A stretch of DNA of 54,024 bases, taken from the IMG/VR virus record IMGVR_UViG_3300045994_000081, positions 1 to 54,024 of that record; one strand, given 5' to 3'. The notes beneath the pieces were generated by a model, which saw only the letters and a program-made list of their open reading frames with translations, was not told where the DNA came from and did no database searches. Made by a program: the position numbers and the translations under genes. Source of the DNA: a virus. The number at the start of each line of letters is the position of its first letter. Within the stretch, counting starts at the first letter, position 1. Below are positions 1 to 54,024 of the stretch, piece by piece.

Positions 1-221
1 CACGATAAAGGTAATTCGGTTGGACCTGTAGAATGCGACCGTAAGTCACCAGCAGATGCATTTAATAGTATCGAGCTTGAATACCTTAATCGCTCACACG
101 ATTACAATGTGGAAGTCATTAAGGTTAAAGACCAAAGCAGCATTGAACAGCACGGTCTTCTAGTTGCACCAATCATTAAAATGCACGCCATAACGGAAGC
201 CAAGGTTGCACAGGCAACCGC
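1..221. repeat. Terminal overlap, left copy
   Basis: These 221 bases recur at 53804-54024. The copies differ at one place (T at 94, A at 53897), changing a Ser to a Thr codon in the tail-tip gene. Since the reading frame of that gene runs through the join, this is best read as the overlap of a circular or circularly permuted assembly rather than a functional repeat. Unique genome length is then 53,803 bp. Confidence 0.9.
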
Positions 222-2715
222 TCAACGTGAGCTGCAACGTGCGTTATATATTCGCAACCTTTACACGTTCAAACTTGGTCCTCAATACGGCAAATTGGAA
301 GCGATGGACATCGTTACAATTACGGATTCTGTACTTGGTTTAAACCGTCAACTTGTGCGCATTTTGGACATTACAGACGAGGTTGATTTTTCGCGTATTG
401 TCACCGCTGAGGAAATGCTTGTCGGAACTGCAAGCCCTGCAAAGTTCAGGACAGAAACGCCCGCAGGCTACGTCGTAAACTACAACGAAGCGCCAGGCAA
501 CGCAAACTCACCCGTAATATTTGAACCGCCGTTAGCGCTATCCGGAACTCCTCAAATGTGGTTAGCAACTTCGGGCGGTGCAAGCTGGGGAGGTGCGGAA
601 GTCTGGGTCAGCACAGATAACGCAACATACAAAAAAGTGGGCGTCGTTTGCGAATCAAGACACGGGGTTTCTAGCGCGTCCTTACCGTTCGGAACTGACC
701 CTGACGTGACAAACGCGCTTGCGGTAGATCTTTCGATAAGTAGTGGACAGCTTTCGTCAGGAACACTTGCAGACCGCGATCTTTATAATACGCTCTGCTA
801 TATAGGGGGCGAACTGGTAAGCTACCAGACCGCGACGCTTACGGGCGCCAATACCTACAGCTTAACGAGCTTGCGGCGCGGGGCGTATGGCTCCGCTATA
901 ACGGTTCATTCTAGCGGTAGCGCGTTTGCAAGGTTGGACAATAATGTTCTAAAGTACGCTTACGATCCGCTTATGGTTGGACAGCCGCTTTATGTGAAAT
1001 TGCGCTCGTTCAACAAGTACGGTTCCGCAGCGCAGGATCTGGCAGCGATAACTCCGTTCACTTACGCTATAGCAGGCGCACCCGTAGGAACGATTTCGGG
1101 TCTTGCGCTGGTACAAGCATGGACGGGCACCGCTTGCGCGATTAAGTGGACACCTTATCCGGGCGCGACCAGTTATAAGGTCGAAATCTGGATCGGTGCT
1201 TCTAAAGTAAGAACGACCGCTAACGTTACAACCTCGTCATTCCTTTACAGCTTTGAAGATAACAAAGCAGACGGAGGTCCGCACCGAAACGTAGAATTCC
1301 GCGTGTATGCAGTAAACTCGACCGGACAGTCTTCGTCCCCAGCGGTGCTATCCGTAACGAATTCCCAAATTGCAGCGCCTGCGGGCCTTTCAACAATGGT
1401 TGCAGGTAGCGCGATTGAACTTGCTGCAACAATGCCTACAGCCACCGATTACGCGGGAACTATGGTATTTGTCAGCACGACAAGCGGTGTAGACCCGAGC
1501 ACCCTGACACCCGTTTACGATGGGCCTGCAAACTTCTTCACAATTCCAGACTTAACTTCGGGCGTCACTTATTATTTCCACATGGTTCATTACGACATTT
1601 TCGGAAAGGACGCTTTAAACTACAGCTCAGAAGTATCCGCTGTTGCAAGTGCGTCAGGGGGAATTCCTACGGTAGCCAACGCCTCTACGCTAACCACACT
1701 GGCGAACCCTTCTTATTGGGCAGTGTACGATTTAACAACCAAGAAAATCTGGCGCTGGAATGCAGCTACGAACCTCTACACAAGCGCAGCGGATGGCGCA
1801 GACATTGTGGCCAATACTATCGCAGCGAATGCGCTTGCAGTTAGCGACCTGTCCGCTATTACCGCGAACCTTGGCACAATTACCGCCGGAAATATCACGC
1901 TAGATTACACGGGTTATATTCGCGGGGGAGCTAGTTCTTACGCAAGCGGAAACGGTTTCTGGATGGGGTACAACGGCGCAACCTATAAGTTCTCAATGGG
2001 CAATAGCTCCACGGGCAATATGTTTACATGGGACGGAACAAACTTAAGCATAGGTCTAGGAGGTACAACGCTCGGCATCAGCAGCGCAACCCAGCGTCTA
2101 AGCGTTAATGACGGAACCCGCGACCGTGTGCTTATAGGTAACTTAGGCGGTGGCGCTTACGGAATAAGATGCTACGATACGTCAGGTAATTTATTTCTAG
2201 ATACGGGGGGCGTGACCGGACTAGGCTCGTTTGCGTACCTGAACAGTCTGAGTCCTAGCAACATCGGAACCTATATGTCAAATCTTAGCGTAGACACGTT
2301 ACAGATTGCAAATCAAGCGGTCACGGTTCCGGTTGTAGTAGCAAGAGAAACGTCTATTACTTACAATCTGACGCAGGGTCAGAGCGCGGATATTATTAGC
2401 GCGTCAACGGTTGCAAGCGGTGCGCCAATCAGTATGACATTAAGCATTGCGCCCGGAAGCATACCGTCGTCAGGCGCGTGGTATTTTAAACTGACAAGAA
2501 ACGGGACAATATTAAGAGACCTTATTGCTCGCGTCAGTATTGACGGGTCAGGGTTCGCAACTGCGATACCTGTAATAATATTATTTTCAGATATACCTCC
2601 AGCGGGGACGACGGTATATAAATTGACTTTGTATAACTGGACAAACGCGCCTGGAGATTACACGAATTACACAGTTGCGCATTCTTACGCAATGTTCTTG
2701 GAGACTAAAAAATGA
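1..2715 (+). CDS. Tail-tip / host-recognition protein (gpJ/GTA type), 3' part
   Basis: This is the continuation of the gene that starts at 52958. Position 1 is in frame with that start across the circular join, giving a full protein of about 1,186 residues. The first in-window Met (109) is internal and not a real start. The protein would form the distal tail tip that touches the receptor. The central part holds fibronectin/Ig-like beta-sandwich stretches with repeated TSGVTYYF-like strands, and the C-terminal third is glycine- and serine-rich fibre-like sequence, likely the variable receptor-binding region. It ends with an ATGA overlap onto the next gene, so translation is probably coupled. 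The family is inferred from tail-tip synteny (DUF2460, DUF2163, NlpC/P60, then this gene) and the N-terminal part; the exact receptor is not deducible. Confidence 0.85.
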   Translation, partial: HDKGNSVGPVECDRKSPADAFNSIELEYLNRSHDYNVEVIKVKDQSSIEQHGLLVAPIIKMHAITEAKVAQATAQRELQRALYIRNLYTFKLGPQYGKLEAMDIVTITDSVLGLNRQLVRILDITDEVDFSRIVTAEEMLVGTASPAKFRTETPAGYVVNYNEAPGNANSPVIFEPPLALSGTPQMWLATSGGASWGGAEVWVSTDNATYKKVGVVCESRHGVSSASLPFGTDPDVTNALAVDLSISSGQLSSGTLADRDLYNTLCYIGGELVSYQTATLTGANTYSLTSLRRGAYGSAITVHSSGSAFARLDNNVLKYAYDPLMVGQPLYVKLRSFNKYGSAAQDLAAITPFTYAIAGAPVGTISGLALVQAWTGTACAIKWTPYPGATSYKVEIWIGASKVRTTANVTTSSFLYSFEDNKADGGPHRNVEFRVYAVNSTGQSSSPAVLSVTNSQIAAPAGLSTMVAGSAIELAATMPTATDYAGTMVFVSTTSGVDPSTLTPVYDGPANFFTIPDLTSGVTYYFHMVHYDIFGKDALNYSSEVSAVASASGGIPTVANASTLTTLANPSYWAVYDLTTKKIWRWNAATNLYTSAADGADIVANTIAANALAVSDLSAITANLGTITAGNITLDYTGYIRGGASSYASGNGFWMGYNGATYKFSMGNSSTGNMFTWDGTNLSIGLGGTTLGISSATQRLSVNDGTRDRVLIGNLGGGAYGIRCYDTSGNLFLDTGGVTGLGSFAYLNSLSPSNIGTYMSNLSVDTLQIANQAVTVPVVVARETSITYNLTQGQSADIISASTVASGAPISMTLSIAPGSIPSSGAWYFKLTRNGTILRDLIARVSIDGSGFATAIPVIILFSDIPPAGTTVYKLTLYNWTNAPGDYTNYTVAHSYAMFLETKK

Positions 2716-3125
2716 GTGTTTCAAACTTCGTAGTATGGAAGGATCTTCCGCTTCCTCAGGAAATTTTAAGATTCGGCACATGCCCTGAAAACATGGTTAA
2801 CATACAAGCGCAGGAAGGCGAAAAGGTAGCGAATTTTTCGGGATCCGACGGATATCATTATATTGACGTTGACGAAACGGGTGCGCCTTACTGCGCAGAA
2901 AGACAAGCTATGCAAGCGACAATAGACAAGACAGAAGGCACGGTTGCGGATACGTTCAAAATCAGCAATCTGCCAACAGGTGCAAGCGTGCATTTAGAAG
3001 GAACGATTTACCCTGTAAGCGGTAACACAGCCTCGTTGTCCTTCAACACGTCTGGCAGTTATAATGCAACCTGCGAAGCGTTTCCCTTCAAACCTATGTC
3101 CTTTCAAATCAAGGTAACTTTGTGA
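2712..3125 (+). CDS. Small protein downstream of tail tip, possible tail accessory
   Basis: A 137-residue protein whose ATG overlaps the tail-tip stop (ATGA), so it is co-translated with it. The C-terminal half is beta-rich (motifs such as ISNLPTGASVHLEG) and resembles an Ig-like or fibre-tip module; I see no signal peptide or membrane segment. Its place after the receptor-binding protein suggests a tail-fibre accessory or assembly factor, but no family is recognised. Confidence 0.6.
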   Translation: MSVSNFVVWKDLPLPQEILRFGTCPENMVNIQAQEGEKVANFSGSDGYHYIDVDETGAPYCAERQAMQATIDKTEGTVADTFKISNLPTGASVHLEGTIYPVSGNTASLSFNTSGSYNATCEAFPFKPMSFQIKVTL

Positions 3126-3313
3126 CAATTATTAAACATCACAAAACGCACCAAGAACAGCGCAGAGCAGCAATGCCCAGCATTGAGGATCAGCTTTCCG
3201 CAATTTGGGCAGGCGGGGCTAAGATGGAAGAAATGCGGAAGCGTATAACCGCCATTCAAGGCACCTACCCCGAACCTAAAGAAAGCGACCCGAACCATGA
3301 GCGGAGACGATAG
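3122..3313 (+). CDS. Small tail-associated protein (XkdW-like pattern)
   Basis: A 63-residue protein with a GTG start overlapping the previous stop (GTGA). The core reads IEDQLSAIWAGG...MRKRITAIQGTYP, a pattern common in short proteins after tail-fibre genes that pair a D-x-L-x-x-IW helix with a second helix and a YP end. Function unknown. The tight coupling on both sides supports it as a real gene despite its size. Confidence 0.55.
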   Translation: MTIIKHHKTHQEQRRAAMPSIEDQLSAIWAGGAKMEEMRKRITAIQGTYPEPKESDPNHERRR

Positions 3314-3314
3314 C

Positions 3315-3746
3315 ATGGCAGTAGAATTCGCCCAAATGCAAGCGCAGTTACAAGCAATCGGAGACAGTGTAGAAGAGATTAAAAGCACCGTTGCCAAGAT
3401 TGTTGTACTCGACCGAAGCATGGCAGAAATCCTTATTAAGAACGGACATACCGAAAAGGATGTAGAAGCTCTTAAAACGTGGAAAGAGCGATCTTCAACG
3501 GAAAATATGACAGCGATGCAGGGTCATTTGGAACAGATTAATAAGGTAAACGGTAAGATTGAAGAAGTCCGCACACAGGGAAGAACAACAATCTTTATAG
3601 GCGGACTTGTGTTCATAATTGTGCAAGCGTGCGTGACAGCGGCGGTCAGCTGGACATTCGGTCACGTATCCAGCGCAGACACCACAATCAAGGTTCAGCA
3701 GTACAGAATCGAGCAGCTTGAAACTAAAGTGAAGGACGGTAAATGA
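3315..3746 (+). CDS. Coiled-coil protein with one membrane segment, lysis-cassette start
   Basis: A 143-residue protein. I chose ATG 3315 over the in-frame ATG 3297 because GGAG lies eight bases upstream of 3315 and it begins two bases after the previous stop. A long N-terminal coiled coil (about residues 1-85) is followed by a single hydrophobic segment (TTIFIGGLVFIIVQACVTAA) and a short charged tail. The architecture is like haemolysin XhlA-type phage proteins that sit beside holins. It overlaps the next gene by four bases (ATGA). A role as holin partner or membrane anchor for lysis is inferred from context only. Confidence 0.6.
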   Translation: MAVEFAQMQAQLQAIGDSVEEIKSTVAKIVVLDRSMAEILIKNGHTEKDVEALKTWKERSSTENMTAMQGHLEQINKVNGKIEEVRTQGRTTIFIGGLVFIIVQACVTAAVSWTFGHVSSADTTIKVQQYRIEQLETKVKDGK

Positions 3747-4234
3747 AGGTAACGATTACACGCTTGCACACAACCCCGACCGGAACGCCTGGCGGGCTAA
3801 TTAGCGAAAAGGGTTTCCGTTGTGATACACTGGAACTCCCTTGGCAGCATAACCGCTCAGGGGTGTCTTGTATTAACGCGGACACCTATAAGGGACGAAT
3901 CTGGTTCTCACCGCACCTGAACCGTAATGTGGTCAGGCTGGAAGATAAGCACGGTCGCAAGGACTGCCTTATTCATAACGGTAACTTTGCAGGCGACGTG
4001 ACGCAGGGTTACGAAACTCAGGTTCACGGTTGCACAGAAGTCGGTCACGGTTATGCAGAAATAGCAAGACCTGACGGAAAGTTGCAACACGGGATTTCAA
4101 ACAGCGTATCCGCGCTTGCAACGCTTATCGATCGTCTAGGCGCAGGGGAACATGAGTTTGTTTACGTTTGGGCAGACGGGTGCGCACCTTTAGACCTTGC
4201 TGACCACAATGGAGCAGAACGTGAGTCTGCGTGA
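3743..4234 (+). CDS. DUF5675-like protein in lysis cassette
   Basis: A 163-residue soluble protein. The pattern of an LELPW strand near residue 31, a SCI-NADTYKGRI segment, DCLIHNGN, and an HGCTEVGHGY motif near residue 92 matches my memory of the DUF5675 family, small phage proteins with a conserved His and a conserved Cys in a GC-[IT] context that recall YkuD-type L,D-transpeptidase active sites. It lies between a membrane protein and the holin-like gene, so a part in peptidoglycan attack is plausible but unproven. It has no signal peptide. The start overlaps the previous stop. Confidence 0.6.
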   Translation: MKVTITRLHTTPTGTPGGLISEKGFRCDTLELPWQHNRSGVSCINADTYKGRIWFSPHLNRNVVRLEDKHGRKDCLIHNGNFAGDVTQGYETQVHGCTEVGHGYAEIARPDGKLQHGISNSVSALATLIDRLGAGEHEFVYVWADGCAPLDLADHNGAERESA

Positions 4235-4466
4235 TGTGGTGCGCCAGTGCTTTACGGAGAGCGACAATATCACGCACGATTTGTATCGGTATCTGGCACT
4301 CTTCTCAATTATTAGCGGTATCGGTCTCCAAGTGTTTGCAGTCGGTTGGCACGGTCAGACCTTTGACATGCAACAATTCGGCATTGGAACAGGCGCGCTC
4401 TTCGCAGGGGTTGGAGTGGCGCTGGGACTTAAAAAGGACACAACTACAAAGGAGCAAGAAGCATGA
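4209..4466 (+). CDS. Putative holin, two membrane segments
   Basis: An 85-residue protein starting at ATG 4209 (a TTG twelve bases upstream in frame is less likely). Two hydrophobic helices, about residues 27-46 (YLALFSIISGIGLQVFAVGW) and 56-74, flank a short loop, and the C-terminus is charged (KKDTTTKEQEA). This is the topology of class II-type holins. It overlaps the end of the DUF5675-like gene by 26 bases and the start of the i-spanin by four, the usual place for a holin. Confidence 0.6.
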   Translation: MEQNVSLRDVVRQCFTESDNITHDLYRYLALFSIISGIGLQVFAVGWHGQTFDMQQFGIGTGALFAGVGVALGLKKDTTTKEQEA

Positions 4467-4972
4467 ACCCTTATGCAATAATAGGAACGCTGGGACTGAT
4501 GCTCGCACTATGTGCAGTCAGCTTCGAAGGTGGACATCGCACGGGCGTGAACGCTCAGAAGGTAGCGGATCAGCAGGAGTTCGACCACATTAACGCAGAC
4601 ATTGCAAAACAGAAGTCTGACGCGAATACCTTGTACCGTGCAGCACAGGACAAGAATGTTGTACTTGCTGTTGAACGCGACGCTTTTAAAACAAAATTGG
4701 AGAAACAATATGTACTCGACAAGAAAAACATTGATGATCTTCGCGCTCGCTATGCTGGTGAGCGCCTGTTGTACGAACCCTCCCAAAGTGCAGGACGTGG
4801 GAACGGTGGTACTGGTACAACCTCCGGAGCGGGTAGCTCCAGTCCTGCCGGAAGCACCTTCTTACAGATTCCAGACGCGATTACAGCAGATCTTCGCTCC
4901 CTTACCTACGACGCAGACGAACTCGCTGCAAACTATAAAAAGTGCAGAGAGTACGCAATTGACGGGAAATAA
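4463..4972 (+). CDS. Inner-membrane spanin subunit (Rz-like)
   Basis: A 169-residue protein with an N-terminal signal-anchor (residues about 3-22, IIGTLGLMLALCAVSFEGGH) and a long charged coiled coil, then a glycine/serine-rich linker and a C-terminal helix. This is the i-spanin layout: the protein stays in the inner membrane and bridges the periplasm to its lipoprotein partner to fuse the two membranes during lysis. The partner is encoded inside this gene in another frame (4710-4976), which strongly supports the call. Confidence 0.8.
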   Translation: MNPYAIIGTLGLMLALCAVSFEGGHRTGVNAQKVADQQEFDHINADIAKQKSDANTLYRAAQDKNVVLAVERDAFKTKLEKQYVLDKKNIDDLRARYAGERLLYEPSQSAGRGNGGTGTTSGAGSSSPAGSTFLQIPDAITADLRSLTYDADELAANYKKCREYAIDGK

Positions 4973-4976
4973 TTAG
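4710..4976 (+). CDS. Outer-membrane spanin lipoprotein (Rz1-like), embedded
   Basis: An 88-residue lipoprotein in the +1 frame within the Rz-like gene, ending four bases beyond it. ATG 4710 has TTGGAG upstream, preferable to longer in-frame extensions. It shows a signal peptide (TRKTLMIFALAMLVSAC) with a lipobox LVSAC, Cys at about residue 19, followed by a proline-rich mature part (NPPKVQDVG, PPERVAPVLPEAP), the hallmark of o-spanins. It would be lipid-anchored in the outer membrane, which shows that the host is Gram-negative. Confidence 0.85.
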   Translation: MYSTRKTLMIFALAMLVSACCTNPPKVQDVGTVVLVQPPERVAPVLPEAPSYRFQTRLQQIFAPLPTTQTNSLQTIKSAESTQLTGNN

Positions 4977-5125
4977 CGGAACAGCTTGTCCAAAGCTTTC
5001 AAGGTAGAACGGGTCGTTGCTTTACGGACGACCCTTTTCATGACTGCCTTCGGTCCGCGTCTTATTGCGTTAATATCACCCAGTAAAGACGCAAGCTTGT
5101 AGAGCAGACTTCGAAGCGCGTTCAT
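4973..5125 (-). CDS. Small basic protein, last gene of the leftward block
   Basis: A 50-residue ORF starting at ATG 5125, which overlaps the stop of the upstream gene (ATGA), and ending TAA at 4975-4973. It begins MNALRSLLYKLASLLGDINA and is very basic in the second half (RRGPKAVMKRVVRKATTRS), ending DKLFR. The pattern is typical of short proteins seen in many phages and mobile elements, but no function is known to me. Its stop codon overlaps the stop of the convergent Rz1-like gene, and the late-operon terminator lies inside it. Confidence 0.6.
   Translation of the reverse strand: MNALRSLLYKLASLLGDINAIRRGPKAVMKRVVRKATTRSTLKALDKLFR
5011..5038 (+). terminator. Rho-independent terminator for the rightward late operon
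   Basis: Seven-base-pair stem GGGTCGT (5011-5017) with ACGACCC (5028-5034), a ten-base loop, then TTTT. It lies about 35 bases after the spanin stops on the plus strand, inside the coding sequence of the convergent leftward gene. It should end rightward late transcripts. Confidence 0.6.
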
Positions 5126-5391
5126 CCAGGCCACACCGTTTGCATGTGGTCATTCACGTAAGCGCCTATACACACGTTCAAGATTCTTCCGCTTCCTACA
5201 ACAGACACCGCGTGAACAAGCGGATAATGACCGCAATGCACATTTTTCACATCCCTTGCGACAATTGCAGGGGACTGACGTTTGCCTTCGCTGTACTTAA
5301 CGTGAGTTGAGAGTGGTCTGGAATATCCTTCGCGTTTCCAGGCTAGAGATTGTTTGAAAAGCGACAAAGGGAAGATATAAGTTTTAGGCAT
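5122..5391 (-). CDS. Hypothetical protein
   Basis: An 89-residue protein. Its ATG is preceded by AAAAGGAGT nine bases upstream, a strong ribosome site. The sequence has no membrane segment; it holds scattered Cys and His (VKNVHCGHYPLVHAVSV) but no clear metal motif. It is translationally coupled (ATGA) to the small basic gene downstream. No family recognised. Confidence 0.6.
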   Translation of the reverse strand: MPKTYIFPLSLFKQSLAWKREGYSRPLSTHVKYSEGKRQSPAIVARDVKNVHCGHYPLVHAVSVVGSGRILNVCIGAYVNDHMQTVWPG

Positions 5392-5493
5392 GTGAAACTC
5401 CTTTTAAAATGTAAAATTCCGCACTGGGAACTGTGCTTGCACGCATTGGACAGCGGGTGGCATACGTTTACCGCACCGCACACCCGCAACGCC

Positions 5494-5784
5494 TTACAGC
5501 GGCTTTACAAGGATCACCCATTCCCAGCATTCAGGTTCACTGCCTGCGCGAAACTTACCAGTGCAGAAGGTGATCGCTTCGCAGTTAAAGTCCGAAGGGG
5601 TGACTGAGCGGTTGCGGTGATCGGTTGCACGGGTAGCAACTTGAACAGAAGTGTCATCCCGACGCGCTGGCATTTTAACTTCGGGAACCTTATCTCCAAA
5701 CGACCCGTAGTGCTGCACGTTAATATGACCGAGACACGCGCCTTCGCGTTTACCTGTAGAGGGGTTGAATTTGAATACTTGCAT
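5494..5784 (-). CDS. Hypothetical small phage protein
   Basis: A 96-residue protein. The start at 5784 is chosen because AGGAGAATAAA precedes it; the open frame extends upstream without a ribosome site. It opens MQVFKFNPSTGKREG and later reads FNCEAITFCTGKF...WEWVILVKPL, a compact beta-rich pattern I associate with short conserved phage proteins of unknown function. It follows the upstream gene by one base. The 102 bases between this gene and 5391 hold no convincing ORF. Confidence 0.6.
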   Translation of the reverse strand: MQVFKFNPSTGKREGACLGHINVQHYGSFGDKVPEVKMPARRDDTSVQVATRATDHRNRSVTPSDFNCEAITFCTGKFRAGSEPECWEWVILVKPL

Positions 5785-5785
5785 T

Positions 5786-6028
5786 TTATTCTCCTTCGAA
5801 AAATTTATCAGCTTCTTTTTCCAAAGCCAACATCGCGGGAACATCTGCAACGGTTATGCTAGAAAGAGAAAAACAAGCGTTTACAACTCCCTGCATCTGA
5901 CGCATCAGGATAATACGTCTTGCACACTCCGACCCAGTCCGTTTATAACCGAAACGATTTATCTGATTATGGGTGGCAGCATGTTCGTTGAATCCTTCTA
6001 CAAATTTGGTTAATTGACTAGCATTCAT
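5786..6028 (-). CDS. Hypothetical helical protein
   Basis: An 80-residue, mostly helical protein. ATG 6028 has AGGAGAACAAA upstream, the same leader as several leftward genes; the longer frame (to 6043) begins at a weaker site within that leader. It is the first gene after the promoter at 6066-6094. Function unknown. Confidence 0.6.
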   Translation of the reverse strand: MNASQLTKFVEGFNEHAATHNQINRFGYKRTGSECARRIILMRQMQGVVNACFSLSSITVADVPAMLALEKEADKFFEGE

Positions 6029-6065
6029 TTTGTTCTCCTTCACGTTTGTTTAACTACATGACTGC

Positions 6066-6094
6066 ATTGTAAGGAGTTAGATTGAACAGTGCAA
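6066..6094 (-). promoter_or_regulatory. Sigma70-like promoter with extended -35 (CGCTTGCAC)
   Basis: On the minus strand, TTGCAC (6094-6089) is followed after 17 bases by TACAAT (6071-6066). The -35 sits in CGCTTGCAC, shared with the promoters at 14459-14487 and 15990-16018. It lies in the gap after the polymerase gene and would drive the four small genes at 6028-4973. Confidence 0.65.
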
Positions 6095-6098
6095 GCGG

Positions 6099-8156
6099 TT
6101 AATCAAAATATTTTAATTCTTTTTCCAAAATCTTATGGGACTCCGCAATATAAACGTCATAGTTGATATTAGATGGTATTTCCTTAGGAAGCGTCATGAG
6201 AGGTACTGCACCGTCAGACTTCGGAACCTTCTTACCGCTGCTTGCGTAGATAATTACGTCCTCGTCCCCTTGCCCGTAATACCAGCGGATAGTCTTTCCA
6301 AGGAACTCCCCGTTCTTAACGCCTCCACCTTTCACTGTACGCACGTGAACGAAACGCTTTATATCCTTGCACGCCATAATCGTTGTTTCTATAGGTGTAC
6401 CCGCACGCAGAAACTCGACAACCGCGTCAGAGCATATAAGTCCCGCTGGATTTTTAGACAACCTGCTATTCCCGTTCGAGCCCTTCTCGCTATAAGCACC
6501 CTTCACCTTAAATGTACCGTCGGGCTTCAGCGCAATGTAGTTATTCACGTCCCTGCTGAAAAGACCCGTATATTTAGTCTCTTCCGTCACAAAGTCCGTA
6601 TCCTTCTCCCACTGTCTGACTATTGCGTCAACTTCGTGCTCGCGGTCTGCGTGTACCTTTACAACAATTCCGTCGGTGTTTGCGCTGACCACATTAAGTC
6701 CGCACAGTTCGAGACGTTCGATAAGCATCAACAGCGCAAGCTGACCGGTCACAGTTACCTGAATCAACAGGTCTGGGCTATATAGTACGCTGTACGGGGA
6801 ACCCAGCTTTCCGAACGACCCGTTAATGGTAATCTTTAGCGAATCCGCAATTACCTTCCAGAACTTTTCGCCCGCTTTGTCCCCTCGTTGCTTGCACGCT
6901 TTCGCTTCGTGTTTTGCGTGCAACCGCTTCGACACAATCTCGGCGTAAGCTTTCAGGAAGTTATACCCAAGGTGAACAGGGAATAAGTTTTGGTTCAGTA
7001 TTATTTTAGGATAGTAGGACTCAACGTCGATATCCTTTAAAACGTATCCGCCCGTCGCTCTGTGCTTGGCACTCTTCTCAGAGCTATGCAACCCGCCAAT
7101 TCCCATCACATAAGTAGACCCCGCGATCGGAACCTTCAACCCGCTTAACTCAGGGGGCATACCGACCGCACCGTCGTCGCTTACAACAAAGTCCGCATGT
7201 CTTACCACGTCAAGAACCCAGTTCATCAGTTCTGTGTTGTATTTCAAGAAGTGGGGGATTTTGTATTTGTAGCGCGTGCCTATGTCAATTTGCGGACGCT
7301 GGGGTCGCAACCCGTTCAGCTTACCTACAGCTTCGGACAGTACCGCTTCCGCAATCTGCGCATCTGACTTAGAACGCAGGTCAACCCCGTATTCCTTACT
7401 CATCTCTTCGCGAAGCGTAATCTGTTCCTTTAACTCCTCGCGAAGTGCTTCCGTGTTGTCTAAGTCGTTCAAGCAGTACCAGCGCACAATCGCAATCTGT
7501 TCAGGGCTCAACCATGTGCCAGGTGGAAAAGGCAGGTCTTGCATTCTTTTACAGTGCATCCGACCGCTGTATAGCTTTAGGCTCGCACTAAGGGGTGGCA
7601 CCTCGATCAGATCAATGTGATCAATGCCTTTTAGTGCTTTAACCTTGCGTCGCTTTAAAACGTCTGTCCCTCGCAATTGCTCAACAATTATTTCGTTCGT
7701 TGCTTGCACAAGATCCAGATTCGTTTTACCAGCAAGCGCCAGCGCGGTTATAGGCATATCGAAGATGATACCGTTAAAAGACACGATACAAAAGTTTCGG
7801 ATAATCCATTCCATCTTGGCGGTGTTTATGAATACGTCGGTTTCCTCGTGTCTCTCAAAGTAAACAATCTTTCCGGTCGTCTTACACTTAAACGCAGCAA
7901 GGAAGTAATTAGGATAGACTTCCGTATCGTAAATCATTTCAGAACGCTTATCGTTTGCAAGGCTAGAGCGCCATACGTCTGCAAGTTCCAAGTCCGTCAT
8001 CCGGGGGACGTCGAACGCTAACGCTTCTTCCAGTCCTGGCAGGTAATCAGGTGAAAGCCAGGTCGGTTCAGGTGGCGTGCATTTAGGCTTTTCAGCTTTC
8101 GCAGCTTTCACAACGGGCTGATCCCGCCAAAATATTCCAAGTGCGTCGGATCTCAC
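6099..8156 (-). CDS. Family B-type DNA polymerase with 3'-5' exonuclease
   Basis: A 685-residue replicative polymerase. The N-terminal proofreading domain has Exo I as D77-x-E79 (YDTEVYP), Exo II as N128-x3-D133 (FNGIIFD) and Exo III as Y-x3-D (YCLND). The polymerase domain has motif A as DVESYYP, motif B as K-x3-N-x-x-FG (KITINGSFG) and motif C as ANTDG, in which the usual YxDTD is altered to xNTDG; the invariant catalytic Asp remains. It is shorter than cellular family B enzymes. A GTG start at 8156 overlaps the clamp gene stop (GTGA), so polymerase and clamp are coupled. It should replicate the phage genome with the clamp encoded just upstream. Confidence 0.85.
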   Translation of the reverse strand: MRSDALGIFWRDQPVVKAAKAEKPKCTPPEPTWLSPDYLPGLEEALAFDVPRMTDLELADVWRSSLANDKRSEMIYDTEVYPNYFLAAFKCKTTGKIVYFERHEETDVFINTAKMEWIIRNFCIVSFNGIIFDMPITALALAGKTNLDLVQATNEIIVEQLRGTDVLKRRKVKALKGIDHIDLIEVPPLSASLKLYSGRMHCKRMQDLPFPPGTWLSPEQIAIVRWYCLNDLDNTEALREELKEQITLREEMSKEYGVDLRSKSDAQIAEAVLSEAVGKLNGLRPQRPQIDIGTRYKYKIPHFLKYNTELMNWVLDVVRHADFVVSDDGAVGMPPELSGLKVPIAGSTYVMGIGGLHSSEKSAKHRATGGYVLKDIDVESYYPKIILNQNLFPVHLGYNFLKAYAEIVSKRLHAKHEAKACKQRGDKAGEKFWKVIADSLKITINGSFGKLGSPYSVLYSPDLLIQVTVTGQLALLMLIERLELCGLNVVSANTDGIVVKVHADREHEVDAIVRQWEKDTDFVTEETKYTGLFSRDVNNYIALKPDGTFKVKGAYSEKGSNGNSRLSKNPAGLICSDAVVEFLRAGTPIETTIMACKDIKRFVHVRTVKGGGVKNGEFLGKTIRWYYGQGDEDVIIYASSGKKVPKSDGAVPLMTLPKEIPSNINYDVYIAESHKILEKELKYFD

Positions 8157-9106
8157 ATTCTCATCCCTACAATTGCACCGCGTAAATTTTCACCGTAAAA
8201 CATGCACGGGGACGGATAAGTGCTCCAGTCTATTTTCTGCGCAACACCTTTCAAGTTCATGAGCATTTCGATATTATAAATTCCGTCCCATTGAAGGTCT
8301 GGAATTTCGTAGCTTGCGCCTTCGTTTAGATCGTCATGCGTGCGCACCCAGCCTGAACCAATGACCACACGCCCGCTCTTGTCACAAAACCCTTTCAGCT
8401 TTTCAAGTGCGATAAACAACCGTTCGTCCATAAGAACCGGATGCGCTTCCGCACTTAGCACCCGCGCAAGGTCAGGCCAGTCTGTTGCGAATAGCTGGGT
8501 TCTTATCCAGCGTCCGTCGCTGTAATGGAATGTCACATTACCTTCGGTCATTTGGGCATGGGTAGGCGCTTCACCAATTCTTATCATTTCTTTTATTGCA
8601 GCGCGGGGAATATTGACAGGGTGCGGAAATGCAGCTCCGATCCAGTATTCTACCAGCATCACATTATTCGTTGCGAATGCACTCTTGTCTTTAATCAGAA
8701 CCCCATTGCTCCAAGGTCGAGACGCATCGTCCCCAACGAAAGGCCATAACACCTTAAACGCTTCCAGAATTCTAGCACCGTCAATCTCAACGTGTTCACC
8801 TTCAGGCTCAACGTGTGGGGTGTCGCCTTCAATACACTCTACAAACGCCTTAAACGCTCCAGAGCGTACCGACAAGCGTCCAGCGGGTGTCATGCTCAAC
8901 TGTACGGTTTCGTCGCAGTTGGAAATCGCTTTAACCATGGACTCAGCTTTCGGGGTGCATTCTATGTCCAGCGGTATCGGGCTGCACAGCGCCAGCATTC
9001 CGTTATAACCGCGTACGATACCCTTTTCAATGCGGAAGTGCGTAAGTGAAGCGACAAGGTCTTTACGGGCAACAGCGCCCTGAACGAACTTTAAGGCTGC
9101 AAGCAT
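8153..9106 (-). CDS. Sliding-clamp-like protein (beta clamp family)
   Basis: A 317-residue protein with the repeated clamp-fold pattern. Middle and C-terminal parts show the DnaN-like sequence SNGVLIKD...ATNNVMLVEYWIG, a domain-linking strand (FPHPVNIPRAAIKEMI) and TDWPDLARVL, close to the beta-clamp segment around FPDYRRVLP. It is shorter than bacterial DnaN (about 366 residues), so one domain is reduced. The ATG abuts the stop of the DpdA gene, and the stop overlaps the polymerase start. Its role is to tether the adjacent polymerase to DNA. I find no clamp-loader gene in the window, so the host loader may be used. Confidence 0.7.
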   Translation of the reverse strand: MLAALKFVQGAVARKDLVASLTHFRIEKGIVRGYNGMLALCSPIPLDIECTPKAESMVKAISNCDETVQLSMTPAGRLSVRSGAFKAFVECIEGDTPHVEPEGEHVEIDGARILEAFKVLWPFVGDDASRPWSNGVLIKDKSAFATNNVMLVEYWIGAAFPHPVNIPRAAIKEMIRIGEAPTHAQMTEGNVTFHYSDGRWIRTQLFATDWPDLARVLSAEAHPVLMDERLFIALEKLKGFCDKSGRVVIGSGWVRTHDDLNEGASYEIPDLQWDGIYNIEMLMNLKGVAQKIDWSTYPSPCMFYGENLRGAIVGMRM

Positions 9107-10033
9107 TTAAAATAGCTCCTGAACAATAGATTTGAATTTTGTGTAATCGTTCTGCTCGTTCATCATCTCGCCAAGACGACCGTAAGCCCATAGATTATAC
9201 ACCGCACGGGATTCGTAAACTGTAGACAGACGTTCGTAGTTGAAACCGTTGTCTTCCAGCATTTTCATGACGTAAGCTTTTTCTATATCTGTCAGCGTGC
9301 TCAAGTGCTGTCCCGCGTCGTGTCTGCTAGGACTTTTATCTGACACGGAAATCGGGCCGTGATCAGGTGTGATAATACCGCCGAACGCAGCGGTCTGAAT
9401 CCATGAGCTAGAGTCCACACTCCACCACGGATATTTTTCCATAATTGGAACCGCTGTAATACCGAACGCATGAACTTTAAGCCTAGGTCTGCCACTTCCG
9501 TCAACAAGATATTTATCCCACATTCTATCCAACCATGTGGACAATTGCGCACTGGACCTGCCTACCATCCCGCCCAAAGTAATGTAATCGTAATTGGCAA
9601 CGTACCATTCAAGATATCTTTCGTCTTCGCCCACATGGAAGCAAGGAAGCGGTTTCGCGCCAAGGTATTCCATGTGAAGCTGGTTCCGGTAAGTTTGCAG
9701 CGGGTCACCAATACCGTCCAAAACAGACGCCATCACAACCCCGTCTTCAACGCGCCAGATATCCAGGTTACGCTTTATATATTCACAATAAGTGGGTAAG
9801 TCAATTGTGACTCCTAGCGTATGCGCGGAGAACGCGCCTGAGTCTAGAAAGACCTTCGCGCCGTTTTCCCTCATATTGTCAACGTACCGTTGCGCGCCAA
9901 TATAGTGATAAGACTCGAGGATATTCGGGATGTTATTATTCACAATTTCGCACTCGCGCTCGTTGAGCTTAAGATAGCGATTTTGGTTCTTCATATAGTT
10001 ATTTGTATAGACTGCGGCGGTGTATAGGTTCAC
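9107..10033 (-). CDS. dpdA: DpdA-like 7-deazaguanine DNA transglycosylase
   Basis: A 308-residue TIM-barrel protein of the tRNA-guanine transglycosylase superfamily. Residues 63-68 (LDSGAF) match the base-binding DSGGF of TGT, residues 153-156 (LGGM) its substrate loop, and D207 in SVDSSSW is the likely nucleophile. The zinc-binding C-terminal part of tRNA enzymes is absent, as is usual for viral DpdA. In characterised phages DpdA exchanges guanine in DNA for a 7-deazaguanine base, shielding the genome from restriction. The preQ0 pathway genes lie immediately upstream in the operon. Start is GTG 10033 with AGGAGCAACTT upstream; an ATG start is not available at that place. The DpdA subfamily cannot be set by eye. 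Confidence 0.8.
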   Translation of the reverse strand: MNLYTAAVYTNNYMKNQNRYLKLNERECEIVNNNIPNILESYHYIGAQRYVDNMRENGAKVFLDSGAFSAHTLGVTIDLPTYCEYIKRNLDIWRVEDGVVMASVLDGIGDPLQTYRNQLHMEYLGAKPLPCFHVGEDERYLEWYVANYDYITLGGMVGRSSAQLSTWLDRMWDKYLVDGSGRPRLKVHAFGITAVPIMEKYPWWSVDSSSWIQTAAFGGIITPDHGPISVSDKSPSRHDAGQHLSTLTDIEKAYVMKMLEDNGFNYERLSTVYESRAVYNLWAYGRLGEMMNEQNDYTKFKSIVQELF

Positions 10034-10080
10034 AAGTTGCTCCTTTCATACGTTAGTATAACACCGCAATGAATAGACGA

Positions 10081-10112
10081 TAACGGACGTATTTAAGTTC
10101 ATACGTCCGTTA
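10081..10112 (-). terminator. Twelve-base-pair hairpin between FolE fusion and DpdA gene
   Basis: Perfect inverted repeat TAACGGACGTAT / ATACGTCCGTTA with an eight-base loop, between the end of the gpt-folE fusion and the dpdA start. On the minus strand it is followed by TCGTCTATTC, a poor U tract, so it may be an RNA stability or processing element or a partial terminator that lowers dpdA expression. Confidence 0.5.
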
Positions 10113-10118
10113 GATAGT

Positions 10119-11051
10119 TTACTTAGACAGACTTAAGAATTCAGACCGAGCTTGCGCGTCATCTTTAATCGCACCGCGAAGACTTGTGGTCACAGTGTGA
10201 TGGCCTTGTTGACAAACTCCTCGCGATTCCATGCACAGGTGACGAGCTTTTATAATTACGCCAACACCGATGGGATTCAGGTGTTCTACCAGCGCGTCTG
10301 CAATCTGGTCGGTCAGTCTTTCCTGCACTTGCAATCGGCGCGCGAACATGTCAGCAAGTCGAGACAGCTTGCTGAGTCCCACAATTTTCCCGTTCGGTAT
10401 GTAGGCGATAGACACGGTTCCAATAATAGGCGCGATGTGGTGTTCGCAATGGCTATAGATTGGGATGTCTTTTACCAGTACCATCTGATCATAATTTTCA
10501 GCACCGTCTTCGAATACCTTCAACAGCGTTTTCGCGTCTTTACCGTACCCGCTGAACCAGTGCTTCCAGGCTTTAACCACACGAGCAGGCGTCTCAGCTA
10601 GACCTTCCCGCTCTGGATTTTCACCTATGAACTGCATCATACGGACAACCGCGTCCGTCGCGCTTTCGTCTTCACCCTTGCTGGTGACTTCCCATGGAAA
10701 CACAATCCAGACGTTCTTGTAGACTTCGCTCGTAGTCTTATCAATAAGCGCAAAGAAAGGAATGCCAGGGTATTCATCGCAATACTTGCGCATGGTAGAA
10801 CCGCTGTCGATCAGGTCGTCTACAAAGATATCCGCGTCGAGAGGGTCTTCCGCCATCTTGCACTGGATCGCATAACGACTCAACGCATTACCCAGCAGAT
10901 AAGCGACCGGAATTCCGCCACGAGGTACGGCGTAAATCTTTATGATTGTCGTACCGCTTCCCGCACGGGTAGACAGTACATATTCTGAAATAGTTGATGC
11001 AAGACTTGCCGCAAGGGATACGACTTCTTTGTGGGTCAATTTCGTTTTCAT
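10119..11051 (-). CDS. folE: Phosphoribosyltransferase-GTP cyclohydrolase I fusion
   Basis: A 310-residue fusion. Residues 1-125 look like xanthine-guanine phosphoribosyltransferase: PRGG at 43-46, the PRPP-binding IFVDDLIDSGS at 75-85, and WIVFPWE at 115-121, which matches the WIEQPWD end of E. coli Gpt. Residues 130-310 are GTP cyclohydrolase I: SHCEHH at 200-205 and C273 give the zinc site (C202, H205, C273), followed by ESRGVCQQGHHTVTT. FolE makes dihydroneopterin triphosphate from GTP, the first step to preQ0. The N-terminal domain could convert free guanine to GMP. Domain calls are strong; substrate choice of the first domain is inferred. It starts nine bases after queD. Confidence 0.85.
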   Translation of the reverse strand: MKTKLTHKEVVSLAASLASTISEYVLSTRAGSGTTIIKIYAVPRGGIPVAYLLGNALSRYAIQCKMAEDPLDADIFVDDLIDSGSTMRKYCDEYPGIPFFALIDKTTSEVYKNVWIVFPWEVTSKGEDESATDAVVRMMQFIGENPEREGLAETPARVVKAWKHWFSGYGKDAKTLLKVFEDGAENYDQMVLVKDIPIYSHCEHHIAPIIGTVSIAYIPNGKIVGLSKLSRLADMFARRLQVQERLTDQIADALVEHLNPIGVGVIIKARHLCMESRGVCQQGHHTVTTSLRGAIKDDAQARSEFLSLSK

Positions 11052-11060
11052 TCGGTTTCC

Positions 11061-11555
11061 TTAAAAAGTATAAGACGCGCTGCATTTTGCAGTCTCGTCA
11101 ATTGTAACGCTTTCAAGCATGACGCCTGTTCCCGCCAACTGTTGCGGACCAATTACGTTCACAAGATACTGCGCCATATTTTCCGCAGTCGGGTTGAACG
11201 GCAGCCATACAATAGAATCGTTCGTATAGTCTTCCGGTCCAATGTCTTTCCGAACAGAAAACTCACGCGCCATGCAATCTGAAATCCGATCCATAACGTC
11301 ATCATCTTCCCATGCCAGGAACTTGTGATCCCAGTTGTCTTCTAACCACATACACAGGCGTTCCTTAACAACGCCAAAGTCAATAACGCGACCAACACTG
11401 TCAAGCTGTTTCCACTGGTCGTCAATACAGTCCGCAACGCAAGTGAAATGGATTCGATAGTTGTGGCCGTGTAAGTGTCTGCATTTATTTTCGTGACCTA
11501 CAACGCGGTGTCCTGCGCTTATGTCATGGTATCGTTCTACGCGGTGAGTTCCCAT
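11061..11555 (-). CDS. queD: 6-carboxy-tetrahydropterin synthase (QueD)
   Basis: A 164-residue member of the PTPS/QueD family. The QueD signature CxxxHGH is present (C25-R-H-L-H29-G-H31), giving zinc ligands with H16 and a catalytic Cys; DHKFL and the C-terminal ESVTIDET complete the usual pattern. It converts dihydroneopterin triphosphate to carboxytetrahydropterin, the second step of preQ0 synthesis. The ATG shares one base with the stop of the ArcS-like gene upstream. Confidence 0.9.
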   Translation of the reverse strand: MGTHRVERYHDISAGHRVVGHENKCRHLHGHNYRIHFTCVADCIDDQWKQLDSVGRVIDFGVVKERLCMWLEDNWDHKFLAWEDDDVMDRISDCMAREFSVRKDIGPEDYTNDSIVWLPFNPTAENMAQYLVNVIGPQQLAGTGVMLESVTIDETAKCSASYTF

Positions 11556-12271
11556 TACTTACTCCAATCTTTCAGCTGTTCAAGTACAGGATTAAACATT
11601 CGTGGCCATAGTTCAGGATACATAGAGAAGCCCGCGTTTACAAAACCTTCCGCCTGACTTTTAAGATACTGCTCTTTGGTAGGCAGAATTACAAAATCGG
11701 TTATCAGTCCCGCTTGTTTTGCCCAAGGTCCGACAACAGAAGCGACCTTATAATTTCGCATATTGTGTCTGAAATTAAAAAGGACGTATTTGTAAGGGTG
11801 CGCGGTAAGAAACTCTTTCATTCGTCTTATGCCTACTTGAATATAAAGATCGTCGTGTTTCTTTTCACCGTGCGCGTCATAGTTAAGATACGGGAATTGC
11901 CCTTCTGCTTCTATTGGGATAAGACCGCCATTTGAATGAATTACAAGGTCCGCGTATTTTTCAAAATGCTCAAGATATACTTTCCACTTTCTGCTGAGGC
12001 TATAAGGTCTTGTCGCGGTGCAAAGGCTGAACAGTACCACGTTATGCCCTTTGGTATGGCCCTGAATAACGGATTGAAACGCTCGCTCCATTACCTCGGA
12101 ATTCAGAACGTCAGGGTCGTGTCCTTGGATGCCAGAAAGCGGACCCCAGTCTGCTTCAGGCACAAGCAAAGACCCGCCCTGCAAAATAGTCTTATCCGCA
12201 CGACCTTTCGTACCTTGCCATTCTACTTTTCTCGTCTTGCCTCTGTAAGGGAATTCTCTGAACTGTTTCAT
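11555..12271 (-). CDS. ArcS/DUF5591-like protein of the deazaguanine cluster
   Basis: A 238-residue protein. Residues 83-93 (LCTATRPYSLS), 115-123 (GGLIPIEAE) and 126-132 (FPYLNYD) recall the motifs CSA-x-KPYS-x-S, LGLVP-x-E-x-E and YP-x-x-x-YD of the DUF5591 segment in archaeosine synthase ArcS. In archaea ArcS attaches lysine to preQ0 in tRNA on the way to archaeosine. Here, between queC and queD, it may act on preQ0 base or preQ0 in DNA, giving a derivative beyond dPreQ0. The family call comes from remembered motifs and needs a profile search. SD is GAGA upstream of ATG 12271. Confidence 0.55.
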   Translation of the reverse strand: MKQFREFPYRGKTRKVEWQGTKGRADKTILQGGSLLVPEADWGPLSGIQGHDPDVLNSEVMERAFQSVIQGHTKGHNVVLFSLCTATRPYSLSRKWKVYLEHFEKYADLVIHSNGGLIPIEAEGQFPYLNYDAHGEKKHDDLYIQVGIRRMKEFLTAHPYKYVLFNFRHNMRNYKVASVVGPWAKQAGLITDFVILPTKEQYLKSQAEGFVNAGFSMYPELWPRMFNPVLEQLKDWSK

Positions 12272-12287
12272 TTGAAGTTATCTCTTT

Positions 12288-13043
12288 CTAGATAGAATTG
12301 TAATTATCGGTAGAAGGCAACGCCATCAGTCCTTCGTTCACGGCACGCACTACAAGCGGATCAGGTAAACCTGCTTGTTCAAAGCCATCCGCACGAAGTA
12401 CGTTGGCATGATTCATATCCGTAGGCGGGTACTTTCCGTCATAGCTTGTATGCGTATAAGCAAGCGCGTCCCAGCATTGCCAGTCTTTATGCGCAAGTCT
12501 TACCGTAGACGCTTTGTCCAGATACATTAAAGGCGTCCAGATGTAAATATAGCCTTTTTCGTTGCGGTTGTAGCCCAACGCTTCGTTAATGTACTTTTCA
12601 GCAGCGTTTATAAACGTATCTCGACAGTCAGAATAATTTGCGTTATCCATCTGACAGACGCCCGTCACCAATGTGGTCATTCCCAAAGCCTCAGCGCGGT
12701 TTGCGGCAATGGTAAGAAACAGCGCGTTTCGCATTGGGACAAAAGTCAGTTCGCGTCGATTGCCAATTAGCGTGTCCATCTGAACCGCGTTCTCATACTG
12801 CTCAAGCGCGTTTTCGCTGGTAAGCGGTGACATCGATATTAAGCAATTGGGAACCTTGATAACTTCGTGGGTCACGCCTGCAAGCTCCGCAACCTTGGCA
12901 GCAGCTTTGATTTCAATAGCGTGTCGCTGCCCGTAATCAAAGGTAATTGCATGAACATTTAAGGCGCCAAAGCGTGCGCAAGCAAGGAAAAGACAGGTTG
13001 TAGAATCCTGTCCGCCTGAAAGTATTACAAGAGCTTTTTCCAT
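12288..13043 (-). CDS. queC: 7-cyano-7-deazaguanine synthase (QueC)
   Basis: A 251-residue PP-loop ATPase, with SGGQDS at residues 9-14. It makes preQ0 from 7-carboxy-7-deazaguanine, ATP and ammonia. Fold elements such as FDYGQRH and VPMRNALF match QueC. Near the C-terminus the four zinc Cys (CG-x-C-x-x-C type) are mostly missing: the stretch reads YPPTDMNHA then VLRADGFEQAGLPDP, so the structural zinc site is lost or rebuilt. The ATG overlaps the queE stop by one base. Not fused to a glutamine amidotransferase, unlike Gat-QueC of archaeosine-making phages. Confidence 0.9.
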   Translation of the reverse strand: MEKALVILSGGQDSTTCLFLACARFGALNVHAITFDYGQRHAIEIKAAAKVAELAGVTHEVIKVPNCLISMSPLTSENALEQYENAVQMDTLIGNRRELTFVPMRNALFLTIAANRAEALGMTTLVTGVCQMDNANYSDCRDTFINAAEKYINEALGYNRNEKGYIYIWTPLMYLDKASTVRLAHKDWQCWDALAYTHTSYDGKYPPTDMNHANVLRADGFEQAGLPDPLVVRAVNEGLMALPSTDNYNSI

Positions 13044-13765
13044 TATTCAACTCCTAATAGTTTGTGGATTTGCAATTGCAGCGTGTACCCGTGCGTCATA
13101 CACGAGTCAACAACCGCTTGCAGGTTTAGCGCGTTAAGTTGCGCGTCTTTATAGTCCGCGGGCTGCAAGTATATAGGACCAAAGAAATCCTCAGGGGGTC
13201 TTGCAACGCCACCCTCGGAGCAAGGGTGTTCAAGTACATATTCGGGAAGACCGTCGTCCGCAACGTCACCCGCGCTTAGGACGTACTTATACGCGGATAT
13301 CAAAGGTGCAAGCTGACCATTAATCTTTCCAGTCTTAGGACTGCACACTACGAATAGGGCATCCGAGCGGGAGAAGTCTAAGCTCGCCCATTCGTAAAAG
13401 GACAGGGCAGGGGGTGGAAATGTGCCGTTCGTTTCGATCTGTACGGTGTAATCGTTTGCAAGAAGCAACTTACAAAGCTCGGTTATATTCTGGCGGAACG
13501 GTTCACCGCCAGTTATGACCACAAGGCACGCAGCATTCCGCAGCATCCGCACACCTTGCAGAATATCAATTGGTGTCGCGTTATAGCGGTTCACAGTGTA
13601 TTCAGTATCGCATTCAGGACATTGTAGGTTGCACCCTGCAAGACGTACAAATACAGCGGGACGACCTGCAAAAGGACCTTCGCCCTGAATGGTATAAAAG
13701 ATGGAATGTACGCTAAGGACGCCAAACTCATTGTTGACGTGTTTTTCAGGAAGTTGGTTGTTCAT
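13043..13765 (-). CDS. queE: 7-carboxy-7-deazaguanine synthase (QueE, radical SAM)
   Basis: A 240-residue radical SAM enzyme. The cluster motif is C45-x3-C49-x2-C52 (CNLQCPEC), followed by DTEY; YTIQGEGPFAGRPAVFVRLAG upstream and TGGEP at the SAM-binding strand are typical of QueE. It rearranges carboxytetrahydropterin to 7-carboxy-7-deazaguanine, the third step to preQ0. First gene of a tight unit queE-queC-arcS-like-queD-folE, set off upstream by a hairpin at 13784-13805. Confidence 0.9.
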   Translation of the reverse strand: MNNQLPEKHVNNEFGVLSVHSIFYTIQGEGPFAGRPAVFVRLAGCNLQCPECDTEYTVNRYNATPIDILQGVRMLRNAACLVVITGGEPFRQNITELCKLLLANDYTVQIETNGTFPPPALSFYEWASLDFSRSDALFVVCSPKTGKINGQLAPLISAYKYVLSAGDVADDGLPEYVLEHPCSEGGVARPPEDFFGPIYLQPADYKDAQLNALNLQAVVDSCMTHGYTLQLQIHKLLGVE

Positions 13766-13783
13766 TATAAATTCCGTAAAGTT

Positions 13784-13805
13784 GCAAGCGCGTCTCCGCG
13801 CTTGC
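13784..13805 (-). terminator. Hairpin before queE with GAGA tetraloop
   Basis: Nine-base-pair stem GCAAGCGCG / CGCGCTTGC with a four-base loop that reads GAGA (GNRA type) on the minus strand, between the Ala/Lys-rich gene and queE. There is no U run after it, so it is more likely a stability or processing hairpin than a full terminator. Confidence 0.5.
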
Positions 13806-13841
13806 GGTTTCGGGTAAACCTTGAAGGTTTAATAGAAAGAG

Positions 13842-14405
13842 TTATTGTGCAGCTTGTTCACCTTCGGTCGTTGCTGGTACAGCAGGTTCAGCAGGTACAA
13901 CGATCTTGGCAACACGTCCTTCAACGCCGTTGTATTTCTTCCAGCGAGCGTATTCGCAGCGGACGTTGGCTTCGTTGAGGCCCAGTTTACGAGCTTCTTC
14001 CAGCGCATTAGAAACCGGAACAGGTTGACGCAGCTCGCCGCTCAGACGGTCGAACATTGCCCAGGCTTGACCGCAAAGACCAGCAGCGCCAGGACGACGG
14101 ACGCCGTTTTGTTCTGGCCCGCGTTTGGCTTCTTTTGCAGCCTTGGCAGCAGCAGAGGCGTCAGCCTTTGCAGCAGTTGAGGCAGCGGTAGCAGCTTTCT
14201 TGTCTTCAATTGCTTTAGCTTTTTCAGCTTCTTTTGCAGCCTTTGCAGTGATCTTTTCTTCAGCCTTTACAGCGTCAGCAGCCTTCTTGGCATCAGCCTT
14301 TGCAGCCTTTTCTTCAGCTTTCTTTGCGTTCAGTGCGTCAGCTTGTGCAGCCTTTGCAGCGGCCAGTTCTGCAGCGATTTGTTCAGCGGTCTTTTGGTTT
14401 TCCAT
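13842..14405 (-). CDS. Ala/Lys-rich protein with duplicated C-terminal domain
   Basis: A 187-residue protein. Residues 1-90 are a low-complexity Ala/Lys/Glu helix resembling histone H1-like or coiled-coil tails. Residues about 97-170 form a compact domain (QNGVRRPGAAGLCG, then NVRCEYARWKKYNGVEGRV) that is clearly homologous to the C-terminus of the protein at 15232-15936. Both may bind nucleic acid. The gene is led by GGAGAACAAA and lies after the promoter at 14459-14487. No family name known to me. Confidence 0.7.
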   Translation of the reverse strand: MENQKTAEQIAAELAAAKAAQADALNAKKAEEKAAKADAKKAADAVKAEEKITAKAAKEAEKAKAIEDKKAATAASTAAKADASAAAKAAKEAKRGPEQNGVRRPGAAGLCGQAWAMFDRLSGELRQPVPVSNALEEARKLGLNEANVRCEYARWKKYNGVEGRVAKIVVPAEPAVPATTEGEQAAQ

Positions 14406-14458
14406 TTTGTTCTCCAGTGTAAGTTTCTAAATAAAGTTGTCGTGTAGCGGACGTCCAA

Positions 14459-14487
14459 ATAATACAAGCGAAAGGTTTGATGTACAA
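14459..14487 (-). promoter_or_regulatory. Sigma70-like promoter (TTGTAC-17-TATTAT)
   Basis: On the minus strand, TTGTAC (14487-14482) and TATTAT (14464-14459) are separated by 17 bases; the -35 lies in CGCTTGTAC. It is placed to drive the Ala/Lys-rich gene and the deazaguanine cluster. The sequence ACAAGCG occurs three times here on the plus strand (14464-14470, 14484-14490, 14499-14505), overlapping both promoter boxes. Confidence 0.65.
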
Positions 14488-14510
14488 GCGTTTATTTCAC
14501 AAGCGACCCG

Positions 14511-14948
14511 TCAAACTTCCCAAGGTCTTTTTATGCCCTCCATAGGTTTAATTAAGAACGAGGTGCCTACGGGGCTGTTTTGCGCGTCGTTTGCGGGTGC
14601 CTGTACCTTTGCCGCGACCGCTGTACGCGGTGCGCTTGCATGTGGTAAAGAATGCGCGGGTGCTGGGTTAAAGAGGGTCTGTTGCGCAGGGTTTCCACAC
14701 GGTTTAGCTTTACACAAGCGAGCAACAGCTTTCAGCATACTTTCGCGGTCGCCTAAAATGGTTCCCATTACCATCCCCGTGTTCCGATACAACAGTTTCA
14801 GCTCCAAAAGGGTAAAGGTACGAAACGCATTCTCGTCGCTTAGATCCAGCTTAACAAAGGGGAGTTTAGAATGCGCTTCCATAGCAGACCACTGATCCGC
14901 GTAAGTACAGACAAGCGTCATATTATAACGGTCAATAACGGCGTACAT
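14511..14948 (-). CDS. Hypothetical protein
   Basis: A 145-residue protein with an N-terminal folded part (MYAVIDRYNMTLVC, then FTLLELKLLYRNTG near residue 50) and a Pro/Ala-rich, probably disordered C-terminal half. The segment TLLELKLLYRNTGM recurs, as far as I recall, in other phage hypothetical proteins. The start follows the upstream stop by one base with a weak GGGG ribosome site, so it is probably coupled. Confidence 0.6.
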   Translation of the reverse strand: MYAVIDRYNMTLVCTYADQWSAMEAHSKLPFVKLDLSDENAFRTFTLLELKLLYRNTGMVMGTILGDRESMLKAVARLCKAKPCGNPAQQTLFNPAPAHSLPHASAPRTAVAAKVQAPANDAQNSPVGTSFLIKPMEGIKRPWEV

Positions 14949-14949
14949 G

Positions 14950-15192
14950 TTATTGCCCCGCTTTCGTGTACTGGGTGCAGACGCTATGCACGTCAGGAAT
15001 CCAGTTGGTCGTACCTTTTCCAGAGGCGGTCACAATATAAGTCGTTTCCACCTTGTTTGCTGTGCAGATCCACTGATCTTTGCGAAGTCCGAATTTTTCA
15101 GCGTGTGCGTCGTCGTAAAGGATATATCCTAAAAGAAGGACAAGCGCAACGCATCCCAAAATAATCAACCAATCCACGTTAAGTCTGTTCAT
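14950..15192 (-). CDS. Small membrane-anchored protein
   Basis: An 80-residue protein with one N-terminal hydrophobic segment (WLIILGCVALVLLLGYIL, residues 8-25) and a C-terminal domain with two Cys (WICTANKV and VCTQY) that could pair in the periplasm. AGGAGAATAAA precedes the ATG. Function unknown. Confidence 0.65.
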   Translation of the reverse strand: MNRLNVDWLIILGCVALVLLLGYILYDDAHAEKFGLRKDQWICTANKVETTYIVTASGKGTTNWIPDVHSVCTQYTKAGQ

Positions 15193-15208
15193 TTTATTCT
15201 CCTTAAAT

Positions 15209-15224
15209 GCGCCCCGAAGGGCGC
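15209..15224 (-). terminator. Hairpin upstream of the 15192 gene
   Basis: Six-base-pair GC stem GCGCCC / GGGCGC with a four-base loop (TTCG on the minus strand), followed by ATTTAAGGAG, which is the ribosome site of the next gene. It could terminate weakly or protect the downstream message. Confidence 0.45.
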
Positions 15225-15231
15225 GTCTGGT

Positions 15232-15936
15232 TTACTTGCTAACGCGACCGGAAATCCCGTGGAACTTGCGCCAAGCGTAATATTCGCACGCTACATTATT
15301 CTTATTCCAACCGTTAGCGTCTGCAAGCGCAGGAAGTTCTTTAGCAGTTACAGCGCCATCTCTTGCTTGAATAACATCCAGTGCATCCCATACCGCACCG
15401 CACAGCGTACCAGCAGAGCGACGGACTACGCCGTTTTGTTTTTCGCGTCCTTTTTCAATTGCGTATCCCTTTGAAACATTTTCGCGGGTACGTCCTGCGC
15501 CTTGTCCTGCGCGGCTGGTAAAAGGTTTACCGTTTAAGAAGTATTCGTGTTCACAATGGTTGCAATACAACGCAACTTCTTTTTCAGGGTGATTGTAAGT
15601 CTGGTCTTCTTTTATACCGCAATTAGGGCAGCAGCTTCCGTCTTGTGGGTGCGCTGGAACTTCCTTAACTGGTGCAGCTTGTTCAGCAACCTTAACACCG
15701 TTTTCACTGACCTTTTTACCATCACGCACAACAGTCACCGTCACAGCGACAGGAGCTTCTTTTTCAACTTTGACGTTATCTGCGTCATCTTGAATGCGTT
15801 CTGCAGCGTCTACATCAAAACCCCACTTTCCGTCTGTACCTTCTACCAGCAGCATTTCAGCAGCTTGCAGAGCAGCGACGCCAATTTTAGAAAGAGCGCG
15901 TTTAGCGTTAGACTTATTGGAAGCGAATTTTAACAT
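15232..15936 (-). CDS. Zinc-ribbon protein with duplicated C-terminal domain
   Basis: A 234-residue protein. A middle zinc ribbon has two CxxC pairs (CPNC and CNHC, around residues 103 and 125). The C-terminal 75 residues (QNGVVRRSAGTLCG, later NVACEYYAWRKFHGISGRV) are homologous to the C-terminus of the protein at 13842-14405. The gene lies just after the promoter at 15990-16018 and has an AGGAGAACAAA leader. A nucleic-acid-binding role is inferred from the zinc ribbon and basic domain; no family recognised. Confidence 0.7.
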   Translation of the reverse strand: MLKFASNKSNAKRALSKIGVAALQAAEMLLVEGTDGKWGFDVDAAERIQDDADNVKVEKEAPVAVTVTVVRDGKKVSENGVKVAEQAAPVKEVPAHPQDGSCCPNCGIKEDQTYNHPEKEVALYCNHCEHEYFLNGKPFTSRAGQGAGRTRENVSKGYAIEKGREKQNGVVRRSAGTLCGAVWDALDVIQARDGAVTAKELPALADANGWNKNNVACEYYAWRKFHGISGRVSK

Positions 15937-15989
15937 TTTGTTCTCCTAGTGATTGGTTGTAAGTTGGATGCGCTGCACCCATGACCAGC

Positions 15990-16018
15990 ACTATAGCGAT
16001 GAACTTTACGTCGTGCAA
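15990..16018 (-). promoter_or_regulatory. Sigma70-like promoter (TTGCAC-17-TATAGT)
   Basis: Minus-strand TTGCAC (16018-16013) and TATAGT (15995-15990), spacing 17, in the gap after the helicase gene. The -35 is again in CGCTTGCAC. It should transcribe the zinc-ribbon gene and those beyond. Confidence 0.7.
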
Positions 16019-16047
16019 GCGATTTTTGAATTATTTCTAAATTATTT

Positions 16048-17835
16048 TTAAAACGGAATATCGTCGTCAAATACAAAGCTGTTGACAGGGATGGACCCGT
16101 TCGGTTCAGGCTCCAGAAGAATAGGCTTGTTTGGAACCCGTGCTTGAACGGTAGGCGCAGCACTTTCGTCAGGTGCTTGCGTACCGAATGCGCTTCCGTC
16201 ATAACAGTAAGCAAGAATTTCAGGGTACTTCTTATTGACCCAGACTCGCAGGTGACTTGACGCTTTCAACTGCTCCGCCATGCTTAATGCAAGCGCGGTC
16301 GATTGTGGTAAGGGAGCGTCACATCTATCTTTCCACCAGTGTCGTGCCTTGCGGTGCGCGAACCCTTCATGCTCTACGCATACAAACTCTTCAAACATGC
16401 GCAGACCGCAATAATAGCTCACCTTCATCATTGCGGGTCGGTCTTGCTTTTCGTGGCGCTGGTAGGTTACATGATCAACCTTGAAAATTTCTACAATCGG
16501 GTCGTCTTCCTTTATTAGCTCGTCGCTGCTGGCTTTGTTCTTTATCTTTACGGCAAAGGTAAATTCCGCTCCGCAATAAACGCAGTGAGTGACACTTGCG
16601 TGATTATAGGTCGCACAGCTTCCGCACAGCTTGACGGGCGCTTCCCCGCCTTTCTGTCCCTTCTTACGCGGAATGACTGGGTCATTAATAGGTCCGAGGC
16701 GTCGGGTATTACCTGCAAAGTCCAAAACTAGACAGTTTTGCTTCGGACCGTTCGCAATAGACATCAAACGTCCCTCAATGCTGTCAAGGTCGAACCCGTC
16801 GCTGTAAACTGGTCGCGTTCCGCGTCCTAGCATCTGCACCCATAGAACAGGCGACGCGGTAGGACGCAACACCACAATCAAGTCTATTGCTGGGAAGTCG
16901 AATCCTGTAGTTAAGACGTTATTGTTCACAGCGGCGCGATACTTACCTGCTTTGAAATCAAGAATACCCTGATCGCGTTCAGCGTCCTTCATTTTGCTAT
17001 GTATGACCACAGTAGGGATTCCCATGTCGTTCAGCATAGCTGCCACGTTTATCGCGTGCTGCACACCAGACGCGAATATCAACCAGTGTAAGCGGTCTAC
17101 GCCTTTCTCCATCGTCTCCTTCAGTGCGCTATGCGTTATTTCATCACGGTCTACGCATAGTTGCAACTCTGACGCAATAAACTCCCCGCCTCGCATGTGA
17201 ACGCCGCTGGTGTCCATCATTAGTTCCGTATGCTTCGGAATAAGGGTAGACAGGTATCCTTCTGCTATAAGTCTATTAAAAGCGTGCAGAGACGTGATAT
17301 CAAAGCAGACGTCAGTAAATATACCGTCTTCCGTAATACGACCCTGACCCAGCCGCCATCCTGTTGCAGTAAGACCGATCACCTTTAGATGCGGGTTCAC
17401 TTCTAACAGTGCGTTCAGGAATGTACGGTACAAGGTCTCTTCGTTAGGACTTACCAGATGCGCTTCGTCAATAATAACAAGGTCTACCCGTCCGAACGCT
17501 TCTGCCTTCTTTGCAACCGAAGCAATTCCCGCAAAGATAATGCGGTGAAGTATGTCACGTCGGTTCAAACCTGCAGAATGCACGCCAGCAGGGGCTTGAG
17601 GCCACAGGTCTAGAAGCTTTAGATAATTCTGTTCAACCAGTTCCTTCACATGCGTAAGGATAAGGACTTTCTGGTTCGACCATTGTTTATAGATACTTTC
17701 AAGAAAAAGCGCGATTACAACCGCCTTCCCCGTACCTGTAGGCATGAGGATTAAGGGGTTCCCCTTTTGGGTCTTAAAGTATTCGTAAATACTTTCAATA
17801 GCGTCGGCTTGATACTGGCGAGGGCGGATTTTCAT
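16048..17835 (-). CDS. SF2 DEAH-box helicase ending in an SSB-type tail
   Basis: A 595-residue superfamily 2 helicase. Walker A is PTGTGKA (about residues 33-39), Walker B is IIDEAH, and motif VI is QMLGRGTRP. A zinc ribbon (CGSC...CVYC) follows the helicase core. The last residues are FDDDIPF, identical to the C-terminal tip of bacterial SSB. ATG 17835 is chosen because it overlaps the upstream stop (ATGA); the frame extends only to a TTG two codons earlier. It likely unwinds DNA during replication or recombination with the neighbouring PD-(D/E)XK nuclease, and may bind SSB partners through its tail. Confidence 0.85.
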   Translation of the reverse strand: MKIRPRQYQADAIESIYEYFKTQKGNPLILMPTGTGKAVVIALFLESIYKQWSNQKVLILTHVKELVEQNYLKLLDLWPQAPAGVHSAGLNRRDILHRIIFAGIASVAKKAEAFGRVDLVIIDEAHLVSPNEETLYRTFLNALLEVNPHLKVIGLTATGWRLGQGRITEDGIFTDVCFDITSLHAFNRLIAEGYLSTLIPKHTELMMDTSGVHMRGGEFIASELQLCVDRDEITHSALKETMEKGVDRLHWLIFASGVQHAINVAAMLNDMGIPTVVIHSKMKDAERDQGILDFKAGKYRAAVNNNVLTTGFDFPAIDLIVVLRPTASPVLWVQMLGRGTRPVYSDGFDLDSIEGRLMSIANGPKQNCLVLDFAGNTRRLGPINDPVIPRKKGQKGGEAPVKLCGSCATYNHASVTHCVYCGAEFTFAVKIKNKASSDELIKEDDPIVEIFKVDHVTYQRHEKQDRPAMMKVSYYCGLRMFEEFVCVEHEGFAHRKARHWWKDRCDAPLPQSTALALSMAEQLKASSHLRVWVNKKYPEILAYCYDGSAFGTQAPDESAAPTVQARVPNKPILLEPEPNGSIPVNSFVFDDDIPF

Positions 17836-18770
17836 CTGCAAAACACTTCCATTCTGTTGTAAGAATCACATCCTTTGTATTGCGCGTCCGCAGAAAGCAA
17901 GAACAACTGATTCCCGTTAAACGCAACGCGGTTTGGCTCGTTGCAATACCATTGACCGTCCGCAAGCGCCACGCTGTAGGCGCACGTACGGCAGTTCCGT
18001 TCAGGTGGCTTCTTGCTGTGGCAGATACTCTTGTGGTCACACCACTTGCAGCCAAACCAGCCTGGAGATTCGCTTATCTTTTTCGGTATGCCGTCACCAA
18101 GAATAATTTGGTGAGCGCGGTCTGAAAACTGTTCACCTATAGTGCTATCAAGTACCAGTATTTCAAAATGAAACTCGTCTGTATCTTTGCAGACTGCGCC
18201 ATATAGCGCGTACATAAGCCCCATCTTTCTCATGTACGTTTGCATCTGAACGTAATGCTCAAACTTTGCACCCCTAACGCCTTCCGATTTCAGCTTCTTA
18301 AATGATGCAGCGTTATGAGTTTTGAATTCTAATAATACGGGCGTACCCGCTGGGACATCTGGAATTCCTATAGCTACCCCGTCCCCGCTTCCGCCAAAGT
18401 GTCCGCCTAGCTCACTAATGCGGAATTGTTTACCGTTTTCGTCCTGCTGAAACACTTGAACGCCTATACACAGCAATGCAGCAATGAAACGACCTTCTTC
18501 AAGGTGACCGCGATTAAACAGCCTTAGGATACGACCTCCGAAATGAGGTTTCGTCGCCCAGCGGAACCCGTACCAGATAGCGCGAGCGCATTCTCCACCG
18601 ATTACGGATGCGCCTAAGTGGGTGCGAAATGGATTAGTTTCAATTCCGCGGTAAGCGTCACCGATATGAGGCAATACTTTTTGCAGGTGCTGACGGAATG
18701 ACGCGCCTTGATCGCTTTCGATCTGCTCGTCAATTGCGTCAAGGGTCCTTGTTGCAAGGGTAAATGTCAT
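17832..18770 (-). CDS. PD-(D/E)XK nuclease with Cys cluster (Cas4/AddB-like)
   Basis: A 312-residue RecB-family nuclease. The active site reads GSGDG then LLEFKTHN (D, E-x-K). A Cys in GGECARAIWY near residue 60 and C-x2-C-x5-C (CKWCDHKSIC) after the core match the four-Cys iron-sulphur arrangement of Cas4 and AddB nucleases. A further C-terminal CRTCAY...WYC part may be another metal site. Coupled by ATGA to the helicase downstream and the SleB-like gene upstream, so helicase and nuclease probably act together on DNA ends. Confidence 0.8.
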   Translation of the reverse strand: MTFTLATRTLDAIDEQIESDQGASFRQHLQKVLPHIGDAYRGIETNPFRTHLGASVIGGECARAIWYGFRWATKPHFGGRILRLFNRGHLEEGRFIAALLCIGVQVFQQDENGKQFRISELGGHFGGSGDGVAIGIPDVPAGTPVLLEFKTHNAASFKKLKSEGVRGAKFEHYVQMQTYMRKMGLMYALYGAVCKDTDEFHFEILVLDSTIGEQFSDRAHQIILGDGIPKKISESPGWFGCKWCDHKSICHSKKPPERNCRTCAYSVALADGQWYCNEPNRVAFNGNQLFLLSADAQYKGCDSYNRMEVFCR

Positions 18771-19165
18771 GCGTATCTCCGGTAGAATACGTGAGCGCCC
18801 CAGCGCCCCGCATATTGCATATTATACGACCAATAAGGTCTGACGTCGTAGCGGTGATAGAAAAGTGCGCCCCGTGTTGCGTCGCTTGTTCTAGTCGCGC
18901 TCAAGGCAGCTTGCAAACTCTGCGCCCACGCCTTTTCATTAAAATCAGGAACGAACTTAGACAGTACTTTCCCATCACGGGTTTCCTTGTTCGTCCAACT
19001 GAATTGCTTCTTTGCAAACACAATATCGCAAAGGTCTTTGTTCTGTAGTTTACCGCGATTGATAGTTACTTGTGCAACCGCGACCATTGCGTCAAAAGGT
19101 TCGCTCCGCGCTTCTTTATACACGTTAAGCGCAAGGCATAGAAACGCGGAGGCGAAGATTGCCAT
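18767..19165 (-). CDS. SleB-like cell-wall hydrolase
   Basis: A 132-residue protein of the Hydrolase_2/SleB family: CLALNVYKEARSEPFDAM (catalytic Glu in YKEAR), VAQVTINR, QFSWT, and a C-terminal GAHVFYRR. ATG 19165 overlaps the stop of the upstream gene (ATGA), so the longer frame to 19222 is not used. SleB enzymes are lytic transglycosylases that cut peptidoglycan. There is no clear signal peptide; the first 15 residues are mildly hydrophobic. It sits in the leftward early operon far from the lysis cassette, which is unusual for an endolysin. Confidence 0.8.
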   Translation of the reverse strand: MAIFASAFLCLALNVYKEARSEPFDAMVAVAQVTINRGKLQNKDLCDIVFAKKQFSWTNKETRDGKVLSKFVPDFNEKAWAQSLQAALSATRTSDATRGALFYHRYDVRPYWSYNMQYAGRWGAHVFYRRYA

Positions 19166-19359
19166 CACTTGCGTCCGTTGTATTTTGCAGCGCGTGCAAG
19201 AACGTCCCGGCAAGGTGCGCACAGGTCATTTATAAGGCGCTCGCTAGGTTCATCGCAGCGGGTACAGTCACCGCGTGTTCCTACCGGTAAAACGTATTCG
19301 GTTTTGATAGTGCTTTCGTATTTTTCAATGTCAAGTTGCGCGCGATCTGCATCATCCAT
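19165..19359 (-). CDS. DksA/TraR-like zinc-finger protein
   Basis: A 64-residue protein with a four-Cys finger, CTRC then CAPC (residues about 33-51), in the pattern seen in TraR/DksA-type proteins that enter the RNA polymerase secondary channel. The N-terminal helix is acidic (DDADRAQLDIEKYE), like TraR. AAAGGGAATAGC leads the ATG. It could alter host transcription; this is inferred from the family. Confidence 0.7.
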   Translation of the reverse strand: MDDADRAQLDIEKYESTIKTEYVLPVGTRGDCTRCDEPSERLINDLCAPCRDVLARAAKYNGRK

Positions 19360-19379
19360 GCTATTCCCTTTCGTTAAAA

Positions 19380-19397
19380 CGGGGTCCGTAGACCCCG
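19380..19397 (-). terminator. Intergenic hairpin with U tract, probable terminator
   Basis: Seven-base-pair stem CGGGGTC / GACCCCG with a four-base loop, followed on the minus strand by TTTTAACG. It lies between the MazG-like gene and the TraR-like gene, so it should cut or reduce leftward readthrough. Confidence 0.6.
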
Positions 19398-19402
19398 TTT
19401 AT

Positions 19403-19981
19403 TTACTTCTTGTCTTTGCGTTCGATTGCCGCAGCGTCGCTATACTTTTCGGGATAGCGTTTCTGAAGCTTGGCGATGTTAGCTGCCAGGGTAAATTGAA
19501 CAAACGGAATATCGTGAATGTCTGAAATCAAACCGATCGTTGTAACGTAAAGGGACAGCTTGCGCTTGAGCTCTACAACGTCCATTTCCTTACCGTACAC
19601 AACACCAGCCTTGACCACAGTAAGCACTCCGCCCGCAAACGCGCTTAGGCACATTACCAGCGCAGGCGGGTTACGTCTCAATACCGCTGCCGCCAGTTCG
19701 TTGCTCAAGTCGCTTGCTTCTGCAGGTTCAAGAATCAGGTCTTCAAAATTCCAGCTCATAACGCTGCACATCAGCGCCGCAAACCATGCGCAGTCACCCA
19801 GCTCTTCGCTCAGGTTATCCATCACGTAAGGCAGGTTGAGCCACGCGGCAACAATGGTTTCAGAAAGTTCACCAGCCTCTGAACCGATACCCAGTGCAGC
19901 GTGAACGAGGTTGTTTTCAATGCTGCCCATGTCTTTAGCGGTACGCAGAGCGAGCGCCTGATATTCTTCAATTTTTTGCAT
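19403..19981 (-). CDS. MazG-like nucleotide pyrophosphohydrolase
   Basis: A 192-residue all-alpha NTP pyrophosphohydrolase. The metal-binding helices show GSEAGELSE (residues 33-41) and EELGDCAWF (about 59-67), the EExx...ExxD pattern of MazG. A C-terminal KLQKRYPEKYSDAAAIERKDK motif is typical of phage MazG proteins. Such enzymes hydrolyse non-canonical nucleotides or lower alarmone levels. There is an insert of about 60 residues between the core helices and that motif. GGAGAAACAAA leads the ATG. Confidence 0.75.
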   Translation of the reverse strand: MQKIEEYQALALRTAKDMGSIENNLVHAALGIGSEAGELSETIVAAWLNLPYVMDNLSEELGDCAWFAALMCSVMSWNFEDLILEPAEASDLSNELAAAVLRRNPPALVMCLSAFAGGVLTVVKAGVVYGKEMDVVELKRKLSLYVTTIGLISDIHDIPFVQFTLAANIAKLQKRYPEKYSDAAAIERKDKK

Positions 19982-20231
19982 TTTGTTTCTCCAGTAGGTT
20001 CAACGCAGCTTTTTGAAGTGCGTTCATTTGTTGTTTAGAATAAGGTGCAACAGGTTGTTCGTTAATGACTTCCATCAACTCCCCGCGAAGTCCAATTCTT
20101 ACTTGCGAACCAGCACGCGGAACCATTATAGGATGAAGTGCTTCGCCTTTATACATATGACGGATTGCACGCGCCATCACTGTAGGGTGAACGGCAAAGG
20201 TGTTTGGAAGGATTACAGCTTGCTTTGACAT
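19968..20231 (-). CDS. Hypothetical protein
   Basis: An 87-residue protein overlapping the MazG-like gene by 14 bases. Basic N-terminal region (VHPTVMARAIRHMYKG), helical C-terminus (YSKQQMNALQKAALNLLEKQ). AGGAGCACAA leads the ATG. No family recognised. Confidence 0.6.
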   Translation of the reverse strand: MSKQAVILPNTFAVHPTVMARAIRHMYKGEALHPIMVPRAGSQVRIGLRGELMEVINEQPVAPYSKQQMNALQKAALNLLEKQNAKN

Positions 20232-20242
20232 TTGTGCTCCTT

Positions 20243-20268
20243 AAACGCGGAACAGAAGTCCCGCGTTT
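20243..20268 (-). terminator. Intergenic hairpin
   Basis: Eight-base-pair stem AAACGCGG / CCGCGTTT with a ten-base loop, directly before the AAGGAG ribosome site of the gene at 20231. A terminator or message-stability element. Confidence 0.45.
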
Positions 20269-20273
20269 ATTGT

Positions 20274-20480
20274 TTACAGTACGTCGCGCACTTTTTGAAC
20301 CAAAGGCGCAATGACGCTCGTTGCGTAGGAACCCAGCGTGGTGAGCATGGTTTCCATTTCATCCAGCACAGCGTGAGCAGGATGAGGAGGTGTTGTTTCT
20401 ACCAGCGCAACGGTATCACCGTTCGTTGTTTCAGTTGTTTCGTTGATACCGTTGTCTTGCGTGTTTTCAGATGGTTCCAT
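20274..20480 (-). CDS. Small acidic protein
   Basis: A 68-residue protein. ATG 20480 is taken because GGAGAACAAC precedes it; the in-frame TTG at 20492 lies inside that site. The first 30 residues are rich in Glu, Asn and Thr and likely disordered; the rest is helical (VLDEMETMLTTLGSYATSVI). Unknown function. Confidence 0.55.
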   Translation of the reverse strand: MEPSENTQDNGINETTETTNGDTVALVETTPPHPAHAVLDEMETMLTTLGSYATSVIAPLVQKVRDVL

Positions 20481-20546
20481 GTTGTTCTCCAATTACGTTA
20501 AAAGCAGAGCGGCGAACCGCCCTGATTGACCGTCAAGTCAATGTGG

Positions 20547-21335
20547 TTACTGTTGGCCCCAAGGAGGAGGCGCGTTCTGGAATTGCGGTTGCTGTTGCAC
20601 AGGTTGTTGAACAGTCTGTTGAGGTTGCGTGAACTGTTGCTGTGGAGCGGGTTGACCTGGCGCCGCAAACTGTGGCATCGGTGCAAACTGGGGCTGAGCA
20701 ACTTGCGCAGGTGGTGCGAATTGCGCTTGCTGGGGAGCTTGCTGTTGCTGGGGAGCTGCCCAAGGTTGTGCAGCGGCAGGCGGTTGCCAAGCGCCGGGAG
20801 GTGTTGCCAAAGGTTGCTGTGGCGCTTGTTGCTGCTGAGGTGAGAACTGTTGTGCAGGCGGTGCAAACTGGGGCTGACCGAAACCAGCAGGCACGCCAGC
20901 GGGTGCGGACGCAGCGCCAGCAGGACTGTCAGTTACTTCGTTGATGTTCTTGTAAGCGGTCAGGTCGTTGCTTGCTTCGTAGTCGTCTGTCGCTTTACGG
21001 ACTTTCGCTTTAACCTTCAAAGGACGTCCATGCAACTGTTGCGAATCCTGCACTTGCAGCACGCCAACCGCGTGGCAGATTGCAGACAAATCCTTGTAAG
21101 CGATTTCCTGTGCAACAGGGTTCTGATTACGAATATTCAAACGGCTGAACAACTTGCGACCAACGTATTGACCGTCCAACACGTTAAAACGGATTTCCAG
21201 ATACTGGCCTGCTCCATCTTTGGTGGGTTTCAGCGTGCTTTCGTCCATTGCGACGTTGTACCAGCCCGCGGGAAGTGCTTCTGTAACACCTGTTGACGGC
21301 GCAACTTGATTGGCATCAAAATTCAATAAACCCAT
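20547..21335 (-). CDS. DUF669-type single-stranded DNA-binding protein
   Basis: A 262-residue protein. Residues 1-135 match the phage DUF669 family (LPAGWYNVAMDESTLKPTKDG, YLEIRFNVLDGQYVGRKLFSRLNI, LKVKAKVRK), which acts as ssDNA-binding protein next to Sak4-type ATPases. Residues 140-262 are a Pro/Gln-rich disordered tail. It ends PPPWGQQ and lacks the acidic DDDIPF tip, which instead is found on two other phage proteins. It precedes a ssDNA annealing/recombination role with the gene upstream. Confidence 0.75.
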   Translation of the reverse strand: MGLLNFDANQVAPSTGVTEALPAGWYNVAMDESTLKPTKDGAGQYLEIRFNVLDGQYVGRKLFSRLNIRNQNPVAQEIAYKDLSAICHAVGVLQVQDSQQLHGRPLKVKAKVRKATDDYEASNDLTAYKNINEVTDSPAGAASAPAGVPAGFGQPQFAPPAQQFSPQQQQAPQQPLATPPGAWQPPAAAQPWAAPQQQQAPQQAQFAPPAQVAQPQFAPMPQFAAPGQPAPQQQFTQPQQTVQQPVQQQPQFQNAPPPWGQQ

Positions 21336-21349
21336 GGTGATTCTCCTTG

Positions 21350-22030
21350 TTAGTTAGACAAAATTTTATTAAAAACATGCGTCAGATTTGGCGGTTCTAC
21401 CGCATCCAAACAACCGCTTCTATCCTTCGCTTGATACTGCAAATCAGGTTGAGTTTGCAAGAACCGATAGCTTTCACCAGCGGGCGTCTTGTTAATCCCA
21501 AGTCTGAACACTTCGTCAAAAAAGTAAGGCAGCTTGACAGCTAACTTGCTTCCTGGCATTGCGGGTCCGTATTTTACAGACCCAGTCAATTCATCTTTAT
21601 TCGGTTCCATCTTAGCTGCCATGTAAACATTCTTACCAGCAAGGTCTCGATACGAACGAATAACACTTTCCATCTTTTCAATAAGCTCGCCATAAGCTTG
21701 GCGCGGGTCTTTTACCTGACGCTTCGCATTGTTGAGCACCACTTCTGCAACCTCGGACAGCGAGTCGATACAAACGGTTTGAAACTGTCTAGCTTCCGCG
21801 CTGTTTTGCAACCACTGGTGAGCGTCAACAAGGTCTTGAACCGTTGTTATCTCAATCATCGGAATGCGCATTTTACGCAAGCTCAACTCCCCGCTTTCCG
21901 CACTAAGTATAATAGGGCTTGGCGCAGTAGAACACAACACCGTCTTTCCAATACCCGCGTCACTGTAAACAAGAACCTTCACACCGTTCGCAGCAGAAGC
22001 CTGATCGGTTGTGGTAAATTTAAGCGCCAT
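21350..22030 (-). CDS. Sak4-like RecA-fold ATPase
   Basis: A 226-residue ATPase with Walker A YSDAGIGKT (about residues 22-30), and Walker B-type strand TVCIDSLSEV. This is the AAA_24/Sak4 group of phage single-strand annealing and recombination ATPases. It is paired with the DUF669 ssDNA-binding gene 14 bases downstream, the usual partner. A good -10 (TATAAT near 22047-22052 on the minus strand) lies upstream but without a convincing -35. Confidence 0.75.
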   Translation of the reverse strand: MALKFTTTDQASAANGVKVLVYSDAGIGKTVLCSTAPSPIILSAESGELSLRKMRIPMIEITTVQDLVDAHQWLQNSAEARQFQTVCIDSLSEVAEVVLNNAKRQVKDPRQAYGELIEKMESVIRSYRDLAGKNVYMAAKMEPNKDELTGSVKYGPAMPGSKLAVKLPYFFDEVFRLGINKTPAGESYRFLQTQPDLQYQAKDRSGCLDAVEPPNLTHVFNKILSN

Positions 22031-22065
22031 CTGTTTCTCCTTTAAGTGCTTATATTATAACGGGT

Positions 22066-22359
22066 TCAACTGTTCTGAGCTAGTTCGACGCGAAGGACGG
22101 AACTACAATTGGGACACTTCTGCGCAAATGTCAGCTTAGAAGCGTTTGCAAGAAATTCTTCCCTTTCTATTATTTCGTCGCTCCTTTCGTCCATTTTGTC
22201 CATTTCGTCCTTATTGCCTGCATAAAAGGTAAACCGCTCAAGCAACATCTTCAAAGGACCTTGTATGTCAGGAAAGTAATGTTCAACGTGCCTTACCAGT
22301 TCATCGTCGCTTATGTTGTGCGCAGGTAAAGGGACGTTTGTATCAGCAATTAGTTTCAT
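22066..22359 (-). CDS. Hypothetical protein with CPNC motif
   Basis: A 97-residue protein, coupled to the ligase gene downstream of it in sequence order by ATGA. N-terminal PLPAHNISDDELVRHVEHYFPDI is helical; the C-terminus holds one CPNC pair, half a zinc ribbon, which could pair in a dimer. Function unknown. Confidence 0.6.
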   Translation of the reverse strand: MKLIADTNVPLPAHNISDDELVRHVEHYFPDIQGPLKMLLERFTFYAGNKDEMDKMDERSDEIIEREEFLANASKLTFAQKCPNCSSVLRVELAQNS

Positions 22360-23285
22360 AAGTCGCTTTCAATTTTAATAGATTTGAAGGTAGGAAAACG
22401 AGGTTCATCTTTCATACCTTTTGGAAAGAACTTAAACTTGATAATCTTGCGCAGCAACTGATCAGGGTTCCGCATATAGTAAATGCGCTCAGGGTGTTTC
22501 ATGCTGCCTGCGCTTACCGTGACAATCTGGTCTTTTTCAATCAGTACACTTCCATCACGGTCAAGTACCTGTTTCAAGCTTCTAACCTTGAGCGTGCCAA
22601 CCATACCGTTCGGAACCATGTTCTCCTTACGGCTTGAGCGGAACGTCTTCCCAAGTTCGTTCGTCTGCGCTTCGTTACCATTTATTTCCCCTTCAACAAT
22701 ACCTACAACTTCACCCTCTTCTTCAATGAAGCGTTTAAGACGTAACAGTCCGCCTTCTTTAACTGTAGAACGACCCTGCTTGAACTTACCGTTAAGGTCT
22801 CGTTTGATAAGACCTTCATACCCCATATCTAACCACATTGATTCATATGCCAACAGCTCTTGCAGGTTGTTTACAACGAACATGGGTACGAGCTTTATAT
22901 GAGGATTATTAAGAGATTGTACCTTGTTCATCAACGCAATATAGCGTTCCCCGTAAGGCAGAGAAATTGTGTCTTCGGTTATGTAGTCAAAGCAATGCCA
23001 CACCGTATAAGGTTCACCCATAATTGTGCCAACCGCGCTTGTCGTTATCCTGCACAAGTCAGGGTGACATTCCTGTTCAGCAGCAAGCTCACCGTCAAGT
23101 CCAAAATAATGCTCACCGCTATAATAGTTCGTTGTATAGCGGTTCTTGTGCGCTTTAAGGCTGCGACCAGTAAGCCACCCGTCTAAGTTACAACCGCGAA
23201 CCCCGTCAATCTTTGGTTGCACACCACAAGGGAAGACCAGTTTATCTTCAACAAGGTCTTCCGCCAGCATCGGTTTTGTGCTCAT
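22356..23285 (-). CDS. ATP-dependent DNA ligase
   Basis: A 309-residue ligase. The nucleotidyl-lysine motif is K25-I-D-G (PKIDGVRG); motif III LDGEL, motif IV EGLIKRD and motif V RLKRF follow, then an OB-fold with TLKVRSL. It seals nicks during replication. ATG 23285 overlaps the thymidylate synthase stop (ATGA); the longer frame begins inside that gene. Short size (T7-like) with only core domains. Confidence 0.9.
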   Translation of the reverse strand: MSTKPMLAEDLVEDKLVFPCGVQPKIDGVRGCNLDGWLTGRSLKAHKNRYTTNYYSGEHYFGLDGELAAEQECHPDLCRITTSAVGTIMGEPYTVWHCFDYITEDTISLPYGERYIALMNKVQSLNNPHIKLVPMFVVNNLQELLAYESMWLDMGYEGLIKRDLNGKFKQGRSTVKEGGLLRLKRFIEEEGEVVGIVEGEINGNEAQTNELGKTFRSSRKENMVPNGMVGTLKVRSLKQVLDRDGSVLIEKDQIVTVSAGSMKHPERIYYMRNPDQLLRKIIKFKFFPKGMKDEPRFPTFKSIKIESDL

Positions 23286-24124
23286 ACCGCCATCTCCGCT
23301 TTGATAGACGGGTGACACTTATAGTCATAAAGCTTAATGTCCGCAGGTGTCATCGTTTCGATAAATGTCAAAGGGTCCATCCATTCAGGATTTCCCTTTT
23401 CGACGGAAACAACCGGAAGTTCGTAAGGAACCCGCGTCAGCTGTTCTTCTACCTGTTCCAAGTGGTTGACGTAAATATGCACGTCCGCAAGAAACATAAT
23501 CAGCTTAGAAGGAAGAAACCCCGTTGCAGAGCAAATGATTTCCAACAGAAGCGCATAAGACGCAATGTTGAACGGTATGCCCAGAAACAGGTCGCAGCTC
23601 CGCTGATACATGCAAAGACTGATAGTTGATTCTTTCTTGTCCACCAGTAACTGAAACATCACGTGACAGGGTGGAAGCGCCATTTGGTCCAGCTCTGGAG
23701 GGTTCCAAGCGGAAACAATAATACGACGGGAATCGGGGTTTGTCCTGACGTTGCGTATCAATTCCGCAAGCTGGTCAACCCCTCCAAAGTTGCGCCACTG
23801 CGCACCGTAAATTCTGCCCAGATCGTCGTGTTCCTTACGGTTAGGATTTTCAAGCCACGTGGTGTTCGCGTTCGCGTTCGCATCCCAAATACTGCAACCC
23901 AGATTTCGGAATTCTGCTGCATTTGTGCAACCGCGCAGGAAGGCAAGAAGCTCACCCTTGACCGAACCGAACGCCAACTTCTTTGTGGTCATTGCAGGAA
24001 AGCCTTCTTTCATATCGAACTCAAGCATTGCACCTTCAATCATTAGCGTGTCGATACCCGTGCGGTTCTGTTTGCGCTTACCGTTTGCTAATACGTTGGC
24101 AAGTAAATCAAGATACTGTTTCAT
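23282..24124 (-). CDS. thyA: Thymidylate synthase
   Basis: A 280-residue ThyA-type enzyme. Catalytic Cys in LPPCHVMFQ, dUMP-binding SRRIIVSAWNP, folate-binding QRSCDLFLGIPFN and the HIYVNH motif are all present. It makes dTMP from dUMP to feed phage replication. The start at ATG 24124 is taken because AAGGA lies about seven bases upstream and the length fits the family (264 in E. coli); the frame runs on to 24250 inside the next gene. It overlaps the upstream gene by 17 bases. Confidence 0.9.
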   Translation of the reverse strand: MKQYLDLLANVLANGKRKQNRTGIDTLMIEGAMLEFDMKEGFPAMTTKKLAFGSVKGELLAFLRGCTNAAEFRNLGCSIWDANANANTTWLENPNRKEHDDLGRIYGAQWRNFGGVDQLAELIRNVRTNPDSRRIIVSAWNPPELDQMALPPCHVMFQLLVDKKESTISLCMYQRSCDLFLGIPFNIASYALLLEIICSATGFLPSKLIMFLADVHIYVNHLEQVEEQLTRVPYELPVVSVEKGNPEWMDPLTFIETMTPADIKLYDYKCHPSIKAEMAV

Positions 24125-24338
24125 TGTGCTCATCCTTTTTGAAGAAATCGGTTTCAAAAACAGTCCGTCCAAGCTTACCGTAGTGACTGTCAGACAGCTT
24201 ACCGAGGTTCTGCGTGGATTGGATGCTTTTATGAAGCTTGCCGCTGTCAATAATCTTTTGCAGCACAGGATTCATCTTAACAACGTCGATATCCCGTACC
24301 ATCTTATCAAAGCTTTCAGGGTCTTTGTTATCAATCAT
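24108..24338 (-). CDS. Hypothetical protein
   Basis: A 76-residue charged protein (IDNKDPESFDKMVRD, KLHKSIQSTQNLGKLSD) coupled by ATGA to the gene before it and overlapping the thymidylate synthase start. No motif recognised. Confidence 0.55.
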   Translation of the reverse strand: MIDNKDPESFDKMVRDIDVVKMNPVLQKIIDSGKLHKSIQSTQNLGKLSDSHYGKLGRTVFETDFFKKDEHNETVS

Positions 24339-24787
24339 ACCGCTTCCTCTTTCGCTTTCTTTTTAGCAGGAAGCACAACCTCAAGCGACGGGCTTCCAGG
24401 CTTGATAATAAGCGCATTGTCGAACAGAGACATCTGCTCTTCTGTCAACATGCGATATTCAGCTACAACCAGACTAGGCGTATATTTTACCATCTTATCG
24501 GAGTTGATACCGTGTTCTTTAAACTGCTCTTTGTAAGCATTAAACACGCCAATATCAATATCACGGGTGAGTTTGTAAGTACCCTTAATCACCCAGTCCT
24601 GCGCCAGCGGAGCGGTGTTAGTACCTTCTACAGGAGCTGGGAAAAAGAACTTGAAAATCTTAGTACGGAGCAGCATTTCTGAAGCCTTAATCCGTGCAAG
24701 ATCGGCTTTCAATTTATACCATGTATCAAGGTCATTCTGCGTGACCGTGTTGTCAGGTATTTCAGTATGAGCAGGTGTCTGAAGCAT
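24335..24787 (-). CDS. Hypothetical protein
   Basis: A 150-residue protein. ATG 24787 has AAGGAAATAGAA upstream; an in-frame TTG (24811) is less likely. N-terminal half is helical (WYKLKADLARIKASEMLLRTKIF), followed by beta strands and a basic C-terminal tail (LPAKKKAKEE). Proteins of this pattern are common next to replication genes in phages, but I do not know a function. It is the first gene after the promoter at 24819-24847. Confidence 0.6.
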   Translation of the reverse strand: MLQTPAHTEIPDNTVTQNDLDTWYKLKADLARIKASEMLLRTKIFKFFFPAPVEGTNTAPLAQDWVIKGTYKLTRDIDIGVFNAYKEQFKEHGINSDKMVKYTPSLVVAEYRMLTEEQMSLFDNALIIKPGSPSLEVVLPAKKKAKEEAV

Positions 24788-24818
24788 TTCTATTTCCTTG
24801 TTTGTTTGCAATGGTTAA

Positions 24819-24847
24819 ACTATACAGTAGGCACAATACATCTACAA
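24819..24847 (-). promoter_or_regulatory. Sigma70-like promoter (TTGTAG-17-TATAGT)
   Basis: Minus-strand TTGTAG (24847-24842) and TATAGT (24824-24819), spacing 17, in the 68-base gap after the primase-helicase gene. It lacks the CGCTTG extension seen in the other leftward promoters. Confidence 0.55.
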
Positions 24848-24855
24848 CAGGATGT

Positions 24856-27165
24856 CTATATAGGCAAGTGTATCACTCTAAACGCCCGACCGTGATATCC
24901 GTAAGACTCGACAAGCTTCTCACGTCCTACTTCCTGAATGTACCCGTTATCTACCAGCGACTTCAACGCGGTATCCATTGCATAGGTTGCACCGTTATGA
25001 TGCGAGGAGAACGAGTGAACGCGCTGGGTTCGGTTCTGCAATACCGAGCGTGGAACAATACCCGCGTTCTTCATTGCTTCAGGAATGTTATAGCTCGGTA
25101 TATTAGCCCCGCGTATAAAGTCAGCAATTACGGATATCAGTTTACGTTCACGCGGTGCGTCACCATTACCAACGTCACCCCCTGCAATGCGTCTAGACAT
25201 AACTGCAATATCACGTCTTATCAAATCCATCGCCCATCCGACGTGCGTTCTATCCATTACAGGGAATGAAGGGTTATCACATACCGCCAACAGTGCTGCA
25301 ATCCGCAAGAGCTTTAAATGGGCACGGTTCCACATCTGTCTCCAGCCCTCGTCCGTTGTACTGTTAATCTGACGGTCACATTCCTTGTCGAAGTCATACA
25401 GCAGTTTCGCAGCTTCACCATCACGCTCAACTTTTGTAAATATAGGTTGACCCGCTTGTGTCACCAACTGCGCCAGCAGGTTCTTTAAGTCATTGTGCAG
25501 CGGGGGCGCTTCGTCCGTTCGTAGCTCAGGTCTGTCCCCGTTGTATTCGACAATAGTAAAGCGGGAAAGAAATCCATCGTCCATCATGCTTTCGGTTAAA
25601 GACTCATAAAACGTGTTCGGGGTCGTTTCGCCTATCATGCTATATGCAACCCCATTGACCGAAGCGACGTTCTTTTCCTTATCGCTATATCCCATACCGC
25701 CCACAATACTCTCAGCACCAGACTTCTGATAAAGGTTCGTCATAACCGTGCGTAACTGTTGCATCGGACCTTCCCGACCGTCCTCCATTGCCAAGCGTTT
25801 AAGCTTACGTCCGAACTCACCGCTGATATTGCAGAAGCACTGGTTTTCAGAAACACCCTTTACAAGTGCAGGACCTGACGCGAAGTCTGCGTAAGACACG
25901 TGACGCATAATACTCGGAACCGACATCATCATTTCACCCACTACTTTGGAAATGTTGCTGTGCATAGCTTCCTTACCTACAGCAGACCGCGCAACCAATA
26001 CAATATAGAGGTTCAACCCGCTCTGAGGTAACTGGTACGAGCGCCCACAGATACCCGCTATAAGTCCCAGCGCAGCAACGATTGATATTTCCTTAACAGG
26101 ACGAGGTGAAGTCTGGAACATGTGGTAAGCAAGTATCCCCAGCCAGCCCGGAGGCCAATCTATACCCGCTTCAACTTCAGGCGGTGGCGCAGAATGCAGA
26201 CCACACGAGACAGGCTCGCCCACAGTCGCCCCGTCACCCGCGCTTGATACTTGCATACCAGCAAGCAACGCAGCAGCGCACGCCGCCCCATGCGTCTGCA
26301 CAAGTTCCTCACGTCCCTGTCTACCCCGTACGATTTTTAATGTCCGTTTTAAGTAAACGTCGTTCTTAATAGCCTTCTCACGTTTACCAAGACCAGTCAT
26401 GCGGAATAACCTCATACACTGTTCATTATTAGGACTGTGAAAACAAAACATAGACATAAGCGCCAAGTCTGCTTCCGACTGGGACGGATAACCCATTGCG
26501 CTCCAATCACCCTTGCACAAGTCGTTAAACTTTTCACCGTTTATTGCGCTGAGTAACTTTTCAACAATTTCACCGTCGTCGTACTTAGCGTCATGCTCTT
26601 CAAGCTCAAGCTTTGAATCCGTGCTTTCCATTTCCTTAGCAAGAACATCCAACCACTTCTGACCGTCTACTATAGGTGAAGCAATTACCGCGTCACCCGT
26701 GCAGACCATGAAACGCGCTTGCGAATACAGCTCAACCCCGTCACGTCTTAACCCAGCACCAATGCCGCCCAACACAATTACATGCAACCCCTTACCGCTG
26801 CTCGACCGCTCAGTATAAGAGTTGAACGTCTGCGCAATCTGCCAATAACGGTTTAAAGCTTCCGCGCTAGACCACTTTGCAGGGTCTGAACAGTTGTCCT
26901 GATCCTTAACGTCCATGTCTATAAAGGTGAACGGGTCGTCCGCTGCAATGACATATCCAACCCCGTACCCGCCTCCCAAGTGTTTAGCAGTTTCCAGAGC
27001 AGTCTCAAAGTCTGTCCAGTCATTCGGTTCAGTAACACTAGCCATCCGCGTCATGTCCGCAACGTAAGGAGCCTTATACGTCCCCTTCGGGTCTAACCCT
27101 GCAACGCACCACTGAGCCCTTGCCCTAACTTCTTCCGGTAAATTTAAGAGACGTGAATACTTCAT
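24856..27165 (-). CDS. Primase-helicase with DUF3987 domain
   Basis: A 769-residue protein. The N-terminal 250 residues look like a primase-polymerase domain: FIDMDVKD at about 87-94 and SSSGKGLHV near 130, the DxD and SxSGxGxH motifs of PrimPol. Residues about 330-700 match DUF3987, a helicase-like ATPase, with Walker A-like ARSAVGKEAM and NISGEFGRKL. It should prime and unwind at the origin. It is the only primase and likely replicative helicase in the window. Confidence 0.8.
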   Translation of the reverse strand: MKYSRLLNLPEEVRARAQWCVAGLDPKGTYKAPYVADMTRMASVTEPNDWTDFETALETAKHLGGGYGVGYVIAADDPFTFIDMDVKDQDNCSDPAKWSSAEALNRYWQIAQTFNSYTERSSSGKGLHVIVLGGIGAGLRRDGVELYSQARFMVCTGDAVIASPIVDGQKWLDVLAKEMESTDSKLELEEHDAKYDDGEIVEKLLSAINGEKFNDLCKGDWSAMGYPSQSEADLALMSMFCFHSPNNEQCMRLFRMTGLGKREKAIKNDVYLKRTLKIVRGRQGREELVQTHGAACAAALLAGMQVSSAGDGATVGEPVSCGLHSAPPPEVEAGIDWPPGWLGILAYHMFQTSPRPVKEISIVAALGLIAGICGRSYQLPQSGLNLYIVLVARSAVGKEAMHSNISKVVGEMMMSVPSIMRHVSYADFASGPALVKGVSENQCFCNISGEFGRKLKRLAMEDGREGPMQQLRTVMTNLYQKSGAESIVGGMGYSDKEKNVASVNGVAYSMIGETTPNTFYESLTESMMDDGFLSRFTIVEYNGDRPELRTDEAPPLHNDLKNLLAQLVTQAGQPIFTKVERDGEAAKLLYDFDKECDRQINSTTDEGWRQMWNRAHLKLLRIAALLAVCDNPSFPVMDRTHVGWAMDLIRRDIAVMSRRIAGGDVGNGDAPRERKLISVIADFIRGANIPSYNIPEAMKNAGIVPRSVLQNRTQRVHSFSSHHNGATYAMDTALKSLVDNGYIQEVGREKLVESYGYHGRAFRVIHLPI

Positions 27166-27374
27166 GCTTCATCCCGTTTCTTTTTCCATGCTGCGATATA
27201 AGGTGCAACCTCTTCACGCTCCCACATAGTAAGGTGACCCCCGTCTATATAAATAGGGTAGGGCAGCCACCCGCGTGTTCTACCGTAAGTAAGCGCCGCG
27301 CGGGTGATACCGAGGGCAGCTTGCAACTGAGTGGAGGTGATATATTTTTCTTCAAATCGTTTCTGCGCCGACAT
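27162..27374 (-). CDS. AlpA/MerR-like helix-turn-helix protein
   Basis: A 70-residue DNA-binding protein: YITSTQLQAALGITRAALTY is a helix-turn-helix, followed by a wing (GGHLTMWEREEVAPYI), the layout of AlpA and excisionase-type regulators. The stop overlaps the primase start (ATGA). A role in controlling the leftward operon or origin is likely by position. Confidence 0.7.
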   Translation of the reverse strand: MSAQKRFEEKYITSTQLQAALGITRAALTYGRTRGWLPYPIYIDGGHLTMWEREEVAPYIAAWKKKRDEA

Positions 27375-27440
27375 AAGAACTCCGGTTATTTGCTAAAGGA
27401 AAATACTATATATTGATCTGCTTTACGACTGCAATATAAT

Positions 27441-27986
27441 CTACTTTTGAGTTATTTTCAACGCCGCGTGTCTGGCGTGCAATTCCGCAATTTCAGTATC
27501 GCAAGCAAGTATCAATTCTTTCTTTTTTCGTATTGCAGCTTTCCACAACGTGTGAGCCTCAAGCACAGCGATTTCGTGTGCAACCTGTGCGTCGGACTTT
27601 GCTGCTTTACTGACCACATTAACAGGTTGCGCTTGTGCAGTTTCCAAATGACGAAACTCGCTTATATAAAGGTAACGAACCCGCTCCAAACTACTTATCC
27701 AGTGTCCGGTTTCTTTGCTGCGACGTCCGAAGTGCTGTTTTAAGAAGTTAACTGCCTCAGGACGCACTGTTTCAAGAAACGTAGCAACCTCGGAAGACGA
27801 ATTAAGTGCAGCTGATATTTCAGGTCTGAACACCCTGCGATCTGTATTAGGCAAGGGCCAGCCGTCCTCACCCAGCAGATCATTTGGCAGTTTTTTATCG
27901 TCCGTTTCTGCTTGTGGGACGTTTTGAGTTAGCGGATTTTCACCTGTTATTGGTGCAGGAGTACCGCTGAAGAACGATGTGAGCAT
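27441..27986 (-). CDS. Hypothetical protein, first leftward gene
   Basis: A 181-residue protein. The first 50 residues are Pro/Asn-rich and disordered; the middle carries SSLERVRYLYISEFRHLETAQ, and the C-terminus is a coiled coil (AAIRKKKELILACDTEIAELHARHAAL). GAGG lies upstream of the ATG. It borders the iteron region, so an origin-binding or replication-control role is possible, but this is position only. Confidence 0.6.
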   Translation of the reverse strand: MLTSFFSGTPAPITGENPLTQNVPQAETDDKKLPNDLLGEDGWPLPNTDRRVFRPEISAALNSSSEVATFLETVRPEAVNFLKQHFGRRSKETGHWISSLERVRYLYISEFRHLETAQAQPVNVVSKAAKSDAQVAHEIAVLEAHTLWKAAIRKKKELILACDTEIAELHARHAALKITQK

Positions 27987-28451
27987 AGTGACCTCTTTAG
28001 TTAATTAGCTTTAGCACTTTAGCAGCTTTAGCATAGAATTTTTTGAGTTCTGTAAAAGATATTTATTTTTTGTAAAAAGTTGCTTAAATAGTAAGCACTA
28101 AAGCTGCTAAAGCTTGCTAAAGGCTAAAGCAGAAAACGTGCTTTAGTAACTTTAGCGATATTTTGCTTATACACCCTGCAACCCATGTATATTTTTAATA
28201 TATATAAAGCCAAAAAACAGGGGGGGGGTGATTACTAAAGCTAATAAAATATTGTTATAAGTACTTAATTAATAAAGCTTTTTTTTGTATTATATAACAT
28301 TAGTAACTCTTTAGCATTATAGCAGGTCTATTTTTATTGGTGAAATATACGAACTCTCTCAAACCCTTATACTATATGGGGGCCTCATAGGGTGCCGCCC
28401 GGGCGGCTTCATAGGGGCGGCGCGCCTTAGCAGGGGTTTTTCAGCGTTTAT
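27987..28451. other. Putative replication origin: AT-rich iteron region
   Basis: Non-coding region between the divergent blocks. TTTAGC-containing units are repeated on one strand at 28009-28033 (CTTTAGCAC, CTTTAGCAG, CTTTAGCAT) and in inverse orientation at 28107-28130 (CTAAAGCTGCTAAAG, TGCTAAAGG), with more copies near 28141, 28232 and 28310. Long AT runs and a run of nine G (near 28218) follow, then a GC-rich palindrome. Iterons plus AT-rich DNA at a divergent point next to a primase gene are typical of an origin. No ORF of use was found. Confidence 0.6.
28394..28407. repeat. GC-rich perfect palindrome
   Basis: GCCGCCCGGGCGGC is a perfect 14-base palindrome in an otherwise AT-rich region, flanked by two copies of TCATAGGG (28385-28392 and 28409-28416). 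It may fold as a cruciform or act as a protein site near the origin. Confidence 0.5.
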
Positions 28452-28694
28452 TTAGTCAAGTCTTAAAAGTACCGCGCAAGCGCAGCAACCTGGCACCGTT
28501 CCAATGTGGTTATTAAACTCATCAAGTGTACTTCTAAGCGCGAACGGGGTAATATACGTTTCATGCACAGCACACAACAAACACGCAGCCTTTGTCTATA
28601 GCGGATTGCTGAAACTATAGACGCGGTCTTTTAATTGCTCTACGAACTGAGCAAGGATAAAGAACAAAAGGACATCCCAGCGCATAGGGGACAT
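28452..28694 (-). pseudogene. Small cysteine-motif ORF interrupted by an amber codon
   Basis: A frame of 80 sense codons from ATG 28694 (or ATG 28685) to TAA at 28454 is broken by one TAG at 28598-28596. The first part is hydrophobic (WDVLLFFILAQFV). The second part begins AACLLCAVHETYITPF and ends VPGCCACAVLLRLD, a CxxC/CCxC pattern that looks like a real small zinc protein. No good ribosome site precedes the ATGs; a TTG after the TAG is preceded by AAAGG but would lose the first Cys. It could be a decayed gene, two tiny genes or a readthrough product. Confidence 0.3.
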
Positions 28695-28785
28695 GACTAG
28701 ATAATTATTGCGCCTTAACCGTTGCACATGTAATCGAACAGAACTGCACATTGTAAGGAAGGACGCTTCCTGTATTTTGTAGAAT

Positions 28786-28822
28786 AAGGGGTCTGTATAA
28801 GACGTCCGCTGGACGACCCCTT
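28786..28822 (+). terminator. Hairpin in the leader of the first rightward gene
   Basis: Eight-base-pair stem AAGGGGTC / GACCCCTT enclosing an inner stem CGTCC / GGACG with loop GCT, 34 bases upstream of the first rightward gene. There is no U tract; it is likely a leader structure that affects translation or stability. The other sequence from 28695 to 28855 holds a shorter hairpin (28757-28770) but no clear promoter that I can defend. Confidence 0.5.
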
Positions 28823-28855
28823 GCTCTGCACCCCTTAACTCAACAGGAGTAAAAT

Positions 28856-29704
28856 ATGAGCACAGAACAAGCGCCTGGTCAGCGTAAACACAACCACTAT
28901 TTTAAGCCCTGCCCTTACGACGAAATTGACGTATATCGCTTGCTTGAATTGTTTCAAGTAACGGATCAATCTATCGGACACGCGGTGAAGAAACTGCTCG
29001 TTGCTGGTGGTCGCGGTGCAGGTAAGAACATTGACAAAGACATTGCGGAAGCGATTGACACTTTGCAGCGTTGGCAGGAAATGAGACGCGAAGATTTGAG
29101 CGTGTTGATTTACGCAGAACCCGCACCCGCCAAACCTTCGCCACCTGCACCAGCTTTCAAATTATACAATGACGGTCAGATACGCGAAGTGAAGACTGAA
29201 GGCGATTCCGCAATAGGTATATGCGAGGGGCGCCAGGTTTTTATCAATTCCGTATTATTCCACAAAGAAACAGGTCGTCCGCTTTTGGCTTTTCCGATTG
29301 CGAATGTCGATATGTTTTTTACGGAATATACATGGACGAAACGCGTTGCAATTCCTGAACCTTCACATGTGGTCAATAACCCAGCTCCTAGGACAGGATG
29401 GGCAAAGTGGACTATTCCAGCGGAAGAGCTTCAAATCGAATCCGTGCCGAATCATCCGTCAGCTTTTGGCACGTCCTCAAAAGCTTTTATCAAAGCGTCG
29501 CATATTCCGACCGGAATTTCTTATACATGCACAGACGGACGCAGTCAACACGCTAACCGCGCAAAAGCAATTGAACAGTTGACGTTTCATGTTGCAGATT
29601 ATCTTAAAGCGCTTGACCGCATTAAGTTCCTTAGCGACATGTCGGAACAGGACAAACGTGACGCAATTGATAAACTGAAAGAACACTACGGGGTGATAAA
29701 TTGA
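28856..29704 (+). CDS. Early protein with DUF3310-like and release-factor-like parts
   Basis: A 282-residue protein. Residues 13-78 resemble DUF3310 (NHYFKPCPYDEIDVYRLLELF, later HAVKKLL and EAIDTLQRW). Residues 206-245 carry HIPTGI...C...RSQ...NRAKA...L, the sequence that follows GGQ in class I peptide release factors, but the GGQ itself is absent: the aligned place reads NHPSAFGTSS. A Pro-rich linker (PAPAKPSPPAPA) separates the parts. CAGGAG leads the ATG. It is the first gene of the rightward block. Binding of RNA or ribosome is possible; peptide release is unlikely without GGQ. Confidence 0.6.
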   Translation: MSTEQAPGQRKHNHYFKPCPYDEIDVYRLLELFQVTDQSIGHAVKKLLVAGGRGAGKNIDKDIAEAIDTLQRWQEMRREDLSVLIYAEPAPAKPSPPAPAFKLYNDGQIREVKTEGDSAIGICEGRQVFINSVLFHKETGRPLLAFPIANVDMFFTEYTWTKRVAIPEPSHVVNNPAPRTGWAKWTIPAEELQIESVPNHPSAFGTSSKAFIKASHIPTGISYTCTDGRSQHANRAKAIEQLTFHVADYLKALDRIKFLSDMSEQDKRDAIDKLKEHYGVIN

Positions 29705-30156
29705 TACTGTTGAAACTTCATTTTAACTGGGACACGAGTGCGCAGATTAAGGCACTGAGTCCTGAACGATACGCGGAGTTTGTTGCACAGTTTCCTGACA
29801 TCGGGTTGAAGCCCGAATACCCGAAGGAAGGTGAATACGTTTACTGTTCTGACATCTTTGCAACGATGGAAGAACTGGAGGCAATTACCGCTTACGGGGT
29901 GGAGCCAAACGTCAAGAAAGTTAAAGGCTTGCATTACCAGAATGGAATACCTGCACCCGCGTCCCCTGCGAACAACATTACAATCACGAACGTGCATGTG
30001 CCTAATGCAGCACTGTTCGAAGTAACGAAAGTTAACTGGCTGGAAGATACCTGTACGGAAAACCTTCAACGTCAGCTTGATGCTGGGTGGCGGATACTTG
30101 CGGTCTGCCCTAGCAACGATGCAAGACGTCCTGACTATATACTGGGGATGAAATGA
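29701..30156 (+). CDS. Hypothetical protein
   Basis: A 151-residue protein with a TTG start that overlaps the upstream stop (TTGA). The sequence is mixed alpha/beta with a C-terminal LQRQLDAGWRILAVCP...RPDYILG segment, a common phage pattern for a small C-terminal alpha/beta hairpin of unknown function. Coupled by ATGA to the next gene. Confidence 0.6.
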   Translation: MILLKLHFNWDTSAQIKALSPERYAEFVAQFPDIGLKPEYPKEGEYVYCSDIFATMEELEAITAYGVEPNVKKVKGLHYQNGIPAPASPANNITITNVHVPNAALFEVTKVNWLEDTCTENLQRQLDAGWRILAVCPSNDARRPDYILGMK

Positions 30157-30368
30157 AAGACTGTGATAGCTGTAAATGGAGTGACGACCACGGATGTGAC
30201 GCTTGCAGCACTTGCAAGATTGAAGCTAACGGGGACGGGACAAACTGGGAAGCGGGTGAAGGTATAGAAGTCGACGCTGAAGGCATTTGCCCCGCGTGTT
30301 CTGGAAGCGGTGAGGGTATGCACGAAGGAACCACTTGCCGCGCTTGCAAAGGAAAGGGCGAATTGTGA
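30153..30368 (+). CDS. Cysteine-rich DnaJ-like zinc protein
   Basis: A 71-residue protein with eight or more Cys in pairs: CDSC, CDAC, CPACSGSG and CRACKGKG. The last two match the CxxCxGxG repeats of the DnaJ zinc domain. A small zinc-binding adaptor is likely; its partner is unknown. Coupled to both neighbours. Confidence 0.65.
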   Translation: MKDCDSCKWSDDHGCDACSTCKIEANGDGTNWEAGEGIEVDAEGICPACSGSGEGMHEGTTCRACKGKGEL

Positions 30369-30682
30369 AAACGGCACTGAGTGACTTCCGCGGATTACTG
30401 GTAAACGAGTTTGCAGAATTCCTGAACGAAACTATGGACGACGCAGGTCTGTTGTGTACCTGCATGAACTGTCACCATTTTGATGAACCGTCAGAGTGTT
30501 GTGCGTTTGCTGGTTCACGTCCGCCAGCTCGCGTCATTGCGTTCGGGTGTCCTGCATTTAAGGAACGAGAGCAGGTGATAACGGTCAGCGGTACGACAAA
30601 TCCTGTTCAAGACGAGCCCGCTCCTGTCAAGCTTGTACCTGCATTAAGGTTGATGAACTACGATGACGATATACCGTTCTAA
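30365..30682 (+). CDS. Cys-motif protein ending in an SSB-type tail
   Basis: A 105-residue protein. GTG 30365 is chosen because it overlaps the previous stop (GTGA). Cys at CTCMNC, ECC and FGC form a probable metal site (CxNCxxF...C...PPxxVIxFGC pattern). It ends NYDDDIPF, matching the tip of bacterial SSB, a tail that binds many replication and repair enzymes. It may recruit host SSB partners or compete with SSB. The tail is seen directly; the role is inferred. Confidence 0.65.
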   Translation: MKTALSDFRGLLVNEFAEFLNETMDDAGLLCTCMNCHHFDEPSECCAFAGSRPPARVIAFGCPAFKEREQVITVSGTTNPVQDEPAPVKLVPALRLMNYDDDIPF

Positions 30683-30712
30683 ATTTATTTTCCAAAATAG
30701 TTGATTAAATGC

Positions 30713-30740
30713 TTGCGTGATTTGTTCAGGTCGGTATAAT
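30713..30740 (+). promoter_or_regulatory. Sigma70-like promoter (TTGCGT-16-TATAAT)
   Basis: TTGCGT (30713-30718) and a perfect TATAAT (30735-30740), spacing 16, in a 98-base gap before a run of small rightward genes. GCTTGC overlaps the -35, as in the leftward promoters. Confidence 0.7.
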
Positions 30741-30780
30741 ACGAGTCATGCATCACTTAACCCACTACTAGGAGAACAAC

Positions 30781-30939
30781 ATGAACTTCCATGATACCGT
30801 ACAGCGCGCCATAGAAATCTACAAAGCGCAAGTCAAAAAGAATCTTTGTTTTGCAGCATCTGACGCGAACGACGAAGCGGGCGGCGAGTGGAACGTCAGC
30901 GCAGTTCAAACCGCTGCCCACAAAATCATTTTTGCGTAA
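30781..30939 (+). CDS. Small hypothetical protein
   Basis: A 52-residue ORF, beginning MNFHDTVQRAIEIYKAQVKK and ending AAHKIIFA, with TAGGAGAACAAC before the ATG, immediately after the promoter at 30713-30740 and eleven bases before the next start. Mostly helical. Function unknown, but the strong ribosome site and tight spacing support it. Confidence 0.6.
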   Translation: MNFHDTVQRAIEIYKAQVKKNLCFAASDANDEAGGEWNVSAVQTAAHKIIFA

Positions 30940-30949
30940 GGAGCACAAC

Positions 30950-31624
30950 ATGTCAGACCTTTCAAACATCTTTGCGCGCATCCAGAAATGTATGCGCCTT
31001 GCTGGTAGCGATAACCCGCACGAAGCAGAAGCGGCTGAACGCCAAGCTCGTAAGCTGATGGATAAATACAGCCTGACTGAGGGCGACCTTGCTGCTCACG
31101 GGATTACGAACCAGACTGTTCACTGCCCTATTGCTACCCGCAACAAACTGCCCGTCACGCTTGCGACCTTAATCAACCTGATTGTGAAAGCGTTCGGGGT
31201 GAAAGCAGTTACCGAAGCAGAGATGCGGGAAACTCAACCATCATATGTGGTTAGGTACTTCGGACCAGCTGACCGCGTAGAACTTGCTGCCTATACGCAC
31301 GTCGTAATCTACCGCGCAATGGAAGCAGCGTGGAAAGTTTACTTGAAGGAGAATGCAGACCGAAAAGGTGAACGCGGTGCTCGTGCAGGGTTTCAACTCG
31401 GATTTCTGGAATCGATACGAAGTCAGATAGACGAACTGGCAATGACCGACACTGAACGCACAGGAATTGAACTGGTAAAAGACGCGCATTACGGGGTGGC
31501 TTTGTGCAAGGGTAAAGCCAACAACATGCAAGTGAGCGCCAGTGCCTGCAACAGCGGAAAGAATGCTGGCGCGGGGTTTAATTTACGCAGGCCAGTAGGC
31601 GCAGATCGCGTGCGTCTTAACTAA
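30950..31624 (+). CDS. DUF2786-like protein
   Basis: A 224-residue protein. ATG 30950 has AAGGAGCACAAC upstream; the longer frame from 30851 runs through the previous gene. Residues 8-45 (IQKCMRLAGSDNPHEAEAAERQARKLMDKY) match DUF2786, a helical domain that often begins with this EAxxAxxxAxxLM pattern, followed by a C-terminal domain seen with it in phages (ARAGFQLGFLESIR). Function unknown. Confidence 0.7.
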   Translation: MSDLSNIFARIQKCMRLAGSDNPHEAEAAERQARKLMDKYSLTEGDLAAHGITNQTVHCPIATRNKLPVTLATLINLIVKAFGVKAVTEAEMRETQPSYVVRYFGPADRVELAAYTHVVIYRAMEAAWKVYLKENADRKGERGARAGFQLGFLESIRSQIDELAMTDTERTGIELVKDAHYGVALCKGKANNMQVSASACNSGKNAGAGFNLRRPVGADRVRLN

Positions 31625-31634
31625 ATCGCTATAA

Positions 31635-31663
31635 TTAAGCAACCGTGAGACGCGGTTGCTTAA
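31635..31663 (+). terminator. Eleven-base-pair hairpin before denV-like gene
   Basis: TTAAGCAACCG / CGGTTGCTTAA with a seven-base loop, preceded by a TATAAT at 31630-31635 and followed at once by AAGGAG of the next gene. Either a terminator for the DUF2786 transcript or a 5' hairpin of a new one; the -10 lacks a good -35. Confidence 0.5.
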
Positions 31664-31676
31664 AGGAGATAAACAA

Positions 31677-32135
31677 ATGACAAGAATTAACCTTGTTCCG
31701 CCCGAGGAACTTATGGATCAACATCTGTTTGCAGAGTTTCGTGAAATTAAAATGATACCGAAGTCTTTGAGACGCAGCTTGCTTGCAAGCGAGAAGCGCG
31801 ATGAAGACTTGTACGACTTTTGGAAGCGTATTCCTAAGGAGTACACCTTGAACAAAGGACACGTTTCGTTCTTTTACGACAAGGGTGCGTACCTTGCGGA
31901 TCGCTATAATGTACTAAGACACGAGCTGCGAAGGCGCGGTTATAAGTTTGACGAGAACGCACTGATGGATCCAAAGTGCGTATTTGCAAGTCTTGACCAC
32001 AACTTCAACAATCACTATATCCCGTCAGAACATGCACTTGCGCTTGTTCGTGCTAGAATAGCGGAGCGTATTTCACAGCGTCCAAACTGGTATCGCTACA
32101 ATGGAAAACTTATAGGAGAAACGGACAATGGCTAA
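31677..32135 (+). CDS. denV: Pyrimidine-dimer DNA glycosylase (T4 endonuclease V type)
   Basis: A 152-residue protein closely matching T4 DenV. It begins MTRINL with the catalytic Thr2 (free amine after Met removal), conserves R3, H16, R22 and E23 at the same positions as T4, and shows KGHVSFFYDKG and the C-terminal RPNWYRYNGK (T4 RPTWYKYYGK). DenV cuts at UV-induced cyclobutane pyrimidine dimers. ATG 31677 is chosen over 31656 because AAGGAGATAAACAA precedes it. Its presence suggests that the phage faces sunlight. Confidence 0.9.
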   Translation: MTRINLVPPEELMDQHLFAEFREIKMIPKSLRRSLLASEKRDEDLYDFWKRIPKEYTLNKGHVSFFYDKGAYLADRYNVLRHELRRRGYKFDENALMDPKCVFASLDHNFNNHYIPSEHALALVRARIAERISQRPNWYRYNGKLIGETDNG

Positions 32136-32340
32136 ACACGTCTATCATATCAGCGCAACGAAGTACAATACGGAAGGAAAAGCGGTCAGACACTTCGACG
32201 GGATCGCGGTGTCTTATGCGCGTATTATGAGTCCTGACGATTACCAGCGCCTTAAAGCGGAAGCGTTCAAAGGGGACAATCTTGTGCAGTGGTGCATCAA
32301 CAATCTGTCTTATTTAGGAGAAGACGATGGAAGCGTATAA
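32128..32340 (+). CDS. Hypothetical protein
   Basis: A 70-residue protein overlapping denV by eight bases, with TAGGAGAAACGGACA before the ATG. It reads like a small beta-alpha fold (HVYHISATKYNTEGKAVRHFDGIAV) found in a number of phages as an uncharacterised protein. Confidence 0.6.
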   Translation: MAKHVYHISATKYNTEGKAVRHFDGIAVSYARIMSPDDYQRLKAEAFKGDNLVQWCINNLSYLGEDDGSV

Positions 32341-32425
32341 GGCAATCTGTATCATTCTGACGGTTGCGGTTGTCCTTCCAATGGGTGCGTTTATTATCGG
32401 ACTTCTGGAAGGACTGTTAAAATGA
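32327..32425 (+). CDS. Tiny one-helix membrane protein
   Basis: A 32-residue ORF, MEAYKAICIILTVAVVLPMG then AFIIGLLEGLLK, nearly all one membrane helix. TAGGAGAAGACG precedes the ATG, and it overlaps both neighbours by 14 and four bases. Function unknown. Confidence 0.5.
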   Translation: MEAYKAICIILTVAVVLPMGAFIIGLLEGLLK

Positions 32426-32637
32426 GTCAGTCTCACGCTCAAAGTATTCTTGAAGCGTTGACGAACACGGTTGTCGGTTTTGCGCTTGCGTTCGTAACGA
32501 ATGGGGTCATGCTTGCGTCGGTTGGAGTTGCTGCAAGCGTTACACAGAACGCGGCGATTGTTGGCGGACATACTGTGGTCAGTCTGGTCCGCTCGTATAT
32601 AATAAGAAGATACTTTAACAGAAAGGCGTCAAAATGA
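32422..32637 (+). CDS. DUF7220-like membrane protein
   Basis: A 71-residue protein with two membrane segments. The layout SQSHAQSILEALTNTVVGF, later VVSLVRSYIIRRYFNR, matches a family of small phage membrane proteins (SQSRxMSLxEAxxNVxxGY...SLxRSYxLRRLF) I know as DUF7220. Function unknown; coupled by ATGA on both sides. Confidence 0.65.
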   Translation: MSQSHAQSILEALTNTVVGFALAFVTNGVMLASVGVAASVTQNAAIVGGHTVVSLVRSYIIRRYFNRKASK

Positions 32638-32987
32638 AATACGAAGCAAACTGCGAACGACGTGCAAGGCGCGGGGCTTACCGCATGTTCAACGGTAAGA
32701 ACGCAAATGAGATTCATGAGTTTACGGGACTGATGTGTTTTGTGTGGCCTGACGGACATCTTATCTTGCGCAACCCTGACGGAAGCTTGTTTACCTTCGG
32801 ACCTGAAAAGACTGCAATGTCTTTGGAAGCGGGTGACGTTGTTATGTACGGCGAAGACGATGAATTGCGCTTGCTCAAGGCTAAGGACTTTGAACGGAAA
32901 TACCGCTTGCTTCAGTCTAGACCTGTTCGTTACCATAGCATGACATTGGGCAACCGCACTTTCAACCGTATCACATTGGAGAAATAG
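32634..32987 (+). CDS. Hypothetical protein
   Basis: A 117-residue protein, basic at both ends, with a beta-rich middle (FVWPDGHLILRNPDGSLFTFG). No motif recognised. Coupled to the membrane-protein genes around it. Confidence 0.6.
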   Translation: MKYEANCERRARRGAYRMFNGKNANEIHEFTGLMCFVWPDGHLILRNPDGSLFTFGPEKTAMSLEAGDVVMYGEDDELRLLKAKDFERKYRLLQSRPVRYHSMTLGNRTFNRITLEK

Positions 32988-33092
32988 ATGAAAACTTTTA
33001 TTAAAGACTGGGTCGTTCCTTTGGGCTTGGGCGCGTTAATGGGTCTGTTCTTTGCTTGGATGCTTTATGTAGGCGTTCCGAATCATGGCTAG
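32988..33092 (+). CDS. Tiny membrane protein
   Basis: A 34-residue ORF (starts MKTFIKDWVVPLGLGALMGL, ends YVGVPNHG) that begins right after the previous stop and has TTGGAGAAATAG upstream. One membrane helix. It overlaps the next gene by eight bases. Confidence 0.5.
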   Translation: MKTFIKDWVVPLGLGALMGLFFAWMLYVGVPNHG

Positions 33093-33342
33093 TCCGGGCA
33101 CCCCGTTTTCAAGAGCTCTGCGCGAGTTTATCATCGCGCTTCCTAAAGAACGGACGTTCCACGTTCACAACCTTGCACCGATTATCAGTGCGCACGGTTC
33201 AACGCAAAACTGCGCACAGGTACACTTGACTCGGTACGCAGACAAGGGCTATATTAAACGGGTAGGTGAAGTTCCTAACCCTGTGAAAGGACGTAAACCG
33301 TCCGCACGTTATAAAGTAATATCATTTCCGGAGAGCGAATAA
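33085..33342 (+). CDS. Small winged-helix-like protein
   Basis: An 85-residue basic protein. IISAHGSTQNCAQVHLTRYADKG resembles the recognition part of a winged helix, followed by a wing-like YIKRVGEV...ARYKVISF. A DNA-binding role is likely but the family is not known. It precedes a nuclease gene by one base. Confidence 0.55.
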   Translation: MASPGTPFSRALREFIIALPKERTFHVHNLAPIISAHGSTQNCAQVHLTRYADKGYIKRVGEVPNPVKGRKPSARYKVISFPESE

Positions 33343-33801
33343 ATGGTCATTCACGTTGTCAACAAAGGTAAAACAGGCGAGCGAGAAGTATGCACATTGC
33401 TCAACGCGCAACTCGTTCACATTAAGGAACGCAATCCGCTAGACGCTCGCACGCTAGAGCTTCTGGACGGACTTGTGCAGCGCAACCAAAATCAGTCCGC
33501 AGTAGGCGGAGGTGATATTAACCTGCTCGGTCTTAGCATTGAGGTAAAACGCTGCGAAACACTTGAGGTCGAAAAGTGGTGGAAGCAAGCGTCTACCAGT
33601 GCAGCGCGCAACCAAGACCGACCCGTGCTGATATACCGTCAGAACCGCAAGGCGTGGACTGTGGTTATGGACGGTATGCTCCCGCTGGACAAGGGTATCG
33701 AAGTCAAAGCGCGTGTCACCATTACCCTTGAAGCTTTTATAGGCTGGTTTCACCTGTATGCAACAGGACAAATCCTTGCAGGGAACTTGACCCGTGTATA
33801 A
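33343..33801 (+). CDS. PD-(D/E)XK resolvase-like nuclease
   Basis: A 152-residue nuclease. N-terminal GKTGEREVCTLLN gives the Glu, GGGDINLLGLSIEVKRCE gives D and E-x-K, and QASTSAARNQDRPVLIYR the second half of the core, as in Hjc/RecB-like phage resolvases. It may resolve branched replication intermediates before packaging; it lies upstream of the terminase genes. Confidence 0.75.
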   Translation: MVIHVVNKGKTGEREVCTLLNAQLVHIKERNPLDARTLELLDGLVQRNQNQSAVGGGDINLLGLSIEVKRCETLEVEKWWKQASTSAARNQDRPVLIYRQNRKAWTVVMDGMLPLDKGIEVKARVTITLEAFIGWFHLYATGQILAGNLTRV

Positions 33802-33919
33802 ATGGGCAAGACGAAGCGGACTGATGGCGCTGTATCTGGCAGGGTTCGCAATGGGTACGAAGTGGAGCGGATGGATTGTGTTCGCTTGCTTCTTTTGGGC
33901 ATTTCTCGCGCTGGATTAA
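33794..33919 (+). CDS. Tiny membrane protein
   Basis: A 41-residue ORF with a GTG start overlapping the nuclease gene by eight bases. Two hydrophobic stretches (MALYLAGFAMG and GWIVFACFFWAFLAL). Possible but weakly supported membrane protein; no clear ribosome site. Confidence 0.4.
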   Translation: MYKWARRSGLMALYLAGFAMGTKWSGWIVFACFFWAFLALD

Positions 33920-33925
33920 CAACGC

Positions 33926-33955
33926 TTGCTAGAACTACAAGGCTTCGTTTATGCT
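33926..33955 (+). promoter_or_regulatory. Possible promoter for packaging genes (TTGCTA-18-TATGCT)
   Basis: In the 63-base gap before the small terminase gene, TTGCTA (33926-33931) and TATGCT (33950-33955) have an 18-base spacer; the -35 is in CGCTTGCTA. Weaker than the other candidates. Confidence 0.45.
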
Positions 33956-33982
33956 TAAGGCACGTTTCTAAAAGGACATAAC

Positions 33983-34468
33983 GTGCAACCCGATCCGCAA
34001 CTGCTAGACGAATGGACTAGAAAGTCAATGGCACAACCGTTGACCGATGGCGAGCGAGCATTGCGCGTCAAGTTTGTTCGCGAGTACCTTGTAGACTACG
34101 ATGCAAGGCTTGCAGCTATGCGGTGCGGGTTCATGTCTACCTTTGCTGAAGATTACGCGAATAAGTTCATGCTCGAACCTATTGTGCAACAGCTGATAAA
34201 AGAGTACGAGCATGACAGCGGGATAGATAACCAAGACGACCGCGATAAGCAGACGGTCAAGGCTACACTTAGACGTGAAATGCAGCAAGGTTCTCCAGCC
34301 AGCAGGGTGTCCGCTGCGAATACAATGGCGAAGCTTTTGGGAATGGAAGCGCCCGTCAAGACGGTTGCTGAAGTGACAATGAAATCAGCTGTTCAGTTTT
34401 ACTTACCGCACAACGGACGTGACCCATTGCCCGAAGGTTCCACGCTACAAACGCAGGAAGCTTTATAG
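33983..34468 (+). CDS. terS: Terminase small subunit
   Basis: A 161-residue protein with an N-terminal helix-turn-helix region (ERALRVKFVREYLVDYDARLAAMRCG) and a middle helical part typical of small terminases (KATLRREMQQG...RVSAANTMAKLLGMEAP). It recognises phage DNA to begin packaging. GTG start with AAAAGGACATAAC upstream. The large subunit follows with one base overlap. Confidence 0.8.
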   Translation: MQPDPQLLDEWTRKSMAQPLTDGERALRVKFVREYLVDYDARLAAMRCGFMSTFAEDYANKFMLEPIVQQLIKEYEHDSGIDNQDDRDKQTVKATLRREMQQGSPASRVSAANTMAKLLGMEAPVKTVAEVTMKSAVQFYLPHNGRDPLPEGSTLQTQEAL

Positions 34469-35931
34469 TGCGTATCGGACCTCAGTCAGGCCCACAAGAA
34501 CAGTTTTTAGCCGCAAGCGCAGACATCGCAATCTACGGGGGTGCGGCGGGTTCTGGTAAAACGTGGGCGGAATTGCTTGAACCTTTAAGGCATGTGACCA
34601 CGAATAAGGATTTCGCAGCGGTATTCTTTCGTCGTACAACCGTCCAGATCCGCAACGTAGGCGGCTTGTGGGACGCGTCCATGCGGTTGTATCCGCTGGT
34701 AGGCGCATCGCCCACCGCGCACGTTTTAGAGTGGCACTGGCCTGAAGGCGGTAAGGTCAAGATGGCGCACTTAGAACACGAGTCCACCGTGTTCGATTGG
34801 CAAGGGTCTGAAATACCGCTTATCCTGTTTGACGAGCTTACGCACTTCACCCAAAACCAGTTCTTCTACATGCTGTCACGAAACCGCTCAATGTGCGGTA
34901 TCAAGCCTTATGTCAGAGCGACCTGCAACCCTGACGCGGATAGCTGGGTTGCAAAGTTTATTGCGTGGTGGATAGACCAAGAAACCGGATTCCCGATACC
35001 CGAACGAAGCGGGATTGTGCGCTGGTTCATACGTCTAAACGACGTTGTGATATGGGGCGATTCGCGGGAAGAACTTGTGGTTAAATACGGGGACGCAGGC
35101 TTACCAGCGGAAGACCCTTCACAACCTCAGCCTAAGTCCGTCACCTTTGTACCTGGCAAGCTATCTGACAACCCTGCACTGATGAAAGCTGACCCTGGCT
35201 ACCTTGCAAACTTGAAGGCGCTACCAGTTGTAGAACAGGCGCGTCTATTGGGAGGTAACTGGAAGATAAGACCTGCGGCTGGTCTGTACTTTAAGAGATC
35301 GTGGTGTGAGATTGTTGACGTACTTCCGCATGACCTTGAAGTGGTTCGTTACTGGGACTTAGCTGCAACCGAGAAGACAGACAGCAATGACCCTGACTGG
35401 ACTGTGGGCGTCAAACTTGGAAAGAGTAGGGCGACGGGTGTATATTATGTGGCAGATGTGCGTCGAGACCGCTTGAGTCCTTTGGGCGTGGAACTGTTAA
35501 TTGAAAATACTGCAAGCCTGGACGATTACGCGGTGACAATAGGTATTCCGCAAGACCCAGGACAGGCAGGTAAGTCACAGTCTCAAGCATTTATAAGACG
35601 GATGGCAAAGTACACAATCCGCGCATTTCGAGAAGCTGGGCAGGGCGATAAGATTGTTCGTTTCGGTCCATTTAGTGCGCAAGCGCAAGGCGGGAACGTA
35701 AAGATATTGCGAGGAGCTTGGAACGAAGATTATTTTACTGCGCTTGAAGCATTCCCATCCAGCGCACACGACGACGATGTAGACGGTACGTCAGGCGCTT
35801 ACCGTATGCTGACAAACAGTAATACCGGACTTCTTGACTATTATAGGGAAGCGGCGGAGAAGGTTGAAAAAGAACGTGCAGCGTCCGCAGGTACAAACAA
35901 AGCGAGCGCATTTATTCAGGCTTTCAGTTAA
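34468..35931 (+). CDS. terL: Terminase large subunit
   Basis: A 487-residue packaging motor. Walker A is GGAAGSGKT at residues 24-32, Walker B is LILFDE near 118, and the C-terminal nuclease shows RYWDLAAT and HDDDVD, with the Asp residues expected for RNase H-fold cleavage. GTG start overlaps the terS stop by one base. Packaging mode cannot be set by eye. Confidence 0.9.
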   Translation: MRIGPQSGPQEQFLAASADIAIYGGAAGSGKTWAELLEPLRHVTTNKDFAAVFFRRTTVQIRNVGGLWDASMRLYPLVGASPTAHVLEWHWPEGGKVKMAHLEHESTVFDWQGSEIPLILFDELTHFTQNQFFYMLSRNRSMCGIKPYVRATCNPDADSWVAKFIAWWIDQETGFPIPERSGIVRWFIRLNDVVIWGDSREELVVKYGDAGLPAEDPSQPQPKSVTFVPGKLSDNPALMKADPGYLANLKALPVVEQARLLGGNWKIRPAAGLYFKRSWCEIVDVLPHDLEVVRYWDLAATEKTDSNDPDWTVGVKLGKSRATGVYYVADVRRDRLSPLGVELLIENTASLDDYAVTIGIPQDPGQAGKSQSQAFIRRMAKYTIRAFREAGQGDKIVRFGPFSAQAQGGNVKILRGAWNEDYFTALEAFPSSAHDDDVDGTSGAYRMLTNSNTGLLDYYREAAEKVEKERAASAGTNKASAFIQAFS

Positions 35932-35940
35932 GGATTAACA

Positions 35941-38208
35941 ATGACAAACGTAAAGACTCCGATAGACAAGAATTTTGCGGATCGGCTTGCTGGTGCCTGG
36001 AACGTACTCACCGGAAAAGCGTCTACCGCTCAAGTGGATGATGGCGGCGCATGGTTCGGACCGCTTAATCCGCCAACGCCTACGGTGACAGGTGAAGCTC
36101 AGGTTGCAAGCGTAACAGGACGCCAGTTCGACTTTCCTACGGGCTACAACTTACGTCAACGCCCTCGCAGCGGTGACGCAGTTACCTTTGATCAGATGCG
36201 TGCGCTTGCTGACAACTGCGATATTCTGCGTCTGGTAATCGAAACACGAAAAGACCAGTTGTCTAAAATGAAGTTCCACATTAAACCGATTGAGGAAGAG
36301 GACAAGGTTGACGACCGCTGCAAGGAAGTTGAAAGCTTCTTTAAGCTTCCCGACGGTGAGAACAGTTGGAACGATTGGTTGCGTCAGTTGCTGGAAGAAC
36401 AGTTGGTGACAGACGCTGCAACCATTTACCCGCGAATGACGAACGCTGGTAAACCTTATCGCATGGAACTGATGGACGGCACAACTATCAAGCGCGTTCT
36501 AGACCATCGCGGTCGTACCCCTGACGCACCTTTGCCAGCGTACCAACAAGTTCTGAAAGGAATGACCGCTGTTGACTATACGGCGGACGAACTTATTTAC
36601 GCACCGCGCAACAAGCGCGTGAGCAAGGTTTATGGCTATAGTCCGGTAGAGCAAATTATTATGACGGTTAATATTGCAATCCGTCGCCAGTTGCATCAAT
36701 TGCAATACTATACCGAAGGAAGCAGACCTGACTTGCTGTTTCAAGTTCCTGCAGATTGGAATAACGAAGCAATCACCGCGTTTAATGAGTGGTGGGCAAC
36801 CACGTTGAGCGGGGACACCGCTTCACGCAGGAAAGGACAGTTCGTTCCTAATGGCGTGACACCTATCAACCTGAAAGAAGACATTCTTAAAGATGCTTAT
36901 GACGAGTGGCTTGCGCGGATTGTTTGTTATTGCTTCAGCGTACCGCCTACGCCGTTTGTGGCACAGATGAACAAAGCGACCGCACAGACTGCACAGGATG
37001 CAGCACTTGAGGAAGGTCTATTTCCTATCATGCTTTGGATTAAAGGCACGATGGACAAGATTATCTGGAAATACTTTGGCTATACAGATTTGGAATTCGG
37101 GTGGCAAGACCAAGAAGCAACTAACCCAAAAGACCAGAACGCAATGGATGACGTTAATGTCAAGAACGGGACTGCGACGCTTAACGAAGTTCGATTGAAG
37201 CGCGGGGATAAGAGCTTAGGACCTTTAGGCGATAAGCCCATGGTATTAACGGGACAGGGGTATGTATTGATCACAGGTGCGCCGCCTGTTGTAGCGCCCC
37301 CAGTAATGCAAAATTCCCCAACTGAAGGCGGGAACAACCCTGCTCCAACCGAACCCACCGCAAAAGACGAAACCGAAGAACCTGCACCCGCTGAACCTGA
37401 GCCCGGAACGACAAAGATTGCAAAGGCAGCAAGCAATGTGACCACAATAGACCGTTCCCAACAAGAACCGATTATTAACGACACCGCATCTAAGCTAAAG
37501 AAGCAATTCAAGAAGCTAGCGGATGCGGTTGCGTCACATGTGGTCAACAAAGTAGGCAAGGACGCAGGTAATATTATCGATCCGTTTGCAGACTTTACAT
37601 GGACAGGTTGGAGCGACGTTCAAGACTTGTTTGGCACGCAATTGGTCGCAGCGGGTACGCTAGGAGCGACGCAGGCTTACGCACAAATAAACCTTGATGA
37701 TCCATCAACCTTAGATCTTGCAAACGCGGACGCAATTCAATATTCCAAAGAACGATCCGCAGAGCTTGTTGGCAAGCGTATAAAAGCAGACGGAACAGTG
37801 ATAGATAACCCGAACCCCATATACAGCATGGAGGACGCGACGCGGGAAATGTTGCGTGCAGATGTTACCGCTGCAATGGAACAGGGCTTAAGTAACGATA
37901 AACTGGCGTCTATTCTTAAGGAAAATTACGCATTTAGCGATGAACGGGCTGAGACAATTGCACGAACAGAGACGGCGCTTGCGGACTGCAATGGGAATCT
38001 TGTACTATACCGTCGCAGTGAGCAGGTTGACTCTAAAAAGTGGATCGTAGGGGCAGACTGTTGCGATGAATGCGCAGCGTTAGACGGTGAAGTTGTGGGA
38101 CTTGAAGAGAAGTTTAGCAACGGAACAGAAGCGCCCCCAGCTCACCCGAATTGCAGATGTGATTTCATTCCAGTACTTAACGAAGACAAGGGCGGCGAAG
38201 ATGCTTAG
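35941..38208 (+). CDS. Portal protein fused to MuF-type minor head protein
   Basis: A 755-residue protein. Residues about 40-440 are a portal (LRLVIETRKDQLSKM, then YSPVEQIIMTVNIAIRRQ, FVAQMNKATAQTAQ). A Pro/Glu/Ala-rich linker (about 455-500) leads to a C-terminal MuF-like domain with RTETALA, CCDECAALDGE and PPAHPNCRC. In most phages these are two genes. The portal forms the DNA entry ring; MuF domains are thought to assist head assembly or be injected. It starts nine bases after terL and overlaps the next gene by eight. Confidence 0.85.
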   Translation: MTNVKTPIDKNFADRLAGAWNVLTGKASTAQVDDGGAWFGPLNPPTPTVTGEAQVASVTGRQFDFPTGYNLRQRPRSGDAVTFDQMRALADNCDILRLVIETRKDQLSKMKFHIKPIEEEDKVDDRCKEVESFFKLPDGENSWNDWLRQLLEEQLVTDAATIYPRMTNAGKPYRMELMDGTTIKRVLDHRGRTPDAPLPAYQQVLKGMTAVDYTADELIYAPRNKRVSKVYGYSPVEQIIMTVNIAIRRQLHQLQYYTEGSRPDLLFQVPADWNNEAITAFNEWWATTLSGDTASRRKGQFVPNGVTPINLKEDILKDAYDEWLARIVCYCFSVPPTPFVAQMNKATAQTAQDAALEEGLFPIMLWIKGTMDKIIWKYFGYTDLEFGWQDQEATNPKDQNAMDDVNVKNGTATLNEVRLKRGDKSLGPLGDKPMVLTGQGYVLITGAPPVVAPPVMQNSPTEGGNNPAPTEPTAKDETEEPAPAEPEPGTTKIAKAASNVTTIDRSQQEPIINDTASKLKKQFKKLADAVASHVVNKVGKDAGNIIDPFADFTWTGWSDVQDLFGTQLVAAGTLGATQAYAQINLDDPSTLDLANADAIQYSKERSAELVGKRIKADGTVIDNPNPIYSMEDATREMLRADVTAAMEQGLSNDKLASILKENYAFSDERAETIARTETALADCNGNLVLYRRSEQVDSKKWIVGADCCDECAALDGEVVGLEEKFSNGTEAPPAHPNCRCDFIPVLNEDKGGEDA

Positions 38209-39616
38209 AGCAGCGATACAGGTTCGAAAGGGTAAGGCCCTTGTGCAAAGTACCCTGACCCAGTTTTTTGACATCCGTAAGGTAGACGAAGAGGCTCGCA
38301 TGGTCTGGGGCTATGCGTCCACTGAAGCGGTAGACTGTCAAGGTGAGGTTATTACCAAAGACGCAATGAAGGCAGCGTGGACGGACTATATGAAGTTCGC
38401 TAACGTGCGCGAGATGCATCAGCCTTCCGCGGTAGGTCTTGTTAAAGAATACGAATTTGACGATGTAGGCGTTATGATAGGCGCTTACATTGTCGATGAC
38501 AACGCATGGAAGAAAGTTGTTGAAAAGGTCTACAAGGGTTTCAGCGTAGGCGGCAAGAAGCTTCCAGGCGGGTATGACCCTGCAACAAAAATTATCAGCG
38601 CGTTAGCGTTGAGCGAAATCAGTCTTGTGGACAGACCTGCTAATCCAGAGGCGCTGGTCACAATGTGGAAAGCAGATAACTTGGAGAGCTTTATGAATCC
38701 CGATGAAAATACACCAGTTGACAAACTGGCAGAACTGTTGACGAAGGGTGTTATTACACCGGAGCGTCTGTTGCAATTGATCGACGCAGACGTGAACAAG
38801 GTTGCCGAACCTGTAGTTCCTGCAACCGTTGAAAAAGCAGCTATTCAAAAGTCCTTTAGTTTGTTGTCCGCAACAGGCGATGAAGTTAAGAAGGGACTTT
38901 ATACTCTGTCATGGTTCGCGGACTTGTTGCAGAGCTTGGCTTGGCTTCAAAACGAATGCGCATGGGAAGCAGAATACGAAGAAGACGCAAGTCCACTTCC
39001 TGTCCAGCTTGCAAGCGCAGTCGCTAACCTTTCAACCTTGCTGCTGGCAATGGCGAAAGAAGAAGTTGAAGAACTGGTTGAAAGCTTAAAGCTTCCGGAC
39101 GATATGGATGCGCTGTCAATAATGACCGCGCTTGTTGCTAACTGTGACACCGCAAAAGACCTGACAAAGTTTAGCGAAATCCGAAACGTGCTTAAAGCAG
39201 GTAGCCGCAACAGCTCCGCAGACCAAGAGCTTATTCAAAAGGCACATGACGCACTGAACGAGCTGGGTGCAGTTTGTAAAGCTGCTGAACCTGACGTAGA
39301 CGACACCGCTGCGAAGTTGGCTAAGGCTGCTGAAACTGGTTCAATCGCTAAGGCGCTGGGCGACTTCGAAAAGATGGCTGGCGAACTGGGTTCTTTGCGT
39401 AAGAGCTTCGACACGCTTCAAGGCGATCACGCAACCTTGCAAAAGAAGTTTGACGAAATGCCTGTTCCGTCAAAGGGTGTTTTGAAAACTGTAGGTAAAG
39501 GCGACGATGTAGCTGACACGATTAACAAGGCAGACGTTGATACCGTTTACAAGTCAGACGGAACAGAAGATACCCTTGCAACCGCAATCAAGAAAGTACA
39601 CGCGAACCGAGTGTAA
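38201..39616 (+). CDS. Prohead protease with scaffold-like C-terminus
   Basis: A 471-residue protein. ATG 38201 is chosen because the frame upstream lies in the portal gene. Residues 10-165 resemble XkdF/U35-type head maturation protease (VWGYASTEAVDCQGEVI, the His in REMHQPSAVG, the Ser in GFSVGG, and EISLVDRPANP). The remaining 300 residues are acidic and helical, ending near a coiled coil (FEKMAGELGSLRKSFDTL), as in scaffolding domains. It would guide capsid assembly and then cleave itself and other head proteins. Confidence 0.8.
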   Translation: MLRAAIQVRKGKALVQSTLTQFFDIRKVDEEARMVWGYASTEAVDCQGEVITKDAMKAAWTDYMKFANVREMHQPSAVGLVKEYEFDDVGVMIGAYIVDDNAWKKVVEKVYKGFSVGGKKLPGGYDPATKIISALALSEISLVDRPANPEALVTMWKADNLESFMNPDENTPVDKLAELLTKGVITPERLLQLIDADVNKVAEPVVPATVEKAAIQKSFSLLSATGDEVKKGLYTLSWFADLLQSLAWLQNECAWEAEYEEDASPLPVQLASAVANLSTLLLAMAKEEVEELVESLKLPDDMDALSIMTALVANCDTAKDLTKFSEIRNVLKAGSRNSSADQELIQKAHDALNELGAVCKAAEPDVDDTAAKLAKAAETGSIAKALGDFEKMAGELGSLRKSFDTLQGDHATLQKKFDEMPVPSKGVLKTVGKGDDVADTINKADVDTVYKSDGTEDTLATAIKKVHANRV

Positions 39617-39677
39617 TCGGGCGCTTTATAGTAGGGCTTGAAGGCGTCCGCCTAGAGCATTTTAAAGGAGAAGTAAA

Positions 39678-41150
39678 ATGGGAAATCCAACGCAAGACAC
39701 TCTGGCTCTTATCAAAGCTGCTTACGGCACCGATGACATCAGCAAATCGATCACAACCGCCACGGGTCTGGTAGCTTATGACCTGCAAGCTCCTGCGAAG
39801 AACCTGTATCCAGTGTTCACACCGTTGCGCAATAAAATCCCTCGCGTAGGCGGCGGGAAAGGTGTTGCAACTAACTGGAAAACAATCACGTCGATCGTTG
39901 GTTCAGGCCACGATAATTCGGGCTGGATTCCAGAAGGTCAACGCTCCGGTCGTATGTCGTACACTACAGCTCCAAAGGCTGCAAACTATGTCACTATGGG
40001 CGAAGAAGACAGCGTTACATTTGAAGCAGTGAACGCGGGTAAGACATTTGAAGACGTTCGTGCCTCCATGGCTGCTCGCTTGCTGCAAAAGATGATGTTG
40101 AAAGAAGAAAACGCGATTCTGGGCGGCAATGGTTCGCTTCAGTTGGGTGTTGCAAATACTCCTGTTCTTTCTGTTGCAGGTACTACAGGCGCCCTGCCTG
40201 CGCTGACCTACAGCGTGATCGCAGTTGCGCTGACCCAAGAAGGCTATTACAACTCCAGCATCACCGGCGGGATTGCAATTGCTAAGACGGTGACTGGCGC
40301 AGATGGCGCGACGTATGTGGTCAAGGGTGGTTCGTCCAACAAGTCCGCAGCAGTTACACAAGCGGTCACACTGGGTCAAATCCTTACCGCAACCGTTCCG
40401 CTCACTGACGGTGCTATTGCTTACGCATGGTTCACTGGCGCAGCTGGCAGCGAAACTCTGCAGAAGATTACAACAACCAATCAGGTGACCTTCTCTGCTC
40501 CGCTGTCTACAGGCAATCAAGCCGCAACCGCAATCACCGCCGACAACTCTGCTAATCCTGGCCTTGCATACGACGGATTGATGACAGCAGCTTTGAACCC
40601 TGCCAATTCAGCCTACGTTGCGAAGCTTGCAGCAGGCGCGACGTTGACAGCTTCCGGTCGCGGTTCGGTTGTGGAAATTGACACAATGTTCCAAAAGATG
40701 TGGGACAGTTACCAGTTGAGCCCGTCTGTTATCTATTGCAACAGCCAGGAAATCGCTGGTATCACCAACAAGGTAATGACGTCTGCAACAGGTACTCTGC
40801 TCCGTTACAACCAAGACGGAACGAAAGGCGATCCATATGCGATTGTTGCTGGTGGTGTTGTGTCCAGTTACTTCAACCCGTACATGCCAGACGGTGGTGC
40901 AATCATTCCGGTGAAGATCCATCCTAAGGTTCCGCCCGGTACGATTATTGCGTGGTGCGAAAGCCTGCCAATGTATTACCAGAACAACGAGGTAGAGAAC
41001 GTGGCGGAAATTAAAACCCGTCAAGACTATTACCAAATTGACTGGGCAATTCGTACCCGTCAATACGAGACCGGCGTTTACGCGGAATCCGTGTTGGCGA
41101 TCTACGCACCTTTCGCGCTGGGTATCATTACCAACATCACAGCGGGTTAA
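39678..41150 (+). CDS. Major capsid protein
   Basis: A 490-residue HK97-fold capsid protein: N-arm (QDTLALIKAAYGTDD), E-loop (WIPEGQRSGRMSY), A-domain end (SPSVIYCNSQEIAG, MPDGGAIIPVKIHP). Residues about 175-300 are an inserted Ig-like stretch (YSVIAVALTQEGYYN to FSAPLSTGN) seen in related phages. The leader TTAAAGGAGAAGTAAA before the ATG is identical to that of the major tail protein at 47055, consistent with strong expression. Confidence 0.9.
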   Translation: MGNPTQDTLALIKAAYGTDDISKSITTATGLVAYDLQAPAKNLYPVFTPLRNKIPRVGGGKGVATNWKTITSIVGSGHDNSGWIPEGQRSGRMSYTTAPKAANYVTMGEEDSVTFEAVNAGKTFEDVRASMAARLLQKMMLKEENAILGGNGSLQLGVANTPVLSVAGTTGALPALTYSVIAVALTQEGYYNSSITGGIAIAKTVTGADGATYVVKGGSSNKSAAVTQAVTLGQILTATVPLTDGAIAYAWFTGAAGSETLQKITTTNQVTFSAPLSTGNQAATAITADNSANPGLAYDGLMTAALNPANSAYVAKLAAGATLTASGRGSVVEIDTMFQKMWDSYQLSPSVIYCNSQEIAGITNKVMTSATGTLLRYNQDGTKGDPYAIVAGGVVSSYFNPYMPDGGAIIPVKIHPKVPPGTIIAWCESLPMYYQNNEVENVAEIKTRQDYYQIDWAIRTRQYETGVYAESVLAIYAPFALGIITNITAG

Positions 41151-41155
41151 TGAAT

Positions 41156-41179
41156 AGCGCGGGGCGAAAGCTCCGCGCT
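41156..41179 (+). terminator. Hairpin with GAAA tetraloop after the capsid gene
   Basis: Ten-base-pair stem AGCGCGGGGC / GCTCCGCGCT (one G-U pair) capped by a GAAA tetraloop, followed by TTCT. Likely partial terminator or 3' stability element that sets high capsid message levels. Confidence 0.6.
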
Positions 41180-41195
41180 TTCTAAGGAGATTCAG

Positions 41196-41420
41196 ATGGA
41201 AATTAAATACAAGGTATTCTCTGCAAACAGTCAAAAGCTTGACGCAGAAGTTACATTACCCGACAACACGAAAGCAACGGTTCAGGTCGAAGGTTTTGTC
41301 GTGCAGCTCACAACTGAAGACCATGGCACCGTTCGCCTTCAGTTTATTGGTGCAGATGTTGAAACAGCGAAAGCGACCTTTGTTGAAGGTGCTGCAATTA
41401 CTGCAACATTCGGGGCGTAG
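41196..41420 (+). CDS. Small protein after capsid gene
   Basis: A 74-residue beta-rich protein (EIKYKVFSANSQKLDAEVTL) with AAGGAGATTCAG before the ATG. Its position just after the capsid gene suggests a minor head or decoration role; no family recognised. Confidence 0.55.
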   Translation: MEIKYKVFSANSQKLDAEVTLPDNTKATVQVEGFVVQLTTEDHGTVRLQFIGADVETAKATFVEGAAITATFGA

Positions 41421-41421
41421 T

Positions 41422-41610
41422 ATGGAACAAGCTCTCCGCGCTGGTAACACGCCCAAAGAAATAACCGTCAGCGCAATCATTACCCGCGCAAACGGTAAAG
41501 TAGAGAACCTTGGAACTGTTTCGTATTGGCATCGAAGCATCTTCAAGCGCGCTCTGTACATAATCAAGAAGCATTTCAAAGGGGAACGCTATGCTTTCAT
41601 CCGTCCTTAG
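41422..41610 (+). CDS. Small hypothetical head-region protein
   Basis: A 62-residue basic protein starting at ATG 41422, one base after the previous stop. It contains SAIITRANGKVENLGTVSYWH, a pattern that recurs in small phage proteins near capsid genes. Function unknown. It overlaps the next gene by 20 bases. Confidence 0.55.
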   Translation: MEQALRAGNTPKEITVSAIITRANGKVENLGTVSYWHRSIFKRALYIIKKHFKGERYAFIRP

Positions 41611-42007
41611 CTTTAAATTTATCTGCGTCGCGCTTGCAACCGTATTCGCGAACGCTGGTAAAGCAATCACTACGAACCGTCTTAAGGGTTCAGGTACTGA
41701 GCCAAATTATTGCGCCTGGGGTACGGGCGCGGGAACGGCTGCAATCACTGACACAACCTTGTTCACCGAGTCCGCACAGGAATCCCGTGTTGCAGGTACA
41801 AGCGCGCAGGTGACCACAACGGTGACGAACGATACTTATCAGGTGGTCGGGACGCTTACCTGTGCAACGGCAGGCAAGACCATTACAAACGCAGGCCTGT
41901 TCGACGCGTCTACGACCGGTAACATGTTCATCAAAGGGGACTTTACGGGTATCGCGCTCAACATTGGTGATTCTATTCAGTTCACCTTCCAAACGCAGTT
42001 CAGCTAA
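41591..42007 (+). CDS. Head-region structural protein, hypothetical
   Basis: A 138-residue beta-rich protein (EPNYCAWGTGAGTAAITDTTL, NDTYQVVGTLTCATAGKTIT, FTGIALNIGDSIQFTFQTQF). Proteins of this type are widespread between capsid and connector genes and may form head decorations or fibres. The first 20 residues are hydrophobic, but they lie in the overlap with the previous gene. GGGG lies upstream of ATG. Confidence 0.6.
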   Translation: MLSSVLSFKFICVALATVFANAGKAITTNRLKGSGTEPNYCAWGTGAGTAAITDTTLFTESAQESRVAGTSAQVTTTVTNDTYQVVGTLTCATAGKTITNAGLFDASTTGNMFIKGDFTGIALNIGDSIQFTFQTQFS

Positions 42008-42018
42008 TAAGGCTGACG

Positions 42019-45000
42019 GTGCGTATCTTAACTCCATCGGGTTATCAGGAACCCCAGTCACTAAAGGCTGGGGAACTTGTATGCGCGTTCGATGCGAACG
42101 GTGTTGCAATACAAAATACAATTAACTTGATTGAGCGGGTCACCCCGTCAAGTTATGATTACGAAGATTATCACTTTGAAGAAGTAGACGGTACGCCTGG
42201 ATTCCGTGCGGGACGCGGATGGATATGGTACTTAATCAACGGGAAATACCCGCTGTTTCAAGACCAAAGTATCTGGCGCAACGGCCAAGACGTATGTCAC
42301 GTCTCTGACCTTATTGCTGGTGACATGCTGTACGATGACGCGGACAACCTTTTCACGGTAGATACCGTGGTCAAGCTTGACAATGCGCTTGCCCCACAAA
42401 AATGGACGCGCTTTGAAATCAGCGGAGATCATAGCTACATTGTTGACGGAATAGCAGTTCACAACGCTTCTAGATACTGGACCACTGGGAACGGTACTTG
42501 GAGCAGCAGCGCGACCGCAAACTGGTCTGCATCTAGCGGAGGAACTGGCGGTGCCAGTGCGCCAACCAGTGCAGACGATGTCAACTTTGACACCCTATCC
42601 AGTTCAGGAAATTATACGGTTACACATACAGGAGCGAAGTCTGTCCGCAGCGTGACAATTGGAAACCCGCTGACGGGTGCGGTCACCTTCGCAAGCTCAG
42701 GAGCGACAACCGTCTACGGTTCTTTTATAAATAATACGACTGCTGGCGTGTTTAACTGGACAGGACTTACGACATTCGCGGCAACGACAACCGGATGGAC
42801 TATAGGCTCGTTTAACGGGTCGTCTGTCACGTTTAACGGTACAGGAGGCGGATGGACTGTAGGCGGATTGACGTGCGCAGCATCCACAGCAGTTCTGACC
42901 CTTACAAACGGAACGCCTACGGGTATGACAGTTACCCTGCAGACAAACAGTCTCGCGCCTATTGTAGGAAACTGGAACGGAAGTTCCGCCTTCGCAAATC
43001 TGACTTATCAACCTTTCACTTTTGGAAACCTTGCGATGACGTTTGCGCAAGGTTTTACTGTTACCGGAACAATGGCTGTATATAGCTCTTCCGGAAATCC
43101 TATGAACCTTGCAACTCTTGTTCAGTTTGCAAGTCCAACGCTTGGCACTGCTATCTCGATATCCGTCGGAACTTTCAATTGTGCTTACGGTGCGATTTTC
43201 AGAGATGTTAATCTTACAGTAACGGGCGGAAGTTACGCATATATAGGAGACGCGGGCGGTAATACATTCACCGGAATGAGCGCGACTACACCTATCACCG
43301 CGTATATGGTCGGAACTGGAAATCACAATTTTTATTTAGAGGCGACGAACTATTGGTTCACCGCAAGTGGAGGAAGTACCGCGTCGTCCCGCGCTCCAGT
43401 TCTTCCACAAGACAGCGCAATAATAGACGCAAATAGCGGAACAGGAACGATCACCCAAAATATCCCAAGGCTCGGAAATCTTAACTGCACAGGGTTCACG
43501 GGGACGCTTACGACGTCTACCGTTTGCGAATTCTACGGGTCTATCATACTTGGAACAGGTATGACGTTGACAGCGTCTACTCAAGCTTATACATATAGAG
43601 GCAGAGGCTCTTCTACGTTCACATGTAACGGAAAGTCATGGTCTAAAGCAATTGCGGTTGATTGCAAGACAGGGACTTTGACGCTTGGAAGTAACTTCGT
43701 TTCTTCTGCGTCTATTAGTCTGACACGCGGTACGATTAATGACGGCGGATATAATATAACGCCAGGCTCGTTCACTTTTAATTACGGAGCAACCTTCTAC
43801 AAATCCGGAAATTTAATGTTACAAAGCGTCGCGGGTACGGTAACGCTGTCATGTGTGACATATGACAGCGCGGGCGCCATTTATCTGAGCACAGCTTGTA
43901 CGCTAGACACGTCAAATACGTCTAACCTTTATCCGTTATTTAGTATTATCTTATCCGCAGGTACGACTACATTCGCATGGAACGTATTTGTCATAAGTTT
44001 ATACGCTCCAATGAATACAACAATCAATATTTCTACTCAGCTATACGTTACGAATTGGAATGTGAACGGGGCGCCTACAGACTACACGGACCCACTGAAT
44101 CCTATTACACAATACAGTCAGATTACTGGCGTAGGCGCACAGCGTCCTATATACGATAGACTTGGAAATCCCGTTACATTCTATTCTAACTGGGTAGGAG
44201 TAACGAACATCAACGCAGGCGGGTCAGGCGGGATGCTTATTGTAGATCAAAATTCAATTATATCTACGGGATGCGCTTCTGTTTACAAACGATGGATATC
44301 TACGTTGACGCTTACTAGTGCGCACGCCGCGTCAAGCGTGCTTCGCAGCAGTAACTATAAGAAGATATTGACTAGAACTGTAAATAGCGCGCTTACGCTG
44401 GGTTATTTTATGTCATCCCATAGACAAGCATTGACAGCGGTTGCGAACGCGGCGCCTGTGCTGTTTGAACACGCGCTGCACCGGGCAGCGCGTGCGGTTA
44501 ATGTGGTTACTAGCGCGGTTTCTACCCGCTTGCGCCTTGTAGGGTTACGCCTTACAAGTTCACCCGCGTTTAAACTGATAAAACAGGTTGCCCGAAAGAT
44601 TACCGCAACAGAAACAACGTCGGTTCTTCATGTCTTGCAGATAAGAACCTTGCTTTTAAAAAACGTCCAAGCGTTTCAAAATATAGGTTTTAAAATTGCG
44701 AAGACTTTGAAACAATCTGTAACGTCTTCACTGTATATTCCCCGCAAAATTGGCGCAAGGTCTATCGCTTATGCGCATGAATACGTGAGCTTTATAAAGC
44801 GAGCGGATATTAAGTTATCGGTCTTAATAGTGTCTGCGATGTTTACAGCGTTTGCTTTAAAGTTGACTCTGAAATATCACGTAACATCGATTCTTACTCA
44901 CCGTCATTTTATTAAGAAAGCGTTGACCGCTGTTGCTACAAAGTTGACCACAATAAGTCCTATAAAAGGCCACTTATTGCAGTTCCACATCACGGTGACA

Positions 45001-45306
45001 AGTGTTCCGCGTTTGTATAAAGGCCTTAAGCATTCGTTCCTAACCTTTGTCACCGTTCACGCAAGTTACACGCCAAGGTTCTTTATAAAATCTACTGCGA
45101 ATAGTGTTGCAAGTGTGAAGCGTTCGTTCTTTATTAAACTAAAGATATTGAGAACTGTTCCAACCTTAATAAGAGTGAACGTCAGAATATGGGTTTTAAA
45201 TTTTGTGCTTACGCTGAAGGATGCTGCTCGTTATAATGCGACAATCTCTAACGCTTCAAAGTACGGTTTGAAGCTATTCGACAACGCGGTGAAAAAGTTA
45301 AAATGA
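42019..45306 (+). CDS. Hint-domain structural protein, possible head/tail fibre
   Basis: A 1,095-residue protein with a GTG start and AAGG upstream. Residues 1-149 are a Hint (intein/hedgehog) domain: ILTPSGYQEPQSLKAGELVCAFD matches block A without the first Cys, VSDLIAGDML a later block, and it ends DHSYIVDGIAVHN149-A150, an intein C-terminal junction. Residues 150-750 are a repetitive beta-rich fibre (YWTTGNGTWSSSATANWSAS). Residues 755-1095 are basic with degenerate repeats and very few acidic residues. The N-extein is absent, block B lacks a clear TxxH, and +1 is Ala, so only C-terminal cleavage seems possible, freeing a 946-residue fibre. Confidence 0.75.
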   Translation: MRILTPSGYQEPQSLKAGELVCAFDANGVAIQNTINLIERVTPSSYDYEDYHFEEVDGTPGFRAGRGWIWYLINGKYPLFQDQSIWRNGQDVCHVSDLIAGDMLYDDADNLFTVDTVVKLDNALAPQKWTRFEISGDHSYIVDGIAVHNASRYWTTGNGTWSSSATANWSASSGGTGGASAPTSADDVNFDTLSSSGNYTVTHTGAKSVRSVTIGNPLTGAVTFASSGATTVYGSFINNTTAGVFNWTGLTTFAATTTGWTIGSFNGSSVTFNGTGGGWTVGGLTCAASTAVLTLTNGTPTGMTVTLQTNSLAPIVGNWNGSSAFANLTYQPFTFGNLAMTFAQGFTVTGTMAVYSSSGNPMNLATLVQFASPTLGTAISISVGTFNCAYGAIFRDVNLTVTGGSYAYIGDAGGNTFTGMSATTPITAYMVGTGNHNFYLEATNYWFTASGGSTASSRAPVLPQDSAIIDANSGTGTITQNIPRLGNLNCTGFTGTLTTSTVCEFYGSIILGTGMTLTASTQAYTYRGRGSSTFTCNGKSWSKAIAVDCKTGTLTLGSNFVSSASISLTRGTINDGGYNITPGSFTFNYGATFYKSGNLMLQSVAGTVTLSCVTYDSAGAIYLSTACTLDTSNTSNLYPLFSIILSAGTTTFAWNVFVISLYAPMNTTINISTQLYVTNWNVNGAPTDYTDPLNPITQYSQITGVGAQRPIYDRLGNPVTFYSNWVGVTNINAGGSGGMLIVDQNSIISTGCASVYKRWISTLTLTSAHAASSVLRSSNYKKILTRTVNSALTLGYFMSSHRQALTAVANAAPVLFEHALHRAARAVNVVTSAVSTRLRLVGLRLTSSPAFKLIKQVARKITATETTSVLHVLQIRTLLLKNVQAFQNIGFKIAKTLKQSVTSSLYIPRKIGARSIAYAHEYVSFIKRADIKLSVLIVSAMFTAFALKLTLKYHVTSILTHRHFIKKALTAVATKLTTISPIKGHLLQFHITVTSVPRLYKGLKHSFLTFVTVHASYTPRFFIKSTANSVASVKRSFFIKLKILRTVPTLIRVNVRIWVLNFVLTLKDAARYNATISNASKYGLKLFDNAVKKLK

Positions 45307-45587
45307 ACGCTTATGATTTAGGTGACATCGTTCTACTTACCGCCAGCTTTTCTACAGTTGGCGGTTTACCCGTGACCCCTGATACTGTAGATTTTAAAAT
45401 AAAAAGACCTGACGGAGTTGTTGAACTATTCCACTATCCTGCAACCGTAATTTCACCCGCGCTGGGAACTTACACGGTAGATTATGTTCCGTCACAAAGT
45501 GGAACGCACCTTTATCGTGCGGAAGCAACAGGCACAGGTCAGTCCGGTAGCGAAGGTGACTTCTATATCAGAGACTCTAACTTTTAA
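45303..45587 (+). CDS. Small Ig-like structural protein
   Basis: A 94-residue beta-sandwich-like protein (GDIVLLTASFSTVGGLPVTPD, YTVDYVPSQSGTHLYRAEATG). Coupled by ATGA to the Hint protein. Probably a head or fibre accessory; no family recognised. Confidence 0.6.
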   Translation: MNAYDLGDIVLLTASFSTVGGLPVTPDTVDFKIKRPDGVVELFHYPATVISPALGTYTVDYVPSQSGTHLYRAEATGTGQSGSEGDFYIRDSNF

Positions 45588-45595
45588 GGACTGTC

Positions 45596-46135
45596 ATGTT
45601 AATAACTGTTCAACAGGCTAGAGAATTTTGCAACGGTAAACCTGAAAGTGATGCGGTATTCGCAACCCTTGCAAAGGGTGTGAGCGATGCTGTTGAGTCC
45701 TATATGAGCGTCAACGTCCTTGCGAAAGACTACGCTCAGAAGTTTAACGGTGCGGGAAAGACAAAACTGTTTCTTACCAACAGACCCGTCAACTCGGTTG
45801 CGTCGCTTACGATTAACGGACGTCCTATTCCACCGTCCACCGGCGACGGTGTTGCGGGTTACGTTGCGGATTCAAACCAAATTTATTTGACAGGCTATAC
45901 GTTCGAAAAGGGCGTTCAGAATGTTCATGTAAGCTACAACGCAGGTCTTGCAACCGTACCTTATGACCTCGAAATGGCGTGTCTCAAATGGGTGTCTTTC
46001 CTGTATAAGGAAATGCCACGCGAAGGACAATCCAGCAAGACGCTTGCAGGTGAGACGGTTACTTATACGGTGACGGATTTACCTGCAAGCGTTCGCGCAA
46101 TTCTTGACGCTTACCGCAATAGGATTCCAGCGTGA
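45596..46135 (+). CDS. Head-tail connector (adaptor, gp6-like)
   Basis: A 179-residue helical adaptor. It shows the usual pattern of N-terminal helices (AREFCNGKPESD, VSDAVESYMSV), a beta hairpin (LFLTNRPVNSVASLTING) and a C-terminal helix set (YDLEMACLKWVSFLYKE), as in HK97 gp6 and SPP1 gp15 adaptors that bind below the portal. Followed by the gp10-like gene with GTGA overlap. Confidence 0.75.
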   Translation: MLITVQQAREFCNGKPESDAVFATLAKGVSDAVESYMSVNVLAKDYAQKFNGAGKTKLFLTNRPVNSVASLTINGRPIPPSTGDGVAGYVADSNQIYLTGYTFEKGVQNVHVSYNAGLATVPYDLEMACLKWVSFLYKEMPREGQSSKTLAGETVTYTVTDLPASVRAILDAYRNRIPA

Positions 46136-46617
46136 TTACCGCGGAAGTCAGATACGGTAAGGTTCAACAGCGACTTGGAAAGATCGCTCAAAACGTACAG
46201 AAGCGCGTTGAAAAAGCGGTCACTGTAGAAGCGTTGAACCTTGTCGGATACGTTAAAGCAAACAAGCTTTCAGATCAGGTTTTGAAGGTAAGAACCGGAC
46301 GCTTGCGCCGTTCTATAACTGCAAAGTTTGAAGGCGAAGGAAGCGGGAACTTTCGTGCAAAGGTAGGAACGAACGTAAGATACGCAAGAGCGCATGAAGA
46401 AGGCTTTTCGGGTAGCGTGCAGGTTCCAGAGCATTCAAGACGTCAGACAGTAGCATGGGGAAAAATCATGCGAGAGCCTAAGGTCGTTACGGTAAGGGCG
46501 CACAGTATGCAAATGAATATCGAAGCGCGTCCGTTCTTGCGTCCGTCTCTTACCGAGAACCTTGACCGTATAAAAGGGAACATCCGTAAAGCGTTGACGG
46601 AAGGATTGAAATCATGA
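46132..46617 (+). CDS. HK97 gp10-like head-tail joining protein
   Basis: A 161-residue protein with a GTG start. The motif VRTGRLRRSITAKF, NVRYARAHEEGF and ARPFLRPSLTEN are the standard signature of the HK97 gp10 family (head closure or tail component). Coupled to both neighbours. Confidence 0.8.
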   Translation: MITAEVRYGKVQQRLGKIAQNVQKRVEKAVTVEALNLVGYVKANKLSDQVLKVRTGRLRRSITAKFEGEGSGNFRAKVGTNVRYARAHEEGFSGSVQVPEHSRRQTVAWGKIMREPKVVTVRAHSMQMNIEARPFLRPSLTENLDRIKGNIRKALTEGLKS

Positions 46618-47042
46618 ATCTTGCAAGCCGCGAAACCGCTTATCTTGCGTTATTTGCAAGACTGCAAAACATTACAGGAATTAAGAACTGCACGCGCAAG
46701 CTTACGCACTGGCAAGACTCTCCTATGGAAAACCAGCCTGTTCTTTATATGGAACAAGGAGGCGAGGTAAGAAACCCCGTGCAGGGTCTGCCAGCAAGGC
46801 TAGTGCTGGAGGCAAACTTGTGGTTATACGTGAGCACACAAGGCGACCCAGTCGGACCAGTGCTCAACCCGTTGCTGGACGCAATAGGTGACACGCTTGA
46901 ACCTATTGTCGCGCAGAACAATAGACAGACTTTGGGCGGCGTCGTTCATCATTGCTGGATTGAAGGACAGACGCAAGTGTTCGAAGGTAACTTAGGGGAA
47001 GAAGCGGTTGCAATAATCCCCGTCAAAATGTTAGTCACTTAA
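46614..47042 (+). CDS. Tail terminator-like protein
   Basis: A 142-residue protein between the gp10-like and major tail genes, where the tail terminator (lambda gpU-type) is always found. N-terminal helix ETAYLALFARLQNITGIKNC, then beta strands with VLYMEQGG and LEANLWLYVS, fit the family. It would cap the tail tube before head joining. Confidence 0.7.
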   Translation: MNLASRETAYLALFARLQNITGIKNCTRKLTHWQDSPMENQPVLYMEQGGEVRNPVQGLPARLVLEANLWLYVSTQGDPVGPVLNPLLDAIGDTLEPIVAQNNRQTLGGVVHHCWIEGQTQVFEGNLGEEAVAIIPVKMLVT

Positions 47043-47054
47043 AGGAGAAGTAAA

Positions 47055-47822
47055 ATGAGTCAATTTTTATTCGGTTCGGGTGTATTTTGGGGGACTCCTC
47101 TTAATGACTCAAATGGCAACGCTATCGTAAATCCAACCCCTGTTCAGCTGGGTGTAATGCAGGACATCAGCATGGACATCAGCTTCGATACGAAGCAACT
47201 GTACGGACGTTTTCAGTTCCCAGTTGCTATCGGTCGCGGTAAGGGCAAGATGACAGGTAAGGCAAAGACTGCGCAAGTAAACGCATCCGCGTTGAACAGT
47301 TTGTTCTTCGGTCAGACCTTGGCAAATGGCCTTGTTGATAACTACGCAGATGTCATTGGTAGCGCAATTCCTGCCACGCCTTTCGCGGTTACGGTGACAC
47401 CCCCGAACGCAGGTGTCTGGGCTTATGATTTAGGGGTGCGTGACGCAAACGGCTTACCGATGACGAAGGTTGCAGCTACACCAACGACGGGTCAATACAC
47501 GGTAGGAAGTGGCGGTGTTTATACCTTTGCAGCGGCAGACGTGGGTCTTACGGTCTACATCAGTTATCAATACACTGCAACAAGCACAACCGCCAAGAAG
47601 TCTACGGTTCGAAACGCACTGATGGGCGCGACACCTACTTTCCAAGGGGACTTGTATATTCCGTTCAATGGTAAGACCCTCGTAATGACGATTCCTAAAT
47701 GCGTCACAACGAAATGGGCAATGGCAACAAAACTGGATGACTTTACGATTCCAGAGTTTGACTTCGACGGGTTTGCGGATGCGGCGGGTAATGCCCTATA
47801 CTGGGCAGCGTCGGACAACTAA
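47055..47822 (+). CDS. Major tail protein
   Basis: A 255-residue tube protein (GVMQDISMDISFDTKQLYGR, KMTGKAKTAQVNA, and a C-terminal DDFTIPEFDFDGFADAAGN). The middle (about 105-180) looks like an inserted Ig-like module. Its leader TTAAAGGAGAAGTAAAATG is the same as that of the capsid gene. It forms the tail tube. Confidence 0.85.
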   Translation: MSQFLFGSGVFWGTPLNDSNGNAIVNPTPVQLGVMQDISMDISFDTKQLYGRFQFPVAIGRGKGKMTGKAKTAQVNASALNSLFFGQTLANGLVDNYADVIGSAIPATPFAVTVTPPNAGVWAYDLGVRDANGLPMTKVAATPTTGQYTVGSGGVYTFAAADVGLTVYISYQYTATSTTAKKSTVRNALMGATPTFQGDLYIPFNGKTLVMTIPKCVTTKWAMATKLDDFTIPEFDFDGFADAAGNALYWAASDN

Positions 47823-47828
47823 CCACAA

Positions 47829-47848
47829 TGGGCGGCTTCGGTCGCCCA
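47829..47848 (+). terminator. C(UUCG)G hairpin after the major tail gene
   Basis: Eight-base-pair stem TGGGCGGC / GTCGCCCA with a TTCG tetraloop closed by C-G, a very stable hairpin, followed by ATTACTTTAA. It may reduce transcription into the tail chaperone and tape measure genes, which are needed in lower amounts. Confidence 0.6.
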
Positions 47849-47867
47849 ATTACTTTAAGGAATTGAA

Positions 47868-48194
47868 ATGGATAACCCAGTACCTCGCGTCAAAGGACAA
47901 AAGATTACACTTCTGGAAACAGAGTACATTTTGCCTCCGCTTCCCCTTACTTACATGGACGATATTCAGCCTTTGCTGGACGGTGGTACAACGCAGAACA
48001 AGGCATACGTTGGCGCACTTATTAGCGCAGTTCACTTGAGCTTATTGCGCAACTATCCAGACATGAATCGTTCTGTAGTTGCTGATAATTTGGATATGAC
48101 GAACTACGCGGACATCGTTAATGCGTTCATGGTTACTAACAAATTCACAGCCTCTTCTGAAGTTAAATCGGGGGAGCTGAAGGCGAGCGAATAA
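47868..48194 (+). CDS. Tail assembly chaperone (gpG-like)
   Basis: A 108-residue protein between the major tail and tape measure genes, the place of the lambda G chaperone. It would bind the tape measure and tail tube protein during assembly. Near its end, a GGGGG run (48170-48174) allows a -1 shift into the next frame (48206-48475). Confidence 0.75.
   Translation: MDNPVPRVKGQKITLLETEYILPPLPLTYMDDIQPLLDGGTTQNKAYVGALISAVHLSLLRNYPDMNRSVVADNLDMTNYADIVNAFMVTNKFTASSEVKSGELKASE
48167..48175 (+). other. Candidate -1 ribosomal frameshift site
   Basis: The sequence ATCGGGGGA holds five G. In the zero frame the codons are TCG-GGG-GAG. A -1 slip at GGG gives ATC-GGG-GGA, and that frame is open from 48167 to 48475. 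The frame before 48167 has a stop at 48164. It is not a classic X-XXY-YYZ heptamer, so P-site slippage on the G run is proposed. Confidence 0.55.
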
Positions 48195-48205
48195 GCTGGG
48201 ACGAA

Positions 48206-48475
48206 GTGATTGCCTTCGTAGCTCTAAACACCGGATGGACTATAGACTACGTTGGCGAGAACATCGATTTGCCTCGTCTCATGCTGCTGAATAAACAATG
48301 GCGTCAAGCGCCCCCTGTTAGATTAGTCCTTGCAACTTACGCGGGTTATAAACCGCCAGAAGACGAGAGCAAAGTCAAAGCAGAATCGGAAGCGCAGGTT
48401 CAGGAATTGTTTACAGGCGCACCCGCTTACAAGTTCACCCCTCCAAAGGTAAGGATGATGGAAAATGGCAACTGA
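48206..48475 (+). CDS. Tail assembly chaperone extension (gpT-like, frameshifted)
   Basis: An 89-residue frame in -1 relative to the chaperone. It resembles gpT extensions: FVALNTGWTIDYVGENIDLPRLMLLNKQWRQAPP. The conserved SWDE just upstream of the GTG at 48206 lies in this frame but before that start, which indicates expression as a G-T fusion through a -1 shift at 48167-48175. It overlaps the tape measure start by 11 bases. Confidence 0.7.
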   Translation: MIAFVALNTGWTIDYVGENIDLPRLMLLNKQWRQAPPVRLVLATYAGYKPPEDESKVKAESEAQVQELFTGAPAYKFTPPKVRMMENGN

Positions 48476-51092
48476 TCAAGATTTAGAAATCATTATTGGT
48501 GCCAATACCGAACACCTCAAACCGCAAATGGACGCGGGTGCGGATACGGTACAAAAGGCAGGTGACAAGATGGCGGACGCTATGAAAAAAGCGTCCGCTG
48601 AAATCACTTCCGCAATGCAGAAAGCAAGCGCAGACACTAAAGCAGCGTCCGAAGTCACACAAGGCAACTTGGAAAAGGTGTCACAAGCTGTAGGCAATAT
48701 GAGCAACGAGATGAAGACCGGATTTGCAGGTATTCAGGAGCATATAGGCGCAATGGGCGGCGCGGTGTCTAAGCTGGTAGGTATTATCGGAATGATTGGC
48801 GCAGCGGTCGCGGGTGGTAGCGCGATGAAGGAAATGGTTGCGGACACCAGCAAGTTCACAGGGGAAGCAAACTCCCTTGGAAAAGCACTGAACATTAGTA
48901 CAACTGAAGCCAGTGCGTTGAATGTTGCACTGGGTGACGTTTATAGCAGCGCAGACCAGTTTAAAGGCGCAGCGGGTATGCTTGCGCGTCAGCTTAAGAC
49001 AAACGAGAGCGGACTTAACGACATGGGCCTTAAAACCCGTGACGCTAACAGTGAACTGCGCAACATGAAAGACATGATGTTCGACGCCATAACGGTGGCG
49101 AACGGATACAAGGAAGGTATTGACAGAACCCTTGCCATGCAATCCATGTTCGGACGTGGCGCGGCAGAAATGGGTTCGCTTCTCAAGCTTAACAATCAAG
49201 TTCTGGAAGACGCAAAACAGAAACAAAAAGAACTAGGACTTGTGGTAGGCGTTGAAAACGTAGAAGCCAACAAAGCGTACAAAGCAGCGGTGAACGACGC
49301 AGGTGACGTGCTTGACGCAATGAAGAAGTCAATAGGCGACGCGCTTATGCCTGTTCTAACTTCTATGTCAAACTGGTTTGCGTCAGTAGGGCCTGAAGCA
49401 GCAATGATAATCAAAGGGGCGATCGGAGGTCTTACCGCTGCATTCTGGGCGCTGAAGAACGGTGTTGTGATGGTATGGGAAACGATCAATGCACTTGTGG
49501 TCACTGTTGCAGAACCGATACGCGCATTATCAGCATCAATTGCGAAAGCAATCACAGGGGACTTTGAAGGTGCAAAGAACGAACTTGCAGGGGTAGGCGA
49601 CGTCATGTCTGGTGCGTGGAGCAACGCGATGGACAAGATGGAAGCAAGCTCTAATGACACGTCAAAAAAGATTTCAGAACTGTTCATGCCTGTAACTGCA
49701 ACAGCAGATCCGAGCGGTAAAGGTAAAGGATTCGATGACGCCGCAGCGGCAGCCGCTTCGGCGAAAAAGGCTGCAAGTTTAATGAAGGATTACGAACTTG
49801 AGCTTGCAGTAACGAAAGACCACTTTGCAAACTTGAACCGTGAAAAAGGCACGTTCGTTGAGTTCAGTAAAGCTCAGGAACTTGCGTTCTGGAACGACAA
49901 GCTTTCAACTATTATAAAAGGGACGGACGACTACAAAACAATCGAGCTGAAAGCGCATACGATTACGGACCAAATGCGTAAAGACAGCTTCGACACCGAA
50001 CTGGTGGGCTTGAAAGCTCAAGCGGTTGAGTTTAAGAACAACGCGGAAGAGCGTCTGCGTGTGGTTAAGGAATACGCCAACAAAATAGGCGAGGCTTACC
50101 AGCACGAAGGCAAGCTGTACGAAGAAGCAAAGAAGGCGGTTCTTGCAACAGAACAGCAGGTAGAAACGCAGCGCGACCAAATCAAAGCCGAAATTCGCAA
50201 CCGTCAACGCGATGCGGAAAAGGCGGATTTGGACTTGGAATCTAACAACGCAAAATATCGGGAGCGTATTGGACTGCAAAGTACGATGACCACATTGCAG
50301 CAAGAACAGCAGTTCGAGCAACGTAGATACGAAATTCAAAGCCAAGCTATTGCAGAGCGTAAGGGTATGCTAGACCCAACGCACGACCCCATTGAGTTTG
50401 AAAAGGTCACCAGTGAAATAGAAAAGATGGAAAGTGCGCATCAACTCAAAATGCAACAGCTCGCACAACAGACTTACGAAGCTGAAATGAAGAACTATAC
50501 AGATCTATTCAAAAACATAGGCTCTGGAATGGGGAACGTCATTAAGGGCGTATTGAGCGGAACCGCGTCTATCACGCAAGGTATGCAGCAAATGATGATG
50601 GCGGTACTGAATGCGATGACGCAGATGCTTGCGAACATGGCAGCTAAATGGATCACCCAAAAGCTGACAGAACTTGTACTGGGTAAGACAACCGCTGCAA
50701 GTGAGATCGGTGCCAACGCTGGGGTCGCTGGTAGCGCAGCGATGGCCAGCACCGCTGCGATTCCAATAGTTGGCCCAGCACTTGCACCCGCTGCCGGTGC
50801 TGCCGCGTTTAGCGGTGCGATGTCTTATATGTCAGTTCTGTCTGCTCGTAACGGTATGGACATTCCTGCAGGCGTGAACCCGCTCACCCAGTTGCACGAA
50901 AAGGAAATGGTTCTGCCTGCAAAACAAGCGGAGACAATTCGCAATATGGACGGAAATAATTCCGCTATAAATCTGCATATCAACGCGGTAGATTCACAAA
51001 GCGTTAAATCTTTGTTTATGCGCGAAGGTAGCTCTCTTGTAGACAGTATGAGCGCACAGTTCCGAAATAACCGTACAGTGAGATCGATATGA
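48465..51092 (+). CDS. Tape measure protein
   Basis: An 875-residue helical protein with long coiled coils (residues 15-85 and 440-640) and hydrophobic segments (VSKLVGIIGMIGAAVAGGSA near 103-122 and GVAGSAAMASTAAIPIVG near 755). It sets tail length and is the longest tail gene. The tail length is expected to scale with it, about 1.5 angstrom per residue, so roughly 130 nm as an estimate. Confidence 0.85.
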   Translation: MATDQDLEIIIGANTEHLKPQMDAGADTVQKAGDKMADAMKKASAEITSAMQKASADTKAASEVTQGNLEKVSQAVGNMSNEMKTGFAGIQEHIGAMGGAVSKLVGIIGMIGAAVAGGSAMKEMVADTSKFTGEANSLGKALNISTTEASALNVALGDVYSSADQFKGAAGMLARQLKTNESGLNDMGLKTRDANSELRNMKDMMFDAITVANGYKEGIDRTLAMQSMFGRGAAEMGSLLKLNNQVLEDAKQKQKELGLVVGVENVEANKAYKAAVNDAGDVLDAMKKSIGDALMPVLTSMSNWFASVGPEAAMIIKGAIGGLTAAFWALKNGVVMVWETINALVVTVAEPIRALSASIAKAITGDFEGAKNELAGVGDVMSGAWSNAMDKMEASSNDTSKKISELFMPVTATADPSGKGKGFDDAAAAAASAKKAASLMKDYELELAVTKDHFANLNREKGTFVEFSKAQELAFWNDKLSTIIKGTDDYKTIELKAHTITDQMRKDSFDTELVGLKAQAVEFKNNAEERLRVVKEYANKIGEAYQHEGKLYEEAKKAVLATEQQVETQRDQIKAEIRNRQRDAEKADLDLESNNAKYRERIGLQSTMTTLQQEQQFEQRRYEIQSQAIAERKGMLDPTHDPIEFEKVTSEIEKMESAHQLKMQQLAQQTYEAEMKNYTDLFKNIGSGMGNVIKGVLSGTASITQGMQQMMMAVLNAMTQMLANMAAKWITQKLTELVLGKTTAASEIGANAGVAGSAAMASTAAIPIVGPALAPAAGAAAFSGAMSYMSVLSARNGMDIPAGVNPLTQLHEKEMVLPAKQAETIRNMDGNNSAINLHINAVDSQSVKSLFMREGSSLVDSMSAQFRNNRTVRSI

Positions 51093-51694
51093 GCGACGCA
51101 GTATTTCCAAATCTTCCAGGCATTGCGTGGAGCCTTATTAAAAGTCCAAAGTTCTCAACTACGATTCACACTTCCGCATCAGGAAGAGAAACGCGGGTCG
51201 CGCTTATGTCCTATCCCCATTATACAATGGGCTTGAATTACGACGTACTTCGCGCAGATGCTACCAAAGAACTTCAGCAGCTTATGGACTTCTTTTTAGC
51301 GCGTAAAGGTGCGTTCGACAACTTCCTTTATCAAGACCCTGACGACTGCGCAGTAACGAATCAGCAGTTCGGAACAGGTGACGGAGCGACCGCACGCTTT
51401 CCGCTTGTTCGTGCAGTTTACGCAGGCGGATTTTTAGAACCTGTGATGAACCTTAACGGTGCGCCATCAATTTCCAAAGCGGGTACACTACTGACGACGG
51501 GATACACCGTAAGCGCATTGGGCGTCGTTACGTTTAGCTCTGCGCCAACGGTCGGACAAGCTTTAACGTGGACAGGCGGGTACTATTTCAGATGCCGTTT
51601 TGTAAACGACCAGATGGACTTCGATGAGTTTATGTATCAATTGTGGCAGCTTAAAAAGTGCGACCTGATAGGTTCTTTGGGAAACAAAATATGA
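51089..51694 (+). CDS. DUF2460 tail protein (distal tail, GTA-like)
   Basis: A 201-residue protein matching DUF2460 (FPNLPGIAWSLIKSPKFSTTI, FFLARKGAFDNFLYQDPDD, FVNDQMDFDEFMYQLWQLKK). It is the first of the GTA-like tail-tip module (DUF2460, DUF2163, NlpC/P60, J) that makes the tip baseplate. Coupled by ATGA. Confidence 0.8.
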   Translation: MSDAVFPNLPGIAWSLIKSPKFSTTIHTSASGRETRVALMSYPHYTMGLNYDVLRADATKELQQLMDFFLARKGAFDNFLYQDPDDCAVTNQQFGTGDGATARFPLVRAVYAGGFLEPVMNLNGAPSISKAGTLLTTGYTVSALGVVTFSSAPTVGQALTWTGGYYFRCRFVNDQMDFDEFMYQLWQLKKCDLIGSLGNKI

Positions 51695-52542
51695 AAACTT
51701 CTAACCTTGTATTGGACGCATTGCTTGCAACAGGGTTCTTCGTTGTGGCGGAAGTCTATACGCTTGTCCTTCTTAGCGGAACCGCTTACCGTTTCACAAC
51801 AAGTGATATAGACCTTACTTATGGCGCAACCACTTGGAGAGCAGACGGACCTTTGTTCGAGCGCAGCACCGTCAAGCAAAGTGTAGGCGCAGCGGTCGAC
51901 AATATTACCGTTTCAATCTTCACGTCTTTGCTTGATACAATAGGCGGAATATCTTACCCGCAATTTGCAGTTCAGGGCGGATTAGACGGCGCGACAATCC
52001 TAATAGAACGCGCTTACGCGGCGTCATGGGGTCAACCTATTGCGGGAAGGTTGCATGTTTTTGAAGGGCGTGTAAGTGATGCAAAACCCTCCCGCTTCGG
52101 AGTGGTATGTTCTGTAAAAGCAGAGAACGAACTTCTTAACGCGCAAATGCCCCGCAACATTTACGACCCTGGCTGCATTCATACGCTTTATGATACAGGT
52201 TGCACGGTAAGCCGAAGCGCGTTGACGGTAAGCGGTGCGGTGAATGGCACAAGCTCCGGAAGTAATGTGGTCACAAACGTAAGGGCAGCGACAGCCTATT
52301 ACGCGCAAGGTGTTATCGCATTCACGTCAGGCCCTAACAACGGGGAACGACGCACCGTTAAAAGCTTCTCAGGTGGCGTAGTTGTGCCTATACGCGCTTT
52401 CCGGTCGGTTCCTACTATAGGAGACACGTTTATCATATATCCTGGCTGCAATCGCTTGCAAAGTACCTGCACAATCAAGTTTTCAAACCTTCCGAATTTC
52501 AGGGGGTATCCATATATCCCAGTACCGGAGACCGCAATATGA
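51691..52542 (+). CDS. DUF2163 tail-tip protein
   Basis: A 283-residue protein. ATG 51691 is used because it overlaps the previous stop (ATGA). The pattern AEVYTLVLLSGTAYRFTTSD and YDTGCTVSR plus GCNRLQSTCTIKFSNLPNFRG matches the DUF2163/BR0599 tail hub family, with conserved Cys near the C-terminus. Second gene of the tail-tip module. Confidence 0.8.
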   Translation: MKTSNLVLDALLATGFFVVAEVYTLVLLSGTAYRFTTSDIDLTYGATTWRADGPLFERSTVKQSVGAAVDNITVSIFTSLLDTIGGISYPQFAVQGGLDGATILIERAYAASWGQPIAGRLHVFEGRVSDAKPSRFGVVCSVKAENELLNAQMPRNIYDPGCIHTLYDTGCTVSRSALTVSGAVNGTSSGSNVVTNVRAATAYYAQGVIAFTSGPNNGERRTVKSFSGGVVVPIRAFRSVPTIGDTFIIYPGCNRLQSTCTIKFSNLPNFRGYPYIPVPETAI

Positions 52543-52961
52543 CACCCGAAAAGATTGTTGAAGAAGCAAGAACTTGGCTCAAAACTCCTTGGATTCATGA
52601 AGCACGGATTAAGGGCGCAGGGGTAGACTGTGCAAACTTCTTGATAGGCGTCTACGCAGAGGTAGGACTTATTGAACCGTTTACTCCCGCACATTATCCG
52701 CCAGACTGGATGTTGCATCAAGAAGGCGAACTGTTCTTGCAGTACCTTCTTAAATACACGGTAAAGGTTGACAACATACAGCCTGGAGATGTCGTTATGT
52801 ATAAGTTCGGTCGCACGGAATCTCACGGTGCAATCGTTACAAAGTGGCCTGAAATAATACACGCATACAGACCCGAGCAGATGGTCGTTTACGGGAACGG
52901 GGAATCGCTTGCGATGAAGGACAGACTTGCAGGTATTTATCGACACAAGGATTTCAAATGA
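52539..52961 (+). CDS. NlpC/P60 tail-tip peptidase
   Basis: A 140-residue NlpC/P60-family protein. The catalytic Cys is in GVDCANFLIG (about residue 31), the His in SHGAIVTKW, and a third polar position at IHAYR. Such enzymes cut peptidoglycan during DNA injection. ATGA overlap on both sides. Confidence 0.8.
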   Translation: MTPEKIVEEARTWLKTPWIHEARIKGAGVDCANFLIGVYAEVGLIEPFTPAHYPPDWMLHQEGELFLQYLLKYTVKVDNIQPGDVVMYKFGRTESHGAIVTKWPEIIHAYRPEQMVVYGNGESLAMKDRLAGIYRHKDFK

Positions 52962-54024
52962 GTGGTCTTATAGGTAGCAAGCCAAGCGCAGCAGCGCCAA
53001 ATTTACTCTCAGGAATGACAATACAGACCAGTTCTTACGGTCTTCCTATTCCCATTCTTTACGGTAAGACACGCATCTGCGGAAATTTAATCTGGTATTC
53101 AAACTTTCAAGCTATACAAAGCGGTTCGCAGGGTGGCGGTAAAGGAGGCGGCGGCGGAGGAGGAAGCGCGACGTATAACTATTATGCGGCACTTATGTTC
53201 TCTCTATGCGAAGGACCGATAAGCGGGATTTCACAGTGCTGGGCGACTAAGACAAAAGACACTCCTGGCAATACCGGATTTTCGGACGTGTTTGCGGGCA
53301 ATTACCCAGAAACGACATGGGGCTTCCTGACCACAAATTATCCCGCCAAAGCAGTCGCGTATAACGGAACCGCTCGGATTGCAAGCGCAGCGTTCCCACT
53401 AGGAACAAGCGGTCAAATTCCAAACTTGACATATGAAACAAGCAAGATGAGCTATAGCCCAGCGGGTGACGCAAGGGTCGATCTTGTTATTACTGATTTT
53501 CTGACAAGCGTCCATTATGGCGTACCGTCTTTCAATAGCTCAAGACTGGGAGACTTGTCTTTGCTGCAAGCTGCAACCGTTGCGAACGATATTTTTATCA
53601 GTCCGTACTTAGACGCGCAGACGCCCGCAATTGCGTGGCTTTCTGACTGGGCAAGGATTGCGAATTGTGGAATGGTATGGTCCGAAGGTAAGCTGAAATT
53701 CATTCCCTTTTGGGATAGCGCAGCAACCGGAACCGCGTTCCCGCTGGTATCTTTTACGCCAGACCTTACTCCTCAATACGACTTGACGGACGAAGACTTT
53801 CTACACGATAAAGGTAATTCGGTTGGACCTGTAGAATGCGACCGTAAGTCACCAGCAGATGCATTTAATAGTATCGAGCTTGAATACCTTAATCGCACAC
53901 ACGATTACAATGTGGAAGTCATTAAGGTTAAAGACCAAAGCAGCATTGAACAGCACGGTCTTCTAGTTGCACCAATCATTAAAATGCACGCCATAACGGA
54001 AGCCAAGGTTGCACAGGCAACCGC
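52958..54024 (+). CDS. Tail-tip / host-recognition protein (gpJ/GTA type), 5' part
   Basis: The first part of the tail-tip gene, from ATG 52958 to the window end, continuing in frame at position 1 to 2715. The N-terminal IPILYGKTRICGNLIWYSNF and SLCEGPISGI are the signature of phage-type GTA TIM-barrel/gpJ proteins, with a poly-glycine linker near residue 61-70. It overlaps the NlpC/P60 stop by four bases. See 1-2715 for the rest. Confidence 0.85.
   Translation, partial: MSGLIGSKPSAAAPNLLSGMTIQTSSYGLPIPILYGKTRICGNLIWYSNFQAIQSGSQGGGKGGGGGGGSATYNYYAALMFSLCEGPISGISQCWATKTKDTPGNTGFSDVFAGNYPETTWGFLTTNYPAKAVAYNGTARIASAAFPLGTSGQIPNLTYETSKMSYSPAGDARVDLVITDFLTSVHYGVPSFNSSRLGDLSLLQAATVANDIFISPYLDAQTPAIAWLSDWARIANCGMVWSEGKLKFIPFWDSAATGTAFPLVSFTPDLTPQYDLTDEDFLHDKGNSVGPVECDRKSPADAFNSIELEYLNRTHDYNVEVIKVKDQSSIEQHGLLVAPIIKMHAITEAKVAQAT
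53804..54024. repeat. Terminal overlap, right copy
   Basis: Second copy of the 221-base terminal overlap (see 1-221), with A at 53897 where the left copy has T at 94. The window ends in the middle of the tail-tip gene. Confidence 0.9.

Follow-up and report, generated by a model that had tools for sequence, protein, structure and literature searches.

Organization of the operon

The window, which is the whole 54,024-nucleotide stretch of viral DNA that was analysed, carries on its minus strand (positions 9107 to 13765) a block of genes for 7-deazaguanine modification of DNA in the order queE, queC, an ArcS-like gene, queD, a fusion of a phosphoribosyltransferase (PRTase) with FolE, and dpdA, after which a clamp gene (for the DNA polymerase processivity factor) and then a DNA polymerase gene come in the same run. 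This six-gene, single-strand block was recognized in the initial annotation, and both its open reading frames and, by profile comparison, the families of its products are confirmed here. The spacings from queE to dpdA are -1, +16, -1, +9, and +85 bases, and the clamp gene (8153..9106, minus strand; PHROG 947, E=1e-80) directly adjoins dpdA. Promoter-like and terminator-like sites were no more frequent than in shuffled sequences.

QueE (13043..13765) matches PHROG 2076 (E=3e-54), QueC (12288..13043) lacks a glutamine-amidotransferase domain and matches PF06508 (1e-47) and TIGR00364 (152.5 bits, cut-off 150.3), and QueD (11061..11555) matches PF01242 (PTPS/QueD, 6e-23) and PHROG 2389 (5e-47). 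The product of the ArcS-like gene (11555..12271) contains the DUF5591 core domain (PF17884, 34.3 bits against a cut-off of 26; E=3e-8), and with 23-24 bits it stays below the NCBIfam ArcS equivalog cut-offs of 440 and 600 bits, the match covering the core region only. DpdA, the DNA guanine transglycosylase (9107..10033), is assigned to the phage family PHROG 887 (E=1e-87) by its profile match and by its place in a preQ0 operon adjoining folE, and it scores below the cut-off of the NCBIfam model of bacterial DpdA, NF041059 (15.7 versus 200 bits). The fusion protein of 310 amino acids (10119..11051) was identified by profiles and by an AlphaFold2 model (pLDDT 96, pTM 0.85).

The same layout, queE-queC-queD-fusion-dpdA-clamp-polymerase with a two-domain FolE, is found in the Queuovirinae NP1, PaMx25, Quinobequin-P09, VpKK5, and MMDA13, in whose records the PRTase domain is not named. 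The window differs in combining a plain QueC with the ArcS-core-like gene, whereas NP1 has a GAT-QueC and MMDA13 a QueF-like gene. The fusion and DpdA are 64% and 71% identical to their counterparts in Nipunavirus NP1, while the terminase is closest to those of Rhizobium phages (61%), so the genome looks mosaic. The nearest homologue of the ArcS-core-like protein in an isolate is encoded by Vibrio phage nt-1 (33%), whose DNA contains dPreQ0 and dADG together with a small amount of dG+ (PMC6884629); on this likeness, the modification of the window phage is predicted, without certainty, to be dPreQ0, dADG, or dG+.

Nature of the N-terminal domain

The C-terminal part of the fusion is a FolE (GTP cyclohydrolase I) domain (residues 130-308; 10128..10664, minus strand), supported by TIGR00063 (215 bits, cut-off 181.6) and by the GTP_cyclohydroI profile, which covers residues 133-308 (E=1e-70). 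Its zinc and active-site residues C202, H204, H205, H271, and C273 are each present in 74/74 fusions, the set of dereplicated sequences over which residue conservation was counted throughout.

The N-terminal domain (residues 1-121; 10689..11051, minus strand) was said in the initial annotation to resemble xanthine-guanine phosphoribosyltransferase (XGPRT). As a single sequence it shows weak similarity to XPRT (NF006613, 1e-5; PDB XPRT, E=0.006), and it scores 25 bits where the NF006613 equivalog cut-off is 138; a canonical-looking Gpt from a related operon (locus L128) is also under this cut-off, with 78 bits. A profile built from eight such domains gave its best matches to xanthine and xanthine-guanine PRTases (E=3e-14), with GpT and HPRT enzymes next. 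The AlphaFold2 model of the isolated domain (pLDDT 96.6) was compared by Foldseek, and the first 24 matches were all XGPRT from E. coli or Yersinia, with TM-scores of about 0.6. Structure comparison was one route by which, according to the initial annotation, the proposal could fail; no orotate PRTase appeared among the 50 Foldseek matches listed, and the assignment held. An identity as an orotate or other PRTase was rejected, as profile and fold matches lead to XGPRT first and then to HGPRT-type enzymes. One Sulfolobus entry labelled as an adenine PRTase occurs among the profile and fold matches. Profile and predicted structure thus support the description of the domain as XGPRT-like.

The residues expected of such an enzyme are retained, and the motifs lie where the initial annotation had placed them. 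The PPi-loop motif PRGG occupies residues 43-46 (10914..10925; R44 64/74, G45 71/74, G46 73/74), the PRPP-binding motif IFVDDLIDSGST with its two acidic residues spans residues 75-86 (10794..10829; D78 74/74, D79 73/74, D82 72/74, G84 74/74, T86 72/74), and the base-binding motif WIVFPWE covers residues 115-121 (10689..10709; W115 72/74, P119 74/74, W120 73/74), all on the minus strand; K105, the counterpart of the base-contacting Lys, is kept in 66/74. The RGG of the PPi loop, the PRPP loop, and the residues corresponding to D92, K115, and W134 in E. coli Gpt are thereby conserved in 64-74 of the 74 fusions. Identity averages 97% across the 12 active-site columns and 36% across the other columns of the domain; random sampling of 12 columns, repeated 20,000 times, never reached the active-site value, so the PRTase similarity does not arise by chance.

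The domain shares its fold with E. coli Gpt as well as these loops and residues, but it has about 120 residues instead of 152, is fused to FolE, and lacks the flexible catalytic loop with the Ser-Tyr pair. This loop is absent from the window and from nearly all fusions, in which the RGG-to-DD distance is mostly 20-33 residues versus 48 in E. coli Gpt; the L128 Gpt possesses it. Mainly because of this deletion the domain is not filed as XGPRT, and PRTase activity cannot be assumed. A PRTase that retains the other parts of its active site after loss of the catalytic lid is a structural puzzle.

Distribution of the fusion

The fusion was described in the initial annotation as unfamiliar from known deazaguanine phages, and a survey for such fusions beside dpdA was suggested. 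The survey corrects this impression: tblastn with residues 1-124 recovered the fusion in 33 isolate phage records, including Nipunavirus, VpKK5, MMDA13, and others, with phages of Pseudomonas, Vibrio, Stenotrophomonas, Variovorax, Xanthomonas, and Sphingomonas represented. Together with many IMG/VR contigs, these records rule out that the fusion is unique to the window. Where it is annotated in isolate records, it is named only "GTP cyclohydrolase"; the fusion was already on record, without annotation as a two-domain protein. The gene order of the operon is identical in all five fusion regions inspected from isolate phages.

From 341 relatives found in a scan of viral contigs in IMG/VR, the best 80 were retained, and a collection of bacterial and archaeal genomes added four loci (L170-L173), all adjoining Que genes. 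Among these 84 loci, 81 encode the PRTase-FolE fusion as a single open reading frame. For the 37 loci flanked by 5 kb or more on each side, QueD and QueE are present in 37/37 and DpdA in 36/37. When 80 loci were instead retrieved by DpdA, 33 carried the fusion, 43 had folE without a PRTase in the stretch, one had a separate gpt, and three had no folE. The PRTase domain is therefore a common but optional part of deazaguanine operons. A single origin of the fusion was examined on the FolE tree: parsimony requires 13 changes of fusion state, but well-supported branches force only two.

Phages 9g, CAjan, and Iggy share the full pathway and the DpdA subfamily of the window (PHROG 887), but their FolE is single-domain and a PRTase of this kind is absent from their whole genomes, from which it follows that the domain is dispensable.

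Free-standing gpt genes in deazaguanine phages

The two halves of the fusion are also encountered apart. In L128, a full-length Gpt with an SSYN loop is encoded between queD and folE; it ends right after FPWE, a motif shared with the fusion domain, and folE starts about 40 bases downstream. The fusion hence joins two genes that are also found separately in the same slot. In locus L079, PRTase and FolE are neighbouring open reading frames, and the PRTase carries a FolE-like tail. A scan with the L128 Gpt alone as query matched only itself.

In unrelated phages, gpt lies directly upstream of folE (Flavobacterium phage immuto), directly after folE (MaInes), beside queE (BUCT-ZZ01 and Callisto), or elsewhere in a genome that also encodes FolE and QueE (CP220, F379, and phiST); in phiST and MaInes it is near genes for ribonucleotide reductase (RNR) and a dNMP kinase. 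The GenBank record of phage F379 already names its gene "purine phosphoribosyltransferase / queuosine biosynthesis protein". The loop is also short in several free-standing copies, including those of immuto and Campylobacter Firehammervirus, which resemble the window in having an XGPRT-like PRTase and DpdA but differ in that gpt is a separate gene and DpdA belongs to PHROG 19058.

E. coli Gpt, chosen as bait against bait bias, matched 16 of 50,697 phage records, while FolE is found in 393 (0.8%). Eleven of the 16 are Brevundimonas, Flavobacterium, and Cellulophaga phages, of which the tested representatives carry FolE and QueE; the remaining five comprise two short fragments with 98% identity to E. 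coli gpt, a Salmonella contig, and two unannotated faecal scaffolds, the longer of which, the one tested, has neither FolE nor QueE. Annotated isolate phages matched by this bait accordingly fall into three lineages only. These results support a tie between gpt and the deazaguanine pathway that recurs in unrelated phages.

Transglycosylases were sought in phiST, MaInes, BUCT-ZZ01, and Callisto with PHROG 887, PHROG 7068, Pfam TGT, and the immuto DpdA, and none was found; this negative weighs little, since the first three profiles also miss the annotated DpdA of immuto. Campylobacter phages carry a homologue of the immuto-type DpdA (44-45% identity), which fits base exchange there.

Possible roles of the PRTase domain

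In TGT/DpdA chemistry, one guanine is freed for each deazaguanine inserted, and each preQ0 costs one GTP. The fusion is somewhat more probably than otherwise a two-domain enzyme of the DpdA operon, in which a shortened XGPRT-type PRTase would return the guanine released by DpdA to GMP for the benefit of FolE. In the proposed mechanism, the FolE domain would feed GTP into the preQ0 pathway, DpdA would release guanine one-for-one on base exchange, the PRTase domain would convert this guanine and PRPP to GMP, and kinases, presumably those of the host, would carry GMP through GDP to GTP, the substrate of FolE; removal of guanine would also draw the exchange by DpdA forward. Modified DNA of CAjan contains 70,628 dPreQ0 per million nucleotides (PMC6884629), and at this level a burst of 100 would free about 8e5 guanines, or 1.4 mM in 1 fL, where burst size and cell volume are both assumed values. 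Recycling of this kind would recover purine through GMP formation and clear the product of the exchange reaction.

This reading draws on the identity of the domain, its conserved active site, its position in the operon, and the recurrence of gpt with the pathway in unrelated phages; the PRTase activity is predicted, with guanine the probable substrate and DpdA the probable source. The initial annotation had proposed a guanine salvage that feeds FolE, and the recurrent tie between gpt and the pathway strengthens this part, while the missing loop, the full-pathway phages CAjan, 9g, and Iggy, and, within the limited reach of the profiles, the lack of a transglycosylase match in phiST, MaInes, BUCT-ZZ01, and Callisto count against it. 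Its picture of a self-contained loop was overstated, as GMP needs two more phosphorylations and a guanylate kinase was not identified among the operon genes.

The missing loop, in the fusion as in several of the free-standing copies, would also suit a non-catalytic sensor that regulates the attached FolE on binding PRPP, GMP, or guanine, so that flux is matched to purine supply; fusion to the committed step of the pathway and retention of the ligand-binding residues agree with such a sensor. It is nevertheless unlikely: conservation of the general-base Asp and of the Lys and Trp that contact the base is as strict as that of the PRPP loop, and L128 has a canonical, loop-bearing Gpt in the same slot. 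Slightly less likely still is that the PRTase makes a nucleotide from a 7-deazaguanine base, from which kinases and ribonucleotide reductase would yield a modified dNTP or another product. The position of gpt near RNR and dNMP kinase genes in phiST and MaInes, where profiles of limited reach found no transglycosylase, is in keeping with this, but DpdA, a user of the free base, is present in the window and in nearly all fusion loci. The Asp to which HGPRT chemistry assigns a role at N7 is moreover retained, yet 7-deaza bases have no N7, which favours guanine as the substrate. Crippen 2019 reportedly did not see a phosphate of dADG in infections by Campylobacter phage, a further point against a modified nucleotide.

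General purine salvage for phage replication, unconnected with DpdA, is the usual job of Gpt-type enzymes and would agree with the RNR and kinase neighbours in the same two phages. It is improbable, because hardly any of the 50,697 records other than those of deazaguanine phages has a Gpt-like gene, and the fusion partner is FolE, not a replication enzyme. Guanine recycling is accordingly regarded as the likeliest role of the PRTase domain, with a probability slightly above even. We infer it as the best available reading: its support from genomic context is strong, and the enzymatic function is a prediction from sequence.

Significance

The literature searched mentions neither the PRTase domain nor a recycling step, and an earlier mention may exist in Cui 2023, Iyer 2013, or Crippen 2019. 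Dozens of phage "GTP cyclohydrolases" are two-domain proteins, and their annotation would be corrected accordingly. Guanine recycling may, as a tentative proposal with chances somewhat below even, belong generally to 7-deazaguanine modification in phages without having been recognised, a step for which unrelated phages would have gained XGPRT-type enzymes several times, some of them loop-deleted and fused to FolE. A dedicated recycling enzyme, if this is true, would fill a gap in an anti-restriction pathway that has been studied widely, and would make it easier to understand how extensive replacement of G in the DNA of some phages is sustained.

Arrangement of PRTase, FolE and QueC genes in related loci

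In one of the loci compared with the window operon, L079, the PRTase and FolE are encoded by two neighbouring ORFs (7785-8939), with the tail of the PRTase being similar to the first FolE helix, an arrangement that may have arisen by a frameshift or by fission of a formerly fused gene. Stand-alone genes for the loop-deleted PRTase, which is devoid of the flexible catalytic Ser-Tyr loop of E. coli Gpt, are present in two deazaguanine loci, L077 (14335-14721) and L087 (6716-7174), at a distance of approximately 5-6 kb from the unfused folE. Within the DpdA locus L106 (8281-9738), the folE ORF is split by an intein-like insert, which starts with C, terminates in GIAVHN and is followed by CEHH of FolE, the exact insertion point being the zinc-binding cysteine. 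In phages phiST (L007, 7941-8982) and MaInes (L255, 10641-12474), the genes of deoxynucleoside monophosphate kinase and ribonucleotide reductase adjoin or lie near the free-standing gpt.

The ArcS-core-like gene of the window (11555-12271) adjoins a plain QueC, whereas the close relative L010 carries GAT-QueC at this place. Besides the window, an ArcS-like match was found in only two further DpdA loci, L152 and L163, as part of a larger ORF.

Terminase and genome affinities

The nearest relatives of the window terminase (34468-35931) are those of Methanoculleus viruses and Rhizobium phages, not those of Queuovirinae. In contrast, the replication and modification genes of the window are Nipunavirus-like.
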